A DNA stretch of 64,000 bases, taken from the NCBI RefSeq assembly GCF_003352165.1, contig NZ_CP029176.1:2921501-2985500 (forward strand), given 5' to 3'. Positions 1 through 64,000 of this stretch are shown one piece after another. The translations under genes were made by a program, and so were the position numbers. The notes under the pieces were generated by a model. That model did no database searches. It had not been told where the DNA came from and was given only the letters and a program-made list of their open reading frames with translations. This DNA comes from Acidibrevibacterium fodinaquatile (GTDB taxonomy: Bacteria > Pseudomonadota > Alphaproteobacteria > Acetobacterales > Acetobacteraceae). Each line of letters opens with the position of its first letter. Position 1 is the first letter of the stretch.

Positions 1-2160
1 CGCCGCGCCGACGCGGCCCTTTATGTCGCCAAGGCGAACAAGGCGCGGCGGTCGCAATGGTGGCACCGCTGGAGCGCCGAAACCCTCGCGGAAAAGGAAT
101 TCCGGCTGACGCTGCCCGACCCTTACGGTCCCGAGGCGGCGCGCGTTCTCTCATCCTTGCCGCAGATCAAGGCCCTGCTGACCGAGGAGTTCGTCACCGA
201 TTTCTATCACCATTTGGTGACATATCCGAAGGGCGAGACGCTTCTTGAGCATGTCAGCGAGCCGGAATTCGCGCATCTCAAAAATAAACAATTACAGTCG
301 CTCGATGGTTTGTTCGAGCCGAAGATCAGCCGTGAGGGTATTTTCGAAAAGGCGCAATATCTCGGGCGCGTCTATGCCCTGACGAATGTCGAAAGCGCCG
401 TGATCGCTCAAGGCGTCGGCATTTTTCAGACCTTGCTCGGCCAGAAACTGCTGCTCCAACCCCTGCGCGCGGAAGAGCGGCAGGCGCTGTTGCAGATCGT
501 CGGGGCACGGCTCCAAGATATGATGGCGGCACAAATCGCCGCCCATGAGCGAACCGTCGCGACCTATTTCTCTTTCCTGCTGCGCTCTCCCGAGCGTGAC
601 GGCGGCCTTTGGGACAGCCGGCTTTGGATCGATGTCGCGCAGGCGCATTTGGAGGCGCTATCGGGTCTGCCCGGCATCATCGGCGCGGAATTGCTGCGCC
701 CTGACAGCAACGGCGTGTTCGAGATCGAGGTCAGCGGCGGCGCCGCGAAACATGGCATCCGGCCGATCTGGCGAGAGGATGGCCAATCGCCGCATCTCGA
801 TGACAGCGACCCGCGTGGCCGCGGCCTGTTGGCGGCGGCCTGGCGTAGCCAGGAGATGCAAATTTGCCCCAATTATGCGACCGATCCAAGGGTTTTGCCC
901 TGGCGCGAGGCGATGGCCGCGGTCGGCATCTGCAGCGCCGCGGTTTTGCCGGTCGAGGACATGCGCGGCCGGCCGGTCTTCGTGCTGGCATTGCTCGGCG
1001 CCTATCCCAGGCAATTCTCCTCAGTCTGGATGCGGCAATTCTGCACCGGGATCATGCAACGTCTCAGCCTGTTGTGGCAGCAGAGCGAAGCCGCGTCACG
1101 CGAGGTCGTTCCCGAAATGATCGCCGAGCGGTGGCGCGCGCGCCTATTTTCCGGCGGGTTGCAGATGCACTACCAGCCCCTGATCGACTTCCCGACCGGC
1201 AGACCCTATCAGGTCGAGGCGTTGGCGCGTCTTGTGCTCGAGGATGGCGACGTTTTGCTGCCGGGGCAATTTCTGTCGGCGCTCGGCGAAAGCGATCTCG
1301 ATCTCTTGTTTCGCCTCGGTCTCTCCCAAGCGCTGCAGCGACTGCGCGAGTGGGATGCGGCGGGATTGTCGCTCAGTGTCTCGATCAACCTGCCGCCGGC
1401 GACATTGCTGCGCCGCGAGTGCGCGCTTTGGGTGCGCGAGGCGCTGGCCGAGACCGGGATCGCCGCGCACCGGCTCTGTCTTGAAATTCTCGAAACCGGG
1501 CGCCTCGATCGCGACGAGGCGCAACGCGAAGCGACCTTGCAGCAGATCGCCGCACTCGGGGTCCGTTTCGCGATGGACGATCTCGGGTCGGGGTTCAGCT
1601 CGCTCCAGCGTCTGCGCATGCTGCCATTTCATGCCGTGAAAATCGACCAAAGTCTGGTGCGCAACGCCCGCCGTGATCCGATCCGGGTGCTCGGCTTCAT
1701 CGGCGCGCTGGTGCAACTCGGGCGGGATCTCGAACTCGATGTGGTGCTCGAGGGATTGGAGAGCGAGGCATTGGTCGAAGCGGCGGCGATCCTGCGCGCC
1801 AAGGCGGGGCAGGGCTTCGCGTTCGCGAAACCGATGCCGGCGTCAATGGTGGTGGAATGGGCGAGACACTTTACCCTCAACATCGATCGCTATGCCCCGC
1901 GCACGGCGCTCGGGGCGCTCGCCGCGCAATGGCGGTTCGCGCATAGCGGCGGTCGCACCGTCATGTCCGCCGATCGCTGCGCGGTCGGCCGCTTCATCGC
2001 CGCGAGCGATCTCCTCGGCAGCGAGATCGACGCGCTGCATCGCGAGGTTCATGAAATCGCCCACCAGGAGGGGCTGCACAGCGAGCGCTACCGCGCGCTG
2101 GCGGCACGCCTGCAAGCAGCGTTGCTCGCTTTGATGGCGGCGCCCGACGCGGCGGGCTGA
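1..2160 (+). CDS. Cyclic-di-GMP signalling protein, GGDEF (end)-globin-GAF-EAL, 5' truncated by window
   Basis: Reading frame 1 is open from the first base, so the gene begins upstream; 719 residues are visible. Residues 3-15 (ADAALYVAKANKA) are the typical last helix of a GGDEF diguanylate cyclase domain. Residues ~55-200 resemble a globin-coupled sensor (FYHHLV..., LGRVYALTNV), ~210-360 look like a GAF domain, and ~390-630 are an EAL phosphodiesterase domain. The EAL signature residues are present: E406 in VEALARL, D526-D527 in DDLGSGFSSL, K547 in VKIDQSLV and the late Glu in LEGLES, so c-di-GMP hydrolysis is likely retained. In the globin-like region Tyr125 sits where the haem-ligating proximal His normally is. 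A globin between GGDEF and EAL differs from the usual globin-first order. The GGDEF active site is outside the window, so cyclase activity cannot be judged. Confidence 0.85.
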   Translation, partial: RRADAALYVAKANKARRSQWWHRWSAETLAEKEFRLTLPDPYGPEAARVLSSLPQIKALLTEEFVTDFYHHLVTYPKGETLLEHVSEPEFAHLKNKQLQSLDGLFEPKISREGIFEKAQYLGRVYALTNVESAVIAQGVGIFQTLLGQKLLLQPLRAEERQALLQIVGARLQDMMAAQIAAHERTVATYFSFLLRSPERDGGLWDSRLWIDVAQAHLEALSGLPGIIGAELLRPDSNGVFEIEVSGGAAKHGIRPIWREDGQSPHLDDSDPRGRGLLAAAWRSQEMQICPNYATDPRVLPWREAMAAVGICSAAVLPVEDMRGRPVFVLALLGAYPRQFSSVWMRQFCTGIMQRLSLLWQQSEAASREVVPEMIAERWRARLFSGGLQMHYQPLIDFPTGRPYQVEALARLVLEDGDVLLPGQFLSALGESDLDLLFRLGLSQALQRLREWDAAGLSLSVSINLPPATLLRRECALWVREALAETGIAAHRLCLEILETGRLDRDEAQREATLQQIAALGVRFAMDDLGSGFSSLQRLRMLPFHAVKIDQSLVRNARRDPIRVLGFIGALVQLGRDLELDVVLEGLESEALVEAAAILRAKAGQGFAFAKPMPASMVVEWARHFTLNIDRYAPRTALGALAAQWRFAHSGGRTVMSADRCAVGRFIAASDLLGSEIDALHREVHEIAHQEGLHSERYRALAARLQAALLALMAAPDAAG

Positions 2161-2179
2161 TCGTCTCGTCGCCGGCGTC

Positions 2180-2830
2180 TCACCGTCGCGCGCGGAGCAG
2201 GAACACCGCCTGCTCGCCGAACAGATTGGCAAGCCACGGCGCCCGCCGCCATGGCGCCCGCCGCCCCGCATCATCGGCGGCGAGCCAACGCTCCACCGCA
2301 TAACCGTCGGCGGCGCAGAGTTCGAAAAAATCACGGATGGTGCAGGGATGGATGTTGGGCGTCTCATACCACATCCGGTCCCAGGTCGCGGTCATCGGCA
2401 TCCGCCCGCGCGTGAGCAATTGCCAGCGCACCCGCCAATGGCCGAAATTGGGAAAGCTCACCACCGCGCGCGCGCCGATCCGCAGCATCTGGCGCAAGAC
2501 CTCGCGCGGCCGCCCGACCGCCTGCAAGGTTCGTGACAACACGACATAGTCGAAGGCGCCATCAGGATAATGGGCGAGGTCGCTGTCGGCATTCCCCTGC
2601 ATCACCGGCAAGCCGTGCGCCACCGCTTGCGTTACTTCCCGCATGTCGATCTCGATGCCGCGCGCGTCACAGGCTTTGGTGTGAAAGAGATGCGCGATCA
2701 GCGTCCCCTCGCCGCAGCCGATATCGAGAACGCGGGTTTTGGGGGCGATCATGCCGGCGATCAGTTCGAGATCGACGCGCAGGTTTTTCGCGAGATGGCG
2801 CACCCGCGCCGCCGGCTCGGCCGTGGTCAC
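2180..2830 (-). CDS. metW: Methionine biosynthesis protein MetW
   Basis: A 216-residue class I methyltransferase-like protein with the SAM-binding motif [11 protein letters not shown] near residue 35 and the family's usual length. MetW accompanies MetX in many proteobacteria and is needed for, or stimulates, homoserine O-acyl transfer; it is not itself a known methionine-forming methyltransferase. The start is GTG at 2830, which overlaps the metX stop in a GTGA arrangement, so the two genes are translationally coupled and transcribed leftward. Function is assigned by family and by the adjacent metX. Confidence 0.9.
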
Positions 2831-3984
2831 GAGAGCCCCGCGTGCTGGGCGCAGCCATCGAGAAAGCCGCGGAGCGTGCGATGAAAATCGGGTTCGTCGA
2901 GGAGAAACGCGTCATGGCCCTTGTCGGTCTCGATCTCGACGAAACTGACATTGGCGGCGACGCGGTTGAGGGCGCGCACGATGGCGCGGCTCTCGCTGGT
3001 CGGAAACAACCAGTCGGAGCTGAAGGAAACCACGCAAAAGCGGGTTTTCGTCCCAGCGAACGCCTGCGCGAGATCGCCACCATGATCGGCGGCGAGGTCG
3101 AAATAATCCATCGCCCGGGTGATCGCGAGATAGGCGTTGGCGTCGAACCGGCGCACGAAACTCGACCCCTGGTGTTGGAGATAGCTCTCGACCTCGAAGA
3201 CATCGGAATAGGGCCCGAGGACCGAGGCGCCGGCACGGAGCCGGCGGCCGAATTTACGCGTCAAGGCCTGCTCGCTGAGATAGGTGATGTGCGCGACCAT
3301 GCGCGCGACCGCAAGCCCGCGCGCCGGCACCCGCCCGCTTTGCCAATAGCGTCCGCCCTCCCAATCGGGATCGGCGAAGATGGCTTGCCGGCCGACCTCG
3401 TTGAAAGCGATATTCTGCGCCGAATGATAGGCGGCGGTCGCGATCGGGATGGCGGCGAAAACCTGCTCGGGGAACGTCGCCGCCCATTCCAGCACCTGCA
3501 TCCCGCCCATCGACCCACCGATCACCGCAAACAGACGCGTAATGCCGAGATGGGCGATCAGACGCTGTTGCGCGCGCACCATGTCGCGAATGGTGACAGC
3601 CGGGAAATCGGTACCCCATAGCCGGCTTTCGTCATCATCTTTCGGGCTGCGCGGCCCGCTCGATCCCATGCAGCCGCCGAGCACATTGGCGCAGATCACG
3701 AAATAGCGCTCGGTATCGACCGGCTGGCCCGGCCCGACCAGCATCTCCCACCAGCCCGGCTTGCCGGTCAGCGGATGCCGCTCGGCGACGTACTGATCGC
3801 CGGTCAGGGCATGGCAGACCAGAATGGCGTTGCTGCGCGCCGCATTGAGCGTGCCATAGCAGCGATAGGCGACGATGAGGCGCGGCAACGTGACGCCGCT
3901 ATCGAGGGTAAGACCGTCCTCGAACACGACGTGCTGATGCGCGATCGCTTGCGGCGCCAAAACCTGCTTCACGCCCTCGTCCAT
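2827..3984 (-). CDS. metX: Homoserine O-acyltransferase MetX
   Basis: An alpha/beta-hydrolase of 385 residues that acylates L-homoserine, the first dedicated step to methionine. Seen directly: the oxyanion segment CHALTGDQY, the nucleophile elbow GGSMGGMQ (Ser158), the Asp of SSDWLFP and the His of DKGHDAFL, together making the Ser-Asp-His triad. The frame stays open upstream to 4323, but the ATG at 3984 gives the standard family length and avoids running deep into the divergent gene that starts at 4094. MetX proteins use acetyl-CoA or succinyl-CoA depending on a few residues, so I leave the acyl donor open. It is followed by metW with a 4-nt overlap. Confidence 0.93.
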
Positions 3985-4093
3985 AAGCGCGCACCCATCG
4001 TCGCGCAACCACCGCGCCAGCAAGGGGGAAGCAGGGGTGTTTGCAGGCCCGGATGGTTCGGCTATCAGAGGGCGAAAGCACCGATCCGGAAAC

Positions 4094-5044
4094 ATGTCCT
4101 CAACCGATCCCCTTCCCCGCGCCGCGCCCGAGACCGAGGGCGCGCGCTTGCCGCCGCGAAGCCTCGAGGCGCTGCGTGCCGAACTCGACGCCATCGACGA
4201 TGCCCTGCTTGCGACCTTGCAGCGCCGCGCCGCGGTGGTCGCCGAGGTCGCGGCCCTGAAAAATGGTGGCGTCCCGCTTCGCCCCGGGCGCGAGGCGGCG
4301 ATCCTCCGCCGCCTTCTCGGCAAGGCCGCCGGCGGCCCCTTGCCGCGCCAGGCGGTGGTCCGCGTCTGGCGCGAGATTTTAGCCGGCTCGCTCGCCCAGC
4401 AGGGCCATTTCGCGGTCGCCGTCGGTGAGCCGGGCGGCAGCCAGAAGGGCGCGATCGGTCTTCTCGCGCGCGAGCATTTCGGGGCGTTGACGCCGCTGCA
4501 TCTCCACCGCAGCGCCTCGCAGGCGATCGGCGACGTCGCCGCCGGCGTCGCCGCGGTCGTGGTGCTGCCGCTGCCGGCGGAAGAGGATGCCGGCAGCGCC
4601 TTGTGGTGGACGTCTCTCCTGCATCAGGACAGGATGTCGCCCGGCCGCGCCGAGGGGCGCGCCGACCTCGGCGGCGGGCGCATCCACATCATCGCCCGCC
4701 TACCGTTCTGGGCGCCGCGACCCGAGGGGGCGCCGCGCGCCGCGGCTTTCGTCGCCGCCGCCATTGCCCCCGATGCAAGCGGCGCCGATCGCACCCTGTT
4801 TGGCCTCGAATTCCCCGCCGAGACCAGCCGCGCCCGCCTCGCGAGCCAAATCGCCGCTGCCGGCCTCAGCGCCGGCACCATTCTGCTGCGCCGCGAGGGC
4901 GAGCAAAAAATCGCCCAGGCGCTGGTCGATCTTGCCGGTTTCATCGCGGAAGACGATCCCCGGCTTGCCGCCATCGAAGGGCTTTTGCGCCCCGCCGTGC
5001 GGCTCGGCGCCTATGCCGAGCCGTTTGAGGATGACCAGCCATGA
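4094..5044 (+). CDS. Chorismate mutase with degenerate prephenate-dehydratase-like C-terminal region
   Basis: 316 residues. The first ~95 residues form an AroQ-type chorismate mutase helix bundle ([19 protein letters not shown], then VAALKNGG and [13 protein letters not shown]), converting chorismate to prephenate. The remaining ~220 residues align in order with the dehydratase part of P-proteins ([13 protein letters not shown] where GxxGSYS is expected, a TRFLVI-like stretch [11 protein letters not shown], and an ACT-like tail ending [11 protein letters not shown]), but the conserved TRDT substrate motif is not visible. It is therefore probably a mutase only, with a decayed or repurposed dehydratase/ACT region. 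It starts the operon with hisC and the prephenate dehydrogenase; its stop overlaps hisC by 4 nt (ATGA). The ATG at 4094 is chosen over one at 4037. Confidence 0.8.
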
Positions 5045-6147
5045 GCACAGCGATGGGGCCGCGCCCACGCCCCGAAATTCTCACCATCGCCCCCTATATC
5101 GGCGGCGAATCCCATGTCCCCGGCGTCAACCGGGTGCTCAAGCTCTCCTCCAATGAGGGTGCGTTCGGCGCCCCGCCCGGCGCGCAGGCGGCCTATATCC
5201 GGCTCGCCTCCGAGATTTTCCGCTACCCCGACGGCGCCGCAAGCGATCTCCGCGCCGCTATCGGTGCCCGTTTCGGCCTCGATCCGGCGCGCATCGTCTG
5301 TGGCAATGGTTCGGATGATCTGATCTATCAGCTCGCCCTCTCCTATGGCGGCGCCGGCACCGAGCTGATCATGACCCGGCACGGGTTTTCCATGTATCAT
5401 ATCGCCGGTCGCTATGCCGGCATGCGCGTGATCAAGGTGCCCGAACGCAACCTCACCGCCGATGTCGATGCCATTCTCGCCGCCGTCTCGCCGGCAACGC
5501 GCCTCGTCTGCCTCGCCAACCCCAATAACCCGACCGGAAGCCTGCTCACCGCGCGCGAGATTACGCGGCTGCGCGCTGGTTTGCCGGCCGAGGTGCTGCT
5601 TTTGCTTGACGCCGCTTATGCCGAATACGTCACCCGCACCGATTACGAGCCGGGTGCTGCCTTCGTCGACGCCGGCGACAATGTCGTGATGACGCGGACA
5701 TTTTCGAAGATCTTCGGCCTGGGCGGGCTTCGTCTCGGCTGGGCCTATGCGCCGCCTGCGGTGATCGATGTCATGAACCGGGTGCGCAACCCCTTCAACA
5801 CCAATGCCGCGGCGCAGGCGGCGGCGATCGCGGCGCTAGCCGAACCCGGCTGGGTGGAAAAAAGCCGCGAACATAACACGCTCTGGCGCCAGCGCCTCGG
5901 GGACGCGTTGCGCGCTCTGGGCATCACCATCTGGCCGAGCGAGGGCAATTTCCTGCTCGCCGATTTCGCGACCCCTGAGCGTGCCACCGCGGCCAACGCC
6001 CATCTCCGCGAGCGAGGCATCATCGTCCGGCCGATGGGCGGCTATGATCTGCCGCACTGTCTCCGCATCACCATCGGCACGGCGGAGGAATGCGAGCTGG
6101 TCGCGGCGGCGCTCTCTGACTTCATGGCCGGCACGCCGCATGGCTGA
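5041..6147 (+). CDS. hisC: Histidinol-phosphate / aromatic aminotransferase (HisC family)
   Basis: A PLP fold-type I aminotransferase of 368 residues. It has the cofactor-site segments ANPNNPTGS and LDAAYAEY and the Schiff-base lysine in [15 protein letters not shown]. HisC enzymes transaminate histidinol phosphate, and many also act on aromatic keto acids. Its position between chorismate mutase and prephenate/arogenate dehydrogenase, with overlaps on both sides, suggests a role in phenylalanine/tyrosine synthesis (a HisC2 type). Substrate preference cannot be read from sequence alone. Confidence 0.9.
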
Positions 6148-7027
6148 GCCGGTTTTCCGCCGCCTCGCGCTGATCGGCGTCGGGCTGATCGGCAGTTCGA
6201 TCGCGCACCGCGCGCGCGCCGGCGGCGATCTCGCCGGCGAAATCGTCGCCTGCGCGCAAAGTGCCGCAACCCGCGCGCGGGTGCGCGAACTCGGCCTTGC
6301 CGACCGTATCGAGGAAGATCCGGCGGCGGCGGTGGCCGGGGCCGATGGCGTCATGCTCTGCACCCCGGTCGGCACCTATGGCGCGATCGCGGCGGCCATG
6401 GCGCCGGCGCTCACGCCGGGGGCGATCGTGAGCGACGTCGGCTCGACCAAGCAATCGGTGCTCCGCGACGTCGCCCCGCATCTCCCCGAAGGCGTGCATT
6501 TCGTCCCCGGTCACCCTTTGGCCGGCACCGAGCATTCCGGCCCCGATGCCGGTTTCGCGACCCTTTTCGAGGGCCGCTGGACGATTTTGACGCCGCCCGC
6601 GGCGTGCGACCCCGCGGCGGTGGCACGGGTCAGCGAATTCTGGCGCCGCTGTGGCGCGATGGTCGAGACCATGGAGGCCGGGCATCACGACCGGGTGCTC
6701 GCGATCGTGAGCCATCTGCCGCATCTCATCGCTTTTACGATCTGCGGCACCGCCGACGATCTCGCCGATGAGAGCCGCAGTCAGGTTTTGAAATTCGCCG
6801 CCAGCGGCTTTCGCGATTTCACCCGCATCGCCGCCTCCGACCCGGTGATGTGGCGCGACGTGTTCTTGAACAACCGCGAGGCGCTGCTCGAGATGCTGGC
6901 GCGCTTCATGGAGGACGCGCAGGCGATGGCGCGCGCGGTGCGCTGGGCGGATGGCGCCTATATCGAGGACAAGGTCAAGCGCGGCCGCAAGATCCGCCAG
7001 AGCCTGATCGATCTCAATCAGGCGTGA
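6140..7027 (+). CDS. tyrC: Prephenate/arogenate (cyclohexadienyl) dehydrogenase
   Basis: 295 residues, matching TyrA/TyrC-type dehydrogenases that oxidatively decarboxylate prephenate or arogenate toward tyrosine. Visible features are an N-terminal Rossmann motif ([12 protein letters not shown]), [10 protein letters not shown] and the catalytic histidine region [14 protein letters not shown] second conserved histidine lies in the [11 protein letters not shown] helix. The ATG at 6140 overlaps the hisC stop by 8 nt, so this is the third coupled gene of the aromatic amino acid operon. No fused regulatory domain is seen. Confidence 0.9.
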
Positions 7028-7049
7028 GGGCACGGCGGGCGCGACGTCG

Positions 7050-7649
7050 TTAGCCGACGCGGGGCGGCTGCATGACGTCGCGAAATTGCGGCGCATCGAG
7101 GGCGTTGCGCGCGAGGGTCGCGAGAAAGCCGAGTGCCAGGGTTTGCGCTTGCGCGGCGATCGGCGTCGCGGGATCGAGGGCGACGGCGGTGGCGTTTTGC
7201 AGAGGCTGGCGATCACGCTCACGGCCGGAGGCGAGATCGTAGAGCCGCATATCGATATCGGCGAAGGCCGCGAGGTCGGTCACCGCGACGATTTCGAAGC
7301 GATGCAGCGTGAGGCGGAGCCCGAGCGTCGGCGCGGCGTCAAGCGCGAGTTCGCCGCGTTGCTCGAGGCCGGCGGTGAAGCGCTGCTGCACCAGCCGCGC
7401 GATCGGATAGGGCGCGGTCAGGGTTTCACGGAAGCTGCCATCGGTGCCGCGCACCTCGCCGAGCCAATCTGGCTTGGCGCGGCGGCGGTCGAGCACCTGC
7501 GGCAGGCCGATGGCGGCGTTGGCCGGGGGTGTCGGCGCCGTGCAGGCGGCGAGCCATGGCACGAATAAAAGCGCGCGCCGCGAGCACGCGCCGAGGCTGC
7601 GGGATGCGGCGCCGTCAGGCGGCGCGGAGCGCGCTCGGCAATCCGGCAA
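7050..7649 (-). CDS. Putative outer-membrane lipoprotein, ABC-transport auxiliary-like
   Basis: 199 residues. The N-terminus carries arginines, a short hydrophobic stretch (ALLFVPWLAAC) and a plausible lipobox LAAC, so it is probably an exported lipoprotein. The middle (LTLHRFEIVAVTDLAAFADI) and helical C-terminus resemble the auxiliary lipoproteins of MlaFEDB/Pqi-type systems, but the match is weak. The start overlaps the end of atpF by 35 nt. It is the last gene of the minus-strand run after the F0 genes and may ride on that transcript. Nothing links it functionally to ATP synthase. Confidence 0.55.
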   Translation of the reverse strand: MPDCRARSAPPDGAASRSLGACSRRALLFVPWLAACTAPTPPANAAIGLPQVLDRRRAKPDWLGEVRGTDGSFRETLTAPYPIARLVQQRFTAGLEQRGELALDAAPTLGLRLTLHRFEIVAVTDLAAFADIDMRLYDLASGRERDRQPLQNATAVALDPATPIAAQAQTLALGFLATLARNALDAPQFRDVMQPPRVG

Positions 7650-8130
7650 TGGCCTGATCCACGAGCGCGCTGCCGGCCTCGGCGGTGAGATCGTGGGCGA
7701 TCACCTCGCGCGCGGCGGTGATGGCGACGTCGGTGGTGGCGCGGCGCAACTCGGCGAGGGCGGCCTTCTCGGCGGCAGCGATGCGCATATGGGCCATTTC
7801 CTCGCGGCGCTTGGCGTTGGCCTCGGCCTCCTCGCGAATCGCCTGGGCCAAGCGGGCTGCCTCGATTTCGGCCTTTTCGAGCAGCGCATTGGCTTCGGCC
7901 AGCGCGGTTTCGCGTTTGCGCGTCGCCTCGCGCAGCATGTCCTCGGCCTCGCGGCGCAACCGCGCCGCTTCCTCGAGTTCATGGCGGATCGCGGCGGCGC
8001 GGGCATCGAGCATCGCCGTCAGCGCCGCGAACAAGCGCTTGCCGAACAGCACGAAGAACAGCACGAAGGCGACCGCAACCCAGAAGGTTGGGCGCTCCCA
8101 GAAAATACCGCTCAGCGCTTCCCGTTCCAT
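7615..8130 (-). CDS. atpF: F0F1 ATP synthase subunit b
   Basis: 171 residues: one N-terminal membrane segment (FWVAVAFVLFFVLFGKRLF) followed by a long, charged, heptad-like helix rich in Ala, Glu and Arg. This is the peripheral-stalk architecture linking F0 subunit a to F1. It follows the b' gene by 16 nt and closes the F0 operon. The frame extends upstream to 8442, but the ATG at 8130 gives the expected short N-terminus before the membrane span. Confidence 0.92.
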   Translation of the reverse strand: MEREALSGIFWERPTFWVAVAFVLFFVLFGKRLFAALTAMLDARAAAIRHELEEAARLRREAEDMLREATRKRETALAEANALLEKAEIEAARLAQAIREEAEANAKRREEMAHMRIAAAEKAALAELRRATTDVAITAAREVIAHDLTAEAGSALVDQAIAGLPSALRAA

Positions 8131-8146
8131 CAGAGGGTTCCTTCTC

Positions 8147-8734
8147 TCAGCCCGCCGCCCGGCCCGCGAGCGCGCGGTCGACCGCGGTGGTGACCGCGCC
8201 GGCATCGGGGGCGAAGCCGGCAAGGCGGGTGACCAGGATCGCCGCGGTTTCGCATGCGGCTTCGCGTAACGCGCCCTTCGCCGCCTGTTCGGCGGCGAGG
8301 ATACGCGCCTCGGCGGCATCAAGATCGGCTTTGAGCCGAGCCTCGAGAGCACTGGCATGGGCCAGGGCCTCGTGTTTTGCCCGCTCGGTCGCGCCGGCGA
8401 TGGCCGCCCCCGCCTCGGCATGGGCATGGCGAGCCGCGGCATTCAGCTCGGCGATGGCGTCATCGGCGGTTTTTTTGGCGGCATGGGCGGCATCGAGATC
8501 GCCCTTGATGCGCCGCGCCCGCTCGGCCAGCACCGAGGCGACGCGCGGCAGCCCCCATTGGGCGAGCAGCAAATAGAGGGCCAAGAAGATGATGGCGAGC
8601 CACACCACCTGGCTGATCAGCAGCTTGTTGGCAAAGTCGAGCTGCGGCATGCCCTTTTCCGCCGCCTGAGCGAAGGCGGGAAAAGCGACCAAAGGTAGCG
8701 AGGCGGCGAGACGGCGTGGCATCATGTCTTCCAT
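8147..8734 (-). CDS. atpF': F0F1 ATP synthase subunit b'
   Basis: 195 residues. The conserved start of the b' family (MPQLDFANKLLISQVVWL) is preceded by ~26 residues ending in AFAQAAEKG, which look like a cleavable signal. A transmembrane helix and a coiled-coil-like Ala/Glu-rich stalk follow. Alphaproteobacteria carry separate b and b' genes forming a heterodimeric stator, as here. The ATG at 8734 has a GGGGGA ribosome site just upstream; 8752 and 8725 are alternatives. Confidence 0.9.
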   Translation of the reverse strand: MEDMMPRRLAASLPLVAFPAFAQAAEKGMPQLDFANKLLISQVVWLAIIFLALYLLLAQWGLPRVASVLAERARRIKGDLDAAHAAKKTADDAIAELNAAARHAHAEAGAAIAGATERAKHEALAHASALEARLKADLDAAEARILAAEQAAKGALREAACETAAILVTRLAGFAPDAGAVTTAVDRALAGRAAG

Positions 8735-8796
8735 CACATCCCCCGCCGGCACAGACGCCGGCGGTCATGGGCGGTTGCGGTCGCGGCCGGAGCGGC

Positions 8797-9021
8797 TCAG
8801 GCGAACAGGATGAGGAAGGCGATGAGGAGCGCAAACAGCGCCACCGCTTCCGTCAGCGCGAAGCCGAGAATGCCGATGCCGAACACCTGATCGCGCGAGG
8901 CCGGATTGCGGGCAACACTGCTGACCAGCGAGGAGAAGATGTTGCCAATGCCGATGCCGACCCCGGCGAGCGCGATGACGGCGATACCGGCCCCGAGGGC
9001 TTTGGCTGCGTTGACGTCCAT
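8797..9021 (-). CDS. atpE: F0F1 ATP synthase subunit c
   Basis: A 74-residue hairpin of two transmembrane helices: a glycine-rich first helix ([18 protein letters not shown]), the polar loop around ARNPASR, and a second helix with the ion-carrying glutamate in [20 protein letters not shown]. The residue after the glutamate is Ala rather than Ser/Thr and no Gln partner is evident in helix 1, which fits a proton- rather than sodium-driven ring (inference). It lies between atpB and the b' gene. Confidence 0.95.
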
Positions 9022-9073
9022 GGTGTGGTCCTTTCCGTTGACGAGATTGGGGGGGAATGCCTGCCGGGCGGGC

Positions 9074-9832
9074 TCAGTGCAGATGCACCGCGTCATGCAG
9101 GTAGATGCAGGTAAGGATGGCGAACACATAGGCTTGCAGGAACGCCACCAGAAGCTCGAACCCCATCAGCGCGATATTGAGCGCGAGCGGGCCGAGCGCG
9201 ACCGCGTAGCCAAGCGCGCCGAGCGCGCCGGCGAGCATCAGCATAAAGCTCGCGAACACCTCGAACATCACGTGCCCGGCGGTCATGTTGGCGAAAAGAC
9301 GAATGGAGAGCGAAACCGGGCGCGAGAGATAGGAAAGGATTTCGATCGGGATGATCAGCGGCGCGAGCAGTTTCGGCGCACCGGCCGGAAAGAAATAGGT
9401 GAAGAAATGCAGACCATGGATGCGCAGCGCAACCAGCGTCACCAAAACGATGACCAAAATCGCAAGCGCGCCGGTCACCATAATATGGCTGGTGAAGGTG
9501 AAGAAATAGGGAAACAGGCCGAGCAGATTGCCCATCAGGATGAAGGTGAACAGCGTGAAGATGAAGGGAAAAAACCGCTTTCCCTCCTCGCCGATCTGAT
9601 CGAGGCACATGGTGTAGATGAAATCATAGAGATATTCGGCCAGGGCCTGCAGCCGGCCGGGGACGATGGCGCGCGGCTTCATGCCGAAATAGAGCAGCCC
9701 GAGAATGATCGCGCCGGCGAGCAGCATGATTTCGTTGGCGTTGGTGAAATTCACCGCGCCACCGACCTCGCCGAGGCCATGACCGAGGCGGAACTGCCCC
9801 AGAGCGTCGATCGCTGAACCTTCTGCCGCCAA
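9074..9832 (-). CDS. atpB: F0F1 ATP synthase subunit a
   Basis: A 252-residue polytopic protein with the family signature region [23 protein letters not shown], which contains the essential arginine of the proton channel, and a C-terminal helix ending near [12 protein letters not shown]. No ATG is found near the expected N-terminus; a TTG at 9832, about 11 nt downstream of an AGGGA, is the best start. Gene order I-a-c-b'-b is the usual alphaproteobacterial F0 order. The F1 genes are not in the window. Confidence 0.93.
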
Positions 9833-9901
9833 GACCGTCTTCCCTCTCCAGACCAGCCGCGCCGGCCGATCGCGTCACCAAACCGCGAGCCACGTTAGCC
9901 T

Positions 9902-10225
9902 CTAGCGCCGGCCGCGCGGGCCGACCAGACGCCAGACATTCATCACCCCGGCCGCCCCGCCGAGCGGCACGAAAACCGCGAGAAACAGCGGCCTCGTATG
10001 CAGCCAGCGATCCAGCCAATAGCCGATGGCGACCGCGACCGCGAGCGCCGAAGCCAATTCCACGCCGACCCTGAGGCCCAAGGCAAGGGCGTTGGGCGGC
10101 AAATCCGTGCCTTGCGGCGAGGCGTCCGGCCGATCAAGCCCCTGGCGCTCGCGGGCCGCGGCCAGCCGCGCCTCGAATGACGCCGCGCCGCGCTCCTCAT
10201 CCTCGCCGGCCTGATCTTCGTCCAT
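9902..10225 (-). CDS. atpI: ATP synthase accessory protein AtpI
   Basis: 107 residues: a charged N-terminal ~45 residues followed by two hydrophobic helices (VGVELASALAVAVAIGYWLD and PLFLAVFVPLGGAAGVMNVW). This matches the short AtpI/F0F1-ATPase subunit family, which helps c-ring assembly or Mg2+ handling. It is the first gene of the atp operon, with a plausible promoter at 10268-10296. Confidence 0.85.
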   Translation of the reverse strand: MDEDQAGEDEERGAASFEARLAAARERQGLDRPDASPQGTDLPPNALALGLRVGVELASALAVAVAIGYWLDRWLHTRPLFLAVFVPLGGAAGVMNVWRLVGPRGRR

Positions 10226-10267
10226 GCGCTCCTCGCTCGGCGGCGGGTTCCACCGGAAGGCAGGCGC

Positions 10268-10296
10268 TTGCTAGAGGCCAGGGGCGATCTCGTCAA
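10268..10296 (-). promoter_or_regulatory. Candidate sigma-70 promoter of the atpI-B-E-F'-F operon
   Basis: Read on the minus strand, TTGACG (10296-10291) and TAGCAA (10273-10268) are separated by exactly 17 nt and lie about 43 nt upstream of the atpI ATG. The -35 is close to consensus and the -10 is weak. No other promoter candidate is seen in this divergent gap. Confidence 0.45.
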
Positions 10297-10367
10297 GAAT
10301 GCTTGAAGCGCATCTTGCCATGAGCGGCCATCTTTCGCACCATCGTCGGCCTCATCGGGAGGACATC

Positions 10368-11375
10368 ATGGCCGGAATGGTGCTGTATTCGGAAACGCTC
10401 TACCCGGACGACGCGGTGGAGCGCGGGATTTTCGGCCCTGACATCGGCGTCGTCTTCGCGCGCGCGGCGCGGATCGCGGAGATCCCCGACTCACTCGCGG
10501 CGGAAGCCGAGGGGCTGATGATTTTCCGCCATTTTCTGACCGGCGACGACCTCGCGCGGTTTCCCCGCCTGCGCGCCGTCGTGCGCATGGGGGTCGGCTA
10601 TGATCGGCTCGACCGCGCCGCCTGCGCCCGCCGCGGCATTCTGGTCTGCAACGTTCCCGATTACGGCACCACCGAGGTCGCCGATCACGCGATGGCGCTG
10701 GCCTTGGCGCTCCGTCGCGGCTTGCTGCTCCACCACGCGGCGCAGCGTGCCGCCCCGCCGGCCGCCTGGACCTATCTCGACCATCCCCTGATCCGGCGGA
10801 ACGACACGCTCACCTTTGGCATTCTCGGTCTCGGCCGCATCGGCACCGCGGTCGCGCTGCGCGCCAAGGCGTTCGGCGCCCGCGTCATCGCCTATGACCC
10901 GTATCAGCCCAATGGCGTCGAGCGCGCGCTCGGCATCGCGCGGGCGCGAAGCCTCGAGGATCTGCTCGCCGCAGCCGACACGCTTTCGCTCCACACCCCG
11001 CTCACGCCCGAGACGCGGGGGATGATCGGGGCGGCGGAACTCGCGAAGCTGCCGCGTGGCGCGGTGGTGGTGAACACGGCGCGCGGGCCGATTCTCGATA
11101 TCGAGGCGTTGGCGGCGGCGATGCAGTCTGGGCATATCGCCGGCGCCGGCCTCGACGTGCTGCCGGTCGAGCCGCCGGTCGAGCCGATCCCGACTCTGCT
11201 CGCAGCCTACCGCGCGCGCGCGCCTTGGGTCGAAGGGCGGCTGATCATCACCCCGCATTCGGCGTTCCATACGCCAGAAGCCTGGCACGACATCCGCGTC
11301 AAATCGGCGGAAACCATGCGCGCCGCCCTCCTCGGCCCGCGCCCGCAGAACGTGATCACCCCCGAAATGTTCTAA
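10368..11375 (+). CDS. D-isomer-specific 2-hydroxyacid dehydrogenase (CtBP-like)
   Basis: A 335-residue NAD-dependent dehydrogenase. It has the Rossmann motif GILGLGRIGTAVALRAKAFG, the NTARG arginine, the AGAGLDVLPVEPP segment with the catalytic Glu, and a C-terminal HSAFHTPE histidine, so the active-site set looks complete. The ATG at 10368 has a strong GGGAGGA ribosome site; a start at 10299 would add an unconserved extension. Relatives act on glycerate, glyoxylate/hydroxypyruvate or phosphoglycerate; the substrate here is unknown. It precedes the Fae fusion gene by 245 nt, so a C1/serine-cycle link is possible but unproven. Confidence 0.85.
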   Translation: MAGMVLYSETLYPDDAVERGIFGPDIGVVFARAARIAEIPDSLAAEAEGLMIFRHFLTGDDLARFPRLRAVVRMGVGYDRLDRAACARRGILVCNVPDYGTTEVADHAMALALALRRGLLLHHAAQRAAPPAAWTYLDHPLIRRNDTLTFGILGLGRIGTAVALRAKAFGARVIAYDPYQPNGVERALGIARARSLEDLLAAADTLSLHTPLTPETRGMIGAAELAKLPRGAVVVNTARGPILDIEALAAAMQSGHIAGAGLDVLPVEPPVEPIPTLLAAYRARAPWVEGRLIITPHSAFHTPEAWHDIRVKSAETMRAALLGPRPQNVITPEMF

Positions 11376-11620
11376 ACTGGCGCTGAGCGGGACCCTGGCC
11401 CTCTCTTCGGCGCGTATTTTCAAGCGTCTAGCCACGATGCCGGGCGGATTTCGCTTCCCATTCATTCCAAAGTGTGATTTAGCTATCCGCCGCTCAGGAT
11501 TGGCGCATGCGCGGTTCGCCCTTTGCGCCGCGCCGCGTCCCCGAGTTGGGAGAACGCCCTTACGAACACGTGCCTGCTCCGGCAAACCCGAATAAACAAA
11601 AACTTACGGGAGGACTCGTA

Positions 11621-12685
11621 ATGTCTCTGCTGAATGCGTTGACACTTGCCATCGGCGTTCTGGCCGCCGTCGCGACTTGGCTGTTTCTCGGCCCGCTCGG
11701 TGGCGTTTTGCAAATCTGGGTGGCGTTCGTCGCCTGGGGCTGTTTTTACCATTGCGGCGGTCAGGAGGCCGGCCTCAAAAACACCATTCTCGGCATGATC
11801 TTCGGCGCTGTCATCGGCTGGATAGCGATGCTGGTGCTGGTTTTCGTGCCGCTCGGGGCCAGCCTGGGGCTGCCGATCTGGGCCGGCATCGTCGTCGGCG
11901 TCGGCGTCGCGGTGCTGGTGGTCGCGGCGCGTTGTCCGCTGTTTGCGACCATTCCGGCCAATGTCTATGGCTTTGCGACCTTCGCGGGCTTCGCGCTGTT
12001 GACCAACGGGCTGCCCCGCCTCTTGGAACCCTCGCTGGCCAATCCGCTGATCAATACCGCGCTGTCGGCGGCGATCGGCGCGGTGTTCGGCTATCTCTCG
12101 CAGAAACTCGGGATCGCGCTCACCGGCGCCCCGGCGGCGCCCGCTGCCTCGCCGCCGGCCGCCGTCGCGCGCGGCCCGCAGGCGCCGATCAGCAAAGTCA
12201 TGGTCGGCGAATCGCTGGTCGGCGACGGCAATGAGGTCGCGCATATCGATTTGCTGATCGGCCCGCGCGGCAGCGCGGCGGAGACGGCGTTCTGCAACGC
12301 GTTGGTCAACAACAAAGACGGGTTCACCTCGCTGCTCGCGGTGGTGGCGCCCAATCTTTTGTGCAAGCCGGCGACGGTGATGTTCAACAAGGTGACGATC
12401 AAGGGCGCGAAACAGGCGGTGCAGATGTTCGGCCCGGCGCAGCACGCGGTGGCCAAGGCGGTGGCGGACAGTGTCGCGGAAGGGGTGATCCCGGAGAGCG
12501 AGGCGGATGATCTTTTCATCTGCGTCGGCGTCTTCATCCACTGGCTGGCCGACGACGACAAGAAGATCCAGGATTTCAACTATCGCGCGACCAAGGAGGC
12601 AATCGCCCGCGCCGTCCGCGGCGAGCCCAAGGCGGCGCAGGTGGTGCAGCAGCGAAACAGCGTCTCCCACCCCTTCGCCGCCTGA
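11621..12685 (+). CDS. Membrane-anchored formaldehyde-activating enzyme: DUF1097-Fae fusion
   Basis: 354 residues. Residues ~1-165 are a hydrophobic domain with about six membrane segments and resemble DUF1097 (YcdZ-like inner-membrane proteins). An Ala/Pro-rich linker (~166-189) leads to a C-terminal ~165-residue domain that reads as complete formaldehyde-activating enzyme: [51 protein letters not shown] and a final SVSHPFAA. Known Fae proteins are soluble and condense formaldehyde with tetrahydromethanopterin; their catalytic histidine corresponds to His208 here. The fusion should place that reaction at the cytoplasmic membrane. The ATG at 11621 follows a strong GGGAGGA site. An internal ATG at codon 194 has no good ribosome site. 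No other methanopterin-pathway gene is in the window. Confidence 0.88.
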
Positions 12686-12704
12686 GAGGCATCGGGCGCG
12701 ACCG

Positions 12705-12740
12705 AAAAAAACCCGGAACGCGCGGTTCCGGGTTTTTTTT
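12705..12740. terminator. Bidirectional intrinsic terminator between fae fusion and aminotransferase
   Basis: A perfect inverted repeat pairs 12705-12719 with 12725-12739: a run of seven A, an 8-bp GC-rich stem (CCCGGAAC/GTTCCGGG), a 5-nt loop GCGCG, then a run of eight T. It sits between two convergent genes and has a T-tract on either strand, so it can stop both transcripts. Confidence 0.9.
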
Positions 12741-12748
12741 ATCCTTGA

Positions 12749-14081
12749 TCAGGCCGCTTCGGCGCGGATGGCGTCCGTAAGCGTCGAAAAAATCCGCTCA
12801 ATATGCGGGGCTTCCACGATCAGCGGCGGCGAGAGCGCGATGATATCGCCGGTGGTGCGGATCAGGACGCCATTATCGAAGCAGCGATGAAACACCCTGA
12901 CCGCGCGATCGGCGGGCTTGCCGGCGCGCGGGGCGAGTTCGATCCCGGCAACCAAGCCGAAATTGCGGATGTCGATGACGTTGGGCAACCCTTTGAGGCT
13001 GTGCACCGCCTCCTCGAACGCGCCTTCCATGGCGCGGGCGCGGCCGGGCAGATCCTCGCTGCGGTGCAGATCGATGCTCGCGATCGCGGCGGCGCAGGCG
13101 AGCGGATGACCAGAATAGGTATAGCCGTGGAAAAGTTCGATGCCGGCCGGGGCGTTATCGACGATGCCACGATAGATTTCGTCCTTGACCGCAACCGCCC
13201 CCATCGGCACGGCGGCGTTGGTCAGGCCCTTGGCCATGGTCATGATATCGGGTGTCACGCCGAGCCGCTCGGCCCCGAACGGCGTGCCGAGCCGGCCGAA
13301 GCCGGTGATCACCTCGTCGAAAATCAGCAGGATCCCGTATTTGTCGCAGATTGCGCGAAGCCGCTCGAGATAGCCGCGCGGCGGCACCAGAACGCCGGTT
13401 GACCCCGCGAGCGGCTCGACCATGACGGCGGCGATGGTTTCCGCGCCATGGAGCGCGACGAGATCCTCGAGAATATCCGCGAGATGCGCGCCCCACGCCG
13501 GCTGGCCGCGCGAAAACGCGTTATGCGCCGGGGCATGGGTGTGGGGGAGATGATCGACGGCGGGCAAAAGCGCGCCGAACTGTTTGCGGTTGCCGCCGAT
13601 GCCGCCGACCGACATGCCACCGAAGCCCACCCCGTGATAGCCGCGCTCGCGCCCAATCAGGCGCACCCGCCCGGCCTCGCCGCGGGCACGGTGATAGGCA
13701 AGCGCGATCTTGAGCGCGGTATCGGCGCTTTCAGAGCCGGAATTGGTGAAAAACACCCGATCGAGCCCGGCGGGCGTCAGCTCCGCCACTCTCGCCGCCG
13801 CCTGGAAGGCGGATTGGATGGCCGAGCTGGAAGGTCGGCGCAAAATCCATCTCCGCCGCCTGGCGCTGGATCGCCTCGGTGATTTCGCGCCGGCCATGCC
13901 CGGCATTGACGCACCAGAGCCCGGCGGTGCCGTCGATGACCTCGCGTCCCTCGGGCGTGTAGTAATGCATCCCCGACGCGCGGGCGAGCATCCGCGGCGC
14001 CGCTTTATAGGCGCGATTGGCGGTATAGGGCATCCAGAAGGATTCGAGATTGTTCGGGCGCGGAGACGCGATTTCGTTCAT
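12749..14081 (-). pseudogene. Class III (omega-type) aminotransferase, frameshifted
   Basis: Two overlapping frames together encode a full-length (~443 aa) PLP-dependent class III aminotransferase. The N-terminal part runs from ATG 14081 to about 13815 (SFWMPYTANRAYK, ending FQLGHP). The rest runs in the next frame from about 13814 to 12749 (FFTNSGSESADTALKIALAY, LIFDEVITGFGRLG, and the lysine motif TMAKGLTNAAVPMG). Removing one T from the TT at 13814-13815 restores the expected GHPSAFQAAARV, so the defect is a single-base insertion. It is either a young pseudogene or a sequencing error; the downstream frame shows no other damage. Relatives use beta-alanine, pyruvate or polyamines. Confidence 0.85.
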
Positions 14082-14160
14082 GGCGGCAACCTTTCGCGAG
14101 CGTGATCGGGCGAGCCTGCCGCGTCCGCGCTCGCCGGACAAGCCATGGCGGGCGGATTTT

Positions 14161-15333
14161 TCAGCCGCGTGGGCGAAAACGGTTGGTGAGCAACGCACCA
14201 GCGCCGCCGGCCAGCATGAGAAGCGCCATCGGCCGCGCCGTGCCGTCATTGATCAGCCCGACCGCCGTGCTGAAAAGCGCGCCGAGCACGAATTGACCGG
14301 TGCCCATCAGGGCCGAGGCGCTGGCCGCCTGCGCGGCATGGCGCGAAAGCGCGCCGACAGTGGTGGTCGGCATCAAAAAGCCCAGCGCCGCGAGATAGCA
14401 AAAGAGCGGCGCGGCGAGCCCGGGCACGCGACCCCAGCCGGTGAAGGCGTCGAGCGTCAGCACCATCGTCGCCAGCGCGGCGACGGCAATCGCGGTATCG
14501 AGCACCCGGTCGGTGCCGAAACGCGGCAGCAGGCGGGCATTGACTTGGGCCGCGAAAATGAAGCCGGCGGCATTCATGCCGAACAGCATGCCATAATGCG
14601 CCGGCGTGATGTGATATTGGCTGATATAGGCCGCCGGCGAGCCGCCGAGATAGGCGAAGAGGCCGGCCATGGCAAAACCGCCGCAGAGTGCGTTGGTGAT
14701 GAAACGCGGCTCGCGCGCGATCGCCGCATAGCGCCCGAGGAGGCCGATCGGGCCGAGCCGGATGCGCCGGCTCTGGGCCAGGGTGTCGGGGAGGAAGCGC
14801 CAGACCAGCAGCGTGCAGATCCCGCCATAGACCGCGGCGATCCAGAAGATCAGGCGCCAGCCGGCAACGGCGAGAACGGCGCCGCCGGCCGCCGGCGCGA
14901 GGATCGGCACCACGCCCATGACCAGCATCAGCCGCGAGAGCAGCCGCGCTGCTTCATGGCCGTCGGTGAGGTCGCGCACGACCGCGCGCGGCACCACCAT
15001 GCTCGCCGAGCCGCCGATCGCGGCCAACGCCCGCCAGATCGAGAACCACCACAGGCCCGGCGCCAGCGCGCAGCCGACTGAGGCAAGGGCATAGAGCGAC
15101 GTTCCAAAAATCAACGGCGCGCGCCGCCCGAAGCGATCGGACAGCGAGCCCTGGGTGATCTGGCCGAAAGCGAGACCGATGAACCAGGCGGCGAGCGTGA
15201 TCTGCGCGCCGCCCGCCCGGCCGCCGAAATCCGCCTCGATCAGGGGAAAAGCCGGGAGATACATGTCGGTCGAGACCGGCCCGACGGCGGTGAGCACGCC
15301 GAGCAGCAACGTCAGCCAGATCGATGGCTTCAT
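14161..15333 (-). CDS. Bcr/CflA-family drug efflux MFS transporter
   Basis: A 390-residue, 12-helix major facilitator. The typical start of this family is seen (LLGVLTAVGPVSTDMYLPAF), followed by the MFS loop 2-3 motif GSLSDRFGRRAPL and the antiporter region RLMLVMGVVPILAPAAGG. Bcr/CflA proteins export drugs or small metabolites by proton antiport across the inner membrane. The ATG at 15333 is chosen because it begins immediately before helix 1. It may share a transcript with the aminotransferase remnant 79 nt downstream. Confidence 0.88.
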   Translation of the reverse strand: MKPSIWLTLLLGVLTAVGPVSTDMYLPAFPLIEADFGGRAGGAQITLAAWFIGLAFGQITQGSLSDRFGRRAPLIFGTSLYALASVGCALAPGLWWFSIWRALAAIGGSASMVVPRAVVRDLTDGHEAARLLSRLMLVMGVVPILAPAAGGAVLAVAGWRLIFWIAAVYGGICTLLVWRFLPDTLAQSRRIRLGPIGLLGRYAAIAREPRFITNALCGGFAMAGLFAYLGGSPAAYISQYHITPAHYGMLFGMNAAGFIFAAQVNARLLPRFGTDRVLDTAIAVAALATMVLTLDAFTGWGRVPGLAAPLFCYLAALGFLMPTTTVGALSRHAAQAASASALMGTGQFVLGALFSTAVGLINDGTARPMALLMLAGGAGALLTNRFRPRG

Positions 15334-15471
15334 GCCGGGGAAAACTCCATTCCGTCGCGCGCCCGCGGCGTCCGGGCGGCCCGGCACATGCGGCCGGGCA
15401 GAAAATGCCGGCCGCGCGGCTCTGCCCATCGGCTTAGCGCGAAGATCGGCAGCGGCGCGAGCGCAAAATTC

Positions 15472-15486
15472 TGGCACGAGGTTTGC
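15472..15486 (+). promoter_or_regulatory. Sigma-54 (RpoN) promoter upstream of the 158-aa protein gene
   Basis: TGGCACG at 15472-15478, then 4 nt, then TTGC at 15483-15486. The GG (15473-15474) and GC (15485-15486) dinucleotides are separated by exactly 10 nt, as required for the -24/-12 class. The predicted start point is ~15498, giving a ~45-nt leader before the ATG at 15544. This matches the TGGCACG-N4-TTGC core without mismatch. Confidence 0.8.
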
Positions 15487-15543
15487 GTCTTCCCGCCTCA
15501 GCGTCACAGGGACGCAGAGTGCGCCAGAATTGGAGAGCCCACC

Positions 15544-16020
15544 ATGATCAGCCATCTCTCACATCGGCTTCTCACGCAAAGCCAGAGCTGGACGCCCCCG
15601 ACCGGCAGCGGCAATGCCGACGTGCTCGCGGCGCAGGACGCGCAAAAGAACGCCGCGCCAAACAGCGCCGCGGCGATGGCGGCGAATGTCAGCGCCGCGG
15701 CCGGCCTCGGGGCGCAGCCGACCTCCTTCGCCGCGGCGATGAACGCGGCCGGCACGATCTCAAATCCCGCGACCGACAACAGCGATGATCCCACGGGCGC
15801 CGCCGCCGGGAGCGAGGCAAGCGACACCGCCGAGACGCAGCAATTCGCCCTCGCCGGGCCGCTGCTCGGCCATCATCATGGTTCGCTGCTAAGCGCCGGC
15901 ACCAGCGGCACCCCAAGCCAGAGCCCAGGGAGCGCCCAAGGCACAATCACGCCACCCTCGTCGGCAATTGCCAACGCGCTGCACGCCTATCGGCAATCCG
16001 CCGCCCACGGTCTTCACTGA
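15544..16020 (+). CDS. Hypothetical Ala/Ser/Gly-rich low-complexity protein under RpoN-type promoter
   Basis: 158 residues, not recognised. The first ~15 residues (MISHLSHRLLTQSQSW) are followed by a long Ala/Ser/Gly/Thr-rich, probably disordered stretch with very few charged residues, a GPLLGHHHGSLLSAG patch and a short C-terminal helix (SAIANALHAYRQSA). There is no signal peptide, membrane span or known motif. The ATG follows a GGAGAG site and the gene has its own consensus sigma-54 promoter, which supports it being real and conditionally expressed. RpoN control suggests nitrogen, motility or envelope functions, but nothing in the protein decides this. Confidence 0.65.
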   Translation: MISHLSHRLLTQSQSWTPPTGSGNADVLAAQDAQKNAAPNSAAAMAANVSAAAGLGAQPTSFAAAMNAAGTISNPATDNSDDPTGAAAGSEASDTAETQQFALAGPLLGHHHGSLLSAGTSGTPSQSPGSAQGTITPPSSAIANALHAYRQSAAHGLH

Positions 16021-16021
16021 G

Positions 16022-16037
16022 GCGCCGCCGGCGGCGC
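16022..16037. terminator. GC palindrome between convergent genes
   Basis: A perfect 16-nt palindrome (GCGCCGCC/GGCGGCGC) fills almost the entire 18-nt gap between the convergent stop codons at 16020 and 16039. It has no T-tract, so termination is only suggested by its position and stem strength. Confidence 0.35.
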
Positions 16038-16038
16038 G

Positions 16039-16713
16039 TCAGTCAAGCCAGAGCGGGGATTTGAGCTTGGCGAGGAACGCCTCATGCGCGGCACGCTCGG
16101 CGTCACTGACCAGGATCGGGCGCTCGCGGCGCGCGCGGTCATGGGCATAGGCGATGGCGGGGGCGGCGGCGCTTTCCGCTGCGAGATCGAGCCCGCGCTG
16201 ACGCCCGCCGGTGAGCTCGACATAGATCTCAGCAAGCAGCCGGCAATCGAGCAAGGCGTTATGGGTGGTGCGCGCCGAAAGATCGATACCGAAGCGCCGG
16301 CAGAGCGCGTCCAAACTGTTGGGCAGGCCCGGAAACCGCGCCTTGGCGAGCATGAGTGTGTCGACCATGCGGCCGCGATCGAGGGCCGGCGCGCCGATCC
16401 GGCGCAATTCGGCGTCGAGAAAGCCGAAATCGAACGGCGCGTTATGGGCGATCAGCGGGCCCGCGCCGAAAAACGCCAGCAATTCCTCGGCGATCTGCGC
16501 GAATCGGGGTTTGCCGGCAACGTCGCGCGCGGTGATGCCGTGAACCCGCACCACCTCTTCCGGGATGTCGCGTTCGGGATCGATGAGGGTGTGAAAATGC
16601 CGCCCGGTCGGCAGATCGTTGATCAGTTCGAGGGCGGCGATCTCGAGCACGCGATGCCCGTCGGCGGGATCAAGGCCGGTGGTTTCGGTATCGAATAATA
16701 CGGCGCGGGTCAT
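16039..16713 (-). CDS. dnaQ: DNA polymerase III epsilon subunit (3'-5' exonuclease)
   Basis: A 224-residue DEDDh exonuclease: Exo I FDTETTGLD near the N-terminus, Exo II HNAPFDFGFL, and Exo III with H...D in TTHNALLDCRLLAEIYVEL. The C-terminal ~50 residues probably carry the polymerase-alpha-binding tail. It proofreads as part of the replicative polymerase core. It overlaps coaE by 4 nt (ATGA), the conserved coaE-dnaQ order of alphaproteobacteria. Confidence 0.95.
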   Translation of the reverse strand: MTRAVLFDTETTGLDPADGHRVLEIAALELINDLPTGRHFHTLIDPERDIPEEVVRVHGITARDVAGKPRFAQIAEELLAFFGAGPLIAHNAPFDFGFLDAELRRIGAPALDRGRMVDTLMLAKARFPGLPNSLDALCRRFGIDLSARTTHNALLDCRLLAEIYVELTGGRQRGLDLAAESAAAPAIAYAHDRARRERPILVSDAERAAHEAFLAKLKSPLWLD

Positions 16714-17297
16714 CGGAGCGTCCGGAGAATGAAGCGGCGCACTTGCCGCCAGGCATGATGGCGAGAAAGCCCGGTCCGCACCACGAGATCGGCGCGGCGG
16801 CGCTTCACCGCGTCCGGCATCTGGCGCGCGATGATGGCGGTGATCTCGGCGTCGTTCATCTGGCGCCGCGCCCGCACCCGCGCCCGTTGCACGGCGGCCG
16901 GCGCGGAGACGACGATCACGCTGTCGAGCCGCCGGTGGCCGCCGGTCTCAAACAAAAGCGGGATATCGAGGATCACGGCGGGCGCGCCGTGCCTCTGGGC
17001 GCGCGCGATGAAGCGGCGCTCAGCGGCGCGCACCAGCGGATGGATGATCGCCTCGAGACGCGCGAGCGCCGCCGGCTTGCCGATCACGGCGGCGCGCAGA
17101 CGGGCGCGGTCGATCCGCCCGTCATGGACGGTGCCGGGAAAGGCCGCGGCGATCAGCGGCACGGCGGCGCCACCCTTGGCTTGCAGGTTGCGCACGACGC
17201 GATCGGCATCGAAAACCGGCAGATGGGCGCGGCGGAAAAGCGCGGCGGCGGTCGATTTCCCCATGCCGATGCCACCGGTGAGGCCGATCAGGCGCAT
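16710..17297 (-). CDS. coaE: Dephospho-CoA kinase
   Basis: A 195-residue P-loop kinase with GLTGGIGMGKSTAA at the N-terminus and the DADRVVR substrate motif. A LDIPLLFETGG segment is characteristic of CoaE. It catalyses the last step of coenzyme A synthesis, ATP-dependent 3'-phosphorylation of dephospho-CoA. It overlaps aroE upstream by 10 nt and dnaQ downstream by 4 nt. Confidence 0.95.
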   Translation of the reverse strand: MRLIGLTGGIGMGKSTAAALFRRAHLPVFDADRVVRNLQAKGGAAVPLIAAAFPGTVHDGRIDRARLRAAVIGKPAALARLEAIIHPLVRAAERRFIARAQRHGAPAVILDIPLLFETGGHRRLDSVIVVSAPAAVQRARVRARRQMNDAEITAIIARQMPDAVKRRRADLVVRTGLSRHHAWRQVRRFILRTLR

Positions 17298-18151
17298 GCG
17301 CTGGCTGCCGGATCGGGCCGCAGCAGATCATCGGCGACGAAGCGATAAAGCGCGGCATCGACCTCGGGTTCGACGCCGAACCAGGCCGCAAACCCCGGTG
17401 CCGCCTGATGGAGCAGCATCCCAAGCCCGCCGACGACGCGGAGCCCCGCCGCGCGCGCAGCGCGCAGCAGCGGGGTTTCGAGCGGCACATAGACGATATC
17501 GGCGACCACCAGGCTCGCCCGGGCGTGCGCGAGATCGAGCGCAAGCGGCGGATTGCCGCTCATCCCGGCCTGGGTGGTGTTGACGACCAGCGCCTGATCG
17601 GCGAGTGCCGCCGCACGCGCCGCCCAGGGAAGGATCGCAAGCCCCGGCAGCGCCGCCGCCAGCCGAGCCGCCGCCTCTTCCCGCCGCGCCGTGAGGCTGA
17701 CCGCGCATCCCGCCTCGAGAAGGGCGCTGGCGATCGCGCGCGCCGCACCTCCGGCGCCAATCAGAAGCGCCGGCCCGGCGGCGGGATCGACCCCTTCGGC
17801 GCGGAGATGGGCGAGAAACCCGGCGCCATCGGTGTTGCTGCCGTAAACCCGGCGGTCGCGGAAGATAAGCGTATTGACCGCGCCGGCGCGCCGTGCCGAG
17901 GGGGCGACCTCGTCACAGAGCGCGAACGCCGCTTCCTTGTGCGGCAAGGTGACGTTGAGCCCGGCAAAACCGCAGCCGACCAAGCCGCCGATCGCGCGCG
18001 CGAAATCCGCCGGCGCGACGGCGAGCGGCACATAGGCGCCATCGATCGCATAGCGCTCGAGCCAAAACCCGTGCAACCGCGGCGAGCGGCTATGCGCAAC
18101 CGGCCAGCCGACAACGCCGGCGAGCCGGGCTTTTCCGGAAAGGATGGGCAT
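17288..18151 (-). CDS. aroE: Shikimate dehydrogenase
   Basis: 287 residues. N-terminal shikimate-binding motif VVGWPVAHSRSPRLHG, the catalytic lysine in LNVTLPHK, Asp in YGSNTDGAGF and the NADP-binding glycine loop LLIGAGGAARAI are all present. The usual N(A/T)T(P/S)xGM motif appears as VNTTQAGMSG. It reduces 3-dehydroshikimate to shikimate with NADPH. The ATG at 18151 is preferred to an upstream start at 18214. It lies 31 nt after hpnG on the same strand and may be cotranscribed with the hopanoid genes. Confidence 0.93.
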   Translation of the reverse strand: MPILSGKARLAGVVGWPVAHSRSPRLHGFWLERYAIDGAYVPLAVAPADFARAIGGLVGCGFAGLNVTLPHKEAAFALCDEVAPSARRAGAVNTLIFRDRRVYGSNTDGAGFLAHLRAEGVDPAAGPALLIGAGGAARAIASALLEAGCAVSLTARREEAAARLAAALPGLAILPWAARAAALADQALVVNTTQAGMSGNPPLALDLAHARASLVVADIVYVPLETPLLRAARAAGLRVVGGLGMLLHQAAPGFAAWFGVEPEVDAALYRFVADDLLRPDPAASACA

Positions 18152-18182
18152 TGCCCTAGCAAACACGGGCGCCGGCGCAAGA

Positions 18183-18842
18183 TCAAGCCTGATCAGCCGG
18201 CCAGCCGGTATCAAGCCGGGCGGCGGCGGCCCGCAAGGCCCGCAGCGCGCAGCGGGTTTCCCGCGCCAGCGTGATCAGCGCCGGGATCTGCCGCGGATCG
18301 GCGGCGAGCGAGACGATCAGCCTTCCCAACGCGACGCCGCCGCCCGGATCGAATGCCGCGATCGCCGCCGGCGGCAGGCTGCGCCCGGCGGGATCGCCGA
18401 TCGCGCGCATGACTGCGAACGGAATGCCATGCCGCTCGGCAGCGCGCGCAACCGCGCCGCTTTCCATATCCACCGCCGCCGCGCCGAAGGCTGCAAACAG
18501 GCGGGCTTTGGCGGCACGTTCGCCGACGATGCCGGGGCTTGCGAGCATCGCCACGGCGTTCGCCCCGCCAAGTGCTGCGGTCAGGGCCGGGTCGGTGGCA
18601 AAACGTTCCCCATCCGGTGTCACCACCGCCTCCGGCACGACCAACGCCCCTGGGAGACGGGCGGGGTCGAGCCCGCCGGCGATCCCGAAGCTGATCAGCG
18701 CGGACGCCTCGTCCGCCAGCCTCTCGGCGCTCGCGGCACCGATCCCAATCGCGCCAAGGCGGCGGGCAATGCGCGCCTCCGCCCGCATCCCGACGATGAA
18801 CGCGGCGCCGGTAAGGGGTTTTTCAGAAGCCGTACGCGACAC
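18183..18842 (-). CDS. hpnG: Hopanoid-associated nucleoside phosphorylase HpnG
   Basis: A 219-residue PNP/UDP-phosphorylase-fold protein with ISFGIAGGLDP, the VDMESGAVARAAERHGIPF signature and the RAIGDPAG loop. HpnG removes adenine from adenosylhopane to give ribosyl-hopane on the route to extended C35 hopanoids. The first beta-strand (FIVGMRAEARIARRLG) requires a start upstream of the internal ATG, so the GTG at 18842 is chosen, overlapping the end of shc by 20 nt. Its substrate is made by HpnH, which is not encoded in this window. Confidence 0.88.
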   Translation of the reverse strand: MSRTASEKPLTGAAFIVGMRAEARIARRLGAIGIGAASAERLADEASALISFGIAGGLDPARLPGALVVPEAVVTPDGERFATDPALTAALGGANAVAMLASPGIVGERAAKARLFAAFGAAAVDMESGAVARAAERHGIPFAVMRAIGDPAGRSLPPAAIAAFDPGGGVALGRLIVSLAADPRQIPALITLARETRCALRALRAAAARLDTGWPADQA

Positions 18843-20757
18843 GGCGCTGGTTGCGGTGGCGAAGGGCCTTGAAGCGAGCGAGCGCGAGCTGCGGGAAATA
18901 TTGCTTGTAGCCATGGTAGCGGAGGTAAAAAACGCGCGGGAAACCGACCGCGTTATAGGGCTGCTCGACCCATTCGCCGTTTTCCTGCTGCGCGGCGGCC
19001 AGCCAGGCGATGCCGCGCGCAACCGCCGGGTGATCGGCCCTGCCCGCCGCCATCAGCCCAAGCAGCGCCCAGGCGGTGTGGGACGGCGTGCTCACTTTGT
19101 AGCGCCCCGGCGGCGCCCCGGCATAGGTTTCCTCATCCTCGCCCCAGCCGCCATCGTCGCGCTGGGTCGCCAGCAGAAAGGCGACGGCACGTTCGATCGC
19201 CGGATCGTCATGCGGCAGACCAGCGGCGTTGAGCGCGCAAAGCACCGACCAGGTGCCATAGATGTAATTGGTCCCCCAGCGCCCGAACCAGCTGCCATCC
19301 TTCTCCTGCTCGGCACGCAGCCAGGCGATCGCGCGGGCGAGCACCGGGTCGGCGGCATCCATCCCGGTCTGCGCGAGGAAGGAGACGCAGCGCGCGGTGA
19401 CGTCGGCGGTCGGCGGGTCGAGCAGCGCCCCATGATCGGCGAACGGGATATGGTTCAGGAACTGGTGGTCGTTATCGGCATCGAACGCTCCCCAGCCGCC
19501 GCCCCGGCATTGCAGGCCGATGATCCATTCGCGCGCGCGCGCGATGGCGGCGGCGTGGGCGGGATCGCCGCTTCGATGCAACAGCATGCCGACGACGGCG
19601 GTGTCATCGACATCCGGGTAATGCGGATTGGCATATTGAAACGCCCAGCCACCGGGGCGAACCCCCGGCCTTGCCATCGCCCAGTCACCGACGACATCGG
19701 TGATCTGGCGGGCGGCGAGCCAGTCGCAGGCGGCTTTGAGGCGCGGGTGATCGGCGCCCTCGGTTTCGGCGAGCGCGTGGCCGGCGAGCGCGGTATCCCA
19801 GATCGGCGAGACGCAGGGCTGGCAATAGGCGCGCTCGGCGCCGATGACGAGAAGCTTCCGCACCGCTTGCCAGGCGATCGCGGCATCAGGATGGTCGGGG
19901 GGGGTGCCGAGCGCGTCGAACATCATCACGCTGTTGGCGATCGCGGGATAAATCGCCCCGAGCCCGTCCTCGCCATTGAGACGCTCGCGGACAAAGGCGA
20001 CCGCGCGCCTGATCGAGATGTCACGAAACCGCGCCGGCACCAGCGGGTCGAGAACGCGGAGCACAGTATCGAGCCCCTTGAAAAACCGCCCCCACAGCGA
20101 GCGATAAGGGCCACGGATCCAATCTTTGACCTGCTCGGGCGGGGTTACGAATAATTCCTGGACCCTGACGCCGCGCGGGTTACGCGCCCGCGGTTTTTTC
20201 GCCATGAGCACGAGGAGCGGCACAATGACGGTGCGCGACCAGTAGGAGACGCGCCAGAGATTGATCGGGAACCAGCGCGGCGCGATCATCAGCTCGGCCG
20301 GCATCACCGGCACCGCGCGCCATGGCACTTCACCGAATAGCGCGAGTTGGACGCGGGTGAAGACATTTGCCCGCGCCGCGCCGCCGGCGGCGAGGATGGC
20401 GGCGCGTGCCCGCGCCATGTGCGGTGCCTCGGGCGCATCGCCGATCGCTTTCAGGGCAAAATAGGCCTTCACGCTCGCCGAGAGATCGAAGCCGCCATCG
20501 TGAAACAGCGGCCAGCCGCCGTGATCGCCCTGAATTTCGCGCAAGTAAACGCCGATTTTTGCTTCCAGCGCGGGCTCGATGCGATCGAGATAATGTTCGA
20601 GCAGGACATATTCCGCTGGGATCGTGGCATCGGCCTCCAGCTCATAGACGAAATGCCCGTCCGGGTTCTGGCGCGCAGCCAGCGCCGACGCGCCGCGGGC
20701 GATGGCGTCGGCAAGGTCAGCGGAGGGGGTTTGCGGCAGCTCAGTGTCGCGCGGCAT
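18823..20757 (-). CDS. shc: Squalene-hopene cyclase
   Basis: A 644-residue terpene cyclase that folds squalene into hopene/diplopterol at the membrane. The catalytic DXDD motif is present as DVDDTA at residues 382-385. Repeated QW motifs are visible, such as QNPDGHFVYELE, EKDGSWFGRWG and QRDDGGWGEDEE, and a C-terminal LRYHGYKQYFP. Length is normal for the family. The ATG at 20757 overlaps hpnE by 17 nt. It is the key enzyme of the surrounding hpn operon (also called hpnF). Confidence 0.96.
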   Translation of the reverse strand: MPRDTELPQTPSADLADAIARGASALAARQNPDGHFVYELEADATIPAEYVLLEHYLDRIEPALEAKIGVYLREIQGDHGGWPLFHDGGFDLSASVKAYFALKAIGDAPEAPHMARARAAILAAGGAARANVFTRVQLALFGEVPWRAVPVMPAELMIAPRWFPINLWRVSYWSRTVIVPLLVLMAKKPRARNPRGVRVQELFVTPPEQVKDWIRGPYRSLWGRFFKGLDTVLRVLDPLVPARFRDISIRRAVAFVRERLNGEDGLGAIYPAIANSVMMFDALGTPPDHPDAAIAWQAVRKLLVIGAERAYCQPCVSPIWDTALAGHALAETEGADHPRLKAACDWLAARQITDVVGDWAMARPGVRPGGWAFQYANPHYPDVDDTAVVGMLLHRSGDPAHAAAIARAREWIIGLQCRGGGWGAFDADNDHQFLNHIPFADHGALLDPPTADVTARCVSFLAQTGMDAADPVLARAIAWLRAEQEKDGSWFGRWGTNYIYGTWSVLCALNAAGLPHDDPAIERAVAFLLATQRDDGGWGEDEETYAGAPPGRYKVSTPSHTAWALLGLMAAGRADHPAVARGIAWLAAAQQENGEWVEQPYNAVGFPRVFYLRYHGYKQYFPQLALARFKALRHRNQRRVAYGF

Positions 20758-22012
20758 GGCGGAGAACCCTCTCGATAATCCCCTGGGCGGCAAGATTGCC
20801 CGACCTGATCGCACCTTCGATCGTCGCCGGCAAGCCGGTCGCCGTCCAGTCGCCGGCGAGCAGGAGGTTGGCGAGCCCGGTTTCTGGCCCGGGGCGGCGG
20901 CGGTTCTGCTCGGGGCTCGCGAGAAACGTCGCCCGCCGCTCGCGCACGAGACGCCAGGGGGGGAGGCATGGCGGGATCGCGCCGGCAACGCCGAGCACCG
21001 CCGCGACATCGCCCCAAACCGCTTCGGCGAGGGTCTCGGGCGGCGTGTCGGCGAAGCGATTGGCGGCGCTGATGGTGACGGAGACGATGCCGGGTTTGAC
21101 GAACACCCATTCCGCGACCCCGCCGATCACCCCCCAGAACCCAGCCGGGCCGGGATCGGCATGGAGGCGAAAATGAAGATTGAGGATCATCTCGAAGGCG
21201 TCGGGGACCGTGAGGCCGGGCAGGAGCTCGGCGGCGATCCATGGCGGCACCGCGAGCACCACCTGGTCACCGGGGGCGAAGTCCGCCGGCCCGGCGGTGG
21301 TCGCGATCGCTCCGACGGCGCCGTCTCGGGTGGTGAGGGCGGTCACGCGGCGGGCGAGAAAAATCTCGCTGCCGCCGGCCGCCAACGCGGCGAGCGCCGG
21401 GTCGATGAAACTCTCCGAGAGACCATCGCGCGGGAAGGCCGGGATGCAGGCAGCCCCACCGCGGGCCAGCGTCTCGCCGACCACCGCGCCGAGCAGTGAA
21501 GCCGAGCCGATCTCCGGCATCGTATTGAGCGCGGCGATCGCAAGCGGCGTGATCAGTCGCAGCGCGAGTGCCGGCGCGAGCGGCAGATCGGCGACCCGCG
21601 TTTCGCCGCGCGCGCGAAGCACATGGCGGAGCGCGAGGTAATCACCGGGGCTTGTGCCGGGGACGCGCCGGCTCGGGGCAAAAATCCACCACGGCAGGCG
21701 CGAGCGGCCGGGGCGGAGCTGCCAGCGCGTGCCATCGGCGCGGTCGAAAAACGGAAAAATCGGCGCAGGCGGCCCGGCCAACGTCGCCTCCGTGCCGAGG
21801 CGGCGAAGATAGGCATAGGCGGCGCGGTTGCCTGAGAGCAGAAGATGATTGCCGTTATCGATCCGCGCCCCGAGCTGGCGATCGAAATAGGAGCGGCAGC
21901 GCCCACCCGCCGCCGGCCCGGCCTCGTAAAGCGCAACGCGCAGGCCGGCGTCCGTAAGGGCGAGGCTGGCGGCAAGCCCGGCGAGCCCGGCACCAATGAC
22001 ATGCACCCGCAT
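20741..22012 (-). CDS. hpnE: Hydroxysqualene dehydroxylase HpnE
   Basis: A 423-residue FAD-dependent amine-oxidase-family protein. The dinucleotide-binding motif VIGAGLAGLAASLAL lies at the extreme N-terminus, followed by GGRCRSYFD and a C-terminal FAD motif LLLAGDWTATGLPATIEGA. HpnE reductively removes the hydroxyl of hydroxysqualene to yield squalene, acting after HpnD and HpnC. The ATG at 22012 abuts the hpnD stop (TGATG). Confidence 0.93.
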   Translation of the reverse strand: MRVHVIGAGLAGLAASLALTDAGLRVALYEAGPAAGGRCRSYFDRQLGARIDNGNHLLLSGNRAAYAYLRRLGTEATLAGPPAPIFPFFDRADGTRWQLRPGRSRLPWWIFAPSRRVPGTSPGDYLALRHVLRARGETRVADLPLAPALALRLITPLAIAALNTMPEIGSASLLGAVVGETLARGGAACIPAFPRDGLSESFIDPALAALAAGGSEIFLARRVTALTTRDGAVGAIATTAGPADFAPGDQVVLAVPPWIAAELLPGLTVPDAFEMILNLHFRLHADPGPAGFWGVIGGVAEWVFVKPGIVSVTISAANRFADTPPETLAEAVWGDVAAVLGVAGAIPPCLPPWRLVRERRATFLASPEQNRRRPGPETGLANLLLAGDWTATGLPATIEGAIRSGNLAAQGIIERVLRHAARH

Positions 22013-22866
22013 CAGAGCACACCGTAGCGGCAAGCGAGCCAGAGCTTTTGCCACTTGCCGAGCTTGACCGGCGTCTCCAAGCGCTGCCAGCCGCGCTGGC
22101 GCAAGGCCGCGAGGAGGGCGGCATAGGTCGCGCCCATCAGCCGCGCCGGGCGCATCGCGCGGCGGTCGCACGCCGCCATCGCCTGGTCGGCCGCGCGAAA
22201 ATAGGCCGCCGCGCGCTCGGCGATGCGATCGCAGACCGCACCGAGCCCAGGGGCGGTGAGCGCCCGTTGTGGATCGCGCGGCACCCCCGCCGCGTCGAGC
22301 CATTCCGCGGGCAAATAAAGCCGCCCGCGCGCCGCGTCCTCGGCGAGATCGCGAAGGATGTTGGTGAGCTGCAAGGCCCGCCCGAGAGCGAGCGCAACCG
22401 CATCGGCTTTGGCCGAGGAATCGCCAAACGCGCGCACCGAAAGCCGCCCGACGGCGACCGCGACGCGATCGCAATAGAGATCGAGGGTCGCAAGATCAGG
22501 CGCGATGATCGGCGCGCCCGCGTCCATTTCCATCCCGTCGATGATGGCGAGAAAATCATCCTGGCGCAGCGCGAAACGCCGCGTCGCCGCCGCCAGCACG
22601 CGGCTGATCGCGTTATCGCCGCGGCCGTCGGCGAAGCCGGCGACGCGCCGGCGCCAGAGCGCGAGCGCCGCGTTCTTCGCGGCAAGTTCGCCGGGCTCGT
22701 CGGCGATGTCATCGACCTCGCGGCAAAACGCGTAAATGCCATACATCGCCGCCCGTCGCTCGGGCGCAAGCACGCGCATGCCGTGATAAAACGAGGTGCC
22801 GGCGGCGCGCACGGCGTCCGTCACCGCGGCGAGATCGGCGGGATCGAGCCCGAGCGGCGTGGTCAT
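22012..22866 (-). CDS. hpnD: Presqualene diphosphate synthase HpnD
   Basis: A 284-residue member of the trans-isoprenyl diphosphate synthase (squalene/phytoene synthase) family. The first aspartate-rich motif reads YAFCREVDDIADEP and the second lies in LGRALQLTNILRDLAEDAARG. HpnD condenses two farnesyl diphosphates to presqualene diphosphate. It overlaps hpnC by 4 nt and hpnE by 1 nt, consistent with tight coupling of the three squalene-forming enzymes. Confidence 0.93.
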   Translation of the reverse strand: MTTPLGLDPADLAAVTDAVRAAGTSFYHGMRVLAPERRAAMYGIYAFCREVDDIADEPGELAAKNAALALWRRRVAGFADGRGDNAISRVLAAATRRFALRQDDFLAIIDGMEMDAGAPIIAPDLATLDLYCDRVAVAVGRLSVRAFGDSSAKADAVALALGRALQLTNILRDLAEDAARGRLYLPAEWLDAAGVPRDPQRALTAPGLGAVCDRIAERAAAYFRAADQAMAACDRRAMRPARLMGATYAALLAALRQRGWQRLETPVKLGKWQKLWLACRYGVL

Positions 22867-23699
22867 GGCAAGAAGCGGAGCGCGCCGAACGCGGCGGCGG
22901 CGATGTCGAATTTGCCGAGCGCAACGCGCTCTGCGAGCGGATCGCCGGCGGCAAGCCGCGCGCTCAGGCGGCGCGCAAGCCCGACGATCACCGCCGTTTC
23001 CAGCCGCAGCCGACGCGCCCGCACCGTGCCCGGCAAGCGTGCCGCGAGCGGCATGAGCAGCGCGACCTCGACGAGCAAAGCATCGAACACGCGGCGTAGC
23101 GCCGGGCTCGCGCGCGGGGCTGCGAGATCGCTGACGGCGGCACCCTCTGCGCCGAGCAGATCCGCCGGCAGATAGCAACGATCGAGCGCCGCCAAATCCT
23201 TGGCGCAATCCTGCAAATGGTTCAGCACCTGCAAAATGACGCAGAGCGCGTCAGACGGCGGATACGTCGCTTCCTCTTCGCCATGGAGATCGAGCACGTG
23301 CCGCCCGACCGGCATCGCCGAGAACGCGCAATAATCGTAAAGCTCTTCCCAGCTCGCATAGCGCCGCTTGGTCGCATCCTGGCGGAACGCGTGCAGGAGA
23401 TCGCAGGCGTGGCGCGGCGTGACGCCGGTTGCCGCGAGGCTCGCGCGAAGCCGCGCCGCCGAGGGCGCGGCGCCATCGCCGAGACGGCCGAGCAGCACTT
23501 CCTCCATCGCGTCGAGCCGGGCGAGTTTTTCCTCCGGCGGCAAGCGCGGATGATCGGCGATGTCATCGGCGTTGCGCGCGAAGGCGTAAAACGCATGCAC
23601 ATGGTGGCGGAGATCGGGACGGATCAGAAAGGAGCCGACCGGGAAATTCTCATCCCCGCGATCCTTCCCCGACCACGCCTCGACGCCGGCGACACTCAT
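22863..23699 (-). CDS. hpnC: Hydroxysqualene synthase HpnC
   Basis: A 278-residue squalene/phytoene synthase-family protein that starts with the HpnC-typical GDENFPVGSFLI. The first Asp-rich motif is YAFARNADDIADHP; the second lies in VILQVLNHLQDCAKDLAALD. HpnC converts presqualene diphosphate to hydroxysqualene. Together HpnC, HpnD and HpnE replace a single squalene synthase. The ATG at 23699 overlaps the end of hpnB by 4 nt. Confidence 0.93.
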   Translation of the reverse strand: MSVAGVEAWSGKDRGDENFPVGSFLIRPDLRHHVHAFYAFARNADDIADHPRLPPEEKLARLDAMEEVLLGRLGDGAAPSAARLRASLAATGVTPRHACDLLHAFRQDATKRRYASWEELYDYCAFSAMPVGRHVLDLHGEEEATYPPSDALCVILQVLNHLQDCAKDLAALDRCYLPADLLGAEGAAVSDLAAPRASPALRRVFDALLVEVALLMPLAARLPGTVRARRLRLETAVIVGLARRLSARLAAGDPLAERVALGKFDIAAAAFGALRFLP

Positions 23700-24814
23700 G
23701 CCGGGCCCGCCCCGTAAGCGCGCGCTTTCCACGCGACACCCCGCCCGCGCGCATGGTTGACCGCGGCCGCGATCGTTGCCGCCATGTAGAACGCTGCGAT
23801 CAGCGGCAGGGCCAGCGCCCAAAGCGGCGCGCGGCCAAAACGGCGGAGCGTCGGCAGATAGGCGCTCATGCCGGCGAGCCAGCCGAAGGCGCCGAGAAGC
23901 CGCGGCACGCCATGGCCCAGCAGGGCGAGCGCCGGCGGCGCGAGCCAGACCAAAGCCATCGCCAAGGTCGTCGCTGCGAGCAGCAGCCAGGAAAAGCGAA
24001 GCTGGACGAACGCGGTGCGGGTGATCATGCGCCAGATATCGCCGAGGCCGGGATAGGGGCGCAAGCTCTCGGCGAGAACCCCATGGCCGAGCCAGATCCG
24101 CCCGCCCACCTTGACGTGCCGGGCCAGCGTGACATCGTCGATCAACGCGCCCCTGATCCGCGCGATGCCGCCGATCCGCGCCAGCGCGCGGGCACGGATC
24201 AAGACGCTGCCACCGGCCGCCGCCGCCGTCGCGCAAAGCGGATCATTCACCCGGGCGAAGGGGTAGAGCATCTGAAAAAAGAACACGAAGGCCGGCACCA
24301 AAGCGCGCTCGGAAAAACTCTGGCAGCGGAGCCGCACCATTTCCGAAACCATATCGAGCCGGCCCGCTTCGAGCTTGGCGGCCAGCGCCGAAAGATGGCC
24401 CGGCGCGTGGCGGATATCGGCGTCGGTGAAAAAGAGCAGCGGCGTCTGGCTGGCCGCAACGCCTTGCGCCAGCGCCCAGAGCTTGCCGCTCCAGCCCGCC
24501 GGGCGCGTTGCCCCCGCGATCACCGTCAGACGCTGATCGGCGAGCGCACGGGCGCGGGCGGCGGTGTCATCGCTGCTCTCGTCATCGACCAGGATCACCG
24601 AAAACCGCGGATAATCCTGCGCGAGCAAGGAGGCGAGGGTCTCCGTGATCACCGCTGCCTCGTTGCGCGCCGGCACGATCACGGTGATCGCCGGGGGCTC
24701 GGCGAGCGGCCTCGGCGGCGGCGCGAGAATCGGCCCCGCCTGCCAGAAGCGGCCGTGAAAAAACAGCAGATAGACCCAGATCACAGCGGACAACGCCGCA
24801 ATGGTGCCGATCAT
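23696..24814 (-). CDS. hpnB: Hopanoid-associated glycosyltransferase HpnB
   Basis: A 372-residue family 2 glycosyltransferase. An N-terminal membrane helix is followed by the GT-A core with ITVIVPARNEAAVI, VILVDDESSDDT, FFTDADIRH and a RGALIDDVTLARHV segment, and then 2-3 C-terminal membrane helices. HpnB accompanies hopanoid clusters and is inferred to modify the hopanoid head group; its exact substrate is not established. The ATG at 24814 overlaps hpnA by 4 nt (ATGA). Confidence 0.9.
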   Translation of the reverse strand: MIGTIAALSAVIWVYLLFFHGRFWQAGPILAPPPRPLAEPPAITVIVPARNEAAVITETLASLLAQDYPRFSVILVDDESSDDTAARARALADQRLTVIAGATRPAGWSGKLWALAQGVAASQTPLLFFTDADIRHAPGHLSALAAKLEAGRLDMVSEMVRLRCQSFSERALVPAFVFFFQMLYPFARVNDPLCATAAAAGGSVLIRARALARIGGIARIRGALIDDVTLARHVKVGGRIWLGHGVLAESLRPYPGLGDIWRMITRTAFVQLRFSWLLLAATTLAMALVWLAPPALALLGHGVPRLLGAFGWLAGMSAYLPTLRRFGRAPLWALALPLIAAFYMAATIAAAVNHARGRGVAWKARAYGAGPA

Positions 24815-25836
24815 GCCGACCGGCGTGCCTTGGCCGGGCGCAATTTGCCGCTGGCGCGAAACCAAGCGATCGCATCGGCAAGCGCCGCCTCGGCCGGGCG
24901 CGGCCGATAGCCGAGCCCCTCGATCGCCTTGGCCGAGGAGAAATACATCGGCGTTCGCGCCATGCGCAGATGTTCGCGCGTCACCAAGGGCGGAATGCCG
25001 AAGGCGCGCGCCAACCCCTCGCAGGCCAGCGCGACCGGCCACAGCATCCCCTCGGACAGCTTGAAGCGGGGTGGGCGCGTGCCGGCCAGGCGCGCCGCCC
25101 GCGCAAAAATATCGCCGAGCTTCATATTCTCGCCGCCGAGAATGTAGCGCTCGCCGATCACGCCGCGTTCGAGCGCCAGAAGATGGCCCTCGGCGACATC
25201 GTCGACATGCACGATATTGAGGCCGGTTTCGAGATAGCCCGGCATGCGCCCGGCGGCGGCATCGAGGATCATGCGCCCGGTCGGCGTCGGCTTGATGTCG
25301 CGCGGGCCGACCGGGGTCGAGGGATTGACGATCACCGCCGGCAGCCCCTCCTCGCGCACCATCGCCAGCACCGCCTGCTCGGCGAGATATTTCGAACGCT
25401 TATAAGGGCCGATGATCTCGGCCTCGATGACCGGGGTTGTCTCATCGGCGGGGGACCCATCCCGGGTATGGCCGAGGGCGGCGACGCTGCTGCAATAGAC
25501 GATGCGCTCGACCCCGGCCTGCTGGGCGGCCCGCATCAGCGCCCGCGTGCCCTCGACATTGACCCGCATCATGCTCGCCGGGTCTGGCACCCAGAGCCGG
25601 TAATCGGCCGCGACATGAAAGAGATAACGGCAGCCGGCAACGCCCCGCGCAAGGCTCGCCGGATCTTCGAGATCGCCGGTGACGGGCTCGAGCGCGAGCC
25701 CGGCGATATTATCGCGCGGGCTTCCCGGGCGCGCCAGCGCCCGCACGGCAAAGCCCCGCGCAATCAGCGCACGCGCCACCGCGGCGCCGACGAAACCGGT
25801 CGCGCCGGTCAGAAAAACCGCGTCCGCAGCGCTCAT
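24811..25836 (-). CDS. hpnA: Hopanoid-associated sugar epimerase HpnA
   Basis: A 341-residue extended SDR with the NAD(P) motif TGATGFVGAAVARAL at the N-terminus, VYCSSVAALG supplying the catalytic Ser, and the YxxxK pair in YKRSKYLAE. HpnA is the first gene of the hopanoid operon; its role is inferred to be sugar-nucleotide or head-group modification. The ATG at 25836 is preceded by a tandem repeat carrying two purine-rich ribosome-site cores. Confidence 0.92.
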   Translation of the reverse strand: MSAADAVFLTGATGFVGAAVARALIARGFAVRALARPGSPRDNIAGLALEPVTGDLEDPASLARGVAGCRYLFHVAADYRLWVPDPASMMRVNVEGTRALMRAAQQAGVERIVYCSSVAALGHTRDGSPADETTPVIEAEIIGPYKRSKYLAEQAVLAMVREEGLPAVIVNPSTPVGPRDIKPTPTGRMILDAAAGRMPGYLETGLNIVHVDDVAEGHLLALERGVIGERYILGGENMKLGDIFARAARLAGTRPPRFKLSEGMLWPVALACEGLARAFGIPPLVTREHLRMARTPMYFSSAKAIEGLGYRPRPAEAALADAIAWFRASGKLRPAKARRSA

Positions 25837-25842
25837 TTCGTC

Positions 25843-25860
25843 TTATTCCTCTTATTCCTC
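25843..25860 (-). promoter_or_regulatory. Tandemly duplicated ribosome-binding region of hpnA
   Basis: On the minus strand GAGGAATAA occurs twice in direct tandem (25860-25852 and 25851-25843), ending 6 nt before the hpnA ATG. Either copy offers an AGGA core; the proximal one has the better spacing. Confidence 0.6.
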
Positions 25861-26000
25861 ACGCTCTTTAGACACTCTCCAGCGCGGCGCCGTGGCCGTG
25901 CCCCGCGTGCCACGCTCATCTCTTACTAGATCGCGGCCCTTCCTCAAACAGCGGCGCCGGTGTAGGGGCTCTCGGCATTTTCTGACAGAGACCGGTTCGC

Positions 26001-26966
26001 GTGAAAAAATTTTCGGTTCTCCTCGCCCTCGTGGGCCTCGCGCTGGGCACGCTGCTGATCGGCTGGTTCGGCGCCGGCGGCGTCTTCGGCGCCGCGTTCG
26101 CGCTCGGCTGGGTCGGGTTCTTCTGGCTGGTTTTGTGTCAGCTCGGGATTTTGGCGTGGCTCGGTTTGGCATGGCGGACGCTTTTGCGCACGGGATCACC
26201 GCTGACCTATGTCTGGGGGCGAATGGTGCGCGATTCCGCCGGGAATTTGCTGCCATTCTCGCAGATGGGCGGCTTCATTTTCGGCGCCCGCGCGATCACG
26301 CTGCACGGCGTTTCGGCGCGCCGCGCGGTCGCCTCGACGCTTGTCGACGTCGCCATCGAATTTCTCGCGCAGATGGCCTTCGCCGGTGTCGGCCTCGTCA
26401 TTCTCATCCTGCGCGTTCCCAACTCCGCCCTGGTCTGGCCGCTGGCGATCGGGCTCGCGCTCGCGGTGATCGGCGGCGCCGCCTTCATTGCGCTCCAGCA
26501 AGGGGTGGGGGCGATCTTCCGCGCCCTCACCGAGCGGATTTCCGCCGGCTGGCTGCGCCGCCAAACGGCACGCATCGGTGCGCTGGAAGGCGAACTGAGC
26601 GGCATCTATCAGCGGGTGCCACGGCTCGCGCTGGCCGGCTCGGTGCACTTCATCGGCTGGATCTATGCCGGTCTCACGACCTGGCTCGCGCTTCATCTCC
26701 TGGGTTCTGCGATCGATGTCGCGAGCGCGATCGCGCTCGAAGCGATTTTACAAGCCGGGCTCAATTTCGCGGTACTCGTTCCCGGCTATCTCGGCGTGCA
26801 GGAAGCAGCGCTCGCCGCGATCGGCGCGCTGTTTGGCGTCGCGCCTGAGGTCACTCTCGCTTTCTCGCTGATCCGCCGCGCGCGCGATATCGCGATCGGG
26901 GTGCCGGTGCTGCTGCTGTGGCAGGCGTTCGAGGCGCGGCGGGTGCGCGAAACCTTGCTCTCCTGA
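26001..26966 (+). CDS. hpnL: Hopanoid-associated integral membrane protein HpnL
   Basis: A 321-residue polytopic protein of the lysylphosphatidylglycerol synthase/UPF0104-like membrane family. It contains the HpnL-type segments NLLPFSQMGGFIFGARAITL and FAVLVPGYLGVQEAALAAIG and about seven to eight hydrophobic helices. HpnL genes recur next to hopanoid clusters and are thought to help hopanoid transport or membrane placement, not synthesis. The start is GTG at 26001. It is divergent from hpnA, with 164 nt between them that contain no clear promoter match. Confidence 0.85.
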   Translation: MKKFSVLLALVGLALGTLLIGWFGAGGVFGAAFALGWVGFFWLVLCQLGILAWLGLAWRTLLRTGSPLTYVWGRMVRDSAGNLLPFSQMGGFIFGARAITLHGVSARRAVASTLVDVAIEFLAQMAFAGVGLVILILRVPNSALVWPLAIGLALAVIGGAAFIALQQGVGAIFRALTERISAGWLRRQTARIGALEGELSGIYQRVPRLALAGSVHFIGWIYAGLTTWLALHLLGSAIDVASAIALEAILQAGLNFAVLVPGYLGVQEAALAAIGALFGVAPEVTLAFSLIRRARDIAIGVPVLLLWQAFEARRVRETLLS

Positions 26967-27013
26967 ATTCACAGAGGCGCTTGCCGCGCCGCCGCCTCGC
27001 TCCTACGAAGGCA

Positions 27014-27030
27014 CGATCGCATAACGATCG
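27014..27030. promoter_or_regulatory. Inverted/direct CGATCG pair upstream of prpD
   Basis: CGATCG occurs at 27014-27019 and 27025-27030, separated by CATAA, 27 nt before the prpD start. Each half is itself palindromic, so it could be an operator or a small hairpin in the leader. CGATCG is common in this GC-rich DNA, so chance is possible. Confidence 0.3.
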
Positions 27031-27057
27031 AGACGTGTCATCAAGGAGGAGCCCCGC

Positions 27058-28557
27058 ATGCAGAGCCACGAAGTTCGCGTCCACCCCTCGAAATCTCCGC
27101 TCAAACGCGAAGACCAGCTCGCCTGGAAGATCGCCGCCGTCGCCGCCGACAAAGTCGCGGTGGAGAAAGACGTCGCGGCGATGATCATCAACCGCATCAT
27201 CGACAACGCCGCCGTCGCCATCGCCGCGATCAACCGCCGCCCGGTGATCTCGGCGCGCACCATGGCACTCGGCCATCCGCGCCGCGACGGCGCGACCGTG
27301 TTCGGCCTGCCCGCCGGCCGCCGCGTCAGCCCAGAATGGGCGGCCTGGGCAAATGGCACGGCGGTGCGCGAACTCGATATGCATGACACCTTCCTCGCCG
27401 CCGATTATTCCCACCCCGGCGACAATATCCCGCCGATCCTCGCGGTTGCGCAGGCCAAGGGGCGCTCAGGGCGCGATCTCATCCGCGCCATCGCGACCGG
27501 CTATGAAATCCAGATCGATCTCGTCCGCGCCATCTGCCTTCATGAATGGAAGAAGGATCACATCGCCCATCTCTGTCCGGCGCAGGCGGCCGGCATTGGA
27601 ACCTTGCTGCGCCTGCCGACCGAAGTGATCTATCAGGCTGTGCAGCAAGCCGTCCATGTCAGCTTCACGACGCGCCAGTCGCGTAAGGGCGAGATCAGCT
27701 CATGGAAAGCCTATGCCCCGGCGCATGCCGGCAAGCTCGCCATCGAGGCGGTCGACCGCGCGATGCGTGGCGAGGGCGCGCCGAGCCCGATCTATGAAGG
27801 CGAGGATTCGGTCATCGCCTGGATGCTCGCCGGCCCCGACGCCGTCTATCACGTGCCGCTGCCGGCGCCGGGCGAGCCCAAGCGCGCGATCATGGACAGT
27901 TTCACCAAGGAGCATTCCGCCGAATATCAGAGCCAGGCGCTGATCGATCTCGCGTTCCGGCTGCGCGAGAAGATCGGCGATCTCGCGCGCGTGCGGCGGA
28001 TCGTCATCCACACCTCGCATCATACGCATTACGTGATCGGCACCGGCGCCAACGATCCGCAGAAGATGGATCCGAAGGCGAGCCGCGAGACGCTCGATCA
28101 CTCGATCATGTATATTTTCGCGGTGGCCCTCGAGGATGGGCGCTGGCATCATGTCGAGAGCTATACGCCGCAGCGGGCGGGGCGGGCAGAGACCGTCGCG
28201 CTCTGGCACAAGATCGAAACCCGGGAGGATCCGGAATGGACGCGGCGCTATCACAGCACCGATCCCAAGGAAAAGGCGTTCGGCGGACGTGTCGAGGTGA
28301 CGCTCGCGGATGGCACGGTGATCACCGACGAGCTGGCGGTGGCGAACGCTCATCCGCTCGGCGCCAAGCCGTTCGGGCGGGCCGATTACATCCGCAAATT
28401 CGAAACCTTGACCGAGGGCATCATCACCAGAGCCGCCGCCAACCGGTTTCTCGAGGCGGTGCAATCGCTTTCGTCTCTACGAGCGGAAGATTTACATCTT
28501 CTGAATGTCGCGCTGCCGGCGGGGCGTCTCGTGGACGGCAAGCCTGGCATTTTCTGA
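27058..28557 (+). CDS. prpD: 2-methylcitrate dehydratase (MmgE/PrpD family)
   Basis: A 499-residue MmgE/PrpD protein. Characteristic segments are [36 protein letters not shown] and the late [14 protein letters not shown]. PrpD dehydrates 2-methylcitrate to 2-methyl-cis-aconitate in the propionate-degrading methylcitrate cycle. The ATG at 27058 follows a strong AAGGAGGAG site. It is cotranscribed with the citrate-synthase-like gene 36 nt downstream, which supports the PrpD assignment over other MmgE proteins. prpB is not in the window. Confidence 0.9.
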
Positions 28558-28593
28558 CCGGGCGGATCATTGGCAAAATAGGGGAGTTGGATA

Positions 28594-29721
28594 ATGAGTG
28601 AAAGCGAAGTCAAAAAGGGTCTGGTCGGGGTCTATGCCGATGTCACCGCCGTCTCGAAGGTGATGCCGGAGACCAACAGCCTCACCTATCGCGGCTATGC
28701 GGTGCAGGATCTCGCGGAGAATTGCCGCTTCGAGGAGGTCGTCTATCTGCTCTGGCACGGTGAATTGCCCTCGCGCCGGCAACTCGCGGCGTTCGAGCGC
28801 GCGGAACGCGCCGAGCGCAAACTCACGCCGCGGCTCAAGCGGGTGATCGGCGAATTTCCCCATCGCGCCCACCCGATGGATACGGTGCGCACCGCGGTTT
28901 CCTTCATGGCGCTCGAGGATCCCGAAACCGCCGATAACAGCGAGCAGGCGACACGCAACAAGGCGCTGCGCCTGCTCGCCAAAACCCCGACGGCGATCGC
29001 CCTCGACTATCGCAACCGGCACGGCAAGCGCGCCTCCAACCCGCGTGAGGATCTGACGTTCGCCGAGAATTTCTTTCATATGTGCTTTGGCAAGGTGCCG
29101 GCGAAGGAAGTGGTGAAGGCCTTCGATGTCAGCCTCATCCTCTATGCCGAGCATGGCTTCAACGCCTCGACCTTCACCGCCCGCACCGTCACCTCGACCC
29201 AGGCCGATATTCATGGCGCGGTGACGGCGGCGATCGCGGCGCTGAAGGGGCCGCTCCATGGCGGCGCCAACGAGGCGGTGATGCACATGCTGAAAGAGAT
29301 CGGCAAGCCCGAGCGTGCCCGCGCCTGGCTCGCCGAGCGCTTCGATCATCGTGCCCTGGTCATGGGGTTTGGCCATCGCGTCTATCGCAACGGCGATTCC
29401 CGTGTCCCGACGATGACCCGCTACATGGAAAAAATGGCCGACGTCACCGGCGAACATAAATGGATCGAGATCGAGCGCATCCTGGCCGCGGAGATGCTGG
29501 AGAAGAAGAACATCCATCCGAATCTCGATTTCCCCGCCGGCCCCGCCTACTACATGATGGGATTCGATATCCCGATGTTCACCCCGATCTTCGTTGCCTC
29601 GCGGATTTCCGGGTGGGCCGCGCATGTTTTCGAGCAGGCCGCCGACAATCGCCTGATCCGCCCGCTCTCGCTCTATAATGGGGTGGCCCAGCGCGAGGTT
29701 CCCGATATCAAAAGTCGCTGA
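28594..29721 (+). CDS. prpC: 2-methylcitrate synthase
   Basis: A 375-residue citrate-synthase-fold enzyme, the short type usual for PrpC. Catalytic histidines are in LKGPLHGGANEAVM and VMGFGHRVYRNGDSRVP, with Asp in NLDFPAGPAYYMMG. It condenses propionyl-CoA with oxaloacetate. The ATG at 28594 follows GGGGAG. Its location directly behind prpD argues for methylcitrate rather than citrate synthase as the main role. A rho-independent terminator follows. Confidence 0.9.
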   Translation: MSESEVKKGLVGVYADVTAVSKVMPETNSLTYRGYAVQDLAENCRFEEVVYLLWHGELPSRRQLAAFERAERAERKLTPRLKRVIGEFPHRAHPMDTVRTAVSFMALEDPETADNSEQATRNKALRLLAKTPTAIALDYRNRHGKRASNPREDLTFAENFFHMCFGKVPAKEVVKAFDVSLILYAEHGFNASTFTARTVTSTQADIHGAVTAAIAALKGPLHGGANEAVMHMLKEIGKPERARAWLAERFDHRALVMGFGHRVYRNGDSRVPTMTRYMEKMADVTGEHKWIEIERILAAEMLEKKNIHPNLDFPAGPAYYMMGFDIPMFTPIFVASRISGWAAHVFEQAADNRLIRPLSLYNGVAQREVPDIKSR

Positions 29722-29751
29722 TATAAACTTAATTTTTTGCAAAACTGCCAG

Positions 29752-29782
29752 CGCCGCAGCCACTCGTGCCGCGGCGTTTTTT
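29752..29782 (+). terminator. Intrinsic terminator after prpC
   Basis: A 9-bp stem with one mismatch pairs CGCCGCAGC (29752-29760) with GCCGCGGCG (29768-29776) across a 7-nt loop and is followed by TTTTTT. It lies 31 nt after the prpC stop. Confidence 0.8.
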
Positions 29783-29859
29783 CATGGCCGCCGCGGCTCG
29801 CCGCGAACTCTGGCACGAGAAAAATTATCCCTTCCGCACACGCGGGAGGCGTCTTTTTG

Positions 29860-29887
29860 TTGACATCTTCATCTCATTCGTTGAATA
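29860..29887 (+). promoter_or_regulatory. Sigma-70-type promoter for the histone-like gene
   Basis: TTGACA at 29860-29865 and TGAATA at 29882-29887 with a 16-nt spacer. The predicted transcript would have a ~195-nt leader before the ATG at 30091. The 369-nt gap from 29722 to 30090 otherwise holds the prpC terminator and a possible 17-codon leader peptide (29899-29952), with no recognisable gene. Confidence 0.55.
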
Positions 29888-30090
29888 GCGGAGTCGGCAT
29901 GCGCATGTGCGATTCGCGCAAGAGGCCGCAAACGGCGCAGGCTGTTGGATGAGGAACGTAACGGCACGGAATGCCCGGCCGGGAACATCTCAACGGGGCT
30001 GGGCAGTGTGACGGCGGAGCGCCCACGCCGATGCTTTCGTTTCCTAACGACGACCCCTTGGCAAATGCCAACAGCAATGGAGTGCTTCAC

Positions 30091-30651
30091 ATGACCACCG
30101 ATACCACCGAAACTTCTGAACGCCGCGCAGCAGCGCTGGCGATGCGCGCGCCGACGCGCCGCGCCTCGACCCGCAGCGCAACCGGCACCACCCGCAAGAC
30201 GACCGCGGCGAAGAAGCCGGCGCGTGCGACAGCGAAGGCGGCAACGCCACGCAAGAAGGCCGCGACGGCGACGGCGAAGAAGCCGACCGCCGCCAAGAAG
30301 CCGGCGGCGGCGAAAAAAACCACAACCGCGAAAAAAGCCACGGCGGCGAAGAAGCCGGCGGCGCGCACGACCGCTTCCCGCGCCACCGGCCGTCGTGTGG
30401 CCGCCGCCAAGACGGCCACGCGTCGTACCGCCGCCAAGGCGGCGCCGAAGGCTACGGCACGCAAAACCACAAAAGCCGCGGCTGCGAAGGCCACGTCGCG
30501 CAGCCCCGCGAAAGCGACGACCCCGCGCAGCACCGCGGCCGGCAAGAAAGCCGCTGCCGCGAAGCCTGCGGCGCGCCGCCCGCGCAAGGCCGCCGCAGCC
30601 GAGATGGCGCCGCAGCCGAGCATGACCGAGACCGATACCTCGAATTCGTGA
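30091..30651 (+). CDS. Histone H1-like Lys/Ala/Thr-rich DNA-binding protein (AlgP-like)
   Basis: 186 residues dominated by Ala, Lys, Thr and Arg with repeated KKPA/AKKP/ATAKK-type units, no hydrophobic core and a very basic charge. It resembles the C-terminal tail of histone H1 and bacterial AlgP/Hc-type proteins, which bind DNA without sequence specificity. The first ~25 residues (MTTDTTETSERRAAAL...) and the last ~15 are less repetitive. The ATG at 30091 has a GGAG 8 nt upstream; an in-frame ATG at 30031 is possible. Low-complexity composition makes homology uncertain, but the long repetitive frame and the promoter support a real gene. Confidence 0.75.
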   Translation: MTTDTTETSERRAAALAMRAPTRRASTRSATGTTRKTTAAKKPARATAKAATPRKKAATATAKKPTAAKKPAAAKKTTTAKKATAAKKPAARTTASRATGRRVAAAKTATRRTAAKAAPKATARKTTKAAAAKATSRSPAKATTPRSTAAGKKAAAAKPAARRPRKAAAAEMAPQPSMTETDTSNS

Positions 30652-30690
30652 ACCGAATGCGGCTAGTGTCCTGCCCCTGAAACAGAATGC

Positions 30691-30797
30691 TAGAGCAAGG
30701 TAGGTTTTGATTGAACCATCCTGTTCCATCAAAACCGGGCAACTTGCTCGCCAAAATAGGGGTAGAGCGCGATCGACTTAAACCGATCGCGCTCTAG
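30691..30797. repeat. 107-bp two-hairpin interspersed repeat, copy A
   Basis: Begins TAGAGCAAGGTAGG and ends GATCGCGCTCTAG. It has a 5' imperfect hairpin around GGTTTTGAT/ATCAAAACC and a 3' hairpin formed by TAGAGCGCGATCG...CGATCGCGCTCTA. It differs from the copy at 40384-40490 at about 7 of 107 positions. Its right end supplies the TAG stop (minus strand, 30796-30794) of the P1 peptidase gene. Confidence 0.92.
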
Positions 30798-31864
30798 CGT
30801 GAGGTTTCCAAAGGCTTTGCCTTTGGTCTGGGTGCAGGGGGCAAAGCCCCCTGCCTCTTTTTTGTTTTGATCGTTCCAAACCGTTCCTGCCAGGTCGGCG
30901 TCTCGCCGGGAAATCCGAGGGAGGTTGCGGCAAAGACGCCGCGCGCAATGGCGCGTGCCATCGTCAACGTCGCGGCGAAGCCGAGTTCGGTGAGTTCGGC
31001 GAGAGGCTCGCCCAATGGTCGCGCGCCGGTCGCGGCGGCGAAGATGGTGTCACCATCGAGCGGCGCATGCGCCGGCAGAACAGCGCGGGCGAGACCGTCA
31101 TGCGCCATCACCGCGAGACGATGGGCTTGTGCTTTGTCCAAAACCGCATCGGTTACGATCACGCCGATCGTCGTTGCCGTACCGGGTGCGGTTTTCAGGC
31201 GTGGGCGGAGATCCTCGGCGGTGATCACCGGCGGCAGGCCGCGGCCGCCGAATTCGCGATCGCGCTCGAAGGGTGCGGCCCAGAAATGCGGCCCGTCGCC
31301 GATCGTCACGCTGCCGAGCGCATTGACCGCGACCAGGGCGGCGACGCGGTGCCCCGCCCGCGTGGTTGCGCTCGCGGAACCGAGCCCGCCTTTCAGCGTC
31401 GCCGTGGTTGCCCCCATGCCTGCGCCAACCGAACCGAGCGCGAAGATGCCGCCCCGCGCCGCCGCCGCTGCGGCGCGCCCGAGATCCCAATAAGGCGGGC
31501 GTTCGCCCCAGGCTTTGTTGCCGCCATTGCCGAGATCGAACAAGATTGCCTGCGCGACCAGCGGCACATTTTGGCCGCCAATGACAAATCCCCGCCCCTC
31601 GGCGCGAAGAAACGCTTGCACGCCGCCGGCGGCATCGAGCCCGAAGGCCGAGCCGCCGGAGAGCACGATGGCATCGATCGCACCCACCGTCGCGGCCGGC
31701 GCCAGCATGCCGAGATCACGCCCGCCGGGCGCGCCGCCGAGCACCGCAACCGAGGCAACCGCCGGGCGCGCGAAGAGGATCGTGGTCACGCCCGAGCCGA
31801 GCCCGGGCTCGTCGGCGTGGCCGACGGCGACACCCTCGATGTCAGTCAGCAGGTTGCGCATCAT
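30794..31864 (-). CDS. P1-family peptidase (L-aminopeptidase/D-esterase, DmpA-like)
   Basis: A 356-residue Ntn-hydrolase-like protein of the DmpA/NylC family, whose members self-cleave internally. Family segments seen are NLLTDIEGVAVGHADEPG, IVLSGGSAFGLDAAGGV, GSVGAGMGATTATLKGGLG and PLDGDTIFAAATG. Reported activities include removal of N-terminal D- or L-amino acids and hydrolysis of beta-peptides; the substrate here is unknown. The last ~24 residues (after about ERFGTIK) are encoded by two palindromes and end on the TAG of the 107-bp repeat, so the C-terminus is probably repeat-derived. ATG at 31864; it follows aspA by 50 nt. Confidence 0.85.
   Translation of the reverse strand: MMRNLLTDIEGVAVGHADEPGLGSGVTTILFARPAVASVAVLGGAPGGRDLGMLAPAATVGAIDAIVLSGGSAFGLDAAGGVQAFLRAEGRGFVIGGQNVPLVAQAILFDLGNGGNKAWGERPPYWDLGRAAAAAARGGIFALGSVGAGMGATTATLKGGLGSASATTRAGHRVAALVAVNALGSVTIGDGPHFWAAPFERDREFGGRGLPPVITAEDLRPRLKTAPGTATTIGVIVTDAVLDKAQAHRLAVMAHDGLARAVLPAHAPLDGDTIFAAATGARPLGEPLAELTELGFAATLTMARAIARGVFAATSLGFPGETPTWQERFGTIKTKKRQGALPPAPRPKAKPLETSR
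30808..30863. terminator. Two palindromes with T-tract, inside the 3' end of the P1 peptidase gene
   Basis: Palindrome 1 pairs 30808-30815 with 30819-30826 (CCAAAGGC/GCCTTTGG). Palindrome 2 pairs GCAGGGGG (30834-30841) with CCCCCTGC (30847-30854), followed on the plus strand by CTCTTTTTT. On the plus strand this is a good intrinsic terminator for readthrough from the histone-like gene. On the minus strand it is translated as the peptidase tail. Confidence 0.6.
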
Positions 31865-31914
31865 CGTCGCCGTTTCGTGACATTCCGCGGTTTGCAGACG
31901 GCGCTTCCTTCGTT

Positions 31915-33315
31915 CTACGCAGTCCGCCCCGCGGCGAGCCGCGCCGGGTTGAGGAGATCGTTAAGGGTCGCATCGTCGAGCGAGAATTTCTCGCGGGCCA
32001 GCGCCCGGATGGTGCGACCGCTGGCCAATGCCTCATGGGCGAGGCCGGCCGCCGCCTCATAGCCGATCACCGGCACCAGCGCCGTCACCGCGCCGACACT
32101 GGCCTCGAGATGCCGCGCGCAATCGGCTGGGCGCGGCGCAAGACCTTCGACGCAGCGGATGCGTAACACCGTCACCGCATTGGTGAGCAGCATCAGCGAG
32201 GCGTGGATATTGTGCGCGATCAGGGGTTCGAAGGCGTTGAGCTGCAATTGCCCGCCCTCGGCGGCAAGCGTGATCGCGAGATCATTGCCGATGACCTGAA
32301 AACAAACCTGATTGACCACTTCCGGGATCACCGGATTGACCTTCCCGGGCATGATCGAAGAGCCCGGCTGCACCGCCGGCAGCGCGATTTCGGCGAGCCC
32401 GCCGCGCGGGCCCGAGGAAAGCAGGCGAAGATCATTGGCGATTTTGGAAAGCTTGGTCGCGACCCGCTTGAGCACGCCGGAAAACATCACGAACGCCCCC
32501 ATGTCCCAGCTCGCTTCGACCAGATTGCCCGATTGCACCAGCGGAAATCCGCTGATCGCGGCAAGTTCGGCGATCGCGCGCGGGCCATAGGCGGGATCGG
32601 CGTTGATCCTCGTCCCGATCGCGGTGCCACCGAGATTGACCTCGCAGAGCAACCGCTCGGCCTCGCCGAGACGTTGGATATCCTCGCGGATCGCGGTCGC
32701 GAAGGCGCCGAGTTCCTGGCCCAGCGTCATCGGCACGGCATCCTGCAACTGGGTGCGGCCGAGCTTGACGATCTCGGCGGTCTCGGTCGCTTTGCGCTCG
32801 AACGCCGCCGCGAGATCGGCGAGCGCGTCGGTGAGCGCGGCACAAGACAGCAAAACCGAAAGCCGCACCGCCGTCGGGTAGGTATCGTTGGTCGATTGCG
32901 AGAGATTGACGTCATCATTGGGGTGGAGCGCGTGATAGGCGCCGCGCCGGTGGCCGAGATGCTCGAGCGCGCGGTTGGCCAGCACTTCGTTCATGTTCAT
33001 GTTGGTCGAGGTGCCGGCGCCGCCCTGAATGACATCGACCGGGAACTGGTCATGGAATTTCCCGGCGATGATCTCGTCCGCCGCCGCCGCGATCGCGTGC
33101 GCTTTTTCGGGGGCGAGCTTGCCGAGCGCGAGATTGGCCCGCGCCGCCGCCTGCTTGACCATGGCGAGCGCCCGCAAGAGCGCCGGGTAGTGCGAGAGCG
33201 GAACACCGGAGATCGGGAAATTCGCGACCGCGCGCACGGTCTGCGCGCCCCAATAGGCGGCTTCCGGCACCTCGACCTCGCCCAGGCTGTCATGCTCGCG
33301 GCGTGTGTCGTTCAT
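31915..33315 (-). CDS. aspA: Aspartate ammonia-lyase
   Basis: 466 residues of the fumarase/aspartase superfamily. Features pointing to AspA rather than fumarase are GRTQLQDAVPMTLGQE, DQFPVDVIQGGAGTSTNMN and VNQVCFQVIGND. The flexible catalytic loop is GSSIMPGKVNP with the active-site serine (Gly replaces the more usual Ala after Pro). It reversibly deaminates aspartate to fumarate and ammonia. It overlaps the upstream MFS gene by 4 nt (ATGA), suggesting a transporter-enzyme pair. Confidence 0.9.
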   Translation of the reverse strand: MNDTRREHDSLGEVEVPEAAYWGAQTVRAVANFPISGVPLSHYPALLRALAMVKQAAARANLALGKLAPEKAHAIAAAADEIIAGKFHDQFPVDVIQGGAGTSTNMNMNEVLANRALEHLGHRRGAYHALHPNDDVNLSQSTNDTYPTAVRLSVLLSCAALTDALADLAAAFERKATETAEIVKLGRTQLQDAVPMTLGQELGAFATAIREDIQRLGEAERLLCEVNLGGTAIGTRINADPAYGPRAIAELAAISGFPLVQSGNLVEASWDMGAFVMFSGVLKRVATKLSKIANDLRLLSSGPRGGLAEIALPAVQPGSSIMPGKVNPVIPEVVNQVCFQVIGNDLAITLAAEGGQLQLNAFEPLIAHNIHASLMLLTNAVTVLRIRCVEGLAPRPADCARHLEASVGAVTALVPVIGYEAAAGLAHEALASGRTIRALAREKFSLDDATLNDLLNPARLAAGRTA

Positions 33316-34526
33316 GGCCGGCTCCGTCCTCGCATTGCTGTTGGCAAGAGATGCACAAAGAGTGTCGCCGCGACAAGCGCGATCGCGAGCACAGAGACCG
33401 CGCCCCAGCCGCCGAGCCGCCAGGCAAGCCCGCCGCCGGCCGAACCGACCGTGCCGCCGGCGAACATCACGGTGATGAACACCGTGTTGATGCGGCTTCT
33501 GGCTTCGGGGCGAAGGGCGTAGATCACGCTCTGATGGGCGATCAACGCCATCTGCACGCCGAGATCGAGCAGCACGACGCCAGCGATCAGCCCGGCGAGG
33601 TGGTTAAACGCAGCGAGGATCAGCCAGGCAAGCAGCGTGAGCCCGATGCCGAGCAGAATGACCGGGCGCGGCCCCCGCCGATCGGCGATCCGCCCGGCGA
33701 GCGGGGCGGCAAACACGCCGGCGGCACCGATCACCCCGAAGAGGCCGGCGGCAGCGCTCCCCATGGCGAAAGGCGGCGCCGCGAGATGGAGCGCAAGCGT
33801 CGCCCAAAACGCGCTGAAAGCGCCGAACAATCCCGCTTGCGCGAGGGCGGCGCGGCGAAGCGGGGCGAGATCGACGAGGAGGGCGAAGAGCGAGGCGAGC
33901 AAATGGCGATAGGCGAGCGGCGGCTTGGGCGCGCTACGCGGCAATGTCACCCGCAAAAGCAACGCGATGACGGCAACGAGCACGACCCCGGCCGCGAACA
34001 CCACCCGCCAGCCGGCCAGCGCGGCGAGCGCGCCACTCGCAACGCGCCCGAGCAGGATACCGCTCAGAAGCCCGCTCATCACCGTCCCGACTACGGCGCC
34101 GCGCCGCGCCGGCGGCGCGAGCTCGGCCGCGAGTGGCACGATCTGCTGCGCAACCGTCGCCCCGATGCCGACCGCGACCATCGCCGCGAACAACGTCCCC
34201 GGCCCCGGCGCCAGGGCGGCGGCGGCAAGCGACGCGGCAAGCCAGGCGAGCTGGCCGAAAATCAACCCCTGCCGGCTCATGCCATCGCCGAGCGGCACCA
34301 GCAATAAAAGCCCGATCGCAAAGCCAAGCTGATTGGCGGTGGGAAGCAGGCTCACCAGCGTCGCCGCGCCGGAAAATTCGTCCCCGATCACCCCCAAAAT
34401 CGGTTGCACGTAATAGATATTGGCGACCGCGCCGCCACACGCGAACGCCATCGCGGCGAGCGCGACAGGGGAAAGCGAGCCCGCCGCGCCCGGCGCGGCG
34501 GTTTCGTGATAGGATGGCGAGGCCAT
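33312..34526 (-). CDS. MFS transporter
   Basis: A 404-residue, 12-helix major facilitator beginning SPVALAAMAFACGGAVANIY, with the characteristic early segment YYVQPILGVIGDEF and cytoplasmic loop LVPLGDGMSRQGLI. The YVQPI stretch is typical of a small MFS subgroup of putative drug or amino-acid exporters. Translational coupling to aspA hints at transport of aspartate, fumarate or a related compound, but the substrate cannot be read. ATG at 34526. Confidence 0.82.
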   Translation of the reverse strand: MASPSYHETAAPGAAGSLSPVALAAMAFACGGAVANIYYVQPILGVIGDEFSGAATLVSLLPTANQLGFAIGLLLLVPLGDGMSRQGLIFGQLAWLAASLAAAALAPGPGTLFAAMVAVGIGATVAQQIVPLAAELAPPARRGAVVGTVMSGLLSGILLGRVASGALAALAGWRVVFAAGVVLVAVIALLLRVTLPRSAPKPPLAYRHLLASLFALLVDLAPLRRAALAQAGLFGAFSAFWATLALHLAAPPFAMGSAAAGLFGVIGAAGVFAAPLAGRIADRRGPRPVILLGIGLTLLAWLILAAFNHLAGLIAGVVLLDLGVQMALIAHQSVIYALRPEARSRINTVFITVMFAGGTVGSAGGGLAWRLGGWGAVSVLAIALVAATLFVHLLPTAMRGRSRP

Positions 34527-34630
34527 GAAAAAGGATCGATTCCCGTGATGTCTGACGAACGCAGCCACGACATAGGGCGCCGGCGCCGCTTCGCCCAGCC
34601 CCAACGGTTGGCCCGGGAGGTCGCGTTGGC

Positions 34631-35869
34631 ATGAGCACGCTCGCCCTCGGCCTGATCGCCGCCCTCGCTTTGGCGGCGCTGGCCGTCACGTTCTGGAGCC
34701 AACGCGGGCAGGCGGCGCGGGCGGAAATGCTACGCCTCAAGCTCGATCAAATTCTGGGAAGCGAGCAGACTTCCAGGGCAGCACTCGAGCAACGCCTGCG
34801 CGAGACCGAACGCGCGCTGATCGCCCCGCTCGGGGAGCTGCGCGAAATTCTCGGGCGCAGTATCGGAGACATCCGCGCAACCCTCGCCGAGGGCCAGGAA
34901 AAAGCCTGGGAATTGCTCTCCGGCCGGCTGGACAAAATGCGCGAGGGCAATGAGGCCAAGCTCGGCGAGATCCAGAAAACCGTCAACGAACAGCTCCACG
35001 CGGCCGTCGAAGCCCAGATGACGGCGAGCTTCGCCCGCGTCACCGAGCAATTCGCCGCCGTCCAGAAAGCGATCGGCGATGTCCAGTCGGTGACCGCCGA
35101 AATCGGCGATCTCCGGCGCCTGTTCGCCAACGTGAAAACCCGCGGCGGCTGGGGCGAGGCGCAGCTAGAGGCGCTGCTCGACGATATTCTGCCCGCCGGC
35201 GGTTATCAAAAGAACGTGCGCATCGACGAGACCAGCGGCGAGGCGGTGGAATTCGCGCTGGTCATGCCGATGCGCGGCGCCATTCGCCCGCTGCTCGCGA
35301 TCGACGCCAAATTCCCGGTGGAAGACTATGAGCGCATGCTGGAGGCGGCGGCGTCCGGCGATCTCGAGGCCGAACGCGCCGGCCGCGCCGGGCTCGCCGT
35401 CCGGATCAAAAAGGAGGCGGAGAAAATCCGCGAGAAATATATCCGCCCGCCGCGCACGGTGGAATTCGCCGTGCTCTATCTCCCGAGCGATGGGCTCTAT
35501 GTCGAGGTCGCGCGCATTCCCGGCCTAATCGACGAGGTCGGGCGCCTCTGCCGCGTCCTGATTCTCGGGCCGAGCCTGCTGCCGGCGCTGCTCCGCACCA
35601 TCCATCTCGGCCATGTGACGCTCGCCTTGGAGGAAAAAGCCGACGAGGTGCGCGGCCTGCTCGCCGCGACGCGGAGCGAAATGCAGAAAATGGACAAAGT
35701 GCTCTCAGACCTCGCACGACAAGCGAACACCTTCGGCAATACCATCGAGAAGGCCCGCCAACGCACCCGCGTCGTCGATCGCAAGCTGCGCTCGGTGGAA
35801 ACGTTGGACCCTGAACACGCGACCGCGCTGCTCGGGGTCGGCGAGGAAGCGCTCGATGAGGAAGGGTAA
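34631..35869 (+). CDS. rmuC: DNA recombination protein RmuC
   Basis: 412 residues: an N-terminal membrane anchor (LALGLIAALALAALAVTFW), a long coiled-coil region to ~residue 150 and the RmuC nuclease-like core (FANVKTRGGWGEAQLEALL, IDAKFPVEDYERML, VEFAVLYLPSDGLYVEV). RmuC limits inversions at short repeats in E. coli. The ATG at 34631 follows GGGAGG. It is divergent from the MFS gene. Confidence 0.92.
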   Translation: MSTLALGLIAALALAALAVTFWSQRGQAARAEMLRLKLDQILGSEQTSRAALEQRLRETERALIAPLGELREILGRSIGDIRATLAEGQEKAWELLSGRLDKMREGNEAKLGEIQKTVNEQLHAAVEAQMTASFARVTEQFAAVQKAIGDVQSVTAEIGDLRRLFANVKTRGGWGEAQLEALLDDILPAGGYQKNVRIDETSGEAVEFALVMPMRGAIRPLLAIDAKFPVEDYERMLEAAASGDLEAERAGRAGLAVRIKKEAEKIREKYIRPPRTVEFAVLYLPSDGLYVEVARIPGLIDEVGRLCRVLILGPSLLPALLRTIHLGHVTLALEEKADEVRGLLAATRSEMQKMDKVLSDLARQANTFGNTIEKARQRTRVVDRKLRSVETLDPEHATALLGVGEEALDEEG

Positions 35870-35881
35870 CGGAAAGCAAGG

Positions 35882-35922
35882 CCAGGGCTCCGCCCTGGAC
35901 CCGCTGGGGCCTGAGGCCCCAG
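35882..35922. terminator. Double GC hairpin repeat after rmuC
   Basis: Two adjacent perfect hairpins: CCAGGGC/GCCCTGG (35882-35898, 3-nt loop) and CTGGGGCC/GGCCCCAG (35904-35922, 3-nt loop). They occupy the 99-nt gap between rmuC and the DUF423 gene. There is no T-tract, so this may be a repeat-type mRNA stabiliser or attenuator rather than a terminator. Confidence 0.5.
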
Positions 35923-35968
35923 ACCCCCATCCTGAAACTGCGGCGGCTTCACAACGGAGATCAAACTG

Positions 35969-36325
35969 ATGGCACGGGTTTGGGGGCTGCTCGGGGCTTT
36001 GGCTGGGTTCCTCGGGGTCGCGATGGCGGCCTATCGTGCGCATGGCGGCTTCACCCCCGAACATGCCGAGCTTTTTGCCCGCGCGAGCGAAATCACGCTC
36101 TGGCACGCACCGGTTTTGCTATTCCTCGGCCTGTGGCGCGAGCGCACAGGCGGATGGCTCGTGGATGCGGCCGGGGCGGCGATCGCGCTCGGGGTCGTTT
36201 TGTTCGCGGGCACGGTCGCGGCGCTGGCACTCGGGCGCATCAGCCACGCAACCCTCGCCCCCTACGGCGGCAGCCTGCTTCTGCTCGGCTGGGCGCTGAT
36301 CGCGGTGGCGAGCTTACGCCGGTGA
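35969..36325 (+). CDS. DUF423 (YgdD-type) inner-membrane protein
   Basis: 118 residues with four predicted membrane helices. DUF423 landmarks are the start LLGALAGFLGVAMAAYRAHG, the short ITLWHAPVLLFLGLW helix and the C-terminal APYGGSLLLLGWALIAVASL. The family is widespread and its function is unknown. The ATG at 35969 has a GGAG site. Confidence 0.85.
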   Translation: MARVWGLLGALAGFLGVAMAAYRAHGGFTPEHAELFARASEITLWHAPVLLFLGLWRERTGGWLVDAAGAAIALGVVLFAGTVAALALGRISHATLAPYGGSLLLLGWALIAVASLRR

Positions 36326-36332
36326 GGCGGCC

Positions 36333-37151
36333 TCAATCCCATTTCGGCGCAAACGGCGGATTGACGCAGCGCTGGGTCTTGGGGAGGGCCTTGATGCGGG
36401 CGCGATCATCGTCGTCGAGGGTGATTTTCCAGGCGGCGAGATTGGCCGCTTGGCTCTCGCGCCGCCCGGCTTTCGGGATCACCGCGATAGCGGGCTGATC
36501 GAGGAGCCATTTGAGGGCCACCTGCGCGGGCGTCGCATCGTGTTTTTTGGCGATTTCGGTGAGCGTCGGGTGTTCGGCGAGCCGGCCTTGCGCAAGCGGG
36601 CAATAAGCGGTGACGAACAGCCCCTTCGCGCGAGCGTAGGTCAGCACCGCCGCTTGGTCGAGCAGGACATGATATTCGATCTGGTTGCAGACGATCGGCG
36701 CCCGCACCGTCTCCACCGCCTCGCGCAGCAGCGCGGTCGGGAAATTGGAGACACCGATCGCCCGCGTCAGCCCTTCGTCGCGCAGCCGCACCATGGTCTC
36801 GAGCGCCGCCGGCAGATCCATCCCCGGCGCCGGCCAGTGGATCAGATAGAGATCGAGATGATCGAGCCGGAGCGCCCGCAAAGAGGCCTCACAGGCGCGC
36901 CGGATGCCATCCGGCGTCAGATGCTCCCACCACACCTTGCTGGTGACGTGAAGATCATCGCGCTTGATCCCCGAGGCCGCGACCGCGGCACCGATCTCCG
37001 CCTCATTGGCATACATCTCGGCGGTATCGATATGGCGATAGCCGAGCGCGAGCGCTTGCGCGACGGCCGCACGGCAAGCCTCCCCTTGAAGGCGGAACGT
37101 GCCCAGGCCGAGCCGGTCCATGCGCAAGCCGCCGGCGGTGATTTTTTCCAT
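36333..37151 (-). CDS. Aldo/keto reductase (2,5-diketo-D-gluconate reductase type)
   Basis: A 272-residue TIM-barrel NADPH reductase. The catalytic tetrad is visible: Asp and Tyr in DTAEMYANEAEIG, Lys in VTSKVWWEHL, His in YLIHWPAPG. The family motif GVSNFPTALL and a C-terminal VIPKAGRRES cofactor loop are present. It probably reduces small aldehydes or sugar ketones; the exact substrate is unknown. ATG at 37151; 144 nt of unremarkable sequence separate it from the GT4 gene upstream. Confidence 0.9.
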   Translation of the reverse strand: MEKITAGGLRMDRLGLGTFRLQGEACRAAVAQALALGYRHIDTAEMYANEAEIGAAVAASGIKRDDLHVTSKVWWEHLTPDGIRRACEASLRALRLDHLDLYLIHWPAPGMDLPAALETMVRLRDEGLTRAIGVSNFPTALLREAVETVRAPIVCNQIEYHVLLDQAAVLTYARAKGLFVTAYCPLAQGRLAEHPTLTEIAKKHDATPAQVALKWLLDQPAIAVIPKAGRRESQAANLAAWKITLDDDDRARIKALPKTQRCVNPPFAPKWD

Positions 37152-37295
37152 GAAAACCCTTTCGATACGACAAAGACCGTTGCCCGTTCAAAGGGATAGC
37201 GGAAAATGGGCGCATCTTCAAGGCAGCGGCATGGACCTCTTCAGGCAATCGGGCGAACCGGGTTTGAGAAACGCCAAGAATGACACCAGCGACGC

Positions 37296-38345
37296 TTACC
37301 CCACGACGCGCAGACGCTGGCGCGGCTCGGCGATCGCGCGGTAGAGCGCGAGATAGTCGAGCGCCATGCGCTTGGCGGTGAAGCGCTTCTCGAACTGAGC
37401 GCGCACCCGCGCGCGATCGAGTTCGCCGAGACGTTCGACGGCGCCGATGGCCCCGGTCTCGTCCTCGACGATGAAGCCGGAGATGCCATCATCGACCACT
37501 TCCGGCACCGAGCCGCGATTGATCGCAATCACCGGCGTGCCGCAGGCCATCGCTTCGATCATGACGAGACCGAACGGCTCCGGCCAGTCGATCGGCATCA
37601 AAAGGGCGATCGCGCCGGAGAGGAAATCAGGCTTCTGCGCCTCGTTGATTTCGCCGATCAGCTCGACGCCGGGGTCGTCCAGCATCGGCTTGATCACGGC
37701 CTCGAAATACGCCCGGTCGGCGTTGTCCACCTTGGCCGCGATCTTGAGCGGGATCCCGGCCGCACGCGCGATGCGGATGGCCCGATCGGGGCGCTTTTCG
37801 GGCGAAATGCGGCCGAGAAAGGCGAGATAGCTCGGGGTTGCCGGCCGCGGCGTCAGCAGGTTTTCCGGCAGGCCATGCAGCACCGTGCCGATGAAATTGG
37901 CCTGCGGCAGCGGGCGGCGCTGGGAGTCGGAGATCGAGACTAACGGCACCTGCGAGAAGACATCGAAGATGCCCTGGTATTCGATCATGTCGAGGCGGCC
38001 ATGCAAGGTGTTCAGCCACGGCGTCGGCTGGCGGCTGAACAGGCTGAAGGGCAGATATTCATTGTGGAAATGCAGCACATCGAACTCACCCGCGCGTTGC
38101 ATCACCCGCTCCATGAGCAGCGCATGCGGCGCGATCGGGTCGCGGATCGCGGGATCGAGGCGGAGCGCGCGCGGCCAAGCCGCCTCGAGATGGGCCGTGG
38201 TCTCCGAATCCCCGCTGGCAAACAGCGTCACCTCATGGCCGAGCGCGACCAGCTCCTCGGTCAGGTAGGAGACGACGCGTTCGGTGCCGCCATAGAATTT
38301 CGGCGGCACAGCTTCATAGAGGGGGGCGATCTGGGCGATGCGCAT
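37296..38345 (-). CDS. Glycosyltransferase family 4
   Basis: A 349-residue GT-B enzyme. The N-terminal domain begins MRIAQIAPLYEAVPPKFYGG with the GGTERVV nucleotide-sugar loop. The C-terminal donor domain has LGRISPEKRPDRAIRIA and the EX7E motif in WPEPFGLVMIEAMACGTPVIA. It probably adds a hexose in exopolysaccharide or glycolipid synthesis; donor and acceptor are not determinable. The ATG at 38345 has a GAGAG site. The 217-nt gap upstream, shared with the divergent ABC transporter, shows no clear motif. Confidence 0.88.
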   Translation of the reverse strand: MRIAQIAPLYEAVPPKFYGGTERVVSYLTEELVALGHEVTLFASGDSETTAHLEAAWPRALRLDPAIRDPIAPHALLMERVMQRAGEFDVLHFHNEYLPFSLFSRQPTPWLNTLHGRLDMIEYQGIFDVFSQVPLVSISDSQRRPLPQANFIGTVLHGLPENLLTPRPATPSYLAFLGRISPEKRPDRAIRIARAAGIPLKIAAKVDNADRAYFEAVIKPMLDDPGVELIGEINEAQKPDFLSGAIALLMPIDWPEPFGLVMIEAMACGTPVIAINRGSVPEVVDDGISGFIVEDETGAIGAVERLGELDRARVRAQFEKRFTAKRMALDYLALYRAIAEPRQRLRVVG

Positions 38346-38562
38346 GGTTTTTTCTCTCTTTGAGCCAGATATCCGATCACTTCATAGCCGACGTCGTCGC
38401 GGCTGATGTCTTCGCGCCGCCGCGCTTTTGACGCTCCTGGGCGGCGCGGGTGGTAGTTAGAGAGACGAAACGGGCAAATCTAGGGCGGATTTTGCCTTAA
38501 CTCCGCCGCAATGCCGCGCAACATTGAGGCTCATTCCCGCCCCACGAAAGACGCCGACCGCC

Positions 38563-40386
38563 ATGTTGTTCGCTCGCCCCCATCCCCCCGCGACCACCGG
38601 CAACGATGCCCCCCCGCTGCCCGACATCGCAGCGCTCGAGCACCTCGCGCGCCGGCCGATCGCGTTCATCTTCGCTTACGTGCTGCGCCATAAATTCCAG
38701 CACGCGGTGGTGATCGGCGCGGTGATGCTCGCCGTCGGGTTCTCGGTCAGCTCGCAATACGCGCTGAAACATCTCGTCGACACGCTGATGGCGCATCGGA
38801 TCGCCGCCGTTTGGTGGGCGTTCGGCCTGCTTGCCGGGGTGATCGCCGCCGATAATCTCACCTGGCGTCTCGCCGGCTGGGTCGCGTCCTACGTCTTCGT
38901 TGCCGTCACCGGCGATGTCCGGCGCGATCTTTTCGCCCATCTCACCGGTCACGCACCGTCTTTCTTCGCCGAGCGCCAGCCGGGCACGCTCGCCGGGCGC
39001 ATCACCGCGACCGCCAACGCCATCTTCACCGTAGAAAACCTGTTCTCCTGGAACGTGATGCCGCCTTGCCTTGCGGTGGTTCTCGCGATCTGTTTCCTCG
39101 CCTCCGTCGATCCGGTAATGGCGCTGGTGCTGGCGACGATTTCGGGCTCGCTCGCCGCCCTGTTGATCCGGCTCGCGAGCCGCGGCACCGCGCTCCATCA
39201 TCGCTACGCCGCCGAGGCCGCCGCCGTCGATGGTGAACTCGTCGACGTCATCAACAACATCTCCCTGGTGCGCGCCTTCGGCGCCTTCGGCCGCGAGCAG
39301 GCGCGGTTTCGCCGCCGCATCGGCGCCGAAATGAAAGCGCGCGGCGAAAGCCTTCGCTATCTCGAACGCCTCCGCCTTCTCCATGCCGCGACCACGGCGC
39401 TGCTCACCGCGGGCATCCTCGCCTGGGGCATCCTGCTCTGGCAGCGCGGCGCCGCCAGCGCCGGCGACATGGTGCTGGTCAGCACGCTCGGTTTCATCAT
39501 CCTGCACGGCACCCGTGATCTCGCCGTCGCCCTCGTCGATATGGTGCAGCACATCGCGCGGCTCTCGGAAGCGCTGTCGACGCTGCTGCTCCCGCATGAG
39601 CTGCGCGACGCTGCGGATGCGCAGAAACTCGCGGTGCCGCGCGGCCTGGTCGAATTCCGCGACGTCTCCTTCGCCTATCCCGGCGGGCAGACGGTGCTCA
39701 AGAATTTCAATCTCCGCATCGAACCGGGCTCACGTCTCGGCCTCGTCGGCCGCTCCGGCTCGGGCAAGACCACGGTGCTCACCCTTTTGCAGCGTTTTCG
39801 CGATATCGATGGCGGGGAAATCCTGATCGACGGCCAAAGCATCGCCGACCTTGCCCAGGAAAGCCTGCATCGCGCGATCGCGGTGGTGCCGCAGGACGTG
39901 CTGATGTTCCACCGCTCGGTGCGCGAGAATATCCGCTATGGCCGACCCGACGCCACCGACCAGGAGGTCCGCGCCGCCGCCGAGGCCGCTGGCTGCCACG
40001 ATTTCATCATGCAGCTCGCAGACGGTTACGATACCGTCGTCGGCGATCGCGGCACCAAGCTCTCGGGCGGTCAGCGCCAGAGGATCGCCATCGCCCGCGC
40101 CTTCCTGTGCGATGCGCCGGTGCTGCTGCTCGACGAGGCGACCAGCGCGCTCGACAGCGAGGCCGAGCAGGCGGTGCAGGACGCGCTCATGCGGCTGATG
40201 ATCGGGCGCACGGTGATCGCCGTCGCCCACCGGCTCTCCACCCTCAAGGATTTCGACCGCATCGTCGTCATGCAGTCTGGCCAGATCGTCCAGGACGGCA
40301 GCCCGATCGAACTCGAACAATCGCCCGGCCTCTATCGCGAGCTGCTCCGTCGCCAAGCGCTGCAGCTCGTCGACGTGGCCGCTTAG
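38563..40386 (+). CDS. ABC transporter, fused permease/ATPase (exporter type)
   Basis: A 607-residue half-transporter: six membrane helices over residues ~20-310, then an ATPase domain with Walker A VGRSGSGKTTVL, signature LSGGQRQRIAIARA, Walker B VLLLDEATSALDSE and switch histidine in IAVAHRLSTL. It resembles MsbA-like lipid or drug exporters. The first ATG is 38563; a TTG at 38524 is possible but lacks a ribosome site. The stop codon TAG (40384-40386) is the first three bases of the 107-bp repeat. The divergent neighbour is a GT4 glycosyltransferase, so a glycolipid or polysaccharide cargo is conceivable. Confidence 0.9.
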   Translation: MLFARPHPPATTGNDAPPLPDIAALEHLARRPIAFIFAYVLRHKFQHAVVIGAVMLAVGFSVSSQYALKHLVDTLMAHRIAAVWWAFGLLAGVIAADNLTWRLAGWVASYVFVAVTGDVRRDLFAHLTGHAPSFFAERQPGTLAGRITATANAIFTVENLFSWNVMPPCLAVVLAICFLASVDPVMALVLATISGSLAALLIRLASRGTALHHRYAAEAAAVDGELVDVINNISLVRAFGAFGREQARFRRRIGAEMKARGESLRYLERLRLLHAATTALLTAGILAWGILLWQRGAASAGDMVLVSTLGFIILHGTRDLAVALVDMVQHIARLSEALSTLLLPHELRDAADAQKLAVPRGLVEFRDVSFAYPGGQTVLKNFNLRIEPGSRLGLVGRSGSGKTTVLTLLQRFRDIDGGEILIDGQSIADLAQESLHRAIAVVPQDVLMFHRSVRENIRYGRPDATDQEVRAAAEAAGCHDFIMQLADGYDTVVGDRGTKLSGGQRQRIAIARAFLCDAPVLLLDEATSALDSEAEQAVQDALMRLMIGRTVIAVAHRLSTLKDFDRIVVMQSGQIVQDGSPIELEQSPGLYRELLRRQALQLVDVAA

Positions 40387-40490
40387 AGCAAGGTAGGTTT
40401 TGATTGAACCATCCAGTTCACTCAAAACCGGCCAACTTGCTCGCCAAAATAGGCGTAGAGCGTGATCGACTTAAACCGATCACGCTCTAG
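40384..40490. repeat. 107-bp two-hairpin interspersed repeat, copy B
   Basis: Same length and layout as copy A at 30691-30797, with about seven substitutions. In the 3' hairpin the stem reads GAGCGTGATCG...CGATCACGCTC, against GAGCGCGATCG...CGATCGCGCTC in copy A: two changes that keep the pairing. Its first three bases are the stop codon of the ABC transporter gene. Confidence 0.92.
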
Positions 40491-40505
40491 GGCCGCGAAC
40501 GCGGC

Positions 40506-40609
40506 TAGAGCGTGCCCGGATCATATCGATCCAGACACGCTCTATTAAGGTATTGTTGTAGAGTGTGATTCACGTCTCCGGCGATTCCGCCTTCGACGAT
40601 CACGCTCTA
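40506..40609. repeat. Two further TAGAGYGTG...CACGCTCTA hairpins
   Basis: Hairpin 1 spans 40506-40544 (TAGAGCGTG ... CACGCTCTA with an inner GGATC/GATCC). Hairpin 2 spans 40559-40609 (TAGAGTGTGAT ... ATCACGCTCTA). Both share the outer arms of the 107-bp repeat's 3' hairpin. With it they fill the gap 40387-40606. The last element ends on the stop codon of the GntR gene. Confidence 0.85.
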
Positions 40610-41299
40610 GCCGCCAGAGTGCGTTTGGCAGGCGGCGCGGGCGAATTCGTCGATATAATCGATCAGCGCGTCAGACGCCTCTGCCGCCGCCGCCGGCGCG
40701 CCATCGGCGACGGCGCGGGCGACCGCGGCATGAAGGCGGGCGGCGCGCGCGAGATCGGCGACCTCGCGGTAATGCATGTACCAGAAGCGCCGTGACAGCC
40801 CGTTCATCAACGCCATCGCGCCGGCGGCGAACTCGTTTCGCGCGCTCTCCAAAAGCAGGAGATTGAAGGCGCGATCGAGACGCATGAACGCGGTATCGTC
40901 ATTGCCAGCGGCGGCGTCTTCCATGCCGGCGGCGATGTCGGCGAAACGCGCGCGCTGCGCCGGGCTCGCCTCGGTCGCGGCGGTGCGGGCGAGCAGGCGC
41001 TCGATCTCGCGGCGAACGGCGAGCAGCCGCAATTGCCGGGCGATGTCGATCTCGGTGACGACGATGCCACGGCGCGGCAGCACCCGCACCAGCCCCTCGC
41101 GCGCGAGCCGCTGCAACGCCTCGCGCACCGGCGTGCGGCCCAGCCCGCAGCGCTGGCTGAGAACCGCCTCGGAGACCGCAGCGCCGGGAGCCAGACGCAG
41201 CATCGCGATGTCTTCCTCGAGGATGCGATAGGCGCGCTCGGTCAGCGAACACGCCGCCCCGGCCGGCGGGGCGGCAGGCGGGGAGCCGTCATGCGTCAT
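40607..41299 (-). CDS. GntR-family transcriptional regulator (FCD domain)
   Basis: 230 residues. The N-terminal winged helix-turn-helix (residues ~20-85, with LSQRCGLGRTPVREALQRLA and LVRVLPRRGIVVTE) is followed by an all-helical FCD ligand-binding domain. Such regulators usually respond to organic or amino acids and control a neighbouring catabolic gene, but no obvious target lies next to it. The stop codon TAG at 40609-40607 is contributed by the adjacent repeat hairpin. ATG at 41299, 12 nt after the stop of the upstream gene. Confidence 0.88.
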   Translation of the reverse strand: MTHDGSPPAAPPAGAACSLTERAYRILEEDIAMLRLAPGAAVSEAVLSQRCGLGRTPVREALQRLAREGLVRVLPRRGIVVTEIDIARQLRLLAVRREIERLLARTAATEASPAQRARFADIAAGMEDAAAGNDDTAFMRLDRAFNLLLLESARNEFAAGAMALMNGLSRRFWYMHYREVADLARAARLHAAVARAVADGAPAAAAEASDALIDYIDEFARAACQTHSGG

Positions 41300-41310
41300 G
41301 CCGCGCCCCT

Positions 41311-43209
41311 TCAGAAACCAAACATGTGATCGAGCGAGAAGCCGCCGGCTGCGTCCATCAGGCCATGATAGCCGAACAGGCGGCAGGTGGTGTCGCGGAT
41401 CAGAACATAGCCGCGCGACCCGGCGCGGGCGAGGCGATCGGGGCCAAACACGTCCTGCGGGTGGATCAGCGCCGAGCCCGAACAGGCGATGGCGAGCGGC
41501 GCCTCCGCGACCAAGGCGCCCGCTTCGTCATGGAGCAGGAGGCTCGTCGTCGAGCGCGGGTGCCATGGCGCTGAGGCCGGGTAGATGAGACAGGTGAAGC
41601 TCTGCCGCCCGCCCTCGCCGAGGCGAAGAAAAAGCCGCGTCGAAAGCCCCGGTGGCTTGCCGCTATAGGATTGCGGCTCGTCGCGATAGGTCATCAGCGT
41701 ATTGAAGATGTGGCTGCCGAAGCTCGATTCCGCCTCGTGGCCGCTCTCGCGATCGGCATAGCGGAACAAAGCGTGCAACCAGCCATTGCCCTCGCCGCCA
41801 TCACGGAAATCATAGACCAGCTCGCCATGGCCGCCTTCAGGCAGGGCGTCCGGGGCGAGAACGCTGTCGAGATCGAGGGCGAGCGCGTGATCGCGCGCAA
41901 GGCAGCCAAGGAAATGACTCCCCGCCGGCCGTCCCTCAGGGTCGAAAAGATCGAGGCGGAGCGGCAGCGAGGTCTCGCTCGTCGCCATCGGCGTCGGCTG
42001 CACGATGGTTGCGAAACGCCGCCGCGGCAGGATCGGAAACGGCAGCAGAAAGCCGCGCCCGAGCGGCGCCGGGAGCGCGCGGAGGGTGGGATCGGGGGCG
42101 AGATCGGCGCGCTCGACATTGACATGGGCGATGCGGGTGCGCCCGCCGCGCACCACCTCATAGCGCGGCCGGACGACATGGCGCCCGGCGCGGAGTTCGA
42201 TCTGCGCCGGCCAGCGAATGCCGGGCAGCAATGTCGCGACATCGAGCGCCTCGGTCGCGAAGGGCGCGATCGGGCGGGGGAACGCGACCGGCCGCTCCGC
42301 CCCCATGCGGTCGAGCGCGATCGCGCCGGCGGGGATGGCGACGGCGTGGCTATTCTGCACCCAGAGGATCACCCGCTCATCCTCGCGCGGCGCGGGGAGA
42401 CCGGCATAGCGCTCAGACGGCCAGGCATTGGCGTCATGCGTGCAAGAGAGACTGGGACCAGCGTCGGTCGGGAAGGTATCGAGGGCGTATTTCACCACGT
42501 CATGACCGGCGGCGCCGATGACATGCAGGAAAAGCTGGCCGGTGAACGGCGGCAGCCCGAAGCGGGCGCGGACGGCACGGCTGTCGATCGCGAAGCCGCC
42601 TGGACCCGCAGGCAAAGCCTCTTCCCAGGTGGCCAGCACCTCGCCGTCGGCGGCGAACAGGCGAAGCCAGAGGCGGACCGCGCCGGCGCCGTAGCCGGCC
42701 CAGTAATTGGCCGAGACGAGGCGCGTCGAAAGCCCGTCCTGATCGCGAAAAAAGGCAAAGTTGGTCGCGAAATTGCGCCGCTCGCCATAGCGTTCGGGCA
42801 CCGTCAGCATCTCCCGCGGCAGGCGGATCGCATCGAGCGAGAGACATTCCATACCGGCAGGCATAAAGGGCGCGAGACGGGCCTTGAGGCGCTCGGCGTC
42901 GAAGGCGGTGATCAGGAGTGCGCGCGCGGCACTGCGCGGCAGGTCGGTGAGCGGGCACGCCGCGCATCCGGCGATCTCGCGGCCGATCGCCCGCACATCC
43001 TCGACATAAACCTCAGCGATCGGCGGCAATGCTGGGGCGAGCGCAAGCAGCGCCGGGGCAATGCCATCCGGGTCAAGCAGGGCAATCGGCGCGAGCGGGC
43101 GGAGCCGCGCCGCGAGCGCGCTGAGAGCTTCCGCCGCGAGCGGATGCGAGAGCGCCTTATAGAGCACATTGCCGCCCTGACGCTGGTCAAAGGTCTCGAT
43201 CGCGAGCAT
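41311..43209 (-). CDS. Large conserved-looking protein of unknown function
   Basis: 632 residues, not recognised. No signal peptide, membrane span or classical catalytic motif is evident. The sequence is soluble-looking and rich in beta-prone segments, with motif-like stretches NFATNFAFFRDQDGLSTRL, SFGSHIFNTLMTYRDEP and FGYHGLMDAAGGFSLDHMF. A CAACPL pair and a SLSCTHD segment could bind metal, but this is speculative. The ATG at 43209 has GAGAGG upstream (a GTG at 43212 is possible). It sits 11 nt before the GntR gene, suggesting a shared transcript. Codon and GC usage match the neighbours. Confidence 0.7.
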   Translation of the reverse strand: MLAIETFDQRQGGNVLYKALSHPLAAEALSALAARLRPLAPIALLDPDGIAPALLALAPALPPIAEVYVEDVRAIGREIAGCAACPLTDLPRSAARALLITAFDAERLKARLAPFMPAGMECLSLDAIRLPREMLTVPERYGERRNFATNFAFFRDQDGLSTRLVSANYWAGYGAGAVRLWLRLFAADGEVLATWEEALPAGPGGFAIDSRAVRARFGLPPFTGQLFLHVIGAAGHDVVKYALDTFPTDAGPSLSCTHDANAWPSERYAGLPAPREDERVILWVQNSHAVAIPAGAIALDRMGAERPVAFPRPIAPFATEALDVATLLPGIRWPAQIELRAGRHVVRPRYEVVRGGRTRIAHVNVERADLAPDPTLRALPAPLGRGFLLPFPILPRRRFATIVQPTPMATSETSLPLRLDLFDPEGRPAGSHFLGCLARDHALALDLDSVLAPDALPEGGHGELVYDFRDGGEGNGWLHALFRYADRESGHEAESSFGSHIFNTLMTYRDEPQSYSGKPPGLSTRLFLRLGEGGRQSFTCLIYPASAPWHPRSTTSLLLHDEAGALVAEAPLAIACSGSALIHPQDVFGPDRLARAGSRGYVLIRDTTCRLFGYHGLMDAAGGFSLDHMFGF

Positions 43210-43266
43210 CACAGCCTCTCAGTTCACCGGCGCGGCGGCGCTGCGGGCACCACCAAACGGACAAAC

Positions 43267-43296
43267 GTTTTTTGGTTCTTTTTTTCAAAAAAGAAC
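43267..43296. repeat. AT-rich hairpin repeat, family 2, copy 1
   Basis: A GTTTTTTGGTTC core continues into a hairpin pairing GTTCTTTTTT with AAAAAAGAAC around a 2-3 nt loop. The same core recurs at 59731-59760. It lies in the 113-nt gap between two minus-strand genes and could terminate transcription from the ELM1-like gene. Confidence 0.6.
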
Positions 43297-43325
43297 AATT
43301 CTTCCCACCTTTCGCCCGGCACTGC

Positions 43326-44306
43326 TCAATAGCCAAGCCGCCGGCGGAGTTCATCGGCCGCCGCTTCTGTATCATTGATCGGGATCGTGGGCCAAACCTC
43401 CAACCGGCCGGTGAACTCGCGGGCCCGGCCGCTTGCGATCAGCGTCGCGCTGAAATCGCGGATGCGCCGCGAATGGCCAGGCAGACGGGCGACCAGCAGC
43501 GGCGCTGCGGTCGCCGCCGCTTCCGACATCATCGAGACGCTGTCCTCGGTCGCGATGATCACGTCGGCCAGCGCCAACAACCCGAAATAGGGATTTTCGC
43601 CGCTGCCGTCCCAGAGATAGGCGGTGCCGGCATCGCGCGGGCCGGCGAGCGCAAGCGCGAGCGCCCGTTGCGCCGCGCTTGAGGTGCGACGCGACGGGGT
43701 GACGGCGAGACCGGCGCCGTCGGCGGCGAGGGCGGCAAGCCGGATGCCGAGCGCCTCGGCTTCGAGGGCGCCGAGGCGGAACCGCCCGTTCGAGCCGCCG
43801 ACCAGCACCGCGACCAGCGGGCGCGGCAGATGGGCGAGGCGTGGCCGCCAGATCGCCGCCGCCTCGGCCAATCGCGCCGGTGTCACGCCATGGAGTGCTG
43901 TGCGGGTGACGATGACGTTGGGCCCGGTGAGATCGTCATGGATCGCGGCGAGAATGACGTCGAAGCGGCGCAGATCCATGCGCGGGTGCTGGATTTGCAC
44001 GGCGCGCAGGCCATAGCGGCGGCGCAGCGCAGCGCCGATCACGGCGCCTGCGCCGCCGCACCCGATCACGATCTCGGGGAGCGGCCCGGCGAGAGCGTCA
44101 CCGATGGCGGCGAGCGGCGCCGGCCATAGCCGCGCGGTAACAAAGCGCCAGGGCGCGCGCGGCGTGAGGATACGGCTTTCGGGGGCGAGCGATGCGGCCT
44201 CGGCCAACCCCCGCGCCTGCGCCATCAGCCCGGCATAGGATTCGCTGAGGATCCAGGAAGATGGCGGCAAGGCTGGGGGCGGCGCGGCCGAGGGTGTGCG
44301 GGTCAT
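43326..44306 (-). CDS. Mitochondrial fission ELM1-like protein (DUF1022)
   Basis: A 326-residue protein of the ELM1/DUF1022 family found in alphaproteobacteria and plants. Features include a GT-B-like core with PEIVIGCGGAGAVIG, IQHPRMDLRRFDVILAAIHD and VLVGGSNGRFRL, and the donor-site-like ATEDSVSMMSEAAATAAPLL. A glycosyltransferase-like fold suggests sugar transfer, but no bacterial substrate is established. ATG at 44306; it is divergent from the GT2 gene. Confidence 0.85.
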   Translation of the reverse strand: MTRTPSAAPPPALPPSSWILSESYAGLMAQARGLAEAASLAPESRILTPRAPWRFVTARLWPAPLAAIGDALAGPLPEIVIGCGGAGAVIGAALRRRYGLRAVQIQHPRMDLRRFDVILAAIHDDLTGPNVIVTRTALHGVTPARLAEAAAIWRPRLAHLPRPLVAVLVGGSNGRFRLGALEAEALGIRLAALAADGAGLAVTPSRRTSSAAQRALALALAGPRDAGTAYLWDGSGENPYFGLLALADVIIATEDSVSMMSEAAATAAPLLVARLPGHSRRIRDFSATLIASGRAREFTGRLEVWPTIPINDTEAAADELRRRLGY

Positions 44307-44382
44307 GGCGGGCGGGTTTGCCCGGCGCCGTCGTTGCGGTCAACCGGCTTGTCGGGGGTCTTTCGTGGTGCTACCGGCGGCG

Positions 44383-45174
44383 ATGACGATGTCAGGTTCT
44401 GATCCCGCCGCTTTGCCGCGTGTCGTGCTCTCCGCCGTCGTGCCGGTGCGGGACGAGGCGCCGAACATCCTGCCGCTCGCCCGCGAATTGCGGGCCGTGC
44501 TGGCGGCGTTTGCGGCGCGGCATGGCGGCGCCGAAATCGTCTATGTCGATGACGGGAGCGCCGATGAGACGCCAGCCCGCCTTGCCGAAGCGGCGCGGCT
44601 CTCCGGCGTTCCGCTACGCTGGCGCCGCCATCGCGTCGCTTGCGGACAGAGTGCGGCGCTCGCGACCGGCATCGCCGCCGCCGCCGGCGAATGGATCGCA
44701 ACATTGGACGGCGACGGCCAAAACGACCCCGCCGATATTCCGCGTCTGTTCGATCGCGCGCTGGCCGAAGCGGGTAGGCGCGAGCCGGTGTTGATCGCGG
44801 GATGGCGAAAGGCGCGGCGCGATGGCTGGCGAAAACGGGTGAGTTCACGCCTTGCCAATCGCCTCCGCGCGGCGATGCTCGGCGATGGAACGCCCGATAC
44901 CGGCTGCGGGCTGAAGCTGTTTCGCCGTGCCGCCTTCCTCGATCTGCCGCGTTTCGATCATATGCACCGCTTTCTGCCGGCGTTGTTTCTGCGTGCCGGC
45001 GGGCGCGTGGTCAGCGTCGCGGTCAATCACCGGCCGCGCCACGCCGGGCGCTCGCATTATGGCACGCTCGACCGGCTTTGCGTCGGCCTGGTCGATCTCG
45101 CCGGCGTCTATTGGCTGATGCGGCGCAGCACCCGCCCCGATGTCGTGACGCCGGACCAAGGGGCGCGGTCGTGA
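44383..45174 (+). CDS. Glycosyltransferase family 2 (dolichol-phosphate mannosyltransferase-like)
   Basis: A 263-residue GT-A enzyme with VLSAVVPVRDEAPNILPLA, IVYVDDGSADETP, the metal-binding ATLDGDGQNDPADIP and a GCGLKLFRRAAFLDLPRFD acceptor segment. It resembles polyprenyl-phosphate glycosyltransferases, with at most one weak hydrophobic C-terminal stretch. The ATG at 44383 is chosen over 44296, which overlaps the divergent gene. It overlaps the SH3 gene by 4 nt (GTGA), making it the first gene of the coupled five-gene run. Confidence 0.87.
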   Translation: MTMSGSDPAALPRVVLSAVVPVRDEAPNILPLARELRAVLAAFAARHGGAEIVYVDDGSADETPARLAEAARLSGVPLRWRRHRVACGQSAALATGIAAAAGEWIATLDGDGQNDPADIPRLFDRALAEAGRREPVLIAGWRKARRDGWRKRVSSRLANRLRAAMLGDGTPDTGCGLKLFRRAAFLDLPRFDHMHRFLPALFLRAGGRVVSVAVNHRPRHAGRSHYGTLDRLCVGLVDLAGVYWLMRRSTRPDVVTPDQGARS

Positions 45175-45722
45175 CGCGGCGGCTCGGCTTGGTGCTGGCG
45201 CTGCTGCTGATCGCAGCGGCGCCCGCGCCGCCAACGCCCCCCGCCTCCCCTCCCCCCTCCCCCGCACCTTCGTCGGCGCCAACGCCCGCGAAAGGCAGCG
45301 TCACCGGCTTGCCGCTGCCGCGCTTTGCCGCGCTGCGCTCTGATGACGTCAATCTCCGTGCCGGGCCCGGCACGCGCTATCCGATCACCTGGGTCTATAA
45401 GCGGCGCGGCCTGCCGGTTGAGATCGAGCGCGAATTCGATGTCTGGCGGCTGGTGCGCGATGCCGACGGCACCGAGGGCTGGGTCCATGAGGCGACGTTG
45501 ACCGGGCGGCGGACCCTCCTTGTGATCGGCGCCGAACAGACGTTGCGCGCCGCCCCGCGCGACGATGCCGCCATCGTCGCCCGCGCCGCAGCGGGCGTTG
45601 TCGGGCGGATCAGCCATTGCGCCGCCGATTCCCCCTGGTGCGAGGTCGAGATCAAGGGCTATCGTGGCTTTCTGCCACGCACGGCGTTCTGGGGAAGTTT
45701 TCCGGGGGAGGCGGTGAATTGA
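45171..45722 (+). CDS. Exported protein with two bacterial SH3 (YgiM-like) domains
   Basis: 183 residues. An N-terminal signal peptide (LGLVLALLLIAAAPAPP) is followed by a Pro/Ser/Ala linker and two SH3-like repeats, the first with DDVNLRAGPGTRYPITWVYK and EGWVHEATLTG, the second with TLRAAPRDDAAIVARA and WCEVEIKGYRGFLPR. Such proteins bind peptidoglycan or envelope partners. The start is GTG at 45171, overlapping the GT2 stop. Its stop overlaps the TTG start of the hydratase beta-N piece. Confidence 0.85.
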   Translation: MTRRLGLVLALLLIAAAPAPPTPPASPPPSPAPSSAPTPAKGSVTGLPLPRFAALRSDDVNLRAGPGTRYPITWVYKRRGLPVEIEREFDVWRLVRDADGTEGWVHEATLTGRRTLLVIGAEQTLRAAPRDDAAIVARAAAGVVGRISHCAADSPWCEVEIKGYRGFLPRTAFWGSFPGEAVN

Positions 45723-46057
45723 ACGGATCGGAGCCCGGCGAAGACCCAAGGCGCGCCCATCACGATCTCGGGGGGGTGCCGAAATTCCTCTGCGAGGCGG
45801 TGGACACCGCACCGCACGGGCTCACCGCCTTTGATCGTCGCGTCGATGCCCTGCGCCAGATCCTCGGCGCTGACGGGATCATGCGGGTCGATGAATTGCG
45901 GCGCGGGATCGAGGCGATTCCGGAGGCCGACTATCACCGCCTGTCCTACTACCAGCGCTGGCTGCGTTCGATCGTCGCGACGCTCCTGCGCAAGGGGGTG
46001 ATCACCGCAGACGAGCTGCGGGCGGCGCTGGCCGCGCGGAAAGACGGTGTGCGATGA
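45719..46057 (+). CDS. Nitrile hydratase/thiocyanate hydrolase, beta N-terminal-type subunit
   Basis: 112 residues equal to the N-terminal half of nitrile hydratase beta: HHDLGGVPKFLCEAVD, DELRRGIEAIPEADYH and the helix YYQRWLRSIVATLLRKGVI. In ordinary nitrile hydratase this is fused to the SH3-like half; here the halves are separate genes, as in thiocyanate hydrolase (ScnB). A TTG at 45719 with GGGGGAGG 8 nt upstream is the best start (TTGA overlap with the SH3 gene); no ATG fits. It overlaps the next gene by 4 nt. Confidence 0.82.
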   Translation: MNGSEPGEDPRRAHHDLGGVPKFLCEAVDTAPHGLTAFDRRVDALRQILGADGIMRVDELRRGIEAIPEADYHRLSYYQRWLRSIVATLLRKGVITADELRAALAARKDGVR

Positions 46058-46338
46058 CATATCTCGCCCCCGGCACCCCTGTCATGGTGCGTAACGACTG
46101 GCCGGAGAGCCGGGGCGAGGCGCATATCCGAACGCCGCATTATGTGCGCGGCCGCGCCGGTGTCGTCGTCCGCCATCTCGGCGATTTTCCCAACCCCGAG
46201 GATCTCGCCTTCGCCCGCCCGGCGGCGGTGGTCCCGCTCTATCACGTGCGCTTCGAGCCAAGCACGCTCTGGCCGCCGCCGCGGAGCGCCGGCGCCTTGC
46301 TGGTCGAGATTTTCGGCCATTGGCTGGAGGCGCGATGA
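46054..46338 (+). CDS. Nitrile hydratase/thiocyanate hydrolase, beta C-terminal-type subunit
   Basis: 94 residues equal to the SH3-like C-terminal half of nitrile hydratase beta: GTPVMVRNDWPESRGEAHIR, the conserved HYVRGRAGVVV arginines that contact the oxidised cysteines of the alpha subunit, and PLYHVRFEPSTLW. Corresponds to ScnA in the thiocyanate hydrolase arrangement. ATG at 46054 within ATGA; coupled downstream to the alpha-type gene. Confidence 0.84.
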   Translation: MTYLAPGTPVMVRNDWPESRGEAHIRTPHYVRGRAGVVVRHLGDFPNPEDLAFARPAAVVPLYHVRFEPSTLWPPPRSAGALLVEIFGHWLEAR

Positions 46339-46949
46339 CCACCCCGCCCGATCTGCTGGCAACCCCGGCCGAGGCCCTGTTCGCCGCCCTCCTCGACGTG
46401 CTCGCCGCCAAGGGGGTGGTGCGCGAGGCCGAGCTTGCCGCGCGCATCGCCGCAACCGATGCCGCATCACCCGCGCAAGGGGCGCGGATGGTGGCGCGCG
46501 CCTGGGTCGATCCCACCTATCGCGCGCTGATGCTCGCCGATGGCACGCGGGCGGCGGAAGCGCTCGACATCCCGATGCTCGGCGCGCCGCCGCTCGGGGT
46601 TCTGGAAAACCGCCCTGGCCGCCACCATCTCGTCGTCTGCACGCTGTGCAGTTGCTATCCGCGCGCGGTGCTCGGGTATCCGCCGTTCTGGTTCAAATCG
46701 GCCGCCTACCGCGCCCGCGCGGTGCGTGACCCGCGCCGGCTGATCGCCGAATGGGGCACGGTGTTGGCGCCGGAGACGGAGATCGTGGTGGTCGACTCGA
46801 CCGCCGATTACCGCTGGATGGTGCTGCCCCAACGCCCCCCCGGCACCGAGGGATGGGGGGAGGCGGCGCTGGCGGCGCTGGTCCGCGAGGGGGATATGAT
46901 CGGGGTCACGGTGCCGCAGGCCGGCGATCAAACTGGCGCAATGCGATAA
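46335..46949 (+). CDS. Nitrile hydratase alpha / thiocyanate hydrolase gamma-type catalytic subunit
   Basis: 204 residues with the metal-claw motif VCTLCSCY (Cys102, Cys105, Ser106, Cys107). The Thr in CTLCSC is the cobalt-type version, in contrast to CSLCSC of iron enzymes. Other family segments are GYPPFWFKSAAYRARAVRDP and MVLPQRPPGTEGW. The enzyme hydrates nitriles or thiocyanate using a non-corrin Co(III) centre with oxidised cysteines. Gene order (beta-N, beta-C, alpha-type) equals scnB-scnA-scnC. No activator or metallochaperone gene is adjacent. The ATG at 46335 overlaps the previous stop; 46320 is an alternative. Confidence 0.88.
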   Translation: MTTPPDLLATPAEALFAALLDVLAAKGVVREAELAARIAATDAASPAQGARMVARAWVDPTYRALMLADGTRAAEALDIPMLGAPPLGVLENRPGRHHLVVCTLCSCYPRAVLGYPPFWFKSAAYRARAVRDPRRLIAEWGTVLAPETEIVVVDSTADYRWMVLPQRPPGTEGWGEAALAALVREGDMIGVTVPQAGDQTGAMR

Positions 46950-47105
46950 TCGCGGCGCGGCGATAGAAGAGGCTTTTCCCTGACGGGACAATTCCGATAT
47001 CCTGCGCCGAGGAGGGGAGCGGCGGCGGCCCAGAGGCCGGGTTTTCGCGTCCGTCGGCTTCCGTATGGTTGGGCGACCCGTCGCGGGTCCGGGTAATAAG
47101 CAGCG

Positions 47106-47444
47106 ATGAGCGATAACGACAAGCGTGACGGCACTGGCAATGGCGACGGCCCGGCAACCGGAGTGGTGGTGCGCGCGCGGCCCAAAACCCGCAAGCCGGC
47201 GATGTACAAGGTTTTGATGCTGAACGACGATTACACGCCGATGGAGTTCGTCGTGCATGTCCTCGAGCGGTTTTTCCAAAAAACCCGCGAGGAGGCGACC
47301 CGCATCATGCTGCATGTGCATCGCCGTGGCGTCGGCGTCTGCGGCGTCTATACCTACGAGGTGGCTGAGACCAAGGTGACGCAGGTGATGGATCTCGCGC
47401 GCCAGAACCAGCACCCGTTGCAATGCACGATCGAGAAGGAATGA
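47106..47444 (+). CDS. clpS: ATP-dependent Clp protease adaptor ClpS
   Basis: 112 residues: a disordered ~30-residue N-terminal tail followed by the ClpS core, with [20 protein letters not shown], the N-end-rule pocket region and [21 protein letters not shown]. It delivers N-degron substrates to ClpA. It sits 165 nt upstream of clpA, the usual pairing. The 156-nt gap before it (46950-47105) has no convincing promoter. Confidence 0.95.
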
Positions 47445-47609
47445 TGGCGCGCAGGGCGGCCGCGGCGCACGAAGATTTTTTGCCGCCGGTCATGGTCTGG
47501 CAATATTTTCGTGTGTAATCTCGTGTTGTGCGCTGCCGTGGAGATCCCACATGATGGGGTGGCGCCGAACCGGGGATGGCCTCGGATAGCGAAGGAGCGT
47601 TGATCGGAT

Positions 47610-49955
47610 ATGCTCTCACGAAATCTGGAACAGACGCTTCATCGGGCGCTCTCTTTCGCCAGTGAACGGCGTCACGAATACGCGACCCTCGAGCATCTCC
47701 TGCTCAGCCTCACCGACGATAGCGACGCCGCGACCGTTCTGCGCGCCTGCGGTCTCGATCTCGACAAACTGCGCGTCGATCTGATCGAGTTCCTCGATAA
47801 GGATCTCTCCGGCCTGGTCACCGACCGGCGCGGGGACCCGAAGCCGACCGCGGGCTTTCAACGCGTGGTGCAGCGCGCCGCGATCCATGTCCAATCCTCC
47901 GGGCGCGACGAAGTGACCGGCGCCAATGTCCTCGTCGCGCTGTTTAGCGAGCGTGAGAGCCATGCCGTCTATTTCCTGCAATTGCAGGATATGACACGGC
48001 TTGATGCGGTCAATTTCATCAGCCACGGCATCGCCAAGGCCCCCGGCCGTTCGAACCCGCGCCCGGTGCAGGGCGCAGCCGGTGGCGAGCCGCATGCCCC
48101 GGGCGAGGGCGAGCGCGAGGAGAAACACGCCAAGCGCGGCCAGGACGCGCTCGCCAATTACTGCGTCAATCTCAACAAGAAGGCGCTCGCCGGCAAGATC
48201 GACCCGCTGATCGGCCGCGAATTGGAGATCGAGCGCACGATCCAGATTCTCTGCCGGCGGACCAAGAACAACCCGCTCTATGTCGGCGATCCGGGGGTTG
48301 GCAAAACCGCCATCGCCGAGGGCCTCGCCAAGCGCATCGTCGAGGGCGACGTGCCGGAAGTGTTGACCAAGGCGACCATTTTCGCGCTCGACATGGGCGC
48401 GCTGCTCGCTGGCACCCGCTATCGCGGCGATTTCGAGGAGCGGTTGAAAGCGGTGGTCTCCGAACTCGAAAACCACCCCGATGCGATCCTGTTCATCGAC
48501 GAAATCCACACCGTGATCGGCGCTGGCGCGACCAGCGGCGGCGCGATGGATGCCTCGAACCTGCTCAAGCCGGCGCTCGCCTCGGGCACGCTGCGCTGCA
48601 TCGGCAGCACCACCTACAAGGAATTCCGCAATTACTTCGAGAAGGATCGCGCCCTGGTGCGGCGCTTCCAGAAGATCGACGTCAATGAGCCGAATGTCGA
48701 GGACGCGGTGAAAATCCTGCGCGGGCTCAAATCGAATTACGAGAAACACCACAAGGTGCGCTACACCGACGAGGCGATCCGCGCCGCGGTCGAATTGTCT
48801 TCGAAATATATCAACGACCGCAAGCTGCCCGACAAGGCGATCGACGTCATCGACGAGGTCGGCGCCTCGCGCATGCTGCTCCCCGAAAACAAGCGCCGCA
48901 AAACCGTAACGCTCCGCGATGTCGAGGAAATCGTCGCCAAAATCGCGCGCATCCCGCCGAAATCGGTCTCCAGCGACGACAAGGAGACGCTGCGCAATCT
49001 CGACCGCAACCTCAAGGCGATGGTGTTCGGCCAGGATGCCGCCATCGAAGCTTTGGCGGCGGCGATCAAATTGTCCCGCGCCGGCCTGCGCGAAGTCGAA
49101 AAGCCGATCGGCAATTATCTCTTCAGCGGCCCGACCGGCGTCGGCAAGACCGAAGTCGCCCGCCAACTCGCCGCGACTTTGGGGATCGAGCTGATCCGCT
49201 TCGACATGAGCGAATATATGGAGCGGCATTCGGTCTCGCGTCTGATCGGCGCCCCGCCCGGCTATGTCGGCTTCGACCAGGGCGGGCTGCTCACCGATGC
49301 GATCGACCAGCATCCGCACGCCGTGCTGCTGCTCGACGAGATCGAGAAGGCGCATCCCGATCTTTTCAATATCCTGCTGCAGGTGATGGATCACGGCAAA
49401 CTCACCGATCATAACGGCAAATCGGTCGATTTCCGCAACATCATCCTGATCATGACCACCAATGCCGGCGCCGCCGATCTTGCCAAGGCGGCGATCGGCT
49501 TCGGCCGCGAGGTTCGCATCGGCGAGGATGAGGAGGCGATCAAGCGCCTTTTCACCCCGGAATTCCGCAACCGTCTTGACGCCATCATCGCCTTCTCGGG
49601 CCTGACGCCGGAGATCGTCGCCCGCGTCGTCGAGAAATTCGTCATGCAGCTCGAAGCCCAGCTCGCCGACCGCAACGTCACCATCGAGCTGAGTTCGGCG
49701 GCGAAGGAATGGCTGGCCGAGCGCGGCTATGATCCGCTTTACGGCGCACGGCCGCTGGCGCGGGTGATCCAGGAGAACATCAAGAAGCCCTTGGCCGAGG
49801 AGTTGCTGTTCGGTCGCCTGGCCAAAGGCGGCGCGGTCAAGGTCAGCGTCAAGGACGGTGCCCTCGATTTCGAGTTCGTCGAGCTTACCCCGCCGGCGCT
49901 GCCCGGCCCGGAAGGCGATGACGGTTCGGAACGCGAGGCCGAAATCGCCGGGTAG
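47610..49955 (+). CDS. clpA: ATP-dependent Clp protease ATP-binding subunit ClpA
   Basis: A 781-residue class I AAA+ unfoldase. The N-domain ([30 protein letters not shown]) is followed by AAA-1 with Walker [14 protein letters not shown] and Walker [14 protein letters not shown], then AAA-2 with [13 protein letters not shown] and [12 protein letters not shown]. It lacks the long ClpB middle coiled coil and carries ClpA-type AAA-2 sequence, so it is ClpA. It works with ClpP (not here) and ClpS. The ATG at 47610 has AGGAG rather far upstream (13 nt). Confidence 0.96.
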
Positions 49956-49961
49956 CAGTCG

Positions 49962-49984
49962 CCTCTCTTCCTTGAGAAAAGAGG
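49962..49984. terminator. Weak hairpin between convergent clpA and murJ
   Basis: CCTCTCTT (49962-49969) pairs with AAAAGAGG (49977-49984) with one mismatch. It lies in the 33-nt gap between the two stop codons. Minus-strand reading gives a CTCTTTTCTC stretch but no clean T-tract. Confidence 0.35.
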
Positions 49985-49988
49985 GGCG

Positions 49989-51554
49989 TTACCCGCGTCC
50001 CTTGAGGCGGCGGCGCGCGAGTGTGGCGCGCAAGAGATCGCGGTCGAAGGCGCCGAACATGAGCCCGGCGCCGCCATAAGCGAGCAATCCCAACGGGATC
50101 AGCGCCGCGAGGCGTGCGATTGCGCCGAGCGGGTCGGTGGCAACCCCGGGCAACATAGCGCGTAGGGCTGCGCCGGTGAACGCGAGCAGGAGAACCATCG
50201 CGACTGACGCGGCAAAAATACGCCCGATGCGCGCAAACAGCGCCCGGTCGGGGCGGAAATGGCCGGTCCGGGCGAGCAGCCACGCGAGCGCCCCGGCATT
50301 GAAGAACGCCGCGAGGCTGGTTGCCAGAGGCGGCCCGAGATAGCCGAGCGGGTGCATCAGGGCGAGATTGAGCGCGAGATTGAGGAAAACCGCGATGACC
50401 CCGATCTTGACCGGGGTTTTGGTGTCGCCGCGGGCGAAAAATCCCGGCGAGAACACTTTCGCCAGCACGAACGCCGGCAAACCGATGGCGTAGGCTGCGA
50501 GTGCCGCAGCACTTTTCGCCGCCGCCGCCCCGCTCAGCGCGCCATGGCGGAACAAGGCCAGCATGATCGGCTCGGCGAGCAGCATCAGGGCGAGCGCCGC
50601 CGGGAGCGTGAGCGCGAGCGTGAGCGCGATCGCCTGGTTCAACGTTGCACGCAGTTCGGTGATCGCCGCGGCGCGGACCTGGCGCGCAAGCAGCGGCAAA
50701 AGCGCCGTCGCGACCGCGGTGCCGATGGTCCCGAGCGGGAGTTGGTTCACGCGATCCGCGTAATAGAGCACCGAGACCGTCCCGGCCGGCAGCAGGCTCG
50801 CGATGATGGTATCGACGGCGACATTGATCTGGGTGACGCCGGCGCCGACAATCCCCGGCCCCATGCGCCGGAGCACGAGCCGCACCCCCTCGGTCAGCCT
50901 TGGTGCGCGGAGCCTGAGCGCCATGCCGCCGCGCGCGAGCGCGATCGCGAGCAGGCCGAGCTGCGCCATCCCAGAGACGGTGACGCCAACCGCCAGCGCC
51001 TGGCCGCGCGGCATCAGGTCGCGCGGGACCAACACCAAGGCGCCGATGAGGGCGAGGTTGAACACCACCGGGGTCGCGGCAGCGGCGGCGAAGCGGTTGA
51101 TCCCGTTGAGAACACCCGACAGCAGGGCCGAGAGGCAAATCAGCATCAGATAGGGGAAGGTAAGACGGCTGAGCGCAACGCTGAGCGCGAATTTCGCCGG
51201 ATCGGCGGCAAAACCCGGCGCCAGGAGATGCATCAGAAGCGGCATCAGGAGAAGGCCGAGCAAGGTCAGAAACCCGAGCCAGACCACCATCACGCTCGCC
51301 ACCTCCTCGGCGAGACGGCGCGCTGGGCCGGCGCCTTCACCGGCGAGGCTCGCCGTGAACGCCGGCACGAAGGCGGCGTTGAACGCGCCTTCGCCGAACA
51401 GCCGGCGGAACAGGTTGGGGAGCTTGAGGGCGACGAAAAACGCATCGGCGACTGGCCCGGTGCCGAGCTGGGCTGCGATCAGGATGTCACGCAGGAAGCC
51501 GAGCACGCGGCTCCCCGCCGTCCAGACGCCGATCGTCGCGACGTTTTTCAGCAC
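49989..51554 (-). CDS. murJ: Lipid II flippase MurJ
   Basis: A 521-residue MviN/MATE-like protein with 14 predicted membrane helices. Family signature segments are TRVLGFLRDILIAAQLGTG, FRRLFGEGAFNAAFVPAF and the RFGDTK-like FFARGDTKTPVKIG. It flips lipid II across the inner membrane for peptidoglycan synthesis. The start is GTG at 51554, overlapping the nudix stop by 7 nt. Confidence 0.95.
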   Translation of the reverse strand: MLKNVATIGVWTAGSRVLGFLRDILIAAQLGTGPVADAFFVALKLPNLFRRLFGEGAFNAAFVPAFTASLAGEGAGPARRLAEEVASVMVVWLGFLTLLGLLLMPLLMHLLAPGFAADPAKFALSVALSRLTFPYLMLICLSALLSGVLNGINRFAAAAATPVVFNLALIGALVLVPRDLMPRGQALAVGVTVSGMAQLGLLAIALARGGMALRLRAPRLTEGVRLVLRRMGPGIVGAGVTQINVAVDTIIASLLPAGTVSVLYYADRVNQLPLGTIGTAVATALLPLLARQVRAAAITELRATLNQAIALTLALTLPAALALMLLAEPIMLALFRHGALSGAAAAKSAAALAAYAIGLPAFVLAKVFSPGFFARGDTKTPVKIGVIAVFLNLALNLALMHPLGYLGPPLATSLAAFFNAGALAWLLARTGHFRPDRALFARIGRIFAASVAMVLLLAFTGAALRAMLPGVATDPLGAIARLAALIPLGLLAYGGAGLMFGAFDRDLLRATLARRRLKGRG

Positions 51555-52309
51555 GTGCCGAGGAGACCGGCGGCGTGGAGCAAAATCGGCACCGAGGGCA
51601 CGATCTCTCCCCCCATGCGGGCAAGAAAGGCGGGAAGATCAGCCGGCTGCACCAAACGCAGCGCCTCATACTCGTCATTGCCCTCGCCGGCATGGGCGGC
51701 GATGATCGCGCCGGCGCCGAGCCGGGTTGAGAGCAGGAAGCCGAGATCGAGCACGTGGGTTTCGGCGTGTTCGATCAGCGCGAGCGGACGGAAGGCGGTG
51801 ATCGCGTCCCGGCCGAGGCCGATCTCTTCGCGCAATTCGGTGAATAGCTGGCCGGCGAGATCGACCTCACCGCCGGCCCTAACCGCCCTGCCATCGACAT
51901 TGCCGGCAGGAGGGGTCTGCCACAGCCCGGATTGATAGACCGCGCCGCCATGGCGCCGCCCGAACAGGACGCCATCAGGCGAGAGCACGACGCCGCAGAC
52001 CGCGAGCGGGCGCAGCCGCAGGGTGGCGAACAGCGCCGGGTCGCGAAACTGCGCGAGAACGCGGCGATACTCGGTCATATGGCCGCGCAGGTGCGTCGGC
52101 GTGATGTCATCGACGCTGAACACCGCGCCGTTGAACAAGGCCCCACCCGACCCCGCCTGGGCGGCGAGCCAATGCCGCTCGATGTCCGCCATGCGCCCCG
52201 CCTCGAGCGGCGCATGGGTTCCGCTGACCCGTGCCGTGACGGTCGCGGCGAGCGGATGAACCGACCATCCCGGCGGGATGGGCGGACTCTCGGGGAAGGT
52301 GGCCATCAT
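51548..52309 (-). CDS. Nudix hydrolase-like protein
   Basis: 253 residues. The C-terminal ~130 residues resemble a nudix domain: PPAGNVDG and the box end TELREEIGL, where the usual Arg is Thr. The N-terminal ~100 residues (PIPPGWSVHPLAATVTARVS...) are a separate, unrecognised domain that contains SVDDITPTHLRGHMTEYRRV. Such proteins hydrolyse nucleoside diphosphate derivatives. The altered box makes activity uncertain. ATG at 52309, coupled to murJ. The 182 nt before the photolyase gene hold nothing I can identify. Confidence 0.75.
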   Translation of the reverse strand: MMATFPESPPIPPGWSVHPLAATVTARVSGTHAPLEAGRMADIERHWLAAQAGSGGALFNGAVFSVDDITPTHLRGHMTEYRRVLAQFRDPALFATLRLRPLAVCGVVLSPDGVLFGRRHGGAVYQSGLWQTPPAGNVDGRAVRAGGEVDLAGQLFTELREEIGLGRDAITAFRPLALIEHAETHVLDLGFLLSTRLGAGAIIAAHAGEGNDEYEALRLVQPADLPAFLARMGGEIVPSVPILLHAAGLLGTC

Positions 52310-52491
52310 CGCCTCTTTCGCATCCGAGGATTATCGCGGTCTGCGGCTGGCTCGCCAAGCAGGCATCGGCGCCTTGCCAAAAGGCGCGCAAGCCTTTTGC
52401 GCGGGCGGCCCGGGCTGGCAAATCACCACCGCGCCCCATATCGGCGCAAGAGGTGCGGTGATGACGCCAAACGGAGAGAAGTGAGACGGCA

Positions 52492-53937
52492 ATGACGATG
52501 CGGGCACCGGCGATAGTGTGGTTTTTTCAGGATCTCCGCCTCGATGATCAGCCGGCGCTGGCCGCCGCGCTTGCCGCCGGGCGGCCGATCGTTCCGGTTT
52601 TCGTGCTCGATACCACCTCGCCCGGGGCATGGGCGCCGGGGGGCGCGAGCCGTTTCTGGCTGCATGGCAGCCTCACGGCGCTGGGCGCCGATCTCGCCGC
52701 GCGCGGGGCCCGCCTCGTGCTGCGGCGCGGCGTGATGGGGGAGGAACTCTTGCGCCTCGCCGAAGAGACGGGGGCGGCGGAAATCCATGGCGGGCGCGCG
52801 GTCGAGCCCTGGCTGCGGGCGGCGATCGCGGCGCTGCGCCCGGCCCTGGCGCGGCGCGGCGTTGTGTTCCATGAGCACGAAACCCGGCTGCTGTTTGCCC
52901 CAGAGCGGCTGAAGACGCAAAATGGCGGCGCGTTTTCGGTGTTCACGCCATTTGCCCGCGCCGCATTCGCCGCCGGCATCGAGGGGGAGGCCTGGCCGGC
53001 CCCGGCAACCCTCCCCGGCTTCTCCGGCGCGCTCGCCAGCGACGTTCTCGCCACCTGGGGGCTTGCGCCGGCGCGCCCGGATTGGGCGGCCGAGATGCGC
53101 CGGCTTTGGACGCCGGGCGCGGCTGGTGCGGCAGCGCGGCTCGCGCGGTTTCTCACCGACGCCTTCCCTGCTTACGATCGTGCCCGCGACATCCCCGGCC
53201 ATGCCAGCACCTCGATGTTGTCGCCGCACCTGCATTGGGGGGAGATATCTCCCCGCCGCGTCTGGCAAGCGGCAAGCCGTGCGGCACCCGGCGGTGGCAA
53301 GCCGCTGCACAGCTTTCTGAACGAGCTGCTCTGGCGCGAATTCTCCGCCTACCTCCTCTGGCATCACCCGCATCTCCCCGAGCAGCCGCTCCGCGCCGAG
53401 TTCGCCGCCATGCCCTGGCGTGAGGATGGCGCAGCACGCGCCGCCTGGCAGCGGGGCGAGACCGGCATCCCGATCGTTGACGCCGGGATGCGCCAGCTTT
53501 GGCGCTGGGGCTGGATGCATAACCGGGTGCGGATGATCGCCGCCTCATTCCTGGTCAAGCATCTGCTCCTCCCCTGGCAGGCCGGCGAGGCGTGGTTTTG
53601 GGATACGCTGCTCGATGCCGATCTCGCCGCCAATGCCGCGAGCTGGCAATGGGTCGCCGGCAGCGGCGCCGATGCAGCACCCTATTTCCGCATCTTCAAC
53701 CCCATCCTCCAGGGGCGGAAATTCGACCCCGAAGGGGCCTATGTCCGCCGTTTCGTGCCCGAACTCGCGGCACTGCCCGACGAGTTCATCCATGCGCCGT
53801 GGGAGGCGCCGGGCCTCGCTTTGCGGGCGGCCGGGGTCGAACTCGGCAAGACCTATCCGCGGCCGATCATCGATCTCGGGCTCGGCCGGGCGCGGGCTTT
53901 GGCCGCTTTCGCCGCTCTGCCGCGGCGGGCGGCGTGA
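52492..53937 (+). CDS. phrB: Deoxyribodipyrimidine photolyase
   Basis: A 481-residue cryptochrome/photolyase protein. The N-terminal antenna-binding Rossmann domain (VWFFQDLRLDDQPALAAAL) is followed by the FAD domain: TSMLSPHLHWGEISPR, LLWREFSAYLLWHHP, WMHNRVRMIAASFLVKHL and SWQWVAGSGADAAPYFRIFN. Tryptophans of the electron-transfer chain are present. It repairs cyclobutane pyrimidine dimers using blue light. It overlaps the phosphoesterase gene by 4 nt (GTGA). Confidence 0.94.
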   Translation: MTMRAPAIVWFFQDLRLDDQPALAAALAAGRPIVPVFVLDTTSPGAWAPGGASRFWLHGSLTALGADLAARGARLVLRRGVMGEELLRLAEETGAAEIHGGRAVEPWLRAAIAALRPALARRGVVFHEHETRLLFAPERLKTQNGGAFSVFTPFARAAFAAGIEGEAWPAPATLPGFSGALASDVLATWGLAPARPDWAAEMRRLWTPGAAGAAARLARFLTDAFPAYDRARDIPGHASTSMLSPHLHWGEISPRRVWQAASRAAPGGGKPLHSFLNELLWREFSAYLLWHHPHLPEQPLRAEFAAMPWREDGAARAAWQRGETGIPIVDAGMRQLWRWGWMHNRVRMIAASFLVKHLLLPWQAGEAWFWDTLLDADLAANAASWQWVAGSGADAAPYFRIFNPILQGRKFDPEGAYVRRFVPELAALPDEFIHAPWEAPGLALRAAGVELGKTYPRPIIDLGLGRARALAAFAALPRRAA

Positions 53938-54641
53938 TCCCGGCCGGCCGACCACTTCGCGTCGTCGGGGACGTGCATGGCGATCTCCGCGCCTTCCGCC
54001 ATGCGGCGGCCACCGACCGCTTCCTCGTCCAGCTCGGCGATCTCGTCGATTACGGCCCCGACAGCGCCGGCGTCCTGCGGCTGATGCTGCGGCTGCTCGA
54101 CGAGGGACGCGGCCTGTTCCTGCTCGGCAACCATGATTTCCGCCTTGCCCGCGCGATCTCCGGACGCATCCCCCATCTCGCGCCCGAAACCGCAGCGACC
54201 CTCGCGAGCCTCGATCCCGCTCTCGCCGCCCGCGCCGCCGCCGCGATCGCCCGCGCCCCGGCCTGGCTTCGCGTGGGTGGTGCGTTCTTCGTCCATGGCG
54301 GCTTTCACGATGCCATGCTGATGGCGCCGCCGCCGCCGGCACCCTTCACTGGCAGGCGGGTCAGCGGCCCGCTGGCGCGCGCGCTCTACGGCGAGCCGAC
54401 CGGTCGGACGCAGCCCGACGGGTTCCCCGAGCGCAGCCTCCGCTGGGTCGATCGCATTCCGGCCGGCCTTACCGTCTATTGCGGCCATGACCAGCGCTCA
54501 CGCGATGGCCGCCCCTATCGCCGCATTGGCGCGTCCGGCGGGCAGGCGGTGTTTCTCGATACCGGCGCCGGCAAGGGCGGGCATCTCTCCTGGATCGATC
54601 TTTCGCCGACTGGCATGGAACTCTCATCCGCGCTTGGCTAA
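53934..54641 (+). CDS. Calcineurin-like metallophosphoesterase
   Basis: A 235-residue protein with the full metallophosphoesterase motif series: GDVHGD, GDLVDYGP, GNHDFR, FFVHGGFHDAM and CGHDQR. It resembles bacterial PrpE/ApaH-like phosphatases (protein phosphatases or Ap4A hydrolases); the substrate is undetermined. The start is GTG at 53934 inside the photolyase stop. It overlaps or nearly abuts rarA downstream. Confidence 0.82.
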   Translation: MIPAGRPLRVVGDVHGDLRAFRHAAATDRFLVQLGDLVDYGPDSAGVLRLMLRLLDEGRGLFLLGNHDFRLARAISGRIPHLAPETAATLASLDPALAARAAAAIARAPAWLRVGGAFFVHGGFHDAMLMAPPPPAPFTGRRVSGPLARALYGEPTGRTQPDGFPERSLRWVDRIPAGLTVYCGHDQRSRDGRPYRRIGASGGQAVFLDTGAGKGGHLSWIDLSPTGMELSSALG

Positions 54642-54651
54642 AACGCTCGGC

Positions 54652-56001
54652 GTGGCACATACCCCGACCCCGGATCTTTTTGGCCAAGAGGCGTCGCCCG
54701 CGCGCGCGCCGGCGGCTGAGCGCGCCGGCAAGGGCGCCCGCCCGCTCGCCGATCGCCTGCGCCCGCGCACGCTCGCCGACGTGGTCGGCCAGGATCATCT
54801 CCTCGGCGCCGAGGGTGCGCTCGCGCGCATGCTGGCGCAAAGCTCGCTTGCTTCCCTCATCCTGTGGGGCCCGCCAGGGGTGGGCAAGACCACGCTGGCG
54901 CGGCTGCTCGCCGAGCGGGCAGGGCTTCATTTCGACCAATTATCGGCGGTTTTCTCGGGGGTCGCCGATCTCAAGCGGGTGTTCGAGGAGGCCGCGAGGC
55001 GGCGGCGCACCGGCACCGGGACACTGCTTTTCGTCGATGAAATCCACCGCTTCAACCGCGCTCAGCAAGATGCCTTCCTGCCGGTGGTGGAGCAGGGGAT
55101 TGTGGTGCTGATCGGCGCCACCACCGAAAACCCGTCCTTCGCGCTCAACGCCGCCCTGCTTTCGCGCTGTCAGGTCTTGGTGCTGCGCCGGCTCGATGAT
55201 GCCGCGCTCGAAACCCTCGCCGCCCGCGCCGAGGCCGCAACCGGGCGGACGCTGCCGCTCACCGCGGAAGGCCGCGCCGGCTTGCGCGCCATGGCCGATG
55301 GCGATGGCCGCTATCTCCTCAACATGGCCGAGCAGCTTTTTGCGCTGCCGCCCGATCAGCCGCCGCTCGGCGCCGCCGAACTCGCGACGCTTCTTGCCCG
55401 CCGCGCAACCCTTTACGACAAGGACCGTGAGGAACATTACAATCTCATCTCGGCGCTGCATAAATCGCTGCGCGGCTCCGATCCCGACGCGGCACTCTAT
55501 TGGTTCGCGCGCATGCTGACCGGCGGCGAGGATCCGCGCTACATCGCCCGCCGCCTCGCCCGCTTCGCCGCCGAGGATGTCGGGCTCGCCGATCCTGCCG
55601 CCTTGACGCTGGCGCTCTCGGGCTGGGAAGCCTATGAGCGGATGGGCAGCCCGGAGGGCGAATTGGCGCTCGCCGAAGTGGTCATCCATCTCGCGACCGC
55701 CCCGAAATCGAACGCCGCCTATCGCGCGTTCGGGGCGGCGATGGCGGCGGCGCGGGCCACTGGCAGCTTGATGCCGCCCGCGCATATCCTCAACGCCCCG
55801 ACCAAGCTGATGCGCGAGATCGGCTATGGCGCCGGCTATGAATATGACCACGAGGCCCCGGAGGCGTTTTCCGGCCAGAATTATTTTCCCGACGGCATGG
55901 CGCGAGCGCAGTTTTATCGCCCGAGCGGGCGTGGAGAGGAACGCGCGATCGCCGAACGCCTCGCCACCTGGGCGCGGCTGCGGGCGGAGCGCGGCCAATG
56001 A
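54652..56001 (+). CDS. rarA: Replication-associated recombination protein A (RarA/MgsA)
   Basis: A 449-residue clamp-loader-like AAA+ ATPase. DLFGQ near the N-terminus resembles the usual start, followed by DRLRPRTLADVVGQDHLLG, Walker A LILWGPPGVGKTTLA, Walker B LLFVDEIHRFN, the arginine-finger region LLSRCQVLVLRR, and the C-terminal MLTGGEDPRYIARRLARFAA and NAPTKLMREIGYG. It acts at stalled forks. The GTG at 54652 gives normal family length; a TTG at 54634 overlapping the previous gene is possible. It overlaps the pseudouridine synthase gene by 4 nt. Confidence 0.92.
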   Translation: MAHTPTPDLFGQEASPARAPAAERAGKGARPLADRLRPRTLADVVGQDHLLGAEGALARMLAQSSLASLILWGPPGVGKTTLARLLAERAGLHFDQLSAVFSGVADLKRVFEEAARRRRTGTGTLLFVDEIHRFNRAQQDAFLPVVEQGIVVLIGATTENPSFALNAALLSRCQVLVLRRLDDAALETLAARAEAATGRTLPLTAEGRAGLRAMADGDGRYLLNMAEQLFALPPDQPPLGAAELATLLARRATLYDKDREEHYNLISALHKSLRGSDPDAALYWFARMLTGGEDPRYIARRLARFAAEDVGLADPAALTLALSGWEAYERMGSPEGELALAEVVIHLATAPKSNAAYRAFGAAMAAARATGSLMPPAHILNAPTKLMREIGYGAGYEYDHEAPEAFSGQNYFPDGMARAQFYRPSGRGEERAIAERLATWARLRAERGQ

Positions 56002-56972
56002 GCATCGCGCAACGCGAAGTGGGCACCGATGACGCGGATATCCGCCTCGATCGCTGGTTTCGCCGCCATTTCCCCGGCCTCACGCAGGGCATGATCGAAA
56101 AACTCTGCCGGACGGGGCAGATCCGGGTCGATGGCCATCGCGCCGGCGCCGCAACCCGCCTTGCCGTCGGCCAGACCATCCGCATCCCGCCGCTGCCGGC
56201 GGCGGCGGCCCCCAAGCCGCCGGCGGCGCCCGATCCCCATCTCGCCGCCGAACTCGCGCGCCTGATTCTCTATCAGGATCAGGCGGTGATCGTGCTCGAC
56301 AAGCCGGCCGGCCTCGCCGTCCAGGGTGGCCCCGGGATCCGCCGCCATCTCGATGGCATGCTCGATGCGCTGCGCGGCGAGCAGCCGGCGCGGCCCAGGC
56401 TCGTCCATCGTCTCGATCAGGAGACCTCGGGCGTCCTGGTGCTTGCGCGCACGCCCGGTGTCGCCGCCTTTCTCGCCCGCGCTTTCCGCGAGCGCGAGGT
56501 CGAAAAAACCTACTGGGCGGTGGTGCGCGGCCGGCCGGAAGCGGCCGCCGGGCGCATCGATCTGCCGCTCGTCCGCCTCAAAGGGGCGAAGGGCGCGCGC
56601 AGCCAGGCCGCCCCCGGCGACCAGGACGCCGCCCGCGCCATCACCGATTACCAGGTGCGCGACCATGCCGGGCGGCATGTCTCCTGGCTCGAACTCGCGC
56701 CGCTCACCGGCCGCACCCATCAGCTCCGCGTCCATTGCGCGGCGATCGGCACCCCGATCCTCGGCGACGACAAATATGACACAATGCCTGATCCGGCGGC
56801 CGGGGCGGAAACGCGGCTCCATCTCCTCGCGCGCCGCCTCACCCTGCCTCATCCCGACGGTGGCACCCTAACCGTCGAAGCGCCGCTGCCACCCCATATG
56901 CGCGAGAGTTTCCGCCATTTCGGCTTCAGCGCGCCCAAACCCGCGCCACCTTCCCGGGCGAGGGCGGCATGA
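55998..56972 (+). CDS. RluA-family pseudouridine synthase (RluC/RluD-like)
   Basis: 324 residues. An N-terminal S4 RNA-binding domain (IRLDRWFRRHFPGLTQGMIE) precedes the catalytic domain with VIVLDKPAGLAVQGG, the catalytic Asp in LVHRLDQETSGVLVLART, and LTGRTHQLRVHCAAIGTPIL. It isomerises uridines, most likely in 23S rRNA (RluC sites by similarity). ATGA overlaps on both sides tie it to rarA and the AsmA-like gene. Confidence 0.9.
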   Translation: MSIAQREVGTDDADIRLDRWFRRHFPGLTQGMIEKLCRTGQIRVDGHRAGAATRLAVGQTIRIPPLPAAAAPKPPAAPDPHLAAELARLILYQDQAVIVLDKPAGLAVQGGPGIRRHLDGMLDALRGEQPARPRLVHRLDQETSGVLVLARTPGVAAFLARAFREREVEKTYWAVVRGRPEAAAGRIDLPLVRLKGAKGARSQAAPGDQDAARAITDYQVRDHAGRHVSWLELAPLTGRTHQLRVHCAAIGTPILGDDKYDTMPDPAAGAETRLHLLARRLTLPHPDGGTLTVEAPLPPHMRESFRHFGFSAPKPAPPSRARAA

Positions 56973-58690
56973 AGCGGGCCCTCATCGCGCTCGCCGCCGG
57001 GCTCGCGGTGATCGTGCTTGCGCTGGCGGCGGCGCTGGCGGTGGTGGTCGCCGCACCCGACCGGCTGAAACCGCTGGTGGTCGCGCTGGTCGCGCGTGAT
57101 GGGCGGCAGAGCATAACGCTCGACGGGCCGATCTCGCTCTCGCTGCTGCCGCGCCCGGTATTGCGCGCAGAGAGGGTGACGCTCGGAACGCGCGCCGGCC
57201 GGATCGAGGCGGGACAATTTCTCGCGCATCTCGCGCTCCGCCCGCTTTTGTCACGCGAGATCGTGGTGACGCGGCTCGATCTCGACCACGCGGTTTTCCA
57301 CCCAGCGCCCCAAGAGGCGATCTCTAACGCACTTCCCGAGACCGTCTCGCACGCCGCTCCGGCGAGCGTTGCCGCGGCGAGCGCGCCTGCCCCGGCCGGC
57401 AAGCCGCGGCATTGGCGGATCAGCCTGCTCGCGCTCCGCCTCACCGATGCGCGTGTTGCGACCGCGGCGCCGCTTAGCATCATCCGCCTCGATCTGCCGG
57501 CGCTGCCCGGGCCGAGCGCGACCGCGATCACCCTCGATGCCCGCTACGCCGGCATCCCGTTCAGCCTCAGCGGCATGATCGCCCGCCTGCCTGGCGATGC
57601 GCTGTCGTTTGGCGGGCTCCGCGTCGTCGCGCAGCAGGGCGATGTCGCGCTCGACGGCACCCTCCATCTCGCGCCGCATCCCGCGTTCGCGGGCAAGGTT
57701 ACAATCCATCGCCTCGATCTCGATGCGCTGCGCCACGCTCTCCCGCGCCACGCGCTGGCGCCGGCCGCCGCCGCAGGCGAGGCGCCGGCACCATCCGCCG
57801 CGCCGCCGCCCGATTGGCGCGACCGGCCGCTCGCGTTTCTGCCGCTTCTCGACGCCGCCGATCTCGATCTCGCGGTCGCGGCCGGAACCGTGATCGAAAG
57901 TGGTGCCGCCTATCACGACATCGCCACCCATCTCGCACTCCATGACCGGCAACTGGTTCTCGATCCGCTGCGCCTCGAGGTGCCGGGCGGGGCGGTGAGC
58001 GGGGTTTTGCGCGTCGATGCCGCTGCCACCCCGCCGGCGATGACGCTGCATCTGCTGGCGCCGTCGCTCGCGCTCGGGCCGCTCGCCGGGGCGTTTCACT
58101 GGCCGGACGAGAATACCGGCGCGCTCGAGATTTTCGCCGATCTCAGCGCCGCCGGGGCGACGCCGCGGGCGCTGATGGCGTCGCTCGGCGGCCGCGTCGG
58201 GGTTGCCGCGGTGAATGCAACGCTCGCCAACCGCCTGCTGCTGCGCGCCCTCGGCGAGATCGTGCGGCAGGCGAGATTGCCGCCGATCGGGCTCGAGTCT
58301 GGCGGGCACACGGATCTTCGCTGTCTCGCGCTCGGCGGCGAGATCGCAGGCGGGATCGTGCATCTCGACCCAGCGCTCGCCGAGACATCGCGTCTTACGC
58401 TCGGCGCCGGCGGCACCCTCGATCTCGGCGCCGCGGCCATGGCGGTGCGGCTGGTGCCTTCGCTTCGCATCGGCGGCAATGCGCTGGTGGTGCCGTTGCG
58501 TCTCGATGGTCCGCTCGCTGCGCCGAAACTCATGCCCGACCCCGACCAAGGCGATGGCGCCCTCGCCGCCGTGCCGTGCGAATCGGCGCTGGCGCGCGCG
58601 CGGGGGGGGCGGGCAGGCCCGGCGCCGGCGCCGGCCAAGCCCGCCAAAGGGCTATCGCTGCGTGACATTCTGCGCGAGCTTGCGAAATAG
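56969..58690 (+). CDS. AsmA-family envelope protein
   Basis: 573 residues with a single N-terminal membrane anchor (ALIALAAGLAVIVLALAAAL) and a large periplasmic, beta-rich region. AsmA landmarks are the early GRQSITLDGPISLSLLPRPV with RVTLG, and the late AVNATLANRLLLRALGEIV and GGTLDLGAAAMAVRLVP. AsmA-like proteins form lipid-conducting bridges or affect outer-membrane lipid assembly. It overlaps the rlu gene by 4 nt. Confidence 0.85.
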   Translation: MKRALIALAAGLAVIVLALAAALAVVVAAPDRLKPLVVALVARDGRQSITLDGPISLSLLPRPVLRAERVTLGTRAGRIEAGQFLAHLALRPLLSREIVVTRLDLDHAVFHPAPQEAISNALPETVSHAAPASVAAASAPAPAGKPRHWRISLLALRLTDARVATAAPLSIIRLDLPALPGPSATAITLDARYAGIPFSLSGMIARLPGDALSFGGLRVVAQQGDVALDGTLHLAPHPAFAGKVTIHRLDLDALRHALPRHALAPAAAAGEAPAPSAAPPPDWRDRPLAFLPLLDAADLDLAVAAGTVIESGAAYHDIATHLALHDRQLVLDPLRLEVPGGAVSGVLRVDAAATPPAMTLHLLAPSLALGPLAGAFHWPDENTGALEIFADLSAAGATPRALMASLGGRVGVAAVNATLANRLLLRALGEIVRQARLPPIGLESGGHTDLRCLALGGEIAGGIVHLDPALAETSRLTLGAGGTLDLGAAAMAVRLVPSLRIGGNALVVPLRLDGPLAAPKLMPDPDQGDGALAAVPCESALARARGGRAGPAPAPAKPAKGLSLRDILRELAK

Positions 58691-58691
58691 G

Positions 58692-59396
58692 ATGGCGATG
58701 CGACGGTTCTGGAACGAGGTGGCGCCGGTGGCAGCGGCGGAGGGGTTCGCGATCCATCTCGATGGCCGGCCGCTGCGGCTGCCCGAGGGCGACGCGCTTT
58801 GTGTCCCGAGCGCCGCGCTCGCAGACGCCATCGCCGAGGAATGGCGTGGGCTGGGGCCCGAGTTCAGCTATGACGATGTGCCGCTGACCCGCATGATCGG
58901 CACCGGGGTGACCCGGATCGCAGCGGCGCCGGCGCCGACCATCGCGGCGCTGGCCCGCTATGGTGAGAGCGACCTGCTTTGCTACCGCGCGGACACCCAA
59001 ACCGCTTTGGCCGAGCGCCAGCGGGAGCGCTGGCAACCCTGGCTCGACTGGGCGGCGCGCGTGCTCGATGCGCCGCTCATGGTCACCGACGGCGTCATGC
59101 CGTGCCCGCAACCGCCGGCCAGCCTCGCCGCGCTGCGCGCGGCGCTGGCCCGGGAGGAGCCGGTCCGCCTCGCGGCGCTCGCGGTTCTGGTGCCGGCGCT
59201 CGGGAGTCTCGTGCTCGGTCTCGCGGTCGCGGCCGGGGCGCTCGATGGCGCGGAAGCGCTGGCGTTGGCCGAACTCGATGCGTTGTTTCAGGAAGATATC
59301 TGGGGCCGCGACGAGACGGCGACCGCCCGGCGGGCGCGCCTGGCCGGCGAGGTCGCGACCGCGGCCCGCATCCTGACGCTGACGCGCCACTGCTGA
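58692..59396 (+). CDS. ATP12-family F1-ATPase assembly chaperone
   Basis: 234 residues of the ATP12 family, which in mitochondria and alphaproteobacteria chaperones the F1 alpha subunit. Features are [29 protein letters not shown], the [10 protein letters not shown] region and [20 protein letters not shown]. The ATG at 58692 lies 1 nt after the AsmA-like stop. Note that the window also carries F0 genes at 7.6-10.2 kb. Confidence 0.9.
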
Positions 59397-59421
59397 CGTG
59401 CCACTTTGGGAGAAAGCCATC

Positions 59422-59688
59422 ATGAGCGCCAAGCGCCTCATCATTCGCGGCCAGGTTCAGGGGGTCGGGTTTCGTGACTGGATGACCGCCCGCGCGGCAG
59501 CGCTCGGCCTTTCCGGCTGGGTGCGCAATCGCGATGACGGCGCGGTCGAGGCGCTGGTCGCCGGCGATCCCGCCGCGGTCGAGGAATTGCTGCGCGCCTG
59601 CCGCCGCGGCCCGCGCCTTGCGCGGGTCACCAGCATCGAGGAAGATCTCGCGCCGCCACCCGAGACCCCGGGATTTTACCGCACGTAA
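59422..59688 (+). CDS. acyP: Acylphosphatase
   Basis: An 88-residue acylphosphatase with [17 protein letters not shown] (phosphate-binding loop and catalytic Arg) and [18 protein letters not shown] (catalytic Asn). It hydrolyses carboxyl-phosphate bonds such as in acetyl phosphate. The ATG at 59422 follows GGGAG; 59398 is less likely. Last gene of the plus-strand run that begins with the photolyase. Confidence 0.93.
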
Positions 59689-59697
59689 AATAGCACC

Positions 59698-59760
59698 GGG
59701 CGGCGCCGCAGGCGCTGCCCGCCGGGGAAAAGTTTTTGGTTCTTTTTACAAAAAGAACCC
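59698..59760. repeat. GC hairpin plus AT-rich hairpin, repeat family 2, copy 2
   Basis: A strong GC stem (CGGGCGGCGCC with GGCGCTGCCCG, one mismatch) is followed by GGGGAAAAGTTTTTGGTTC and a perfect hairpin GGTTCTTTTT/AAAAAGAACC at 59738-59759. It occupies the convergent gap between acyP and pmtA and could terminate both. It shares its AT-rich core with 43267-43296. Confidence 0.65.
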
Positions 59761-59797
59761 TTTTCTCCCCGCCCCCGCGCGCCTGATCTCAAAGAGG

Positions 59798-60457
59798 CTA
59801 ATTTTCGAGGCGGAACAGGGTGAAAAGGCCGAAGGGCGGCATCGCCGAGACCGTCGCCTGCTCGCGCTCCTCGGGCAGCAGCAAGGCATCGACGGCGAAA
59901 TCCGGGTGCCAGCCGAGGGCGCGCGAGGCCGGCGCCAAGGCCCGTTCCACCCACCAGCGCGGCCCGCGCTCGGCGGCGAAATGGTTGACGAACAGGAGGT
60001 GCCCGCCCGGCCGCACCACCCGGCGCATCTCCGCCATCAGCCGACGCGGATGCGGCACCACCGAGGCGACGAACATGGCGACCGCGATATCGAAGCTGCC
60101 GGTATCGAAGCTCATCGCTTCGGCGTCCATCTCGATCAGCGCATCGACCTGGGCAAGACCATCCTCGGCAACACGGCGGCGGGCGATGGCGAGCATCTCG
60201 GCCGAGAGATCGATGCCGGTGATGCGCTTGCCTGGTCCGTAATGGGGGAGAGCGAGGCCGGTGCCGACGCCGACCTCGAGCACGGCGCTGCCCGCCAGGC
60301 GGTTGACCTCGGCGACGGTGCGGCGGCGGGCGAAGGCGGAAATGCCGCCGAAGGAGGAATCATAAATTCCAGCCCAGCGCCGATAAGCGGCGCGAACCGC
60401 TTCGGCATCCAATGCGGATTTCGGAGCCGGGCGCGAGGAGGGAAAGGCATGGGTCAT
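59798..60457 (-). CDS. pmtA: SAM-dependent methyltransferase, phosphatidylethanolamine N-methyltransferase (PmtA)-like
   Basis: 219 residues. RRWAGIYDSSFGGISAFARR and SAVLEVGVGTGLALPHYGPG match the PmtA group of alphaproteobacteria; GIDLSAEMLAIARRRV and AMFVASVVPHPRRLMAEMRR complete the Rossmann methyltransferase fold. PmtA methylates phosphatidylethanolamine toward phosphatidylcholine at the membrane surface. The ATG at 60457 has AAGGA 10 nt upstream. Other small-molecule methyltransferases of this fold cannot be fully excluded. Confidence 0.8.
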   Translation of the reverse strand: MTHAFPSSRPAPKSALDAEAVRAAYRRWAGIYDSSFGGISAFARRRTVAEVNRLAGSAVLEVGVGTGLALPHYGPGKRITGIDLSAEMLAIARRRVAEDGLAQVDALIEMDAEAMSFDTGSFDIAVAMFVASVVPHPRRLMAEMRRVVRPGGHLLFVNHFAAERGPRWWVERALAPASRALGWHPDFAVDALLLPEEREQATVSAMPPFGLFTLFRLEN

Positions 60458-60821
60458 GATCGTCGGCGATCCTTGTTGTGCGAAAGGCCGAAACGCCGGA
60501 GCGGGCAGGAAACCAAGCCTTCGCGAAAGCCAAAGAGGAAGAGGCGAGACGGAGCAAGACGAACGGTGCGCACGAGAGAATAAGGCGTCGGGAATGACAA
60601 CCACGAATGTTGAAGCGAAACAAGACGGCAAAGGCAATCTCATCCCGCATGGCTGGGGCGCGGCGCCGAAAATATCGCCGCACACGCCCTTTTACCGGCA
60701 CGGCAGGCGCGAAAAAAAGCCACCCACCAAGGCACGGAGCCTTTGCGCTAAAAAAACACGCGCCACTCGCCGCGCCGGCCATCGCGTAACCCGGTTGGCC
60801 CGGCGCCAAGCCGCCCCGGCG
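60458..60821. other. 364-nt intergenic region between cspA and pmtA
   Basis: It holds no convincing gene. A plus-strand frame starting at ATG 60594 runs antisense into cspA and has no recognisable domain. Near 60750-60775 the minus strand shows a short CGCG-based hairpin followed by seven T, a candidate cspA terminator. Confidence 0.5.
60750..60775 (-). terminator. Candidate terminator after cspA
   Basis: On the minus strand a CGCG...CGCG stem around a short GC loop is followed by a run of seven T (60756-60750), about 47-70 nt after the cspA stop. The stem is short, so the support is modest. Confidence 0.35.
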
Positions 60822-61031
60822 TCAGCCGAGCTTGGAGAGATTGACCGCGGCGGCGCGGCCGTTCGGCTGCTGCTCGATTTCGAAGCCGAGTTTTTCCCCC
60901 TCGCTGAGACTGCGCAGCCCCGCTTTCTGCACGGCGCTGATATGGACGAACACGTCCTTCCCGCCATGATCAGGGGCGATGAAACCATAACCTTTGGTTG
61001 GATTGAACCATTTCACGGTGCCCTGCGGCAT
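60822..61031 (-). CDS. cspA: Cold-shock domain protein
   Basis: A 69-residue single cold-shock domain: [20 protein letters not shown] contains RNP1 (KGYGFI), and [13 protein letters not shown] contains RNP2 (VFVHI). It binds single-stranded RNA and DNA. An ATG at 61031 and an in-frame GTG at 61037 are both possible; AAAGG lies 11 and 5 nt upstream respectively. The 238-nt gap back to the gcrA stop probably contains its promoter and a long leader, as is common for csp genes; I saw no clear -35/-10 pair. Confidence 0.94.
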
Positions 61032-61269
61032 CGCCACACGCCTTTCTGTCTGCGGGGCGACGGGATGGTGCCAAGCACTCCCGAGCCCCTTGCTTGAACC
61101 GACGCGCTCTTGGGCGGCACGTCTTCCTCCCGGTGGCGAGGGCGGAATTCAGCAAACCATCGTCGCCACCAGAGGCAACGATACGACGCAGGGGCGCGCC
61201 TCGCAACGGCGACGTAAGAATTTCTCGCGCCCATGCCGCGCGGGCATCGGCGCACGCGGGAAAGTCGCC

Positions 61270-61755
61270 TTACGCGGCTTCCTCGCGCTTCTCGCGCACT
61301 TTCACATAAGCGAGATCGGCGTGGCGGGCGCAGTAGGGCTTGGTGGGCAGGGCGGCATCGTCACAGAAATGAAATCCGGGCTTTCCCGGCTCGCCGAGCG
61401 GCCAGCAGCACGTATGGGCGCGACGGAACGGCGGCGCCTCGAGACGATGCGGCGGCGACCACGCGGGCTGCGCCAGCGCCTTGACTGGCGCCGAGCCGCG
61501 CGCGCCGGAACCGATCTGGCTGGAACCGATCTGGCTGGGGCCGATTGCGTTGCGGCCGGCCGGAGGGGCGGCGCGCTCCTCCGCCGCCGGCGGGATGGCC
61601 GGAATCGGCGACGGGCGCGGCGGCAAAACCAGGCGATGCGCCTTGCCGATCACGGCGTTCTTGGTGATCCCAAGACGCCGACCGATCTCAGCTGTTGGCA
61701 CGCCCTCGCACCAGAGCGCGCGCAAATGGGCGACGATTTCCTCGGTCCACTCCAT
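61270..61755 (-). CDS. gcrA: GcrA cell-cycle regulator
   Basis: 161 residues. The N-terminal helix-turn-helix (WTEEIVAHLRALWCEGVPTA, then LGITKNAVIGKAHRLVL) and the C-terminal zinc-finger-like CCWPLGEPGKPGFHFC...YCARHADLAY are diagnostic of GcrA. In Caulobacter GcrA binds sigma-70 RNA polymerase and activates promoters carrying CcrM-methylated GANTC. A Ser/Gly/Ile-Gln linker with a short tandem repeat (SQIGSSQIGS) joins the domains. The ATG at 61755 follows GGAGGA. Confidence 0.95.
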   Translation of the reverse strand: MEWTEEIVAHLRALWCEGVPTAEIGRRLGITKNAVIGKAHRLVLPPRPSPIPAIPPAAEERAAPPAGRNAIGPSQIGSSQIGSGARGSAPVKALAQPAWSPPHRLEAPPFRRAHTCCWPLGEPGKPGFHFCDDAALPTKPYCARHADLAYVKVREKREEAA

Positions 61756-61775
61756 TTCGTGGTCCTCCGCTTGAT

Positions 61776-61842
61776 CTGACCACAACATACAGTGAATCGG
61801 TGGTGACATTCAATCACCCCCGCCCCGAAAATCTGTGGAAAA
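61776..61842 (-). promoter_or_regulatory. Putative gcrA promoter with GANTC site and DnaA-box-like sequence
   Basis: On the minus strand, TTTTCCACA (61842-61834) differs by one base from the DnaA box TTATCCACA. It is followed downstream by a weak -35/-10 pair, TTGAAT and TATGTT with an 18-nt spacer, and a GATTC (61798-61794, a GANTC methylation site) lies inside the spacer. In Caulobacter gcrA is DnaA-activated, which makes the arrangement suggestive. Confidence 0.4.
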
Positions 61843-61902
61843 CTCGTAGAAATTGTGTCCGCCCGGGGTATTTCGCCACCACTTGTTGTGGCGATGCCGG
61901 TT

Positions 61903-62868
61903 TCAGCCGGGATCGCTCGCCGGAGACGACAGCGGAGCATCGGCGACGTTGCCCTCCCGCGCCGCCGAAAGCGCGAGCGGTTTGCCCTCGCCCTCCGCCG
62001 CTGGCGGGCTCGCCGGGCGGCGAAGGCGGAGGCTCCGGATACGTCTCGCATCGGCGTCGACGACCAGGAACTCGATCCCCGAAGGATGGCTGATCACCTC
62101 GCCGCGCGCCGGCACCCGCTCGGCGAGGGTGAATACCAGGCCACCGACGGTATCGATATCGGCGTTGCGCTCATCCTCGGTCAGCACCGGGCCGAGCGCC
62201 GCTTCGAAATCCTCGATCGGCAGGCGCGCATCGACGTCGAACGTGCCGTCGGGGCGCTCCTGGAGCAATTTCTTCTGCTCGTCGTCATGCTCGTCGGCGA
62301 TGTCGCCGACGATGGTCTCGACCAGATCCTCGATCGTCACCAAACCATCGACGCCGCCATATTCGTCGATGACGAGGGCGAGGTGCATGCGCGCCTGGCG
62401 CATTTGCAAGAGGAGATCGAGCACCGGGATCTGCGGCGCGACCAGCAGCGGCCGGCGCAGGATTTTTTCCAGGGAAAACGACTCGCGCGGCCCCTCGGCG
62501 GCATAGACGTCCTTGATATGGACCATGCCGACGATGTCATCGAGTTGGTCGCGATAGACCGGGAACCGCGAATGGCCCTCACGGCGGATCACCGCCAGCA
62601 GTTCGGCATGGCCGAGATCGAGCGGCAAGGCGACGATATCGGCGCGCGGCACCATCACGTCATCGGCGGTGGTGCCGCGCAGCCGCAGGATATTGGCGAT
62701 CAGTACCCGCTCCTGGCGGTCGAGCTCGGGCGCGACGCCGGGGGTGAGCGGCGCCTCCGCCGCCTCCTGCACCAGCTCGGCGATCGAGGCGCGCACCGAA
62801 TGCTCGGCACCGCGCCAGCCCCATAACCCGCGCAGGCGCTGAATGAGGGCGGCCGGCATGGCGATCAT
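61903..62868 (-). CDS. corC: CBS-domain transporter-associated protein CorC/HlyC
   Basis: 321 residues. A paired CBS module ([55 protein letters not shown]) is followed by the CorC/HlyC transporter-associated domain ([27 protein letters not shown]). CorC proteins are linked to Mg2+/Co2+ efflux. The ATG at 62868 forms ATGA with the ybeY stop; a GTG at 62880 is also open. Confidence 0.92.
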
Positions 62869-63353
62869 GCTTGCCGCCACGGGTTGGGAACGCCGAGGCG
62901 ATGGAGGATGCGGGCCTCGGCCATTTCCATCCGCCGCGCATCGCCCGGGTGGTGGTGGTCATGCCCGGCGAGATGGAGCACGCCATGGACGACGAGATGG
63001 ACGAGATGATGCCCCGGCCGCCTTCCCGCCGCGCGCGCCTCGCGCAGGACGACGCCGAGCGCGAGAATGAGATCGCCGCCGCGGGCCGCGGGAAAACTCA
63101 GGACATTGGTCGGCTTGTCGCGGCCGCGATGGCGGGCATTGAGCCGGCGCACGGTGCGATCATCGGCGAGCATGACGCTCGCCGCCGCCATCGCCGGCCC
63201 GGCCGCAACCAAAGCGGCGCGGCGGGCGAGCCTCTCGGCGCGCGGCACATGGCGCCGCCAGGCCGGTGCTGCGACCACGATCTCGATCCCGATGGCCGCA
63301 GGATTGGGAAGATGCCCCGCCGTCGCGGGGCTAGGCTTTCGATCTTTGCCCAT
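62865..63353 (-). CDS. ybeY: Endoribonuclease YbeY (rRNA maturation factor)
   Basis: 162 residues with [19 protein letters not shown] and the zinc motif H-x3-H-x5-H in [19 protein letters not shown], followed by the [15 protein letters not shown] tail. YbeY is a zinc-dependent RNase needed for 16S rRNA 3'-end maturation and ribosome quality control. Start ATG 63353 (63365 also possible), overlapping the end of phoH, in the conserved phoH-ybeY-corC order. Confidence 0.93.
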
Positions 63354-64000
63354 GATGCCCGTCATAGGCCGCGACGATGCGCGCGACCAGGGGATGGCGC
63401 ACGACGTCATGCGCCGTGAAATGGGCGAAGGCGATCCCCTCGACGCCCGCCAGCACCTCCAGCGCATCGAGCAAGCCGGAACGCTGACCGGCGGGGAGAT
63501 CGATCTGGCTCGGATCGCCGGTGATCACCATGCGCGTGCCCTCCCCCATGCGGGTCAGGAACATCTTCATCTGCACCGGTGTCGTGTTCTGGGCCTCGTC
63601 GAGAATGACGAAGGCGTGCGCCAGCGTGCGCCCGCGCATGAACGCGAGCGGCGCGACCTCGATCTCGCCGCTGGCCAGCCGCCGCGTCACCTGCTCGGCC
63701 GGCATCATGTCGTTGAGCGCGTCATAGAGCGGGCGGAGATAGGGATCGACCTTCTCCTTGAGATCGCCGGGGAGAAAGCCAAGCCGCTCGCCAGCCTCGA
63801 CGGCGGGGCGCGAGAGCACGATGCGATCGACGCGGCCCGATTGCAGCATGGCGACCGCTTGCGCCACGGCGAGATAGGTCTTGCCGGTGCCGGCGGGGCC
63901 GACCGCGAACACCGCCTCGGCGCTGGCGAGAAGATCGATATAGCGCAATTGCCCGGGGCTGCGCGGCTCGACGGCGCCGCGGCGGGTGCGGATCGCCGGC
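63331..64000 (-). CDS. PhoH-family ATPase (PhoL/YbeZ), 5' part outside window
   Basis: About 222 codons of the C-terminal part are visible; the frame stays open through the last base, so the start lies beyond 64000. Walker [18 protein letters not shown], Walker [13 protein letters not shown] and the [12 protein letters not shown] motif identify the PhoH NTPase. [12 protein letters not shown] at the window edge is the normal approach to this domain. PhoH/YbeZ works with YbeY in rRNA metabolism. Confidence 0.93.

Follow-up and report, generated by a model that had tools for sequence, protein, structure and literature searches.

Only a handful of three-subunit nitrile hydratases have been studied so far. 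One of them is the toyocamycin nitrile hydratase (TNHase), whose substrate is a cyano-nucleoside antibiotic. Its subunits are of 21.2, 10 and 11.4 kDa, and they form an (alpha beta gamma)2 hexamer (PMC8574189). Another is AnhD-AnhE-AnhA of Streptomyces canus (S. canus) CGMCC 13662 (subunits of 10.4, 11.4 and 21.3 kDa), which hydrates acetamiprid and comes from a genome without an activator gene (PMC7329996). In this system AnhD, which corresponds to the N-terminal part of beta, assembles into AnhD2A and hands the cobalt-loaded alpha subunit over to the apo-enzyme (PMC7329996). The thiocyanate hydrolase ScnB-ScnA-ScnC (PDB 2dd4), which converts SCN- to carbonyl sulfide and ammonia, also has a split beta. 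The canonical Co-type nitrile hydratases (PDB 1ire, 4ob1, 3qxe), in contrast, have one beta gene, a separate accessory gene and a Trp after CTLCSCYP.

The window examined here (the whole stretch of 64,000 nucleotides that was analysed) carries the five genes listed in Table 1. Their coordinates, sizes and order (beta-N, beta-C, alpha), together with the CTLCSC motif, were all reproduced from the sequence, and the four successive 4-nt overlaps across GT2-SH3-beta-N-beta-C-alpha (GTGA, TTGA, ATGA, ATGA) were present. The first-pass annotation had described the two small genes (112 and 94 aa) as a nitrile hydratase beta in two pieces. We observed that each of them does match its own half of the TIGR03888 model (226 positions), beta-N the N-terminal half and beta-C the C-terminal half. 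The locus has the C(T/S)LCSC alpha and the beta N and C domains of the nitrile hydratase superfamily, and the two beta halves are separate genes, as in the three-subunit kind. A genome-wide search found a single alpha gene and a single beta-N gene. In order, Co-type motif, similar subunit sizes and lack of an activator the locus agrees with AnhDEA (PMC7329996); TNHase, likened by description, shares the three subunits.

Table 1. Genes and residues of the three-subunit hydratase locus and its upstream neighbours
Feature	Position	Strand	Evidence or remark
GT2 glycosyltransferase	44383..45174	+	PF00535; upstream neighbour
Exported SH3 protein	45171..45722	+	PF06347; upstream neighbour, outside the enzyme
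beta-N, 112 aa, TTG start	45719..46057	+	PF21006 3e-16; TIGR03888 positions 4-96; ScnB/AnhD homologue
beta-C, 94 aa	46054..46338	+	PF02211 1e-15; TIGR03888 positions 140-224; ScnA/AnhE homologue
alpha (catalytic subunit), 204 aa	46335..46949	+	PF02979 7e-70
CTLCSC metal-binding motif, Co-type, alpha residues 102-107	46638..46655	+	Sequence
alpha Arg110, at the ScnC Arg136 position	46662..46664	+	Alignments
beta-N Arg61	45899..45901	+	Invariant in all 77 aligned sequences
beta-N Arg80, in SYYQRW	45956..45958	+	Alignment
beta-C Arg26, in HIRTP	46129..46131	+	Aligned with Arg141 of 2ahj_B; invariant

We scanned bacterial and archaeal genomes for relatives and obtained 80 loci of 67-94% identity, nearly all of them from Acetobacteraceae or relatives. 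The three genes are adjacent in 78 of the 80 loci; alpha is present without either beta piece in two (L009 and L056). The 4-nt overlaps, mostly ATGA or GTGA, are kept between beta-N and beta-C in 68 of 79 loci and between beta-C and alpha in 71 of 79. In comparison with four relatives, dN/dS was 0.12-0.30 for all three genes, establishing purifying selection on beta-N, beta-C and alpha. The gene adjacency, the kept overlaps and the dN/dS values confirm that the split three-gene set is real and not an artefact. In a sample of the family, 122 of 200 genomes had a match (about 100 of these close), and about half of the Acetobacteraceae genomes sampled had the window-type enzyme, in most cases with high identity. 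Its wide distribution, its mostly single-copy occurrence and the purifying selection on it suggest that the enzyme has a steady role in the cell and is not an occasional gene for degrading pollutants.

We propose that the three genes probably encode one cytosolic three-subunit Co(III)-type hydratase, which would add water to a C-N triple bond and most likely convert an organic nitrile to its amide. On sequence grounds, the best reading is that of an activator-free, Co-type, split-beta enzyme, related to the thiocyanate-degrading enzyme yet distinct from it. It belongs to the three-subunit kind that is already known, widespread and partly characterised. Searches against the PDB gave cobalt nitrile hydratase alpha chains as the best matches of alpha (1e-51, compared with 1e-39 for ScnC), and for beta-N and beta-C the nitrile hydratase beta chains outscored ScnB and ScnA. 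With the canonical Co-type enzymes the locus shares CTLCSC, the beta arginines and homology over all three pieces. The alpha subunit reaches 208 bits on TIGR01323, below the curated cut-off of 250, a score that in itself speaks against a nitrile hydratase identity.

An alpha tree of 84 sequences was built, and alpha, beta-N and beta-C were also joined, the second joined set adding Streptomyces, Planktothrix, Rhizobium, archaeal and Bacillus-related records. In the alpha tree the canonical enzymes occupy one side of a branch with 100/98 support and the window lies outside them; the other side holds the window clade, other split-beta enzymes, ScnC and a Que-linked alpha-like protein. With the three pieces joined, the canonical and the split branch were separated at 100/100, and a clade of the window with the canonical enzymes was rejected (AU p 0.007, second joined set). 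Alpha alone did not place the window against ScnC (p 0.49) or against the canonical enzymes (p 0.43), and it was the three pieces jointly that could place the window. A recent split of the beta gene in a canonical enzyme can therefore be set aside as next to impossible, in agreement with the first-pass annotation, which had named a position of all three pieces inside the canonical enzymes as its refutation; the trees did not show such a position. Some canonical enzymes have undergone a secondary split (Gloeocapsopsis L200, and apparently L101, L139, L140 and L143), but these enzymes keep the Trp and the accessory gene, and the window has neither. The same split and order recur in Streptomyces, Planktothrix, Agrobacterium and others, and the beta split predates the origin of the window's own lineage. 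The nearest enzyme outside the window clade is L083 of the Agrobacterium rubi plasmid pW2_73_1, which has the same gene order, an alpha 53.5% identical to that of the window and a long branch; split enzymes from other Acetobacteraceae come next. AnhDEA probably belongs to another lineage of the split branch, as judged from a similarly arranged Streptomyces operon (L193), which groups with the beta-C/alpha/beta-N set and has an alpha 51% identical to that of the window.

The first-pass annotation had assigned a thiocyanate hydrolase architecture to the locus. Part of this stands: the split and order are identical to scnB-scnA-scnC, ScnC lies on the same split branch, the window shares CTLCSCYPR with ScnC (alpha Arg110 standing at the Arg136 position), and beta-N Arg80 corresponds to ScnB Arg111. 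The order, however, is not peculiar to scnB-scnA-scnC, since it is shared by the characterised nitrile hydratase anhDEA of S. canus (PMC7329996). Nor does Arg110 by itself imply thiocyanate: this Arg also occurs in the Streptomyces operon with the anhDEA gene order, which is that of a proven nitrile hydratase. ScnC forms a separate clade (100/100) with the window outside it, and a joint clade was rejected at p 0.018, rising to p 0.136 once the long-branched L083 was allowed in. On the ScnC profile TIGR03887 the alpha subunit scores 158.7 bits, which is 133 bits under the equivalog cut-off of 291 and about 50 bits worse than its nitrile hydratase score, and a genuine ScnC reaches 357 bits. The score and the tree have led us to reject thiocyanate hydrolase as the identity of the enzyme, and conversion of thiocyanate to carbonyl sulfide and ammonia is an improbable activity for it. 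Gene order alone is thus insufficient ground for a 'thiocyanate hydrolase' annotation. A survey of 399 genomes from the phylum gave no ScnC above the TIGR03887 cut-off, and the true ScnC sequences used for comparison came from plasmid records. The true ScnC clade occurs in Acetobacteraceae too (L144, L199), and in the true thiocyanate hydrolases on the plasmids of L087 and L199 the beta halves are fused.

The residue after CTLCSCYP separated the two branches. It is Arg in all 80 window-clade relatives, which also keep CTLCSC, and Arg or Lys in 105 of the 107 split-branch loci counted, the exceptions being an orphan with Thr (L089) and a locus in which the motif was not found (L131). In ScnC it is Arg, apart from the 3vyg chain, which has Trp. 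In all 53 canonical loci it is Trp, Phe, His or Tyr. The same rule was seen in independent records, with a basic residue in Streptomyces, Planktothrix, Rhizobium and Agrobacterium and an aromatic residue or His in an archaeon, a Bacillus relative and a cyanobacterium. The Arg of ScnC (Arg136) is common to nearly the whole split branch. At the position of beta-N Arg80, Arg is present in 35 of 35 aligned split-branch sequences and the canonical enzymes usually have Ile or Lys, although this residue is not strictly diagnostic, as Arg also occurs in canonical L197 and L200. The residue after CTLCSCYP and the activator track branch membership, not splitting as such, for Trp and the accessory gene are retained even where a canonical beta is in two pieces.

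Since activators are homologues of beta-N, a beta-N profile picks them up too, and we used PF21006 for this search (chaperones outside the PF21006 family would escape it). The lack of an adjacent activator, noted earlier for the locus, holds for the whole window genome, in which the only PF21006 match is beta-N itself; on this profile the genome is activator-free, as reported for AnhDEA. No P15K-type activator, as thiocyanate hydrolase would have, was found there with PF21006 or with the accessory model TIGR03889, the latter run without a positive control. Whole-genome searches of 17 single-enzyme genomes (that of the window and 16 of the window clade) revealed no further beta-N-like gene in any of them. 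The sole match lies beside alpha in 15 of the 16 and on another contig in G542; G546 has two matches because it carries a second enzyme. When canonical genomes were searched in the same way, both beta and accessory were found. A second beta-N-like gene stands beside 48 of 53 canonical loci, the other five being two Fe-type enzymes, two Acetobacteraceae enzymes and one locus with a short flank, and beside none of 105 basic-gate loci (some with short flanks). At L087, the true ScnC locus with fused beta halves, there is a weak second match of 26 bits. Together, the residue and activator correlations offer a simple means of telling the two branches apart.

The homology of activators to beta-N could also be taken to mean that the 112-aa gene is an activator only (P15K/NhlE type), the enzyme consisting of alpha and beta-C, or of alpha alone as reported for ToyJ. 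However, two features of structural beta subunits, HDLGG at the start and the invariant arginine, are retained in beta-N. It also matches TIGR03888 (beta) and not TIGR03889 (accessory), and a purely activating role is very improbable. In the three-subunit hydratase that we favour, the assembly is probably alpha2 beta-N2 beta-C2. Cobalt would be bound by alpha in the CTLCSC loop, with two of its cysteines oxidised to sulfinic and sulfenic acid, the forms expected in this family. These cysteines would be held by the invariant beta-N Arg61, which by position we take to be beta-Arg52 of nitrile hydratases, and by the invariant beta-C Arg26, presumably the second of the beta arginines that point at them. 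Alpha Arg110, in place of the canonical Trp, would be expected to make the pocket suited to substrates that are polar or anionic. By analogy with AnhD, beta-N may double as a cobalt and subunit-swapping chaperone, because it is free-standing and homologous to activators; since the parts, the order and the absence of an activator are as in S. canus, the same maturation would be the likeliest. Such a role is not universal among three-subunit enzymes: according to work cited in PMC7329996, ToyJ, from the toyocamycin enzyme, reportedly matures by itself.

We also evaluated the genes around the enzyme as possible partners. The first-pass annotation had placed it in a GT2/SH3 operon, and the overlaps that suggested this are present. 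However, GT2 occupies this position only in the window and L004 (2 of 81 loci), so that this link is confined to the window's genus and GT2 was rejected as a partner. An SH3 gene next to the enzyme was found in 43 of 81 loci. Of 22 Acetobacteraceae genomes without a window-clade enzyme, however, 21 have an orthologue of it as well, most often beside MoeB/DsrE. As this neighbourhood exists without the enzyme, it carries little information on function, and the SH3 link is an inherited, shared neighbourhood. SH3, MoeB and DsrE, which are grouped in enzyme-free genomes, and QueC, which was seen in one such locus, were all rejected as functional partners. The product of QueC, preQ0, is a nitrile, and with the rejection of QueC it was dropped as a favoured substrate.

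The best functional lead came from the other side of the enzyme. A gamma-glutamyltransferase gene (ggt) lies directly downstream of alpha in 27 of 81 loci, starting -94 to +173 bases from the alpha stop, and it does so in several unrelated upstream contexts. No Ggt match was found beside SH3 in enzyme-free genomes, within a downstream flank of about 1.5 kb. These observations, along with the presence of the enzyme in about half of the sampled family, would suit a hydratase for one cellular nitrile or cyano-metabolite of gamma-glutamyl/glutathione chemistry (e.g. a gamma-glutamyl nitrile or beta-cyanoalanine), with ggt as its partner. Against this, two thirds of the relatives lack the link, and in the window alpha is followed by ClpS/ClpA, the ggt genes of the genome lying elsewhere. 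We consider so specific a substrate class unlikely, even though ggt is the best substrate lead at hand.

The main points of note are the branch-wide pattern of residue and activator and the unexplained link to ggt. As a tentative generalisation, which we regard as possible but doubtful in its full extent, the hydratases may fall into two deep branches, one having an aromatic gate and a separate beta-N-like activator, the other, which includes the thiocyanate hydrolases, having a basic gate and a free beta-N that would usually serve as both subunit and chaperone. In Acetobacteraceae the basic kind, common, chromosomal and often ggt-linked, might then act on an unrecognised cellular nitrile or cyano-metabolite.

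Gene calling in the GC-rich flanks of the other split loci was too poor for use, with the exception of an amidase at L191, recognised by eye from the sequence. An amidase partner, absent beside the window enzyme, was seen only at L191 and L083, a scarcity that weighs against nitrile hydratase identity. At L083, unlike the window, the enzyme genes are preceded by the amidase and a DMT transporter.

We observed a gamma-glutamyltransferase gene (ggt) directly 3' of alpha, the catalytic subunit gene, at L007, L008, L015, L040, L042, L060 and 21 further loci of the window clade, and the upstream genes vary among these loci. At L009 and L056, neither of the genes for the two beta halves (beta-N and beta-C) adjoins the window-clade alpha, which is flanked by an O-acetylhomoserine-sulfhydrylase-like gene on one side and ggt on the other.

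The beta of the canonical-branch nitrile hydratases L200, L101, L139, L140 and L143 is apparently secondarily split (for the last four, frameshifts are possible), and these enzymes retain the Trp and the accessory gene. In the true thiocyanate hydrolases of L087 and L199, the ScnB and ScnA parts form a single fused 283-aa protein. For the Acetobacteraceae paralogues L128, L131, L133, L135 and L136, one open frame holds both beta-N and alpha, and beta-C was not found; L131 apparently lacks the CTLCSC motif.

The 633-aa protein of the window had no Pfam matches, and is kept at the same position in L004-L006. The solitary alpha-like gene of L089 is placed between queC and IMP dehydrogenase/queE.

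Coordinates of individual features, within each locus or the window
Feature	Locus	Position	Strand	Remark
Nitrile hydratase, apparently secondarily split beta	L200	2956-4623		canonical branch
ScnB-ScnA fusion	L087	3940-4791		true thiocyanate hydrolase
ScnB-ScnA fusion	L199	2035-2886		true thiocyanate hydrolase
633-aa protein	window	41311-43212	-	adjoins ELM1-like protein
Solitary alpha-like gene	L089	3956-4627		Rhizobium plasmid; motif CTLCSCYPTS
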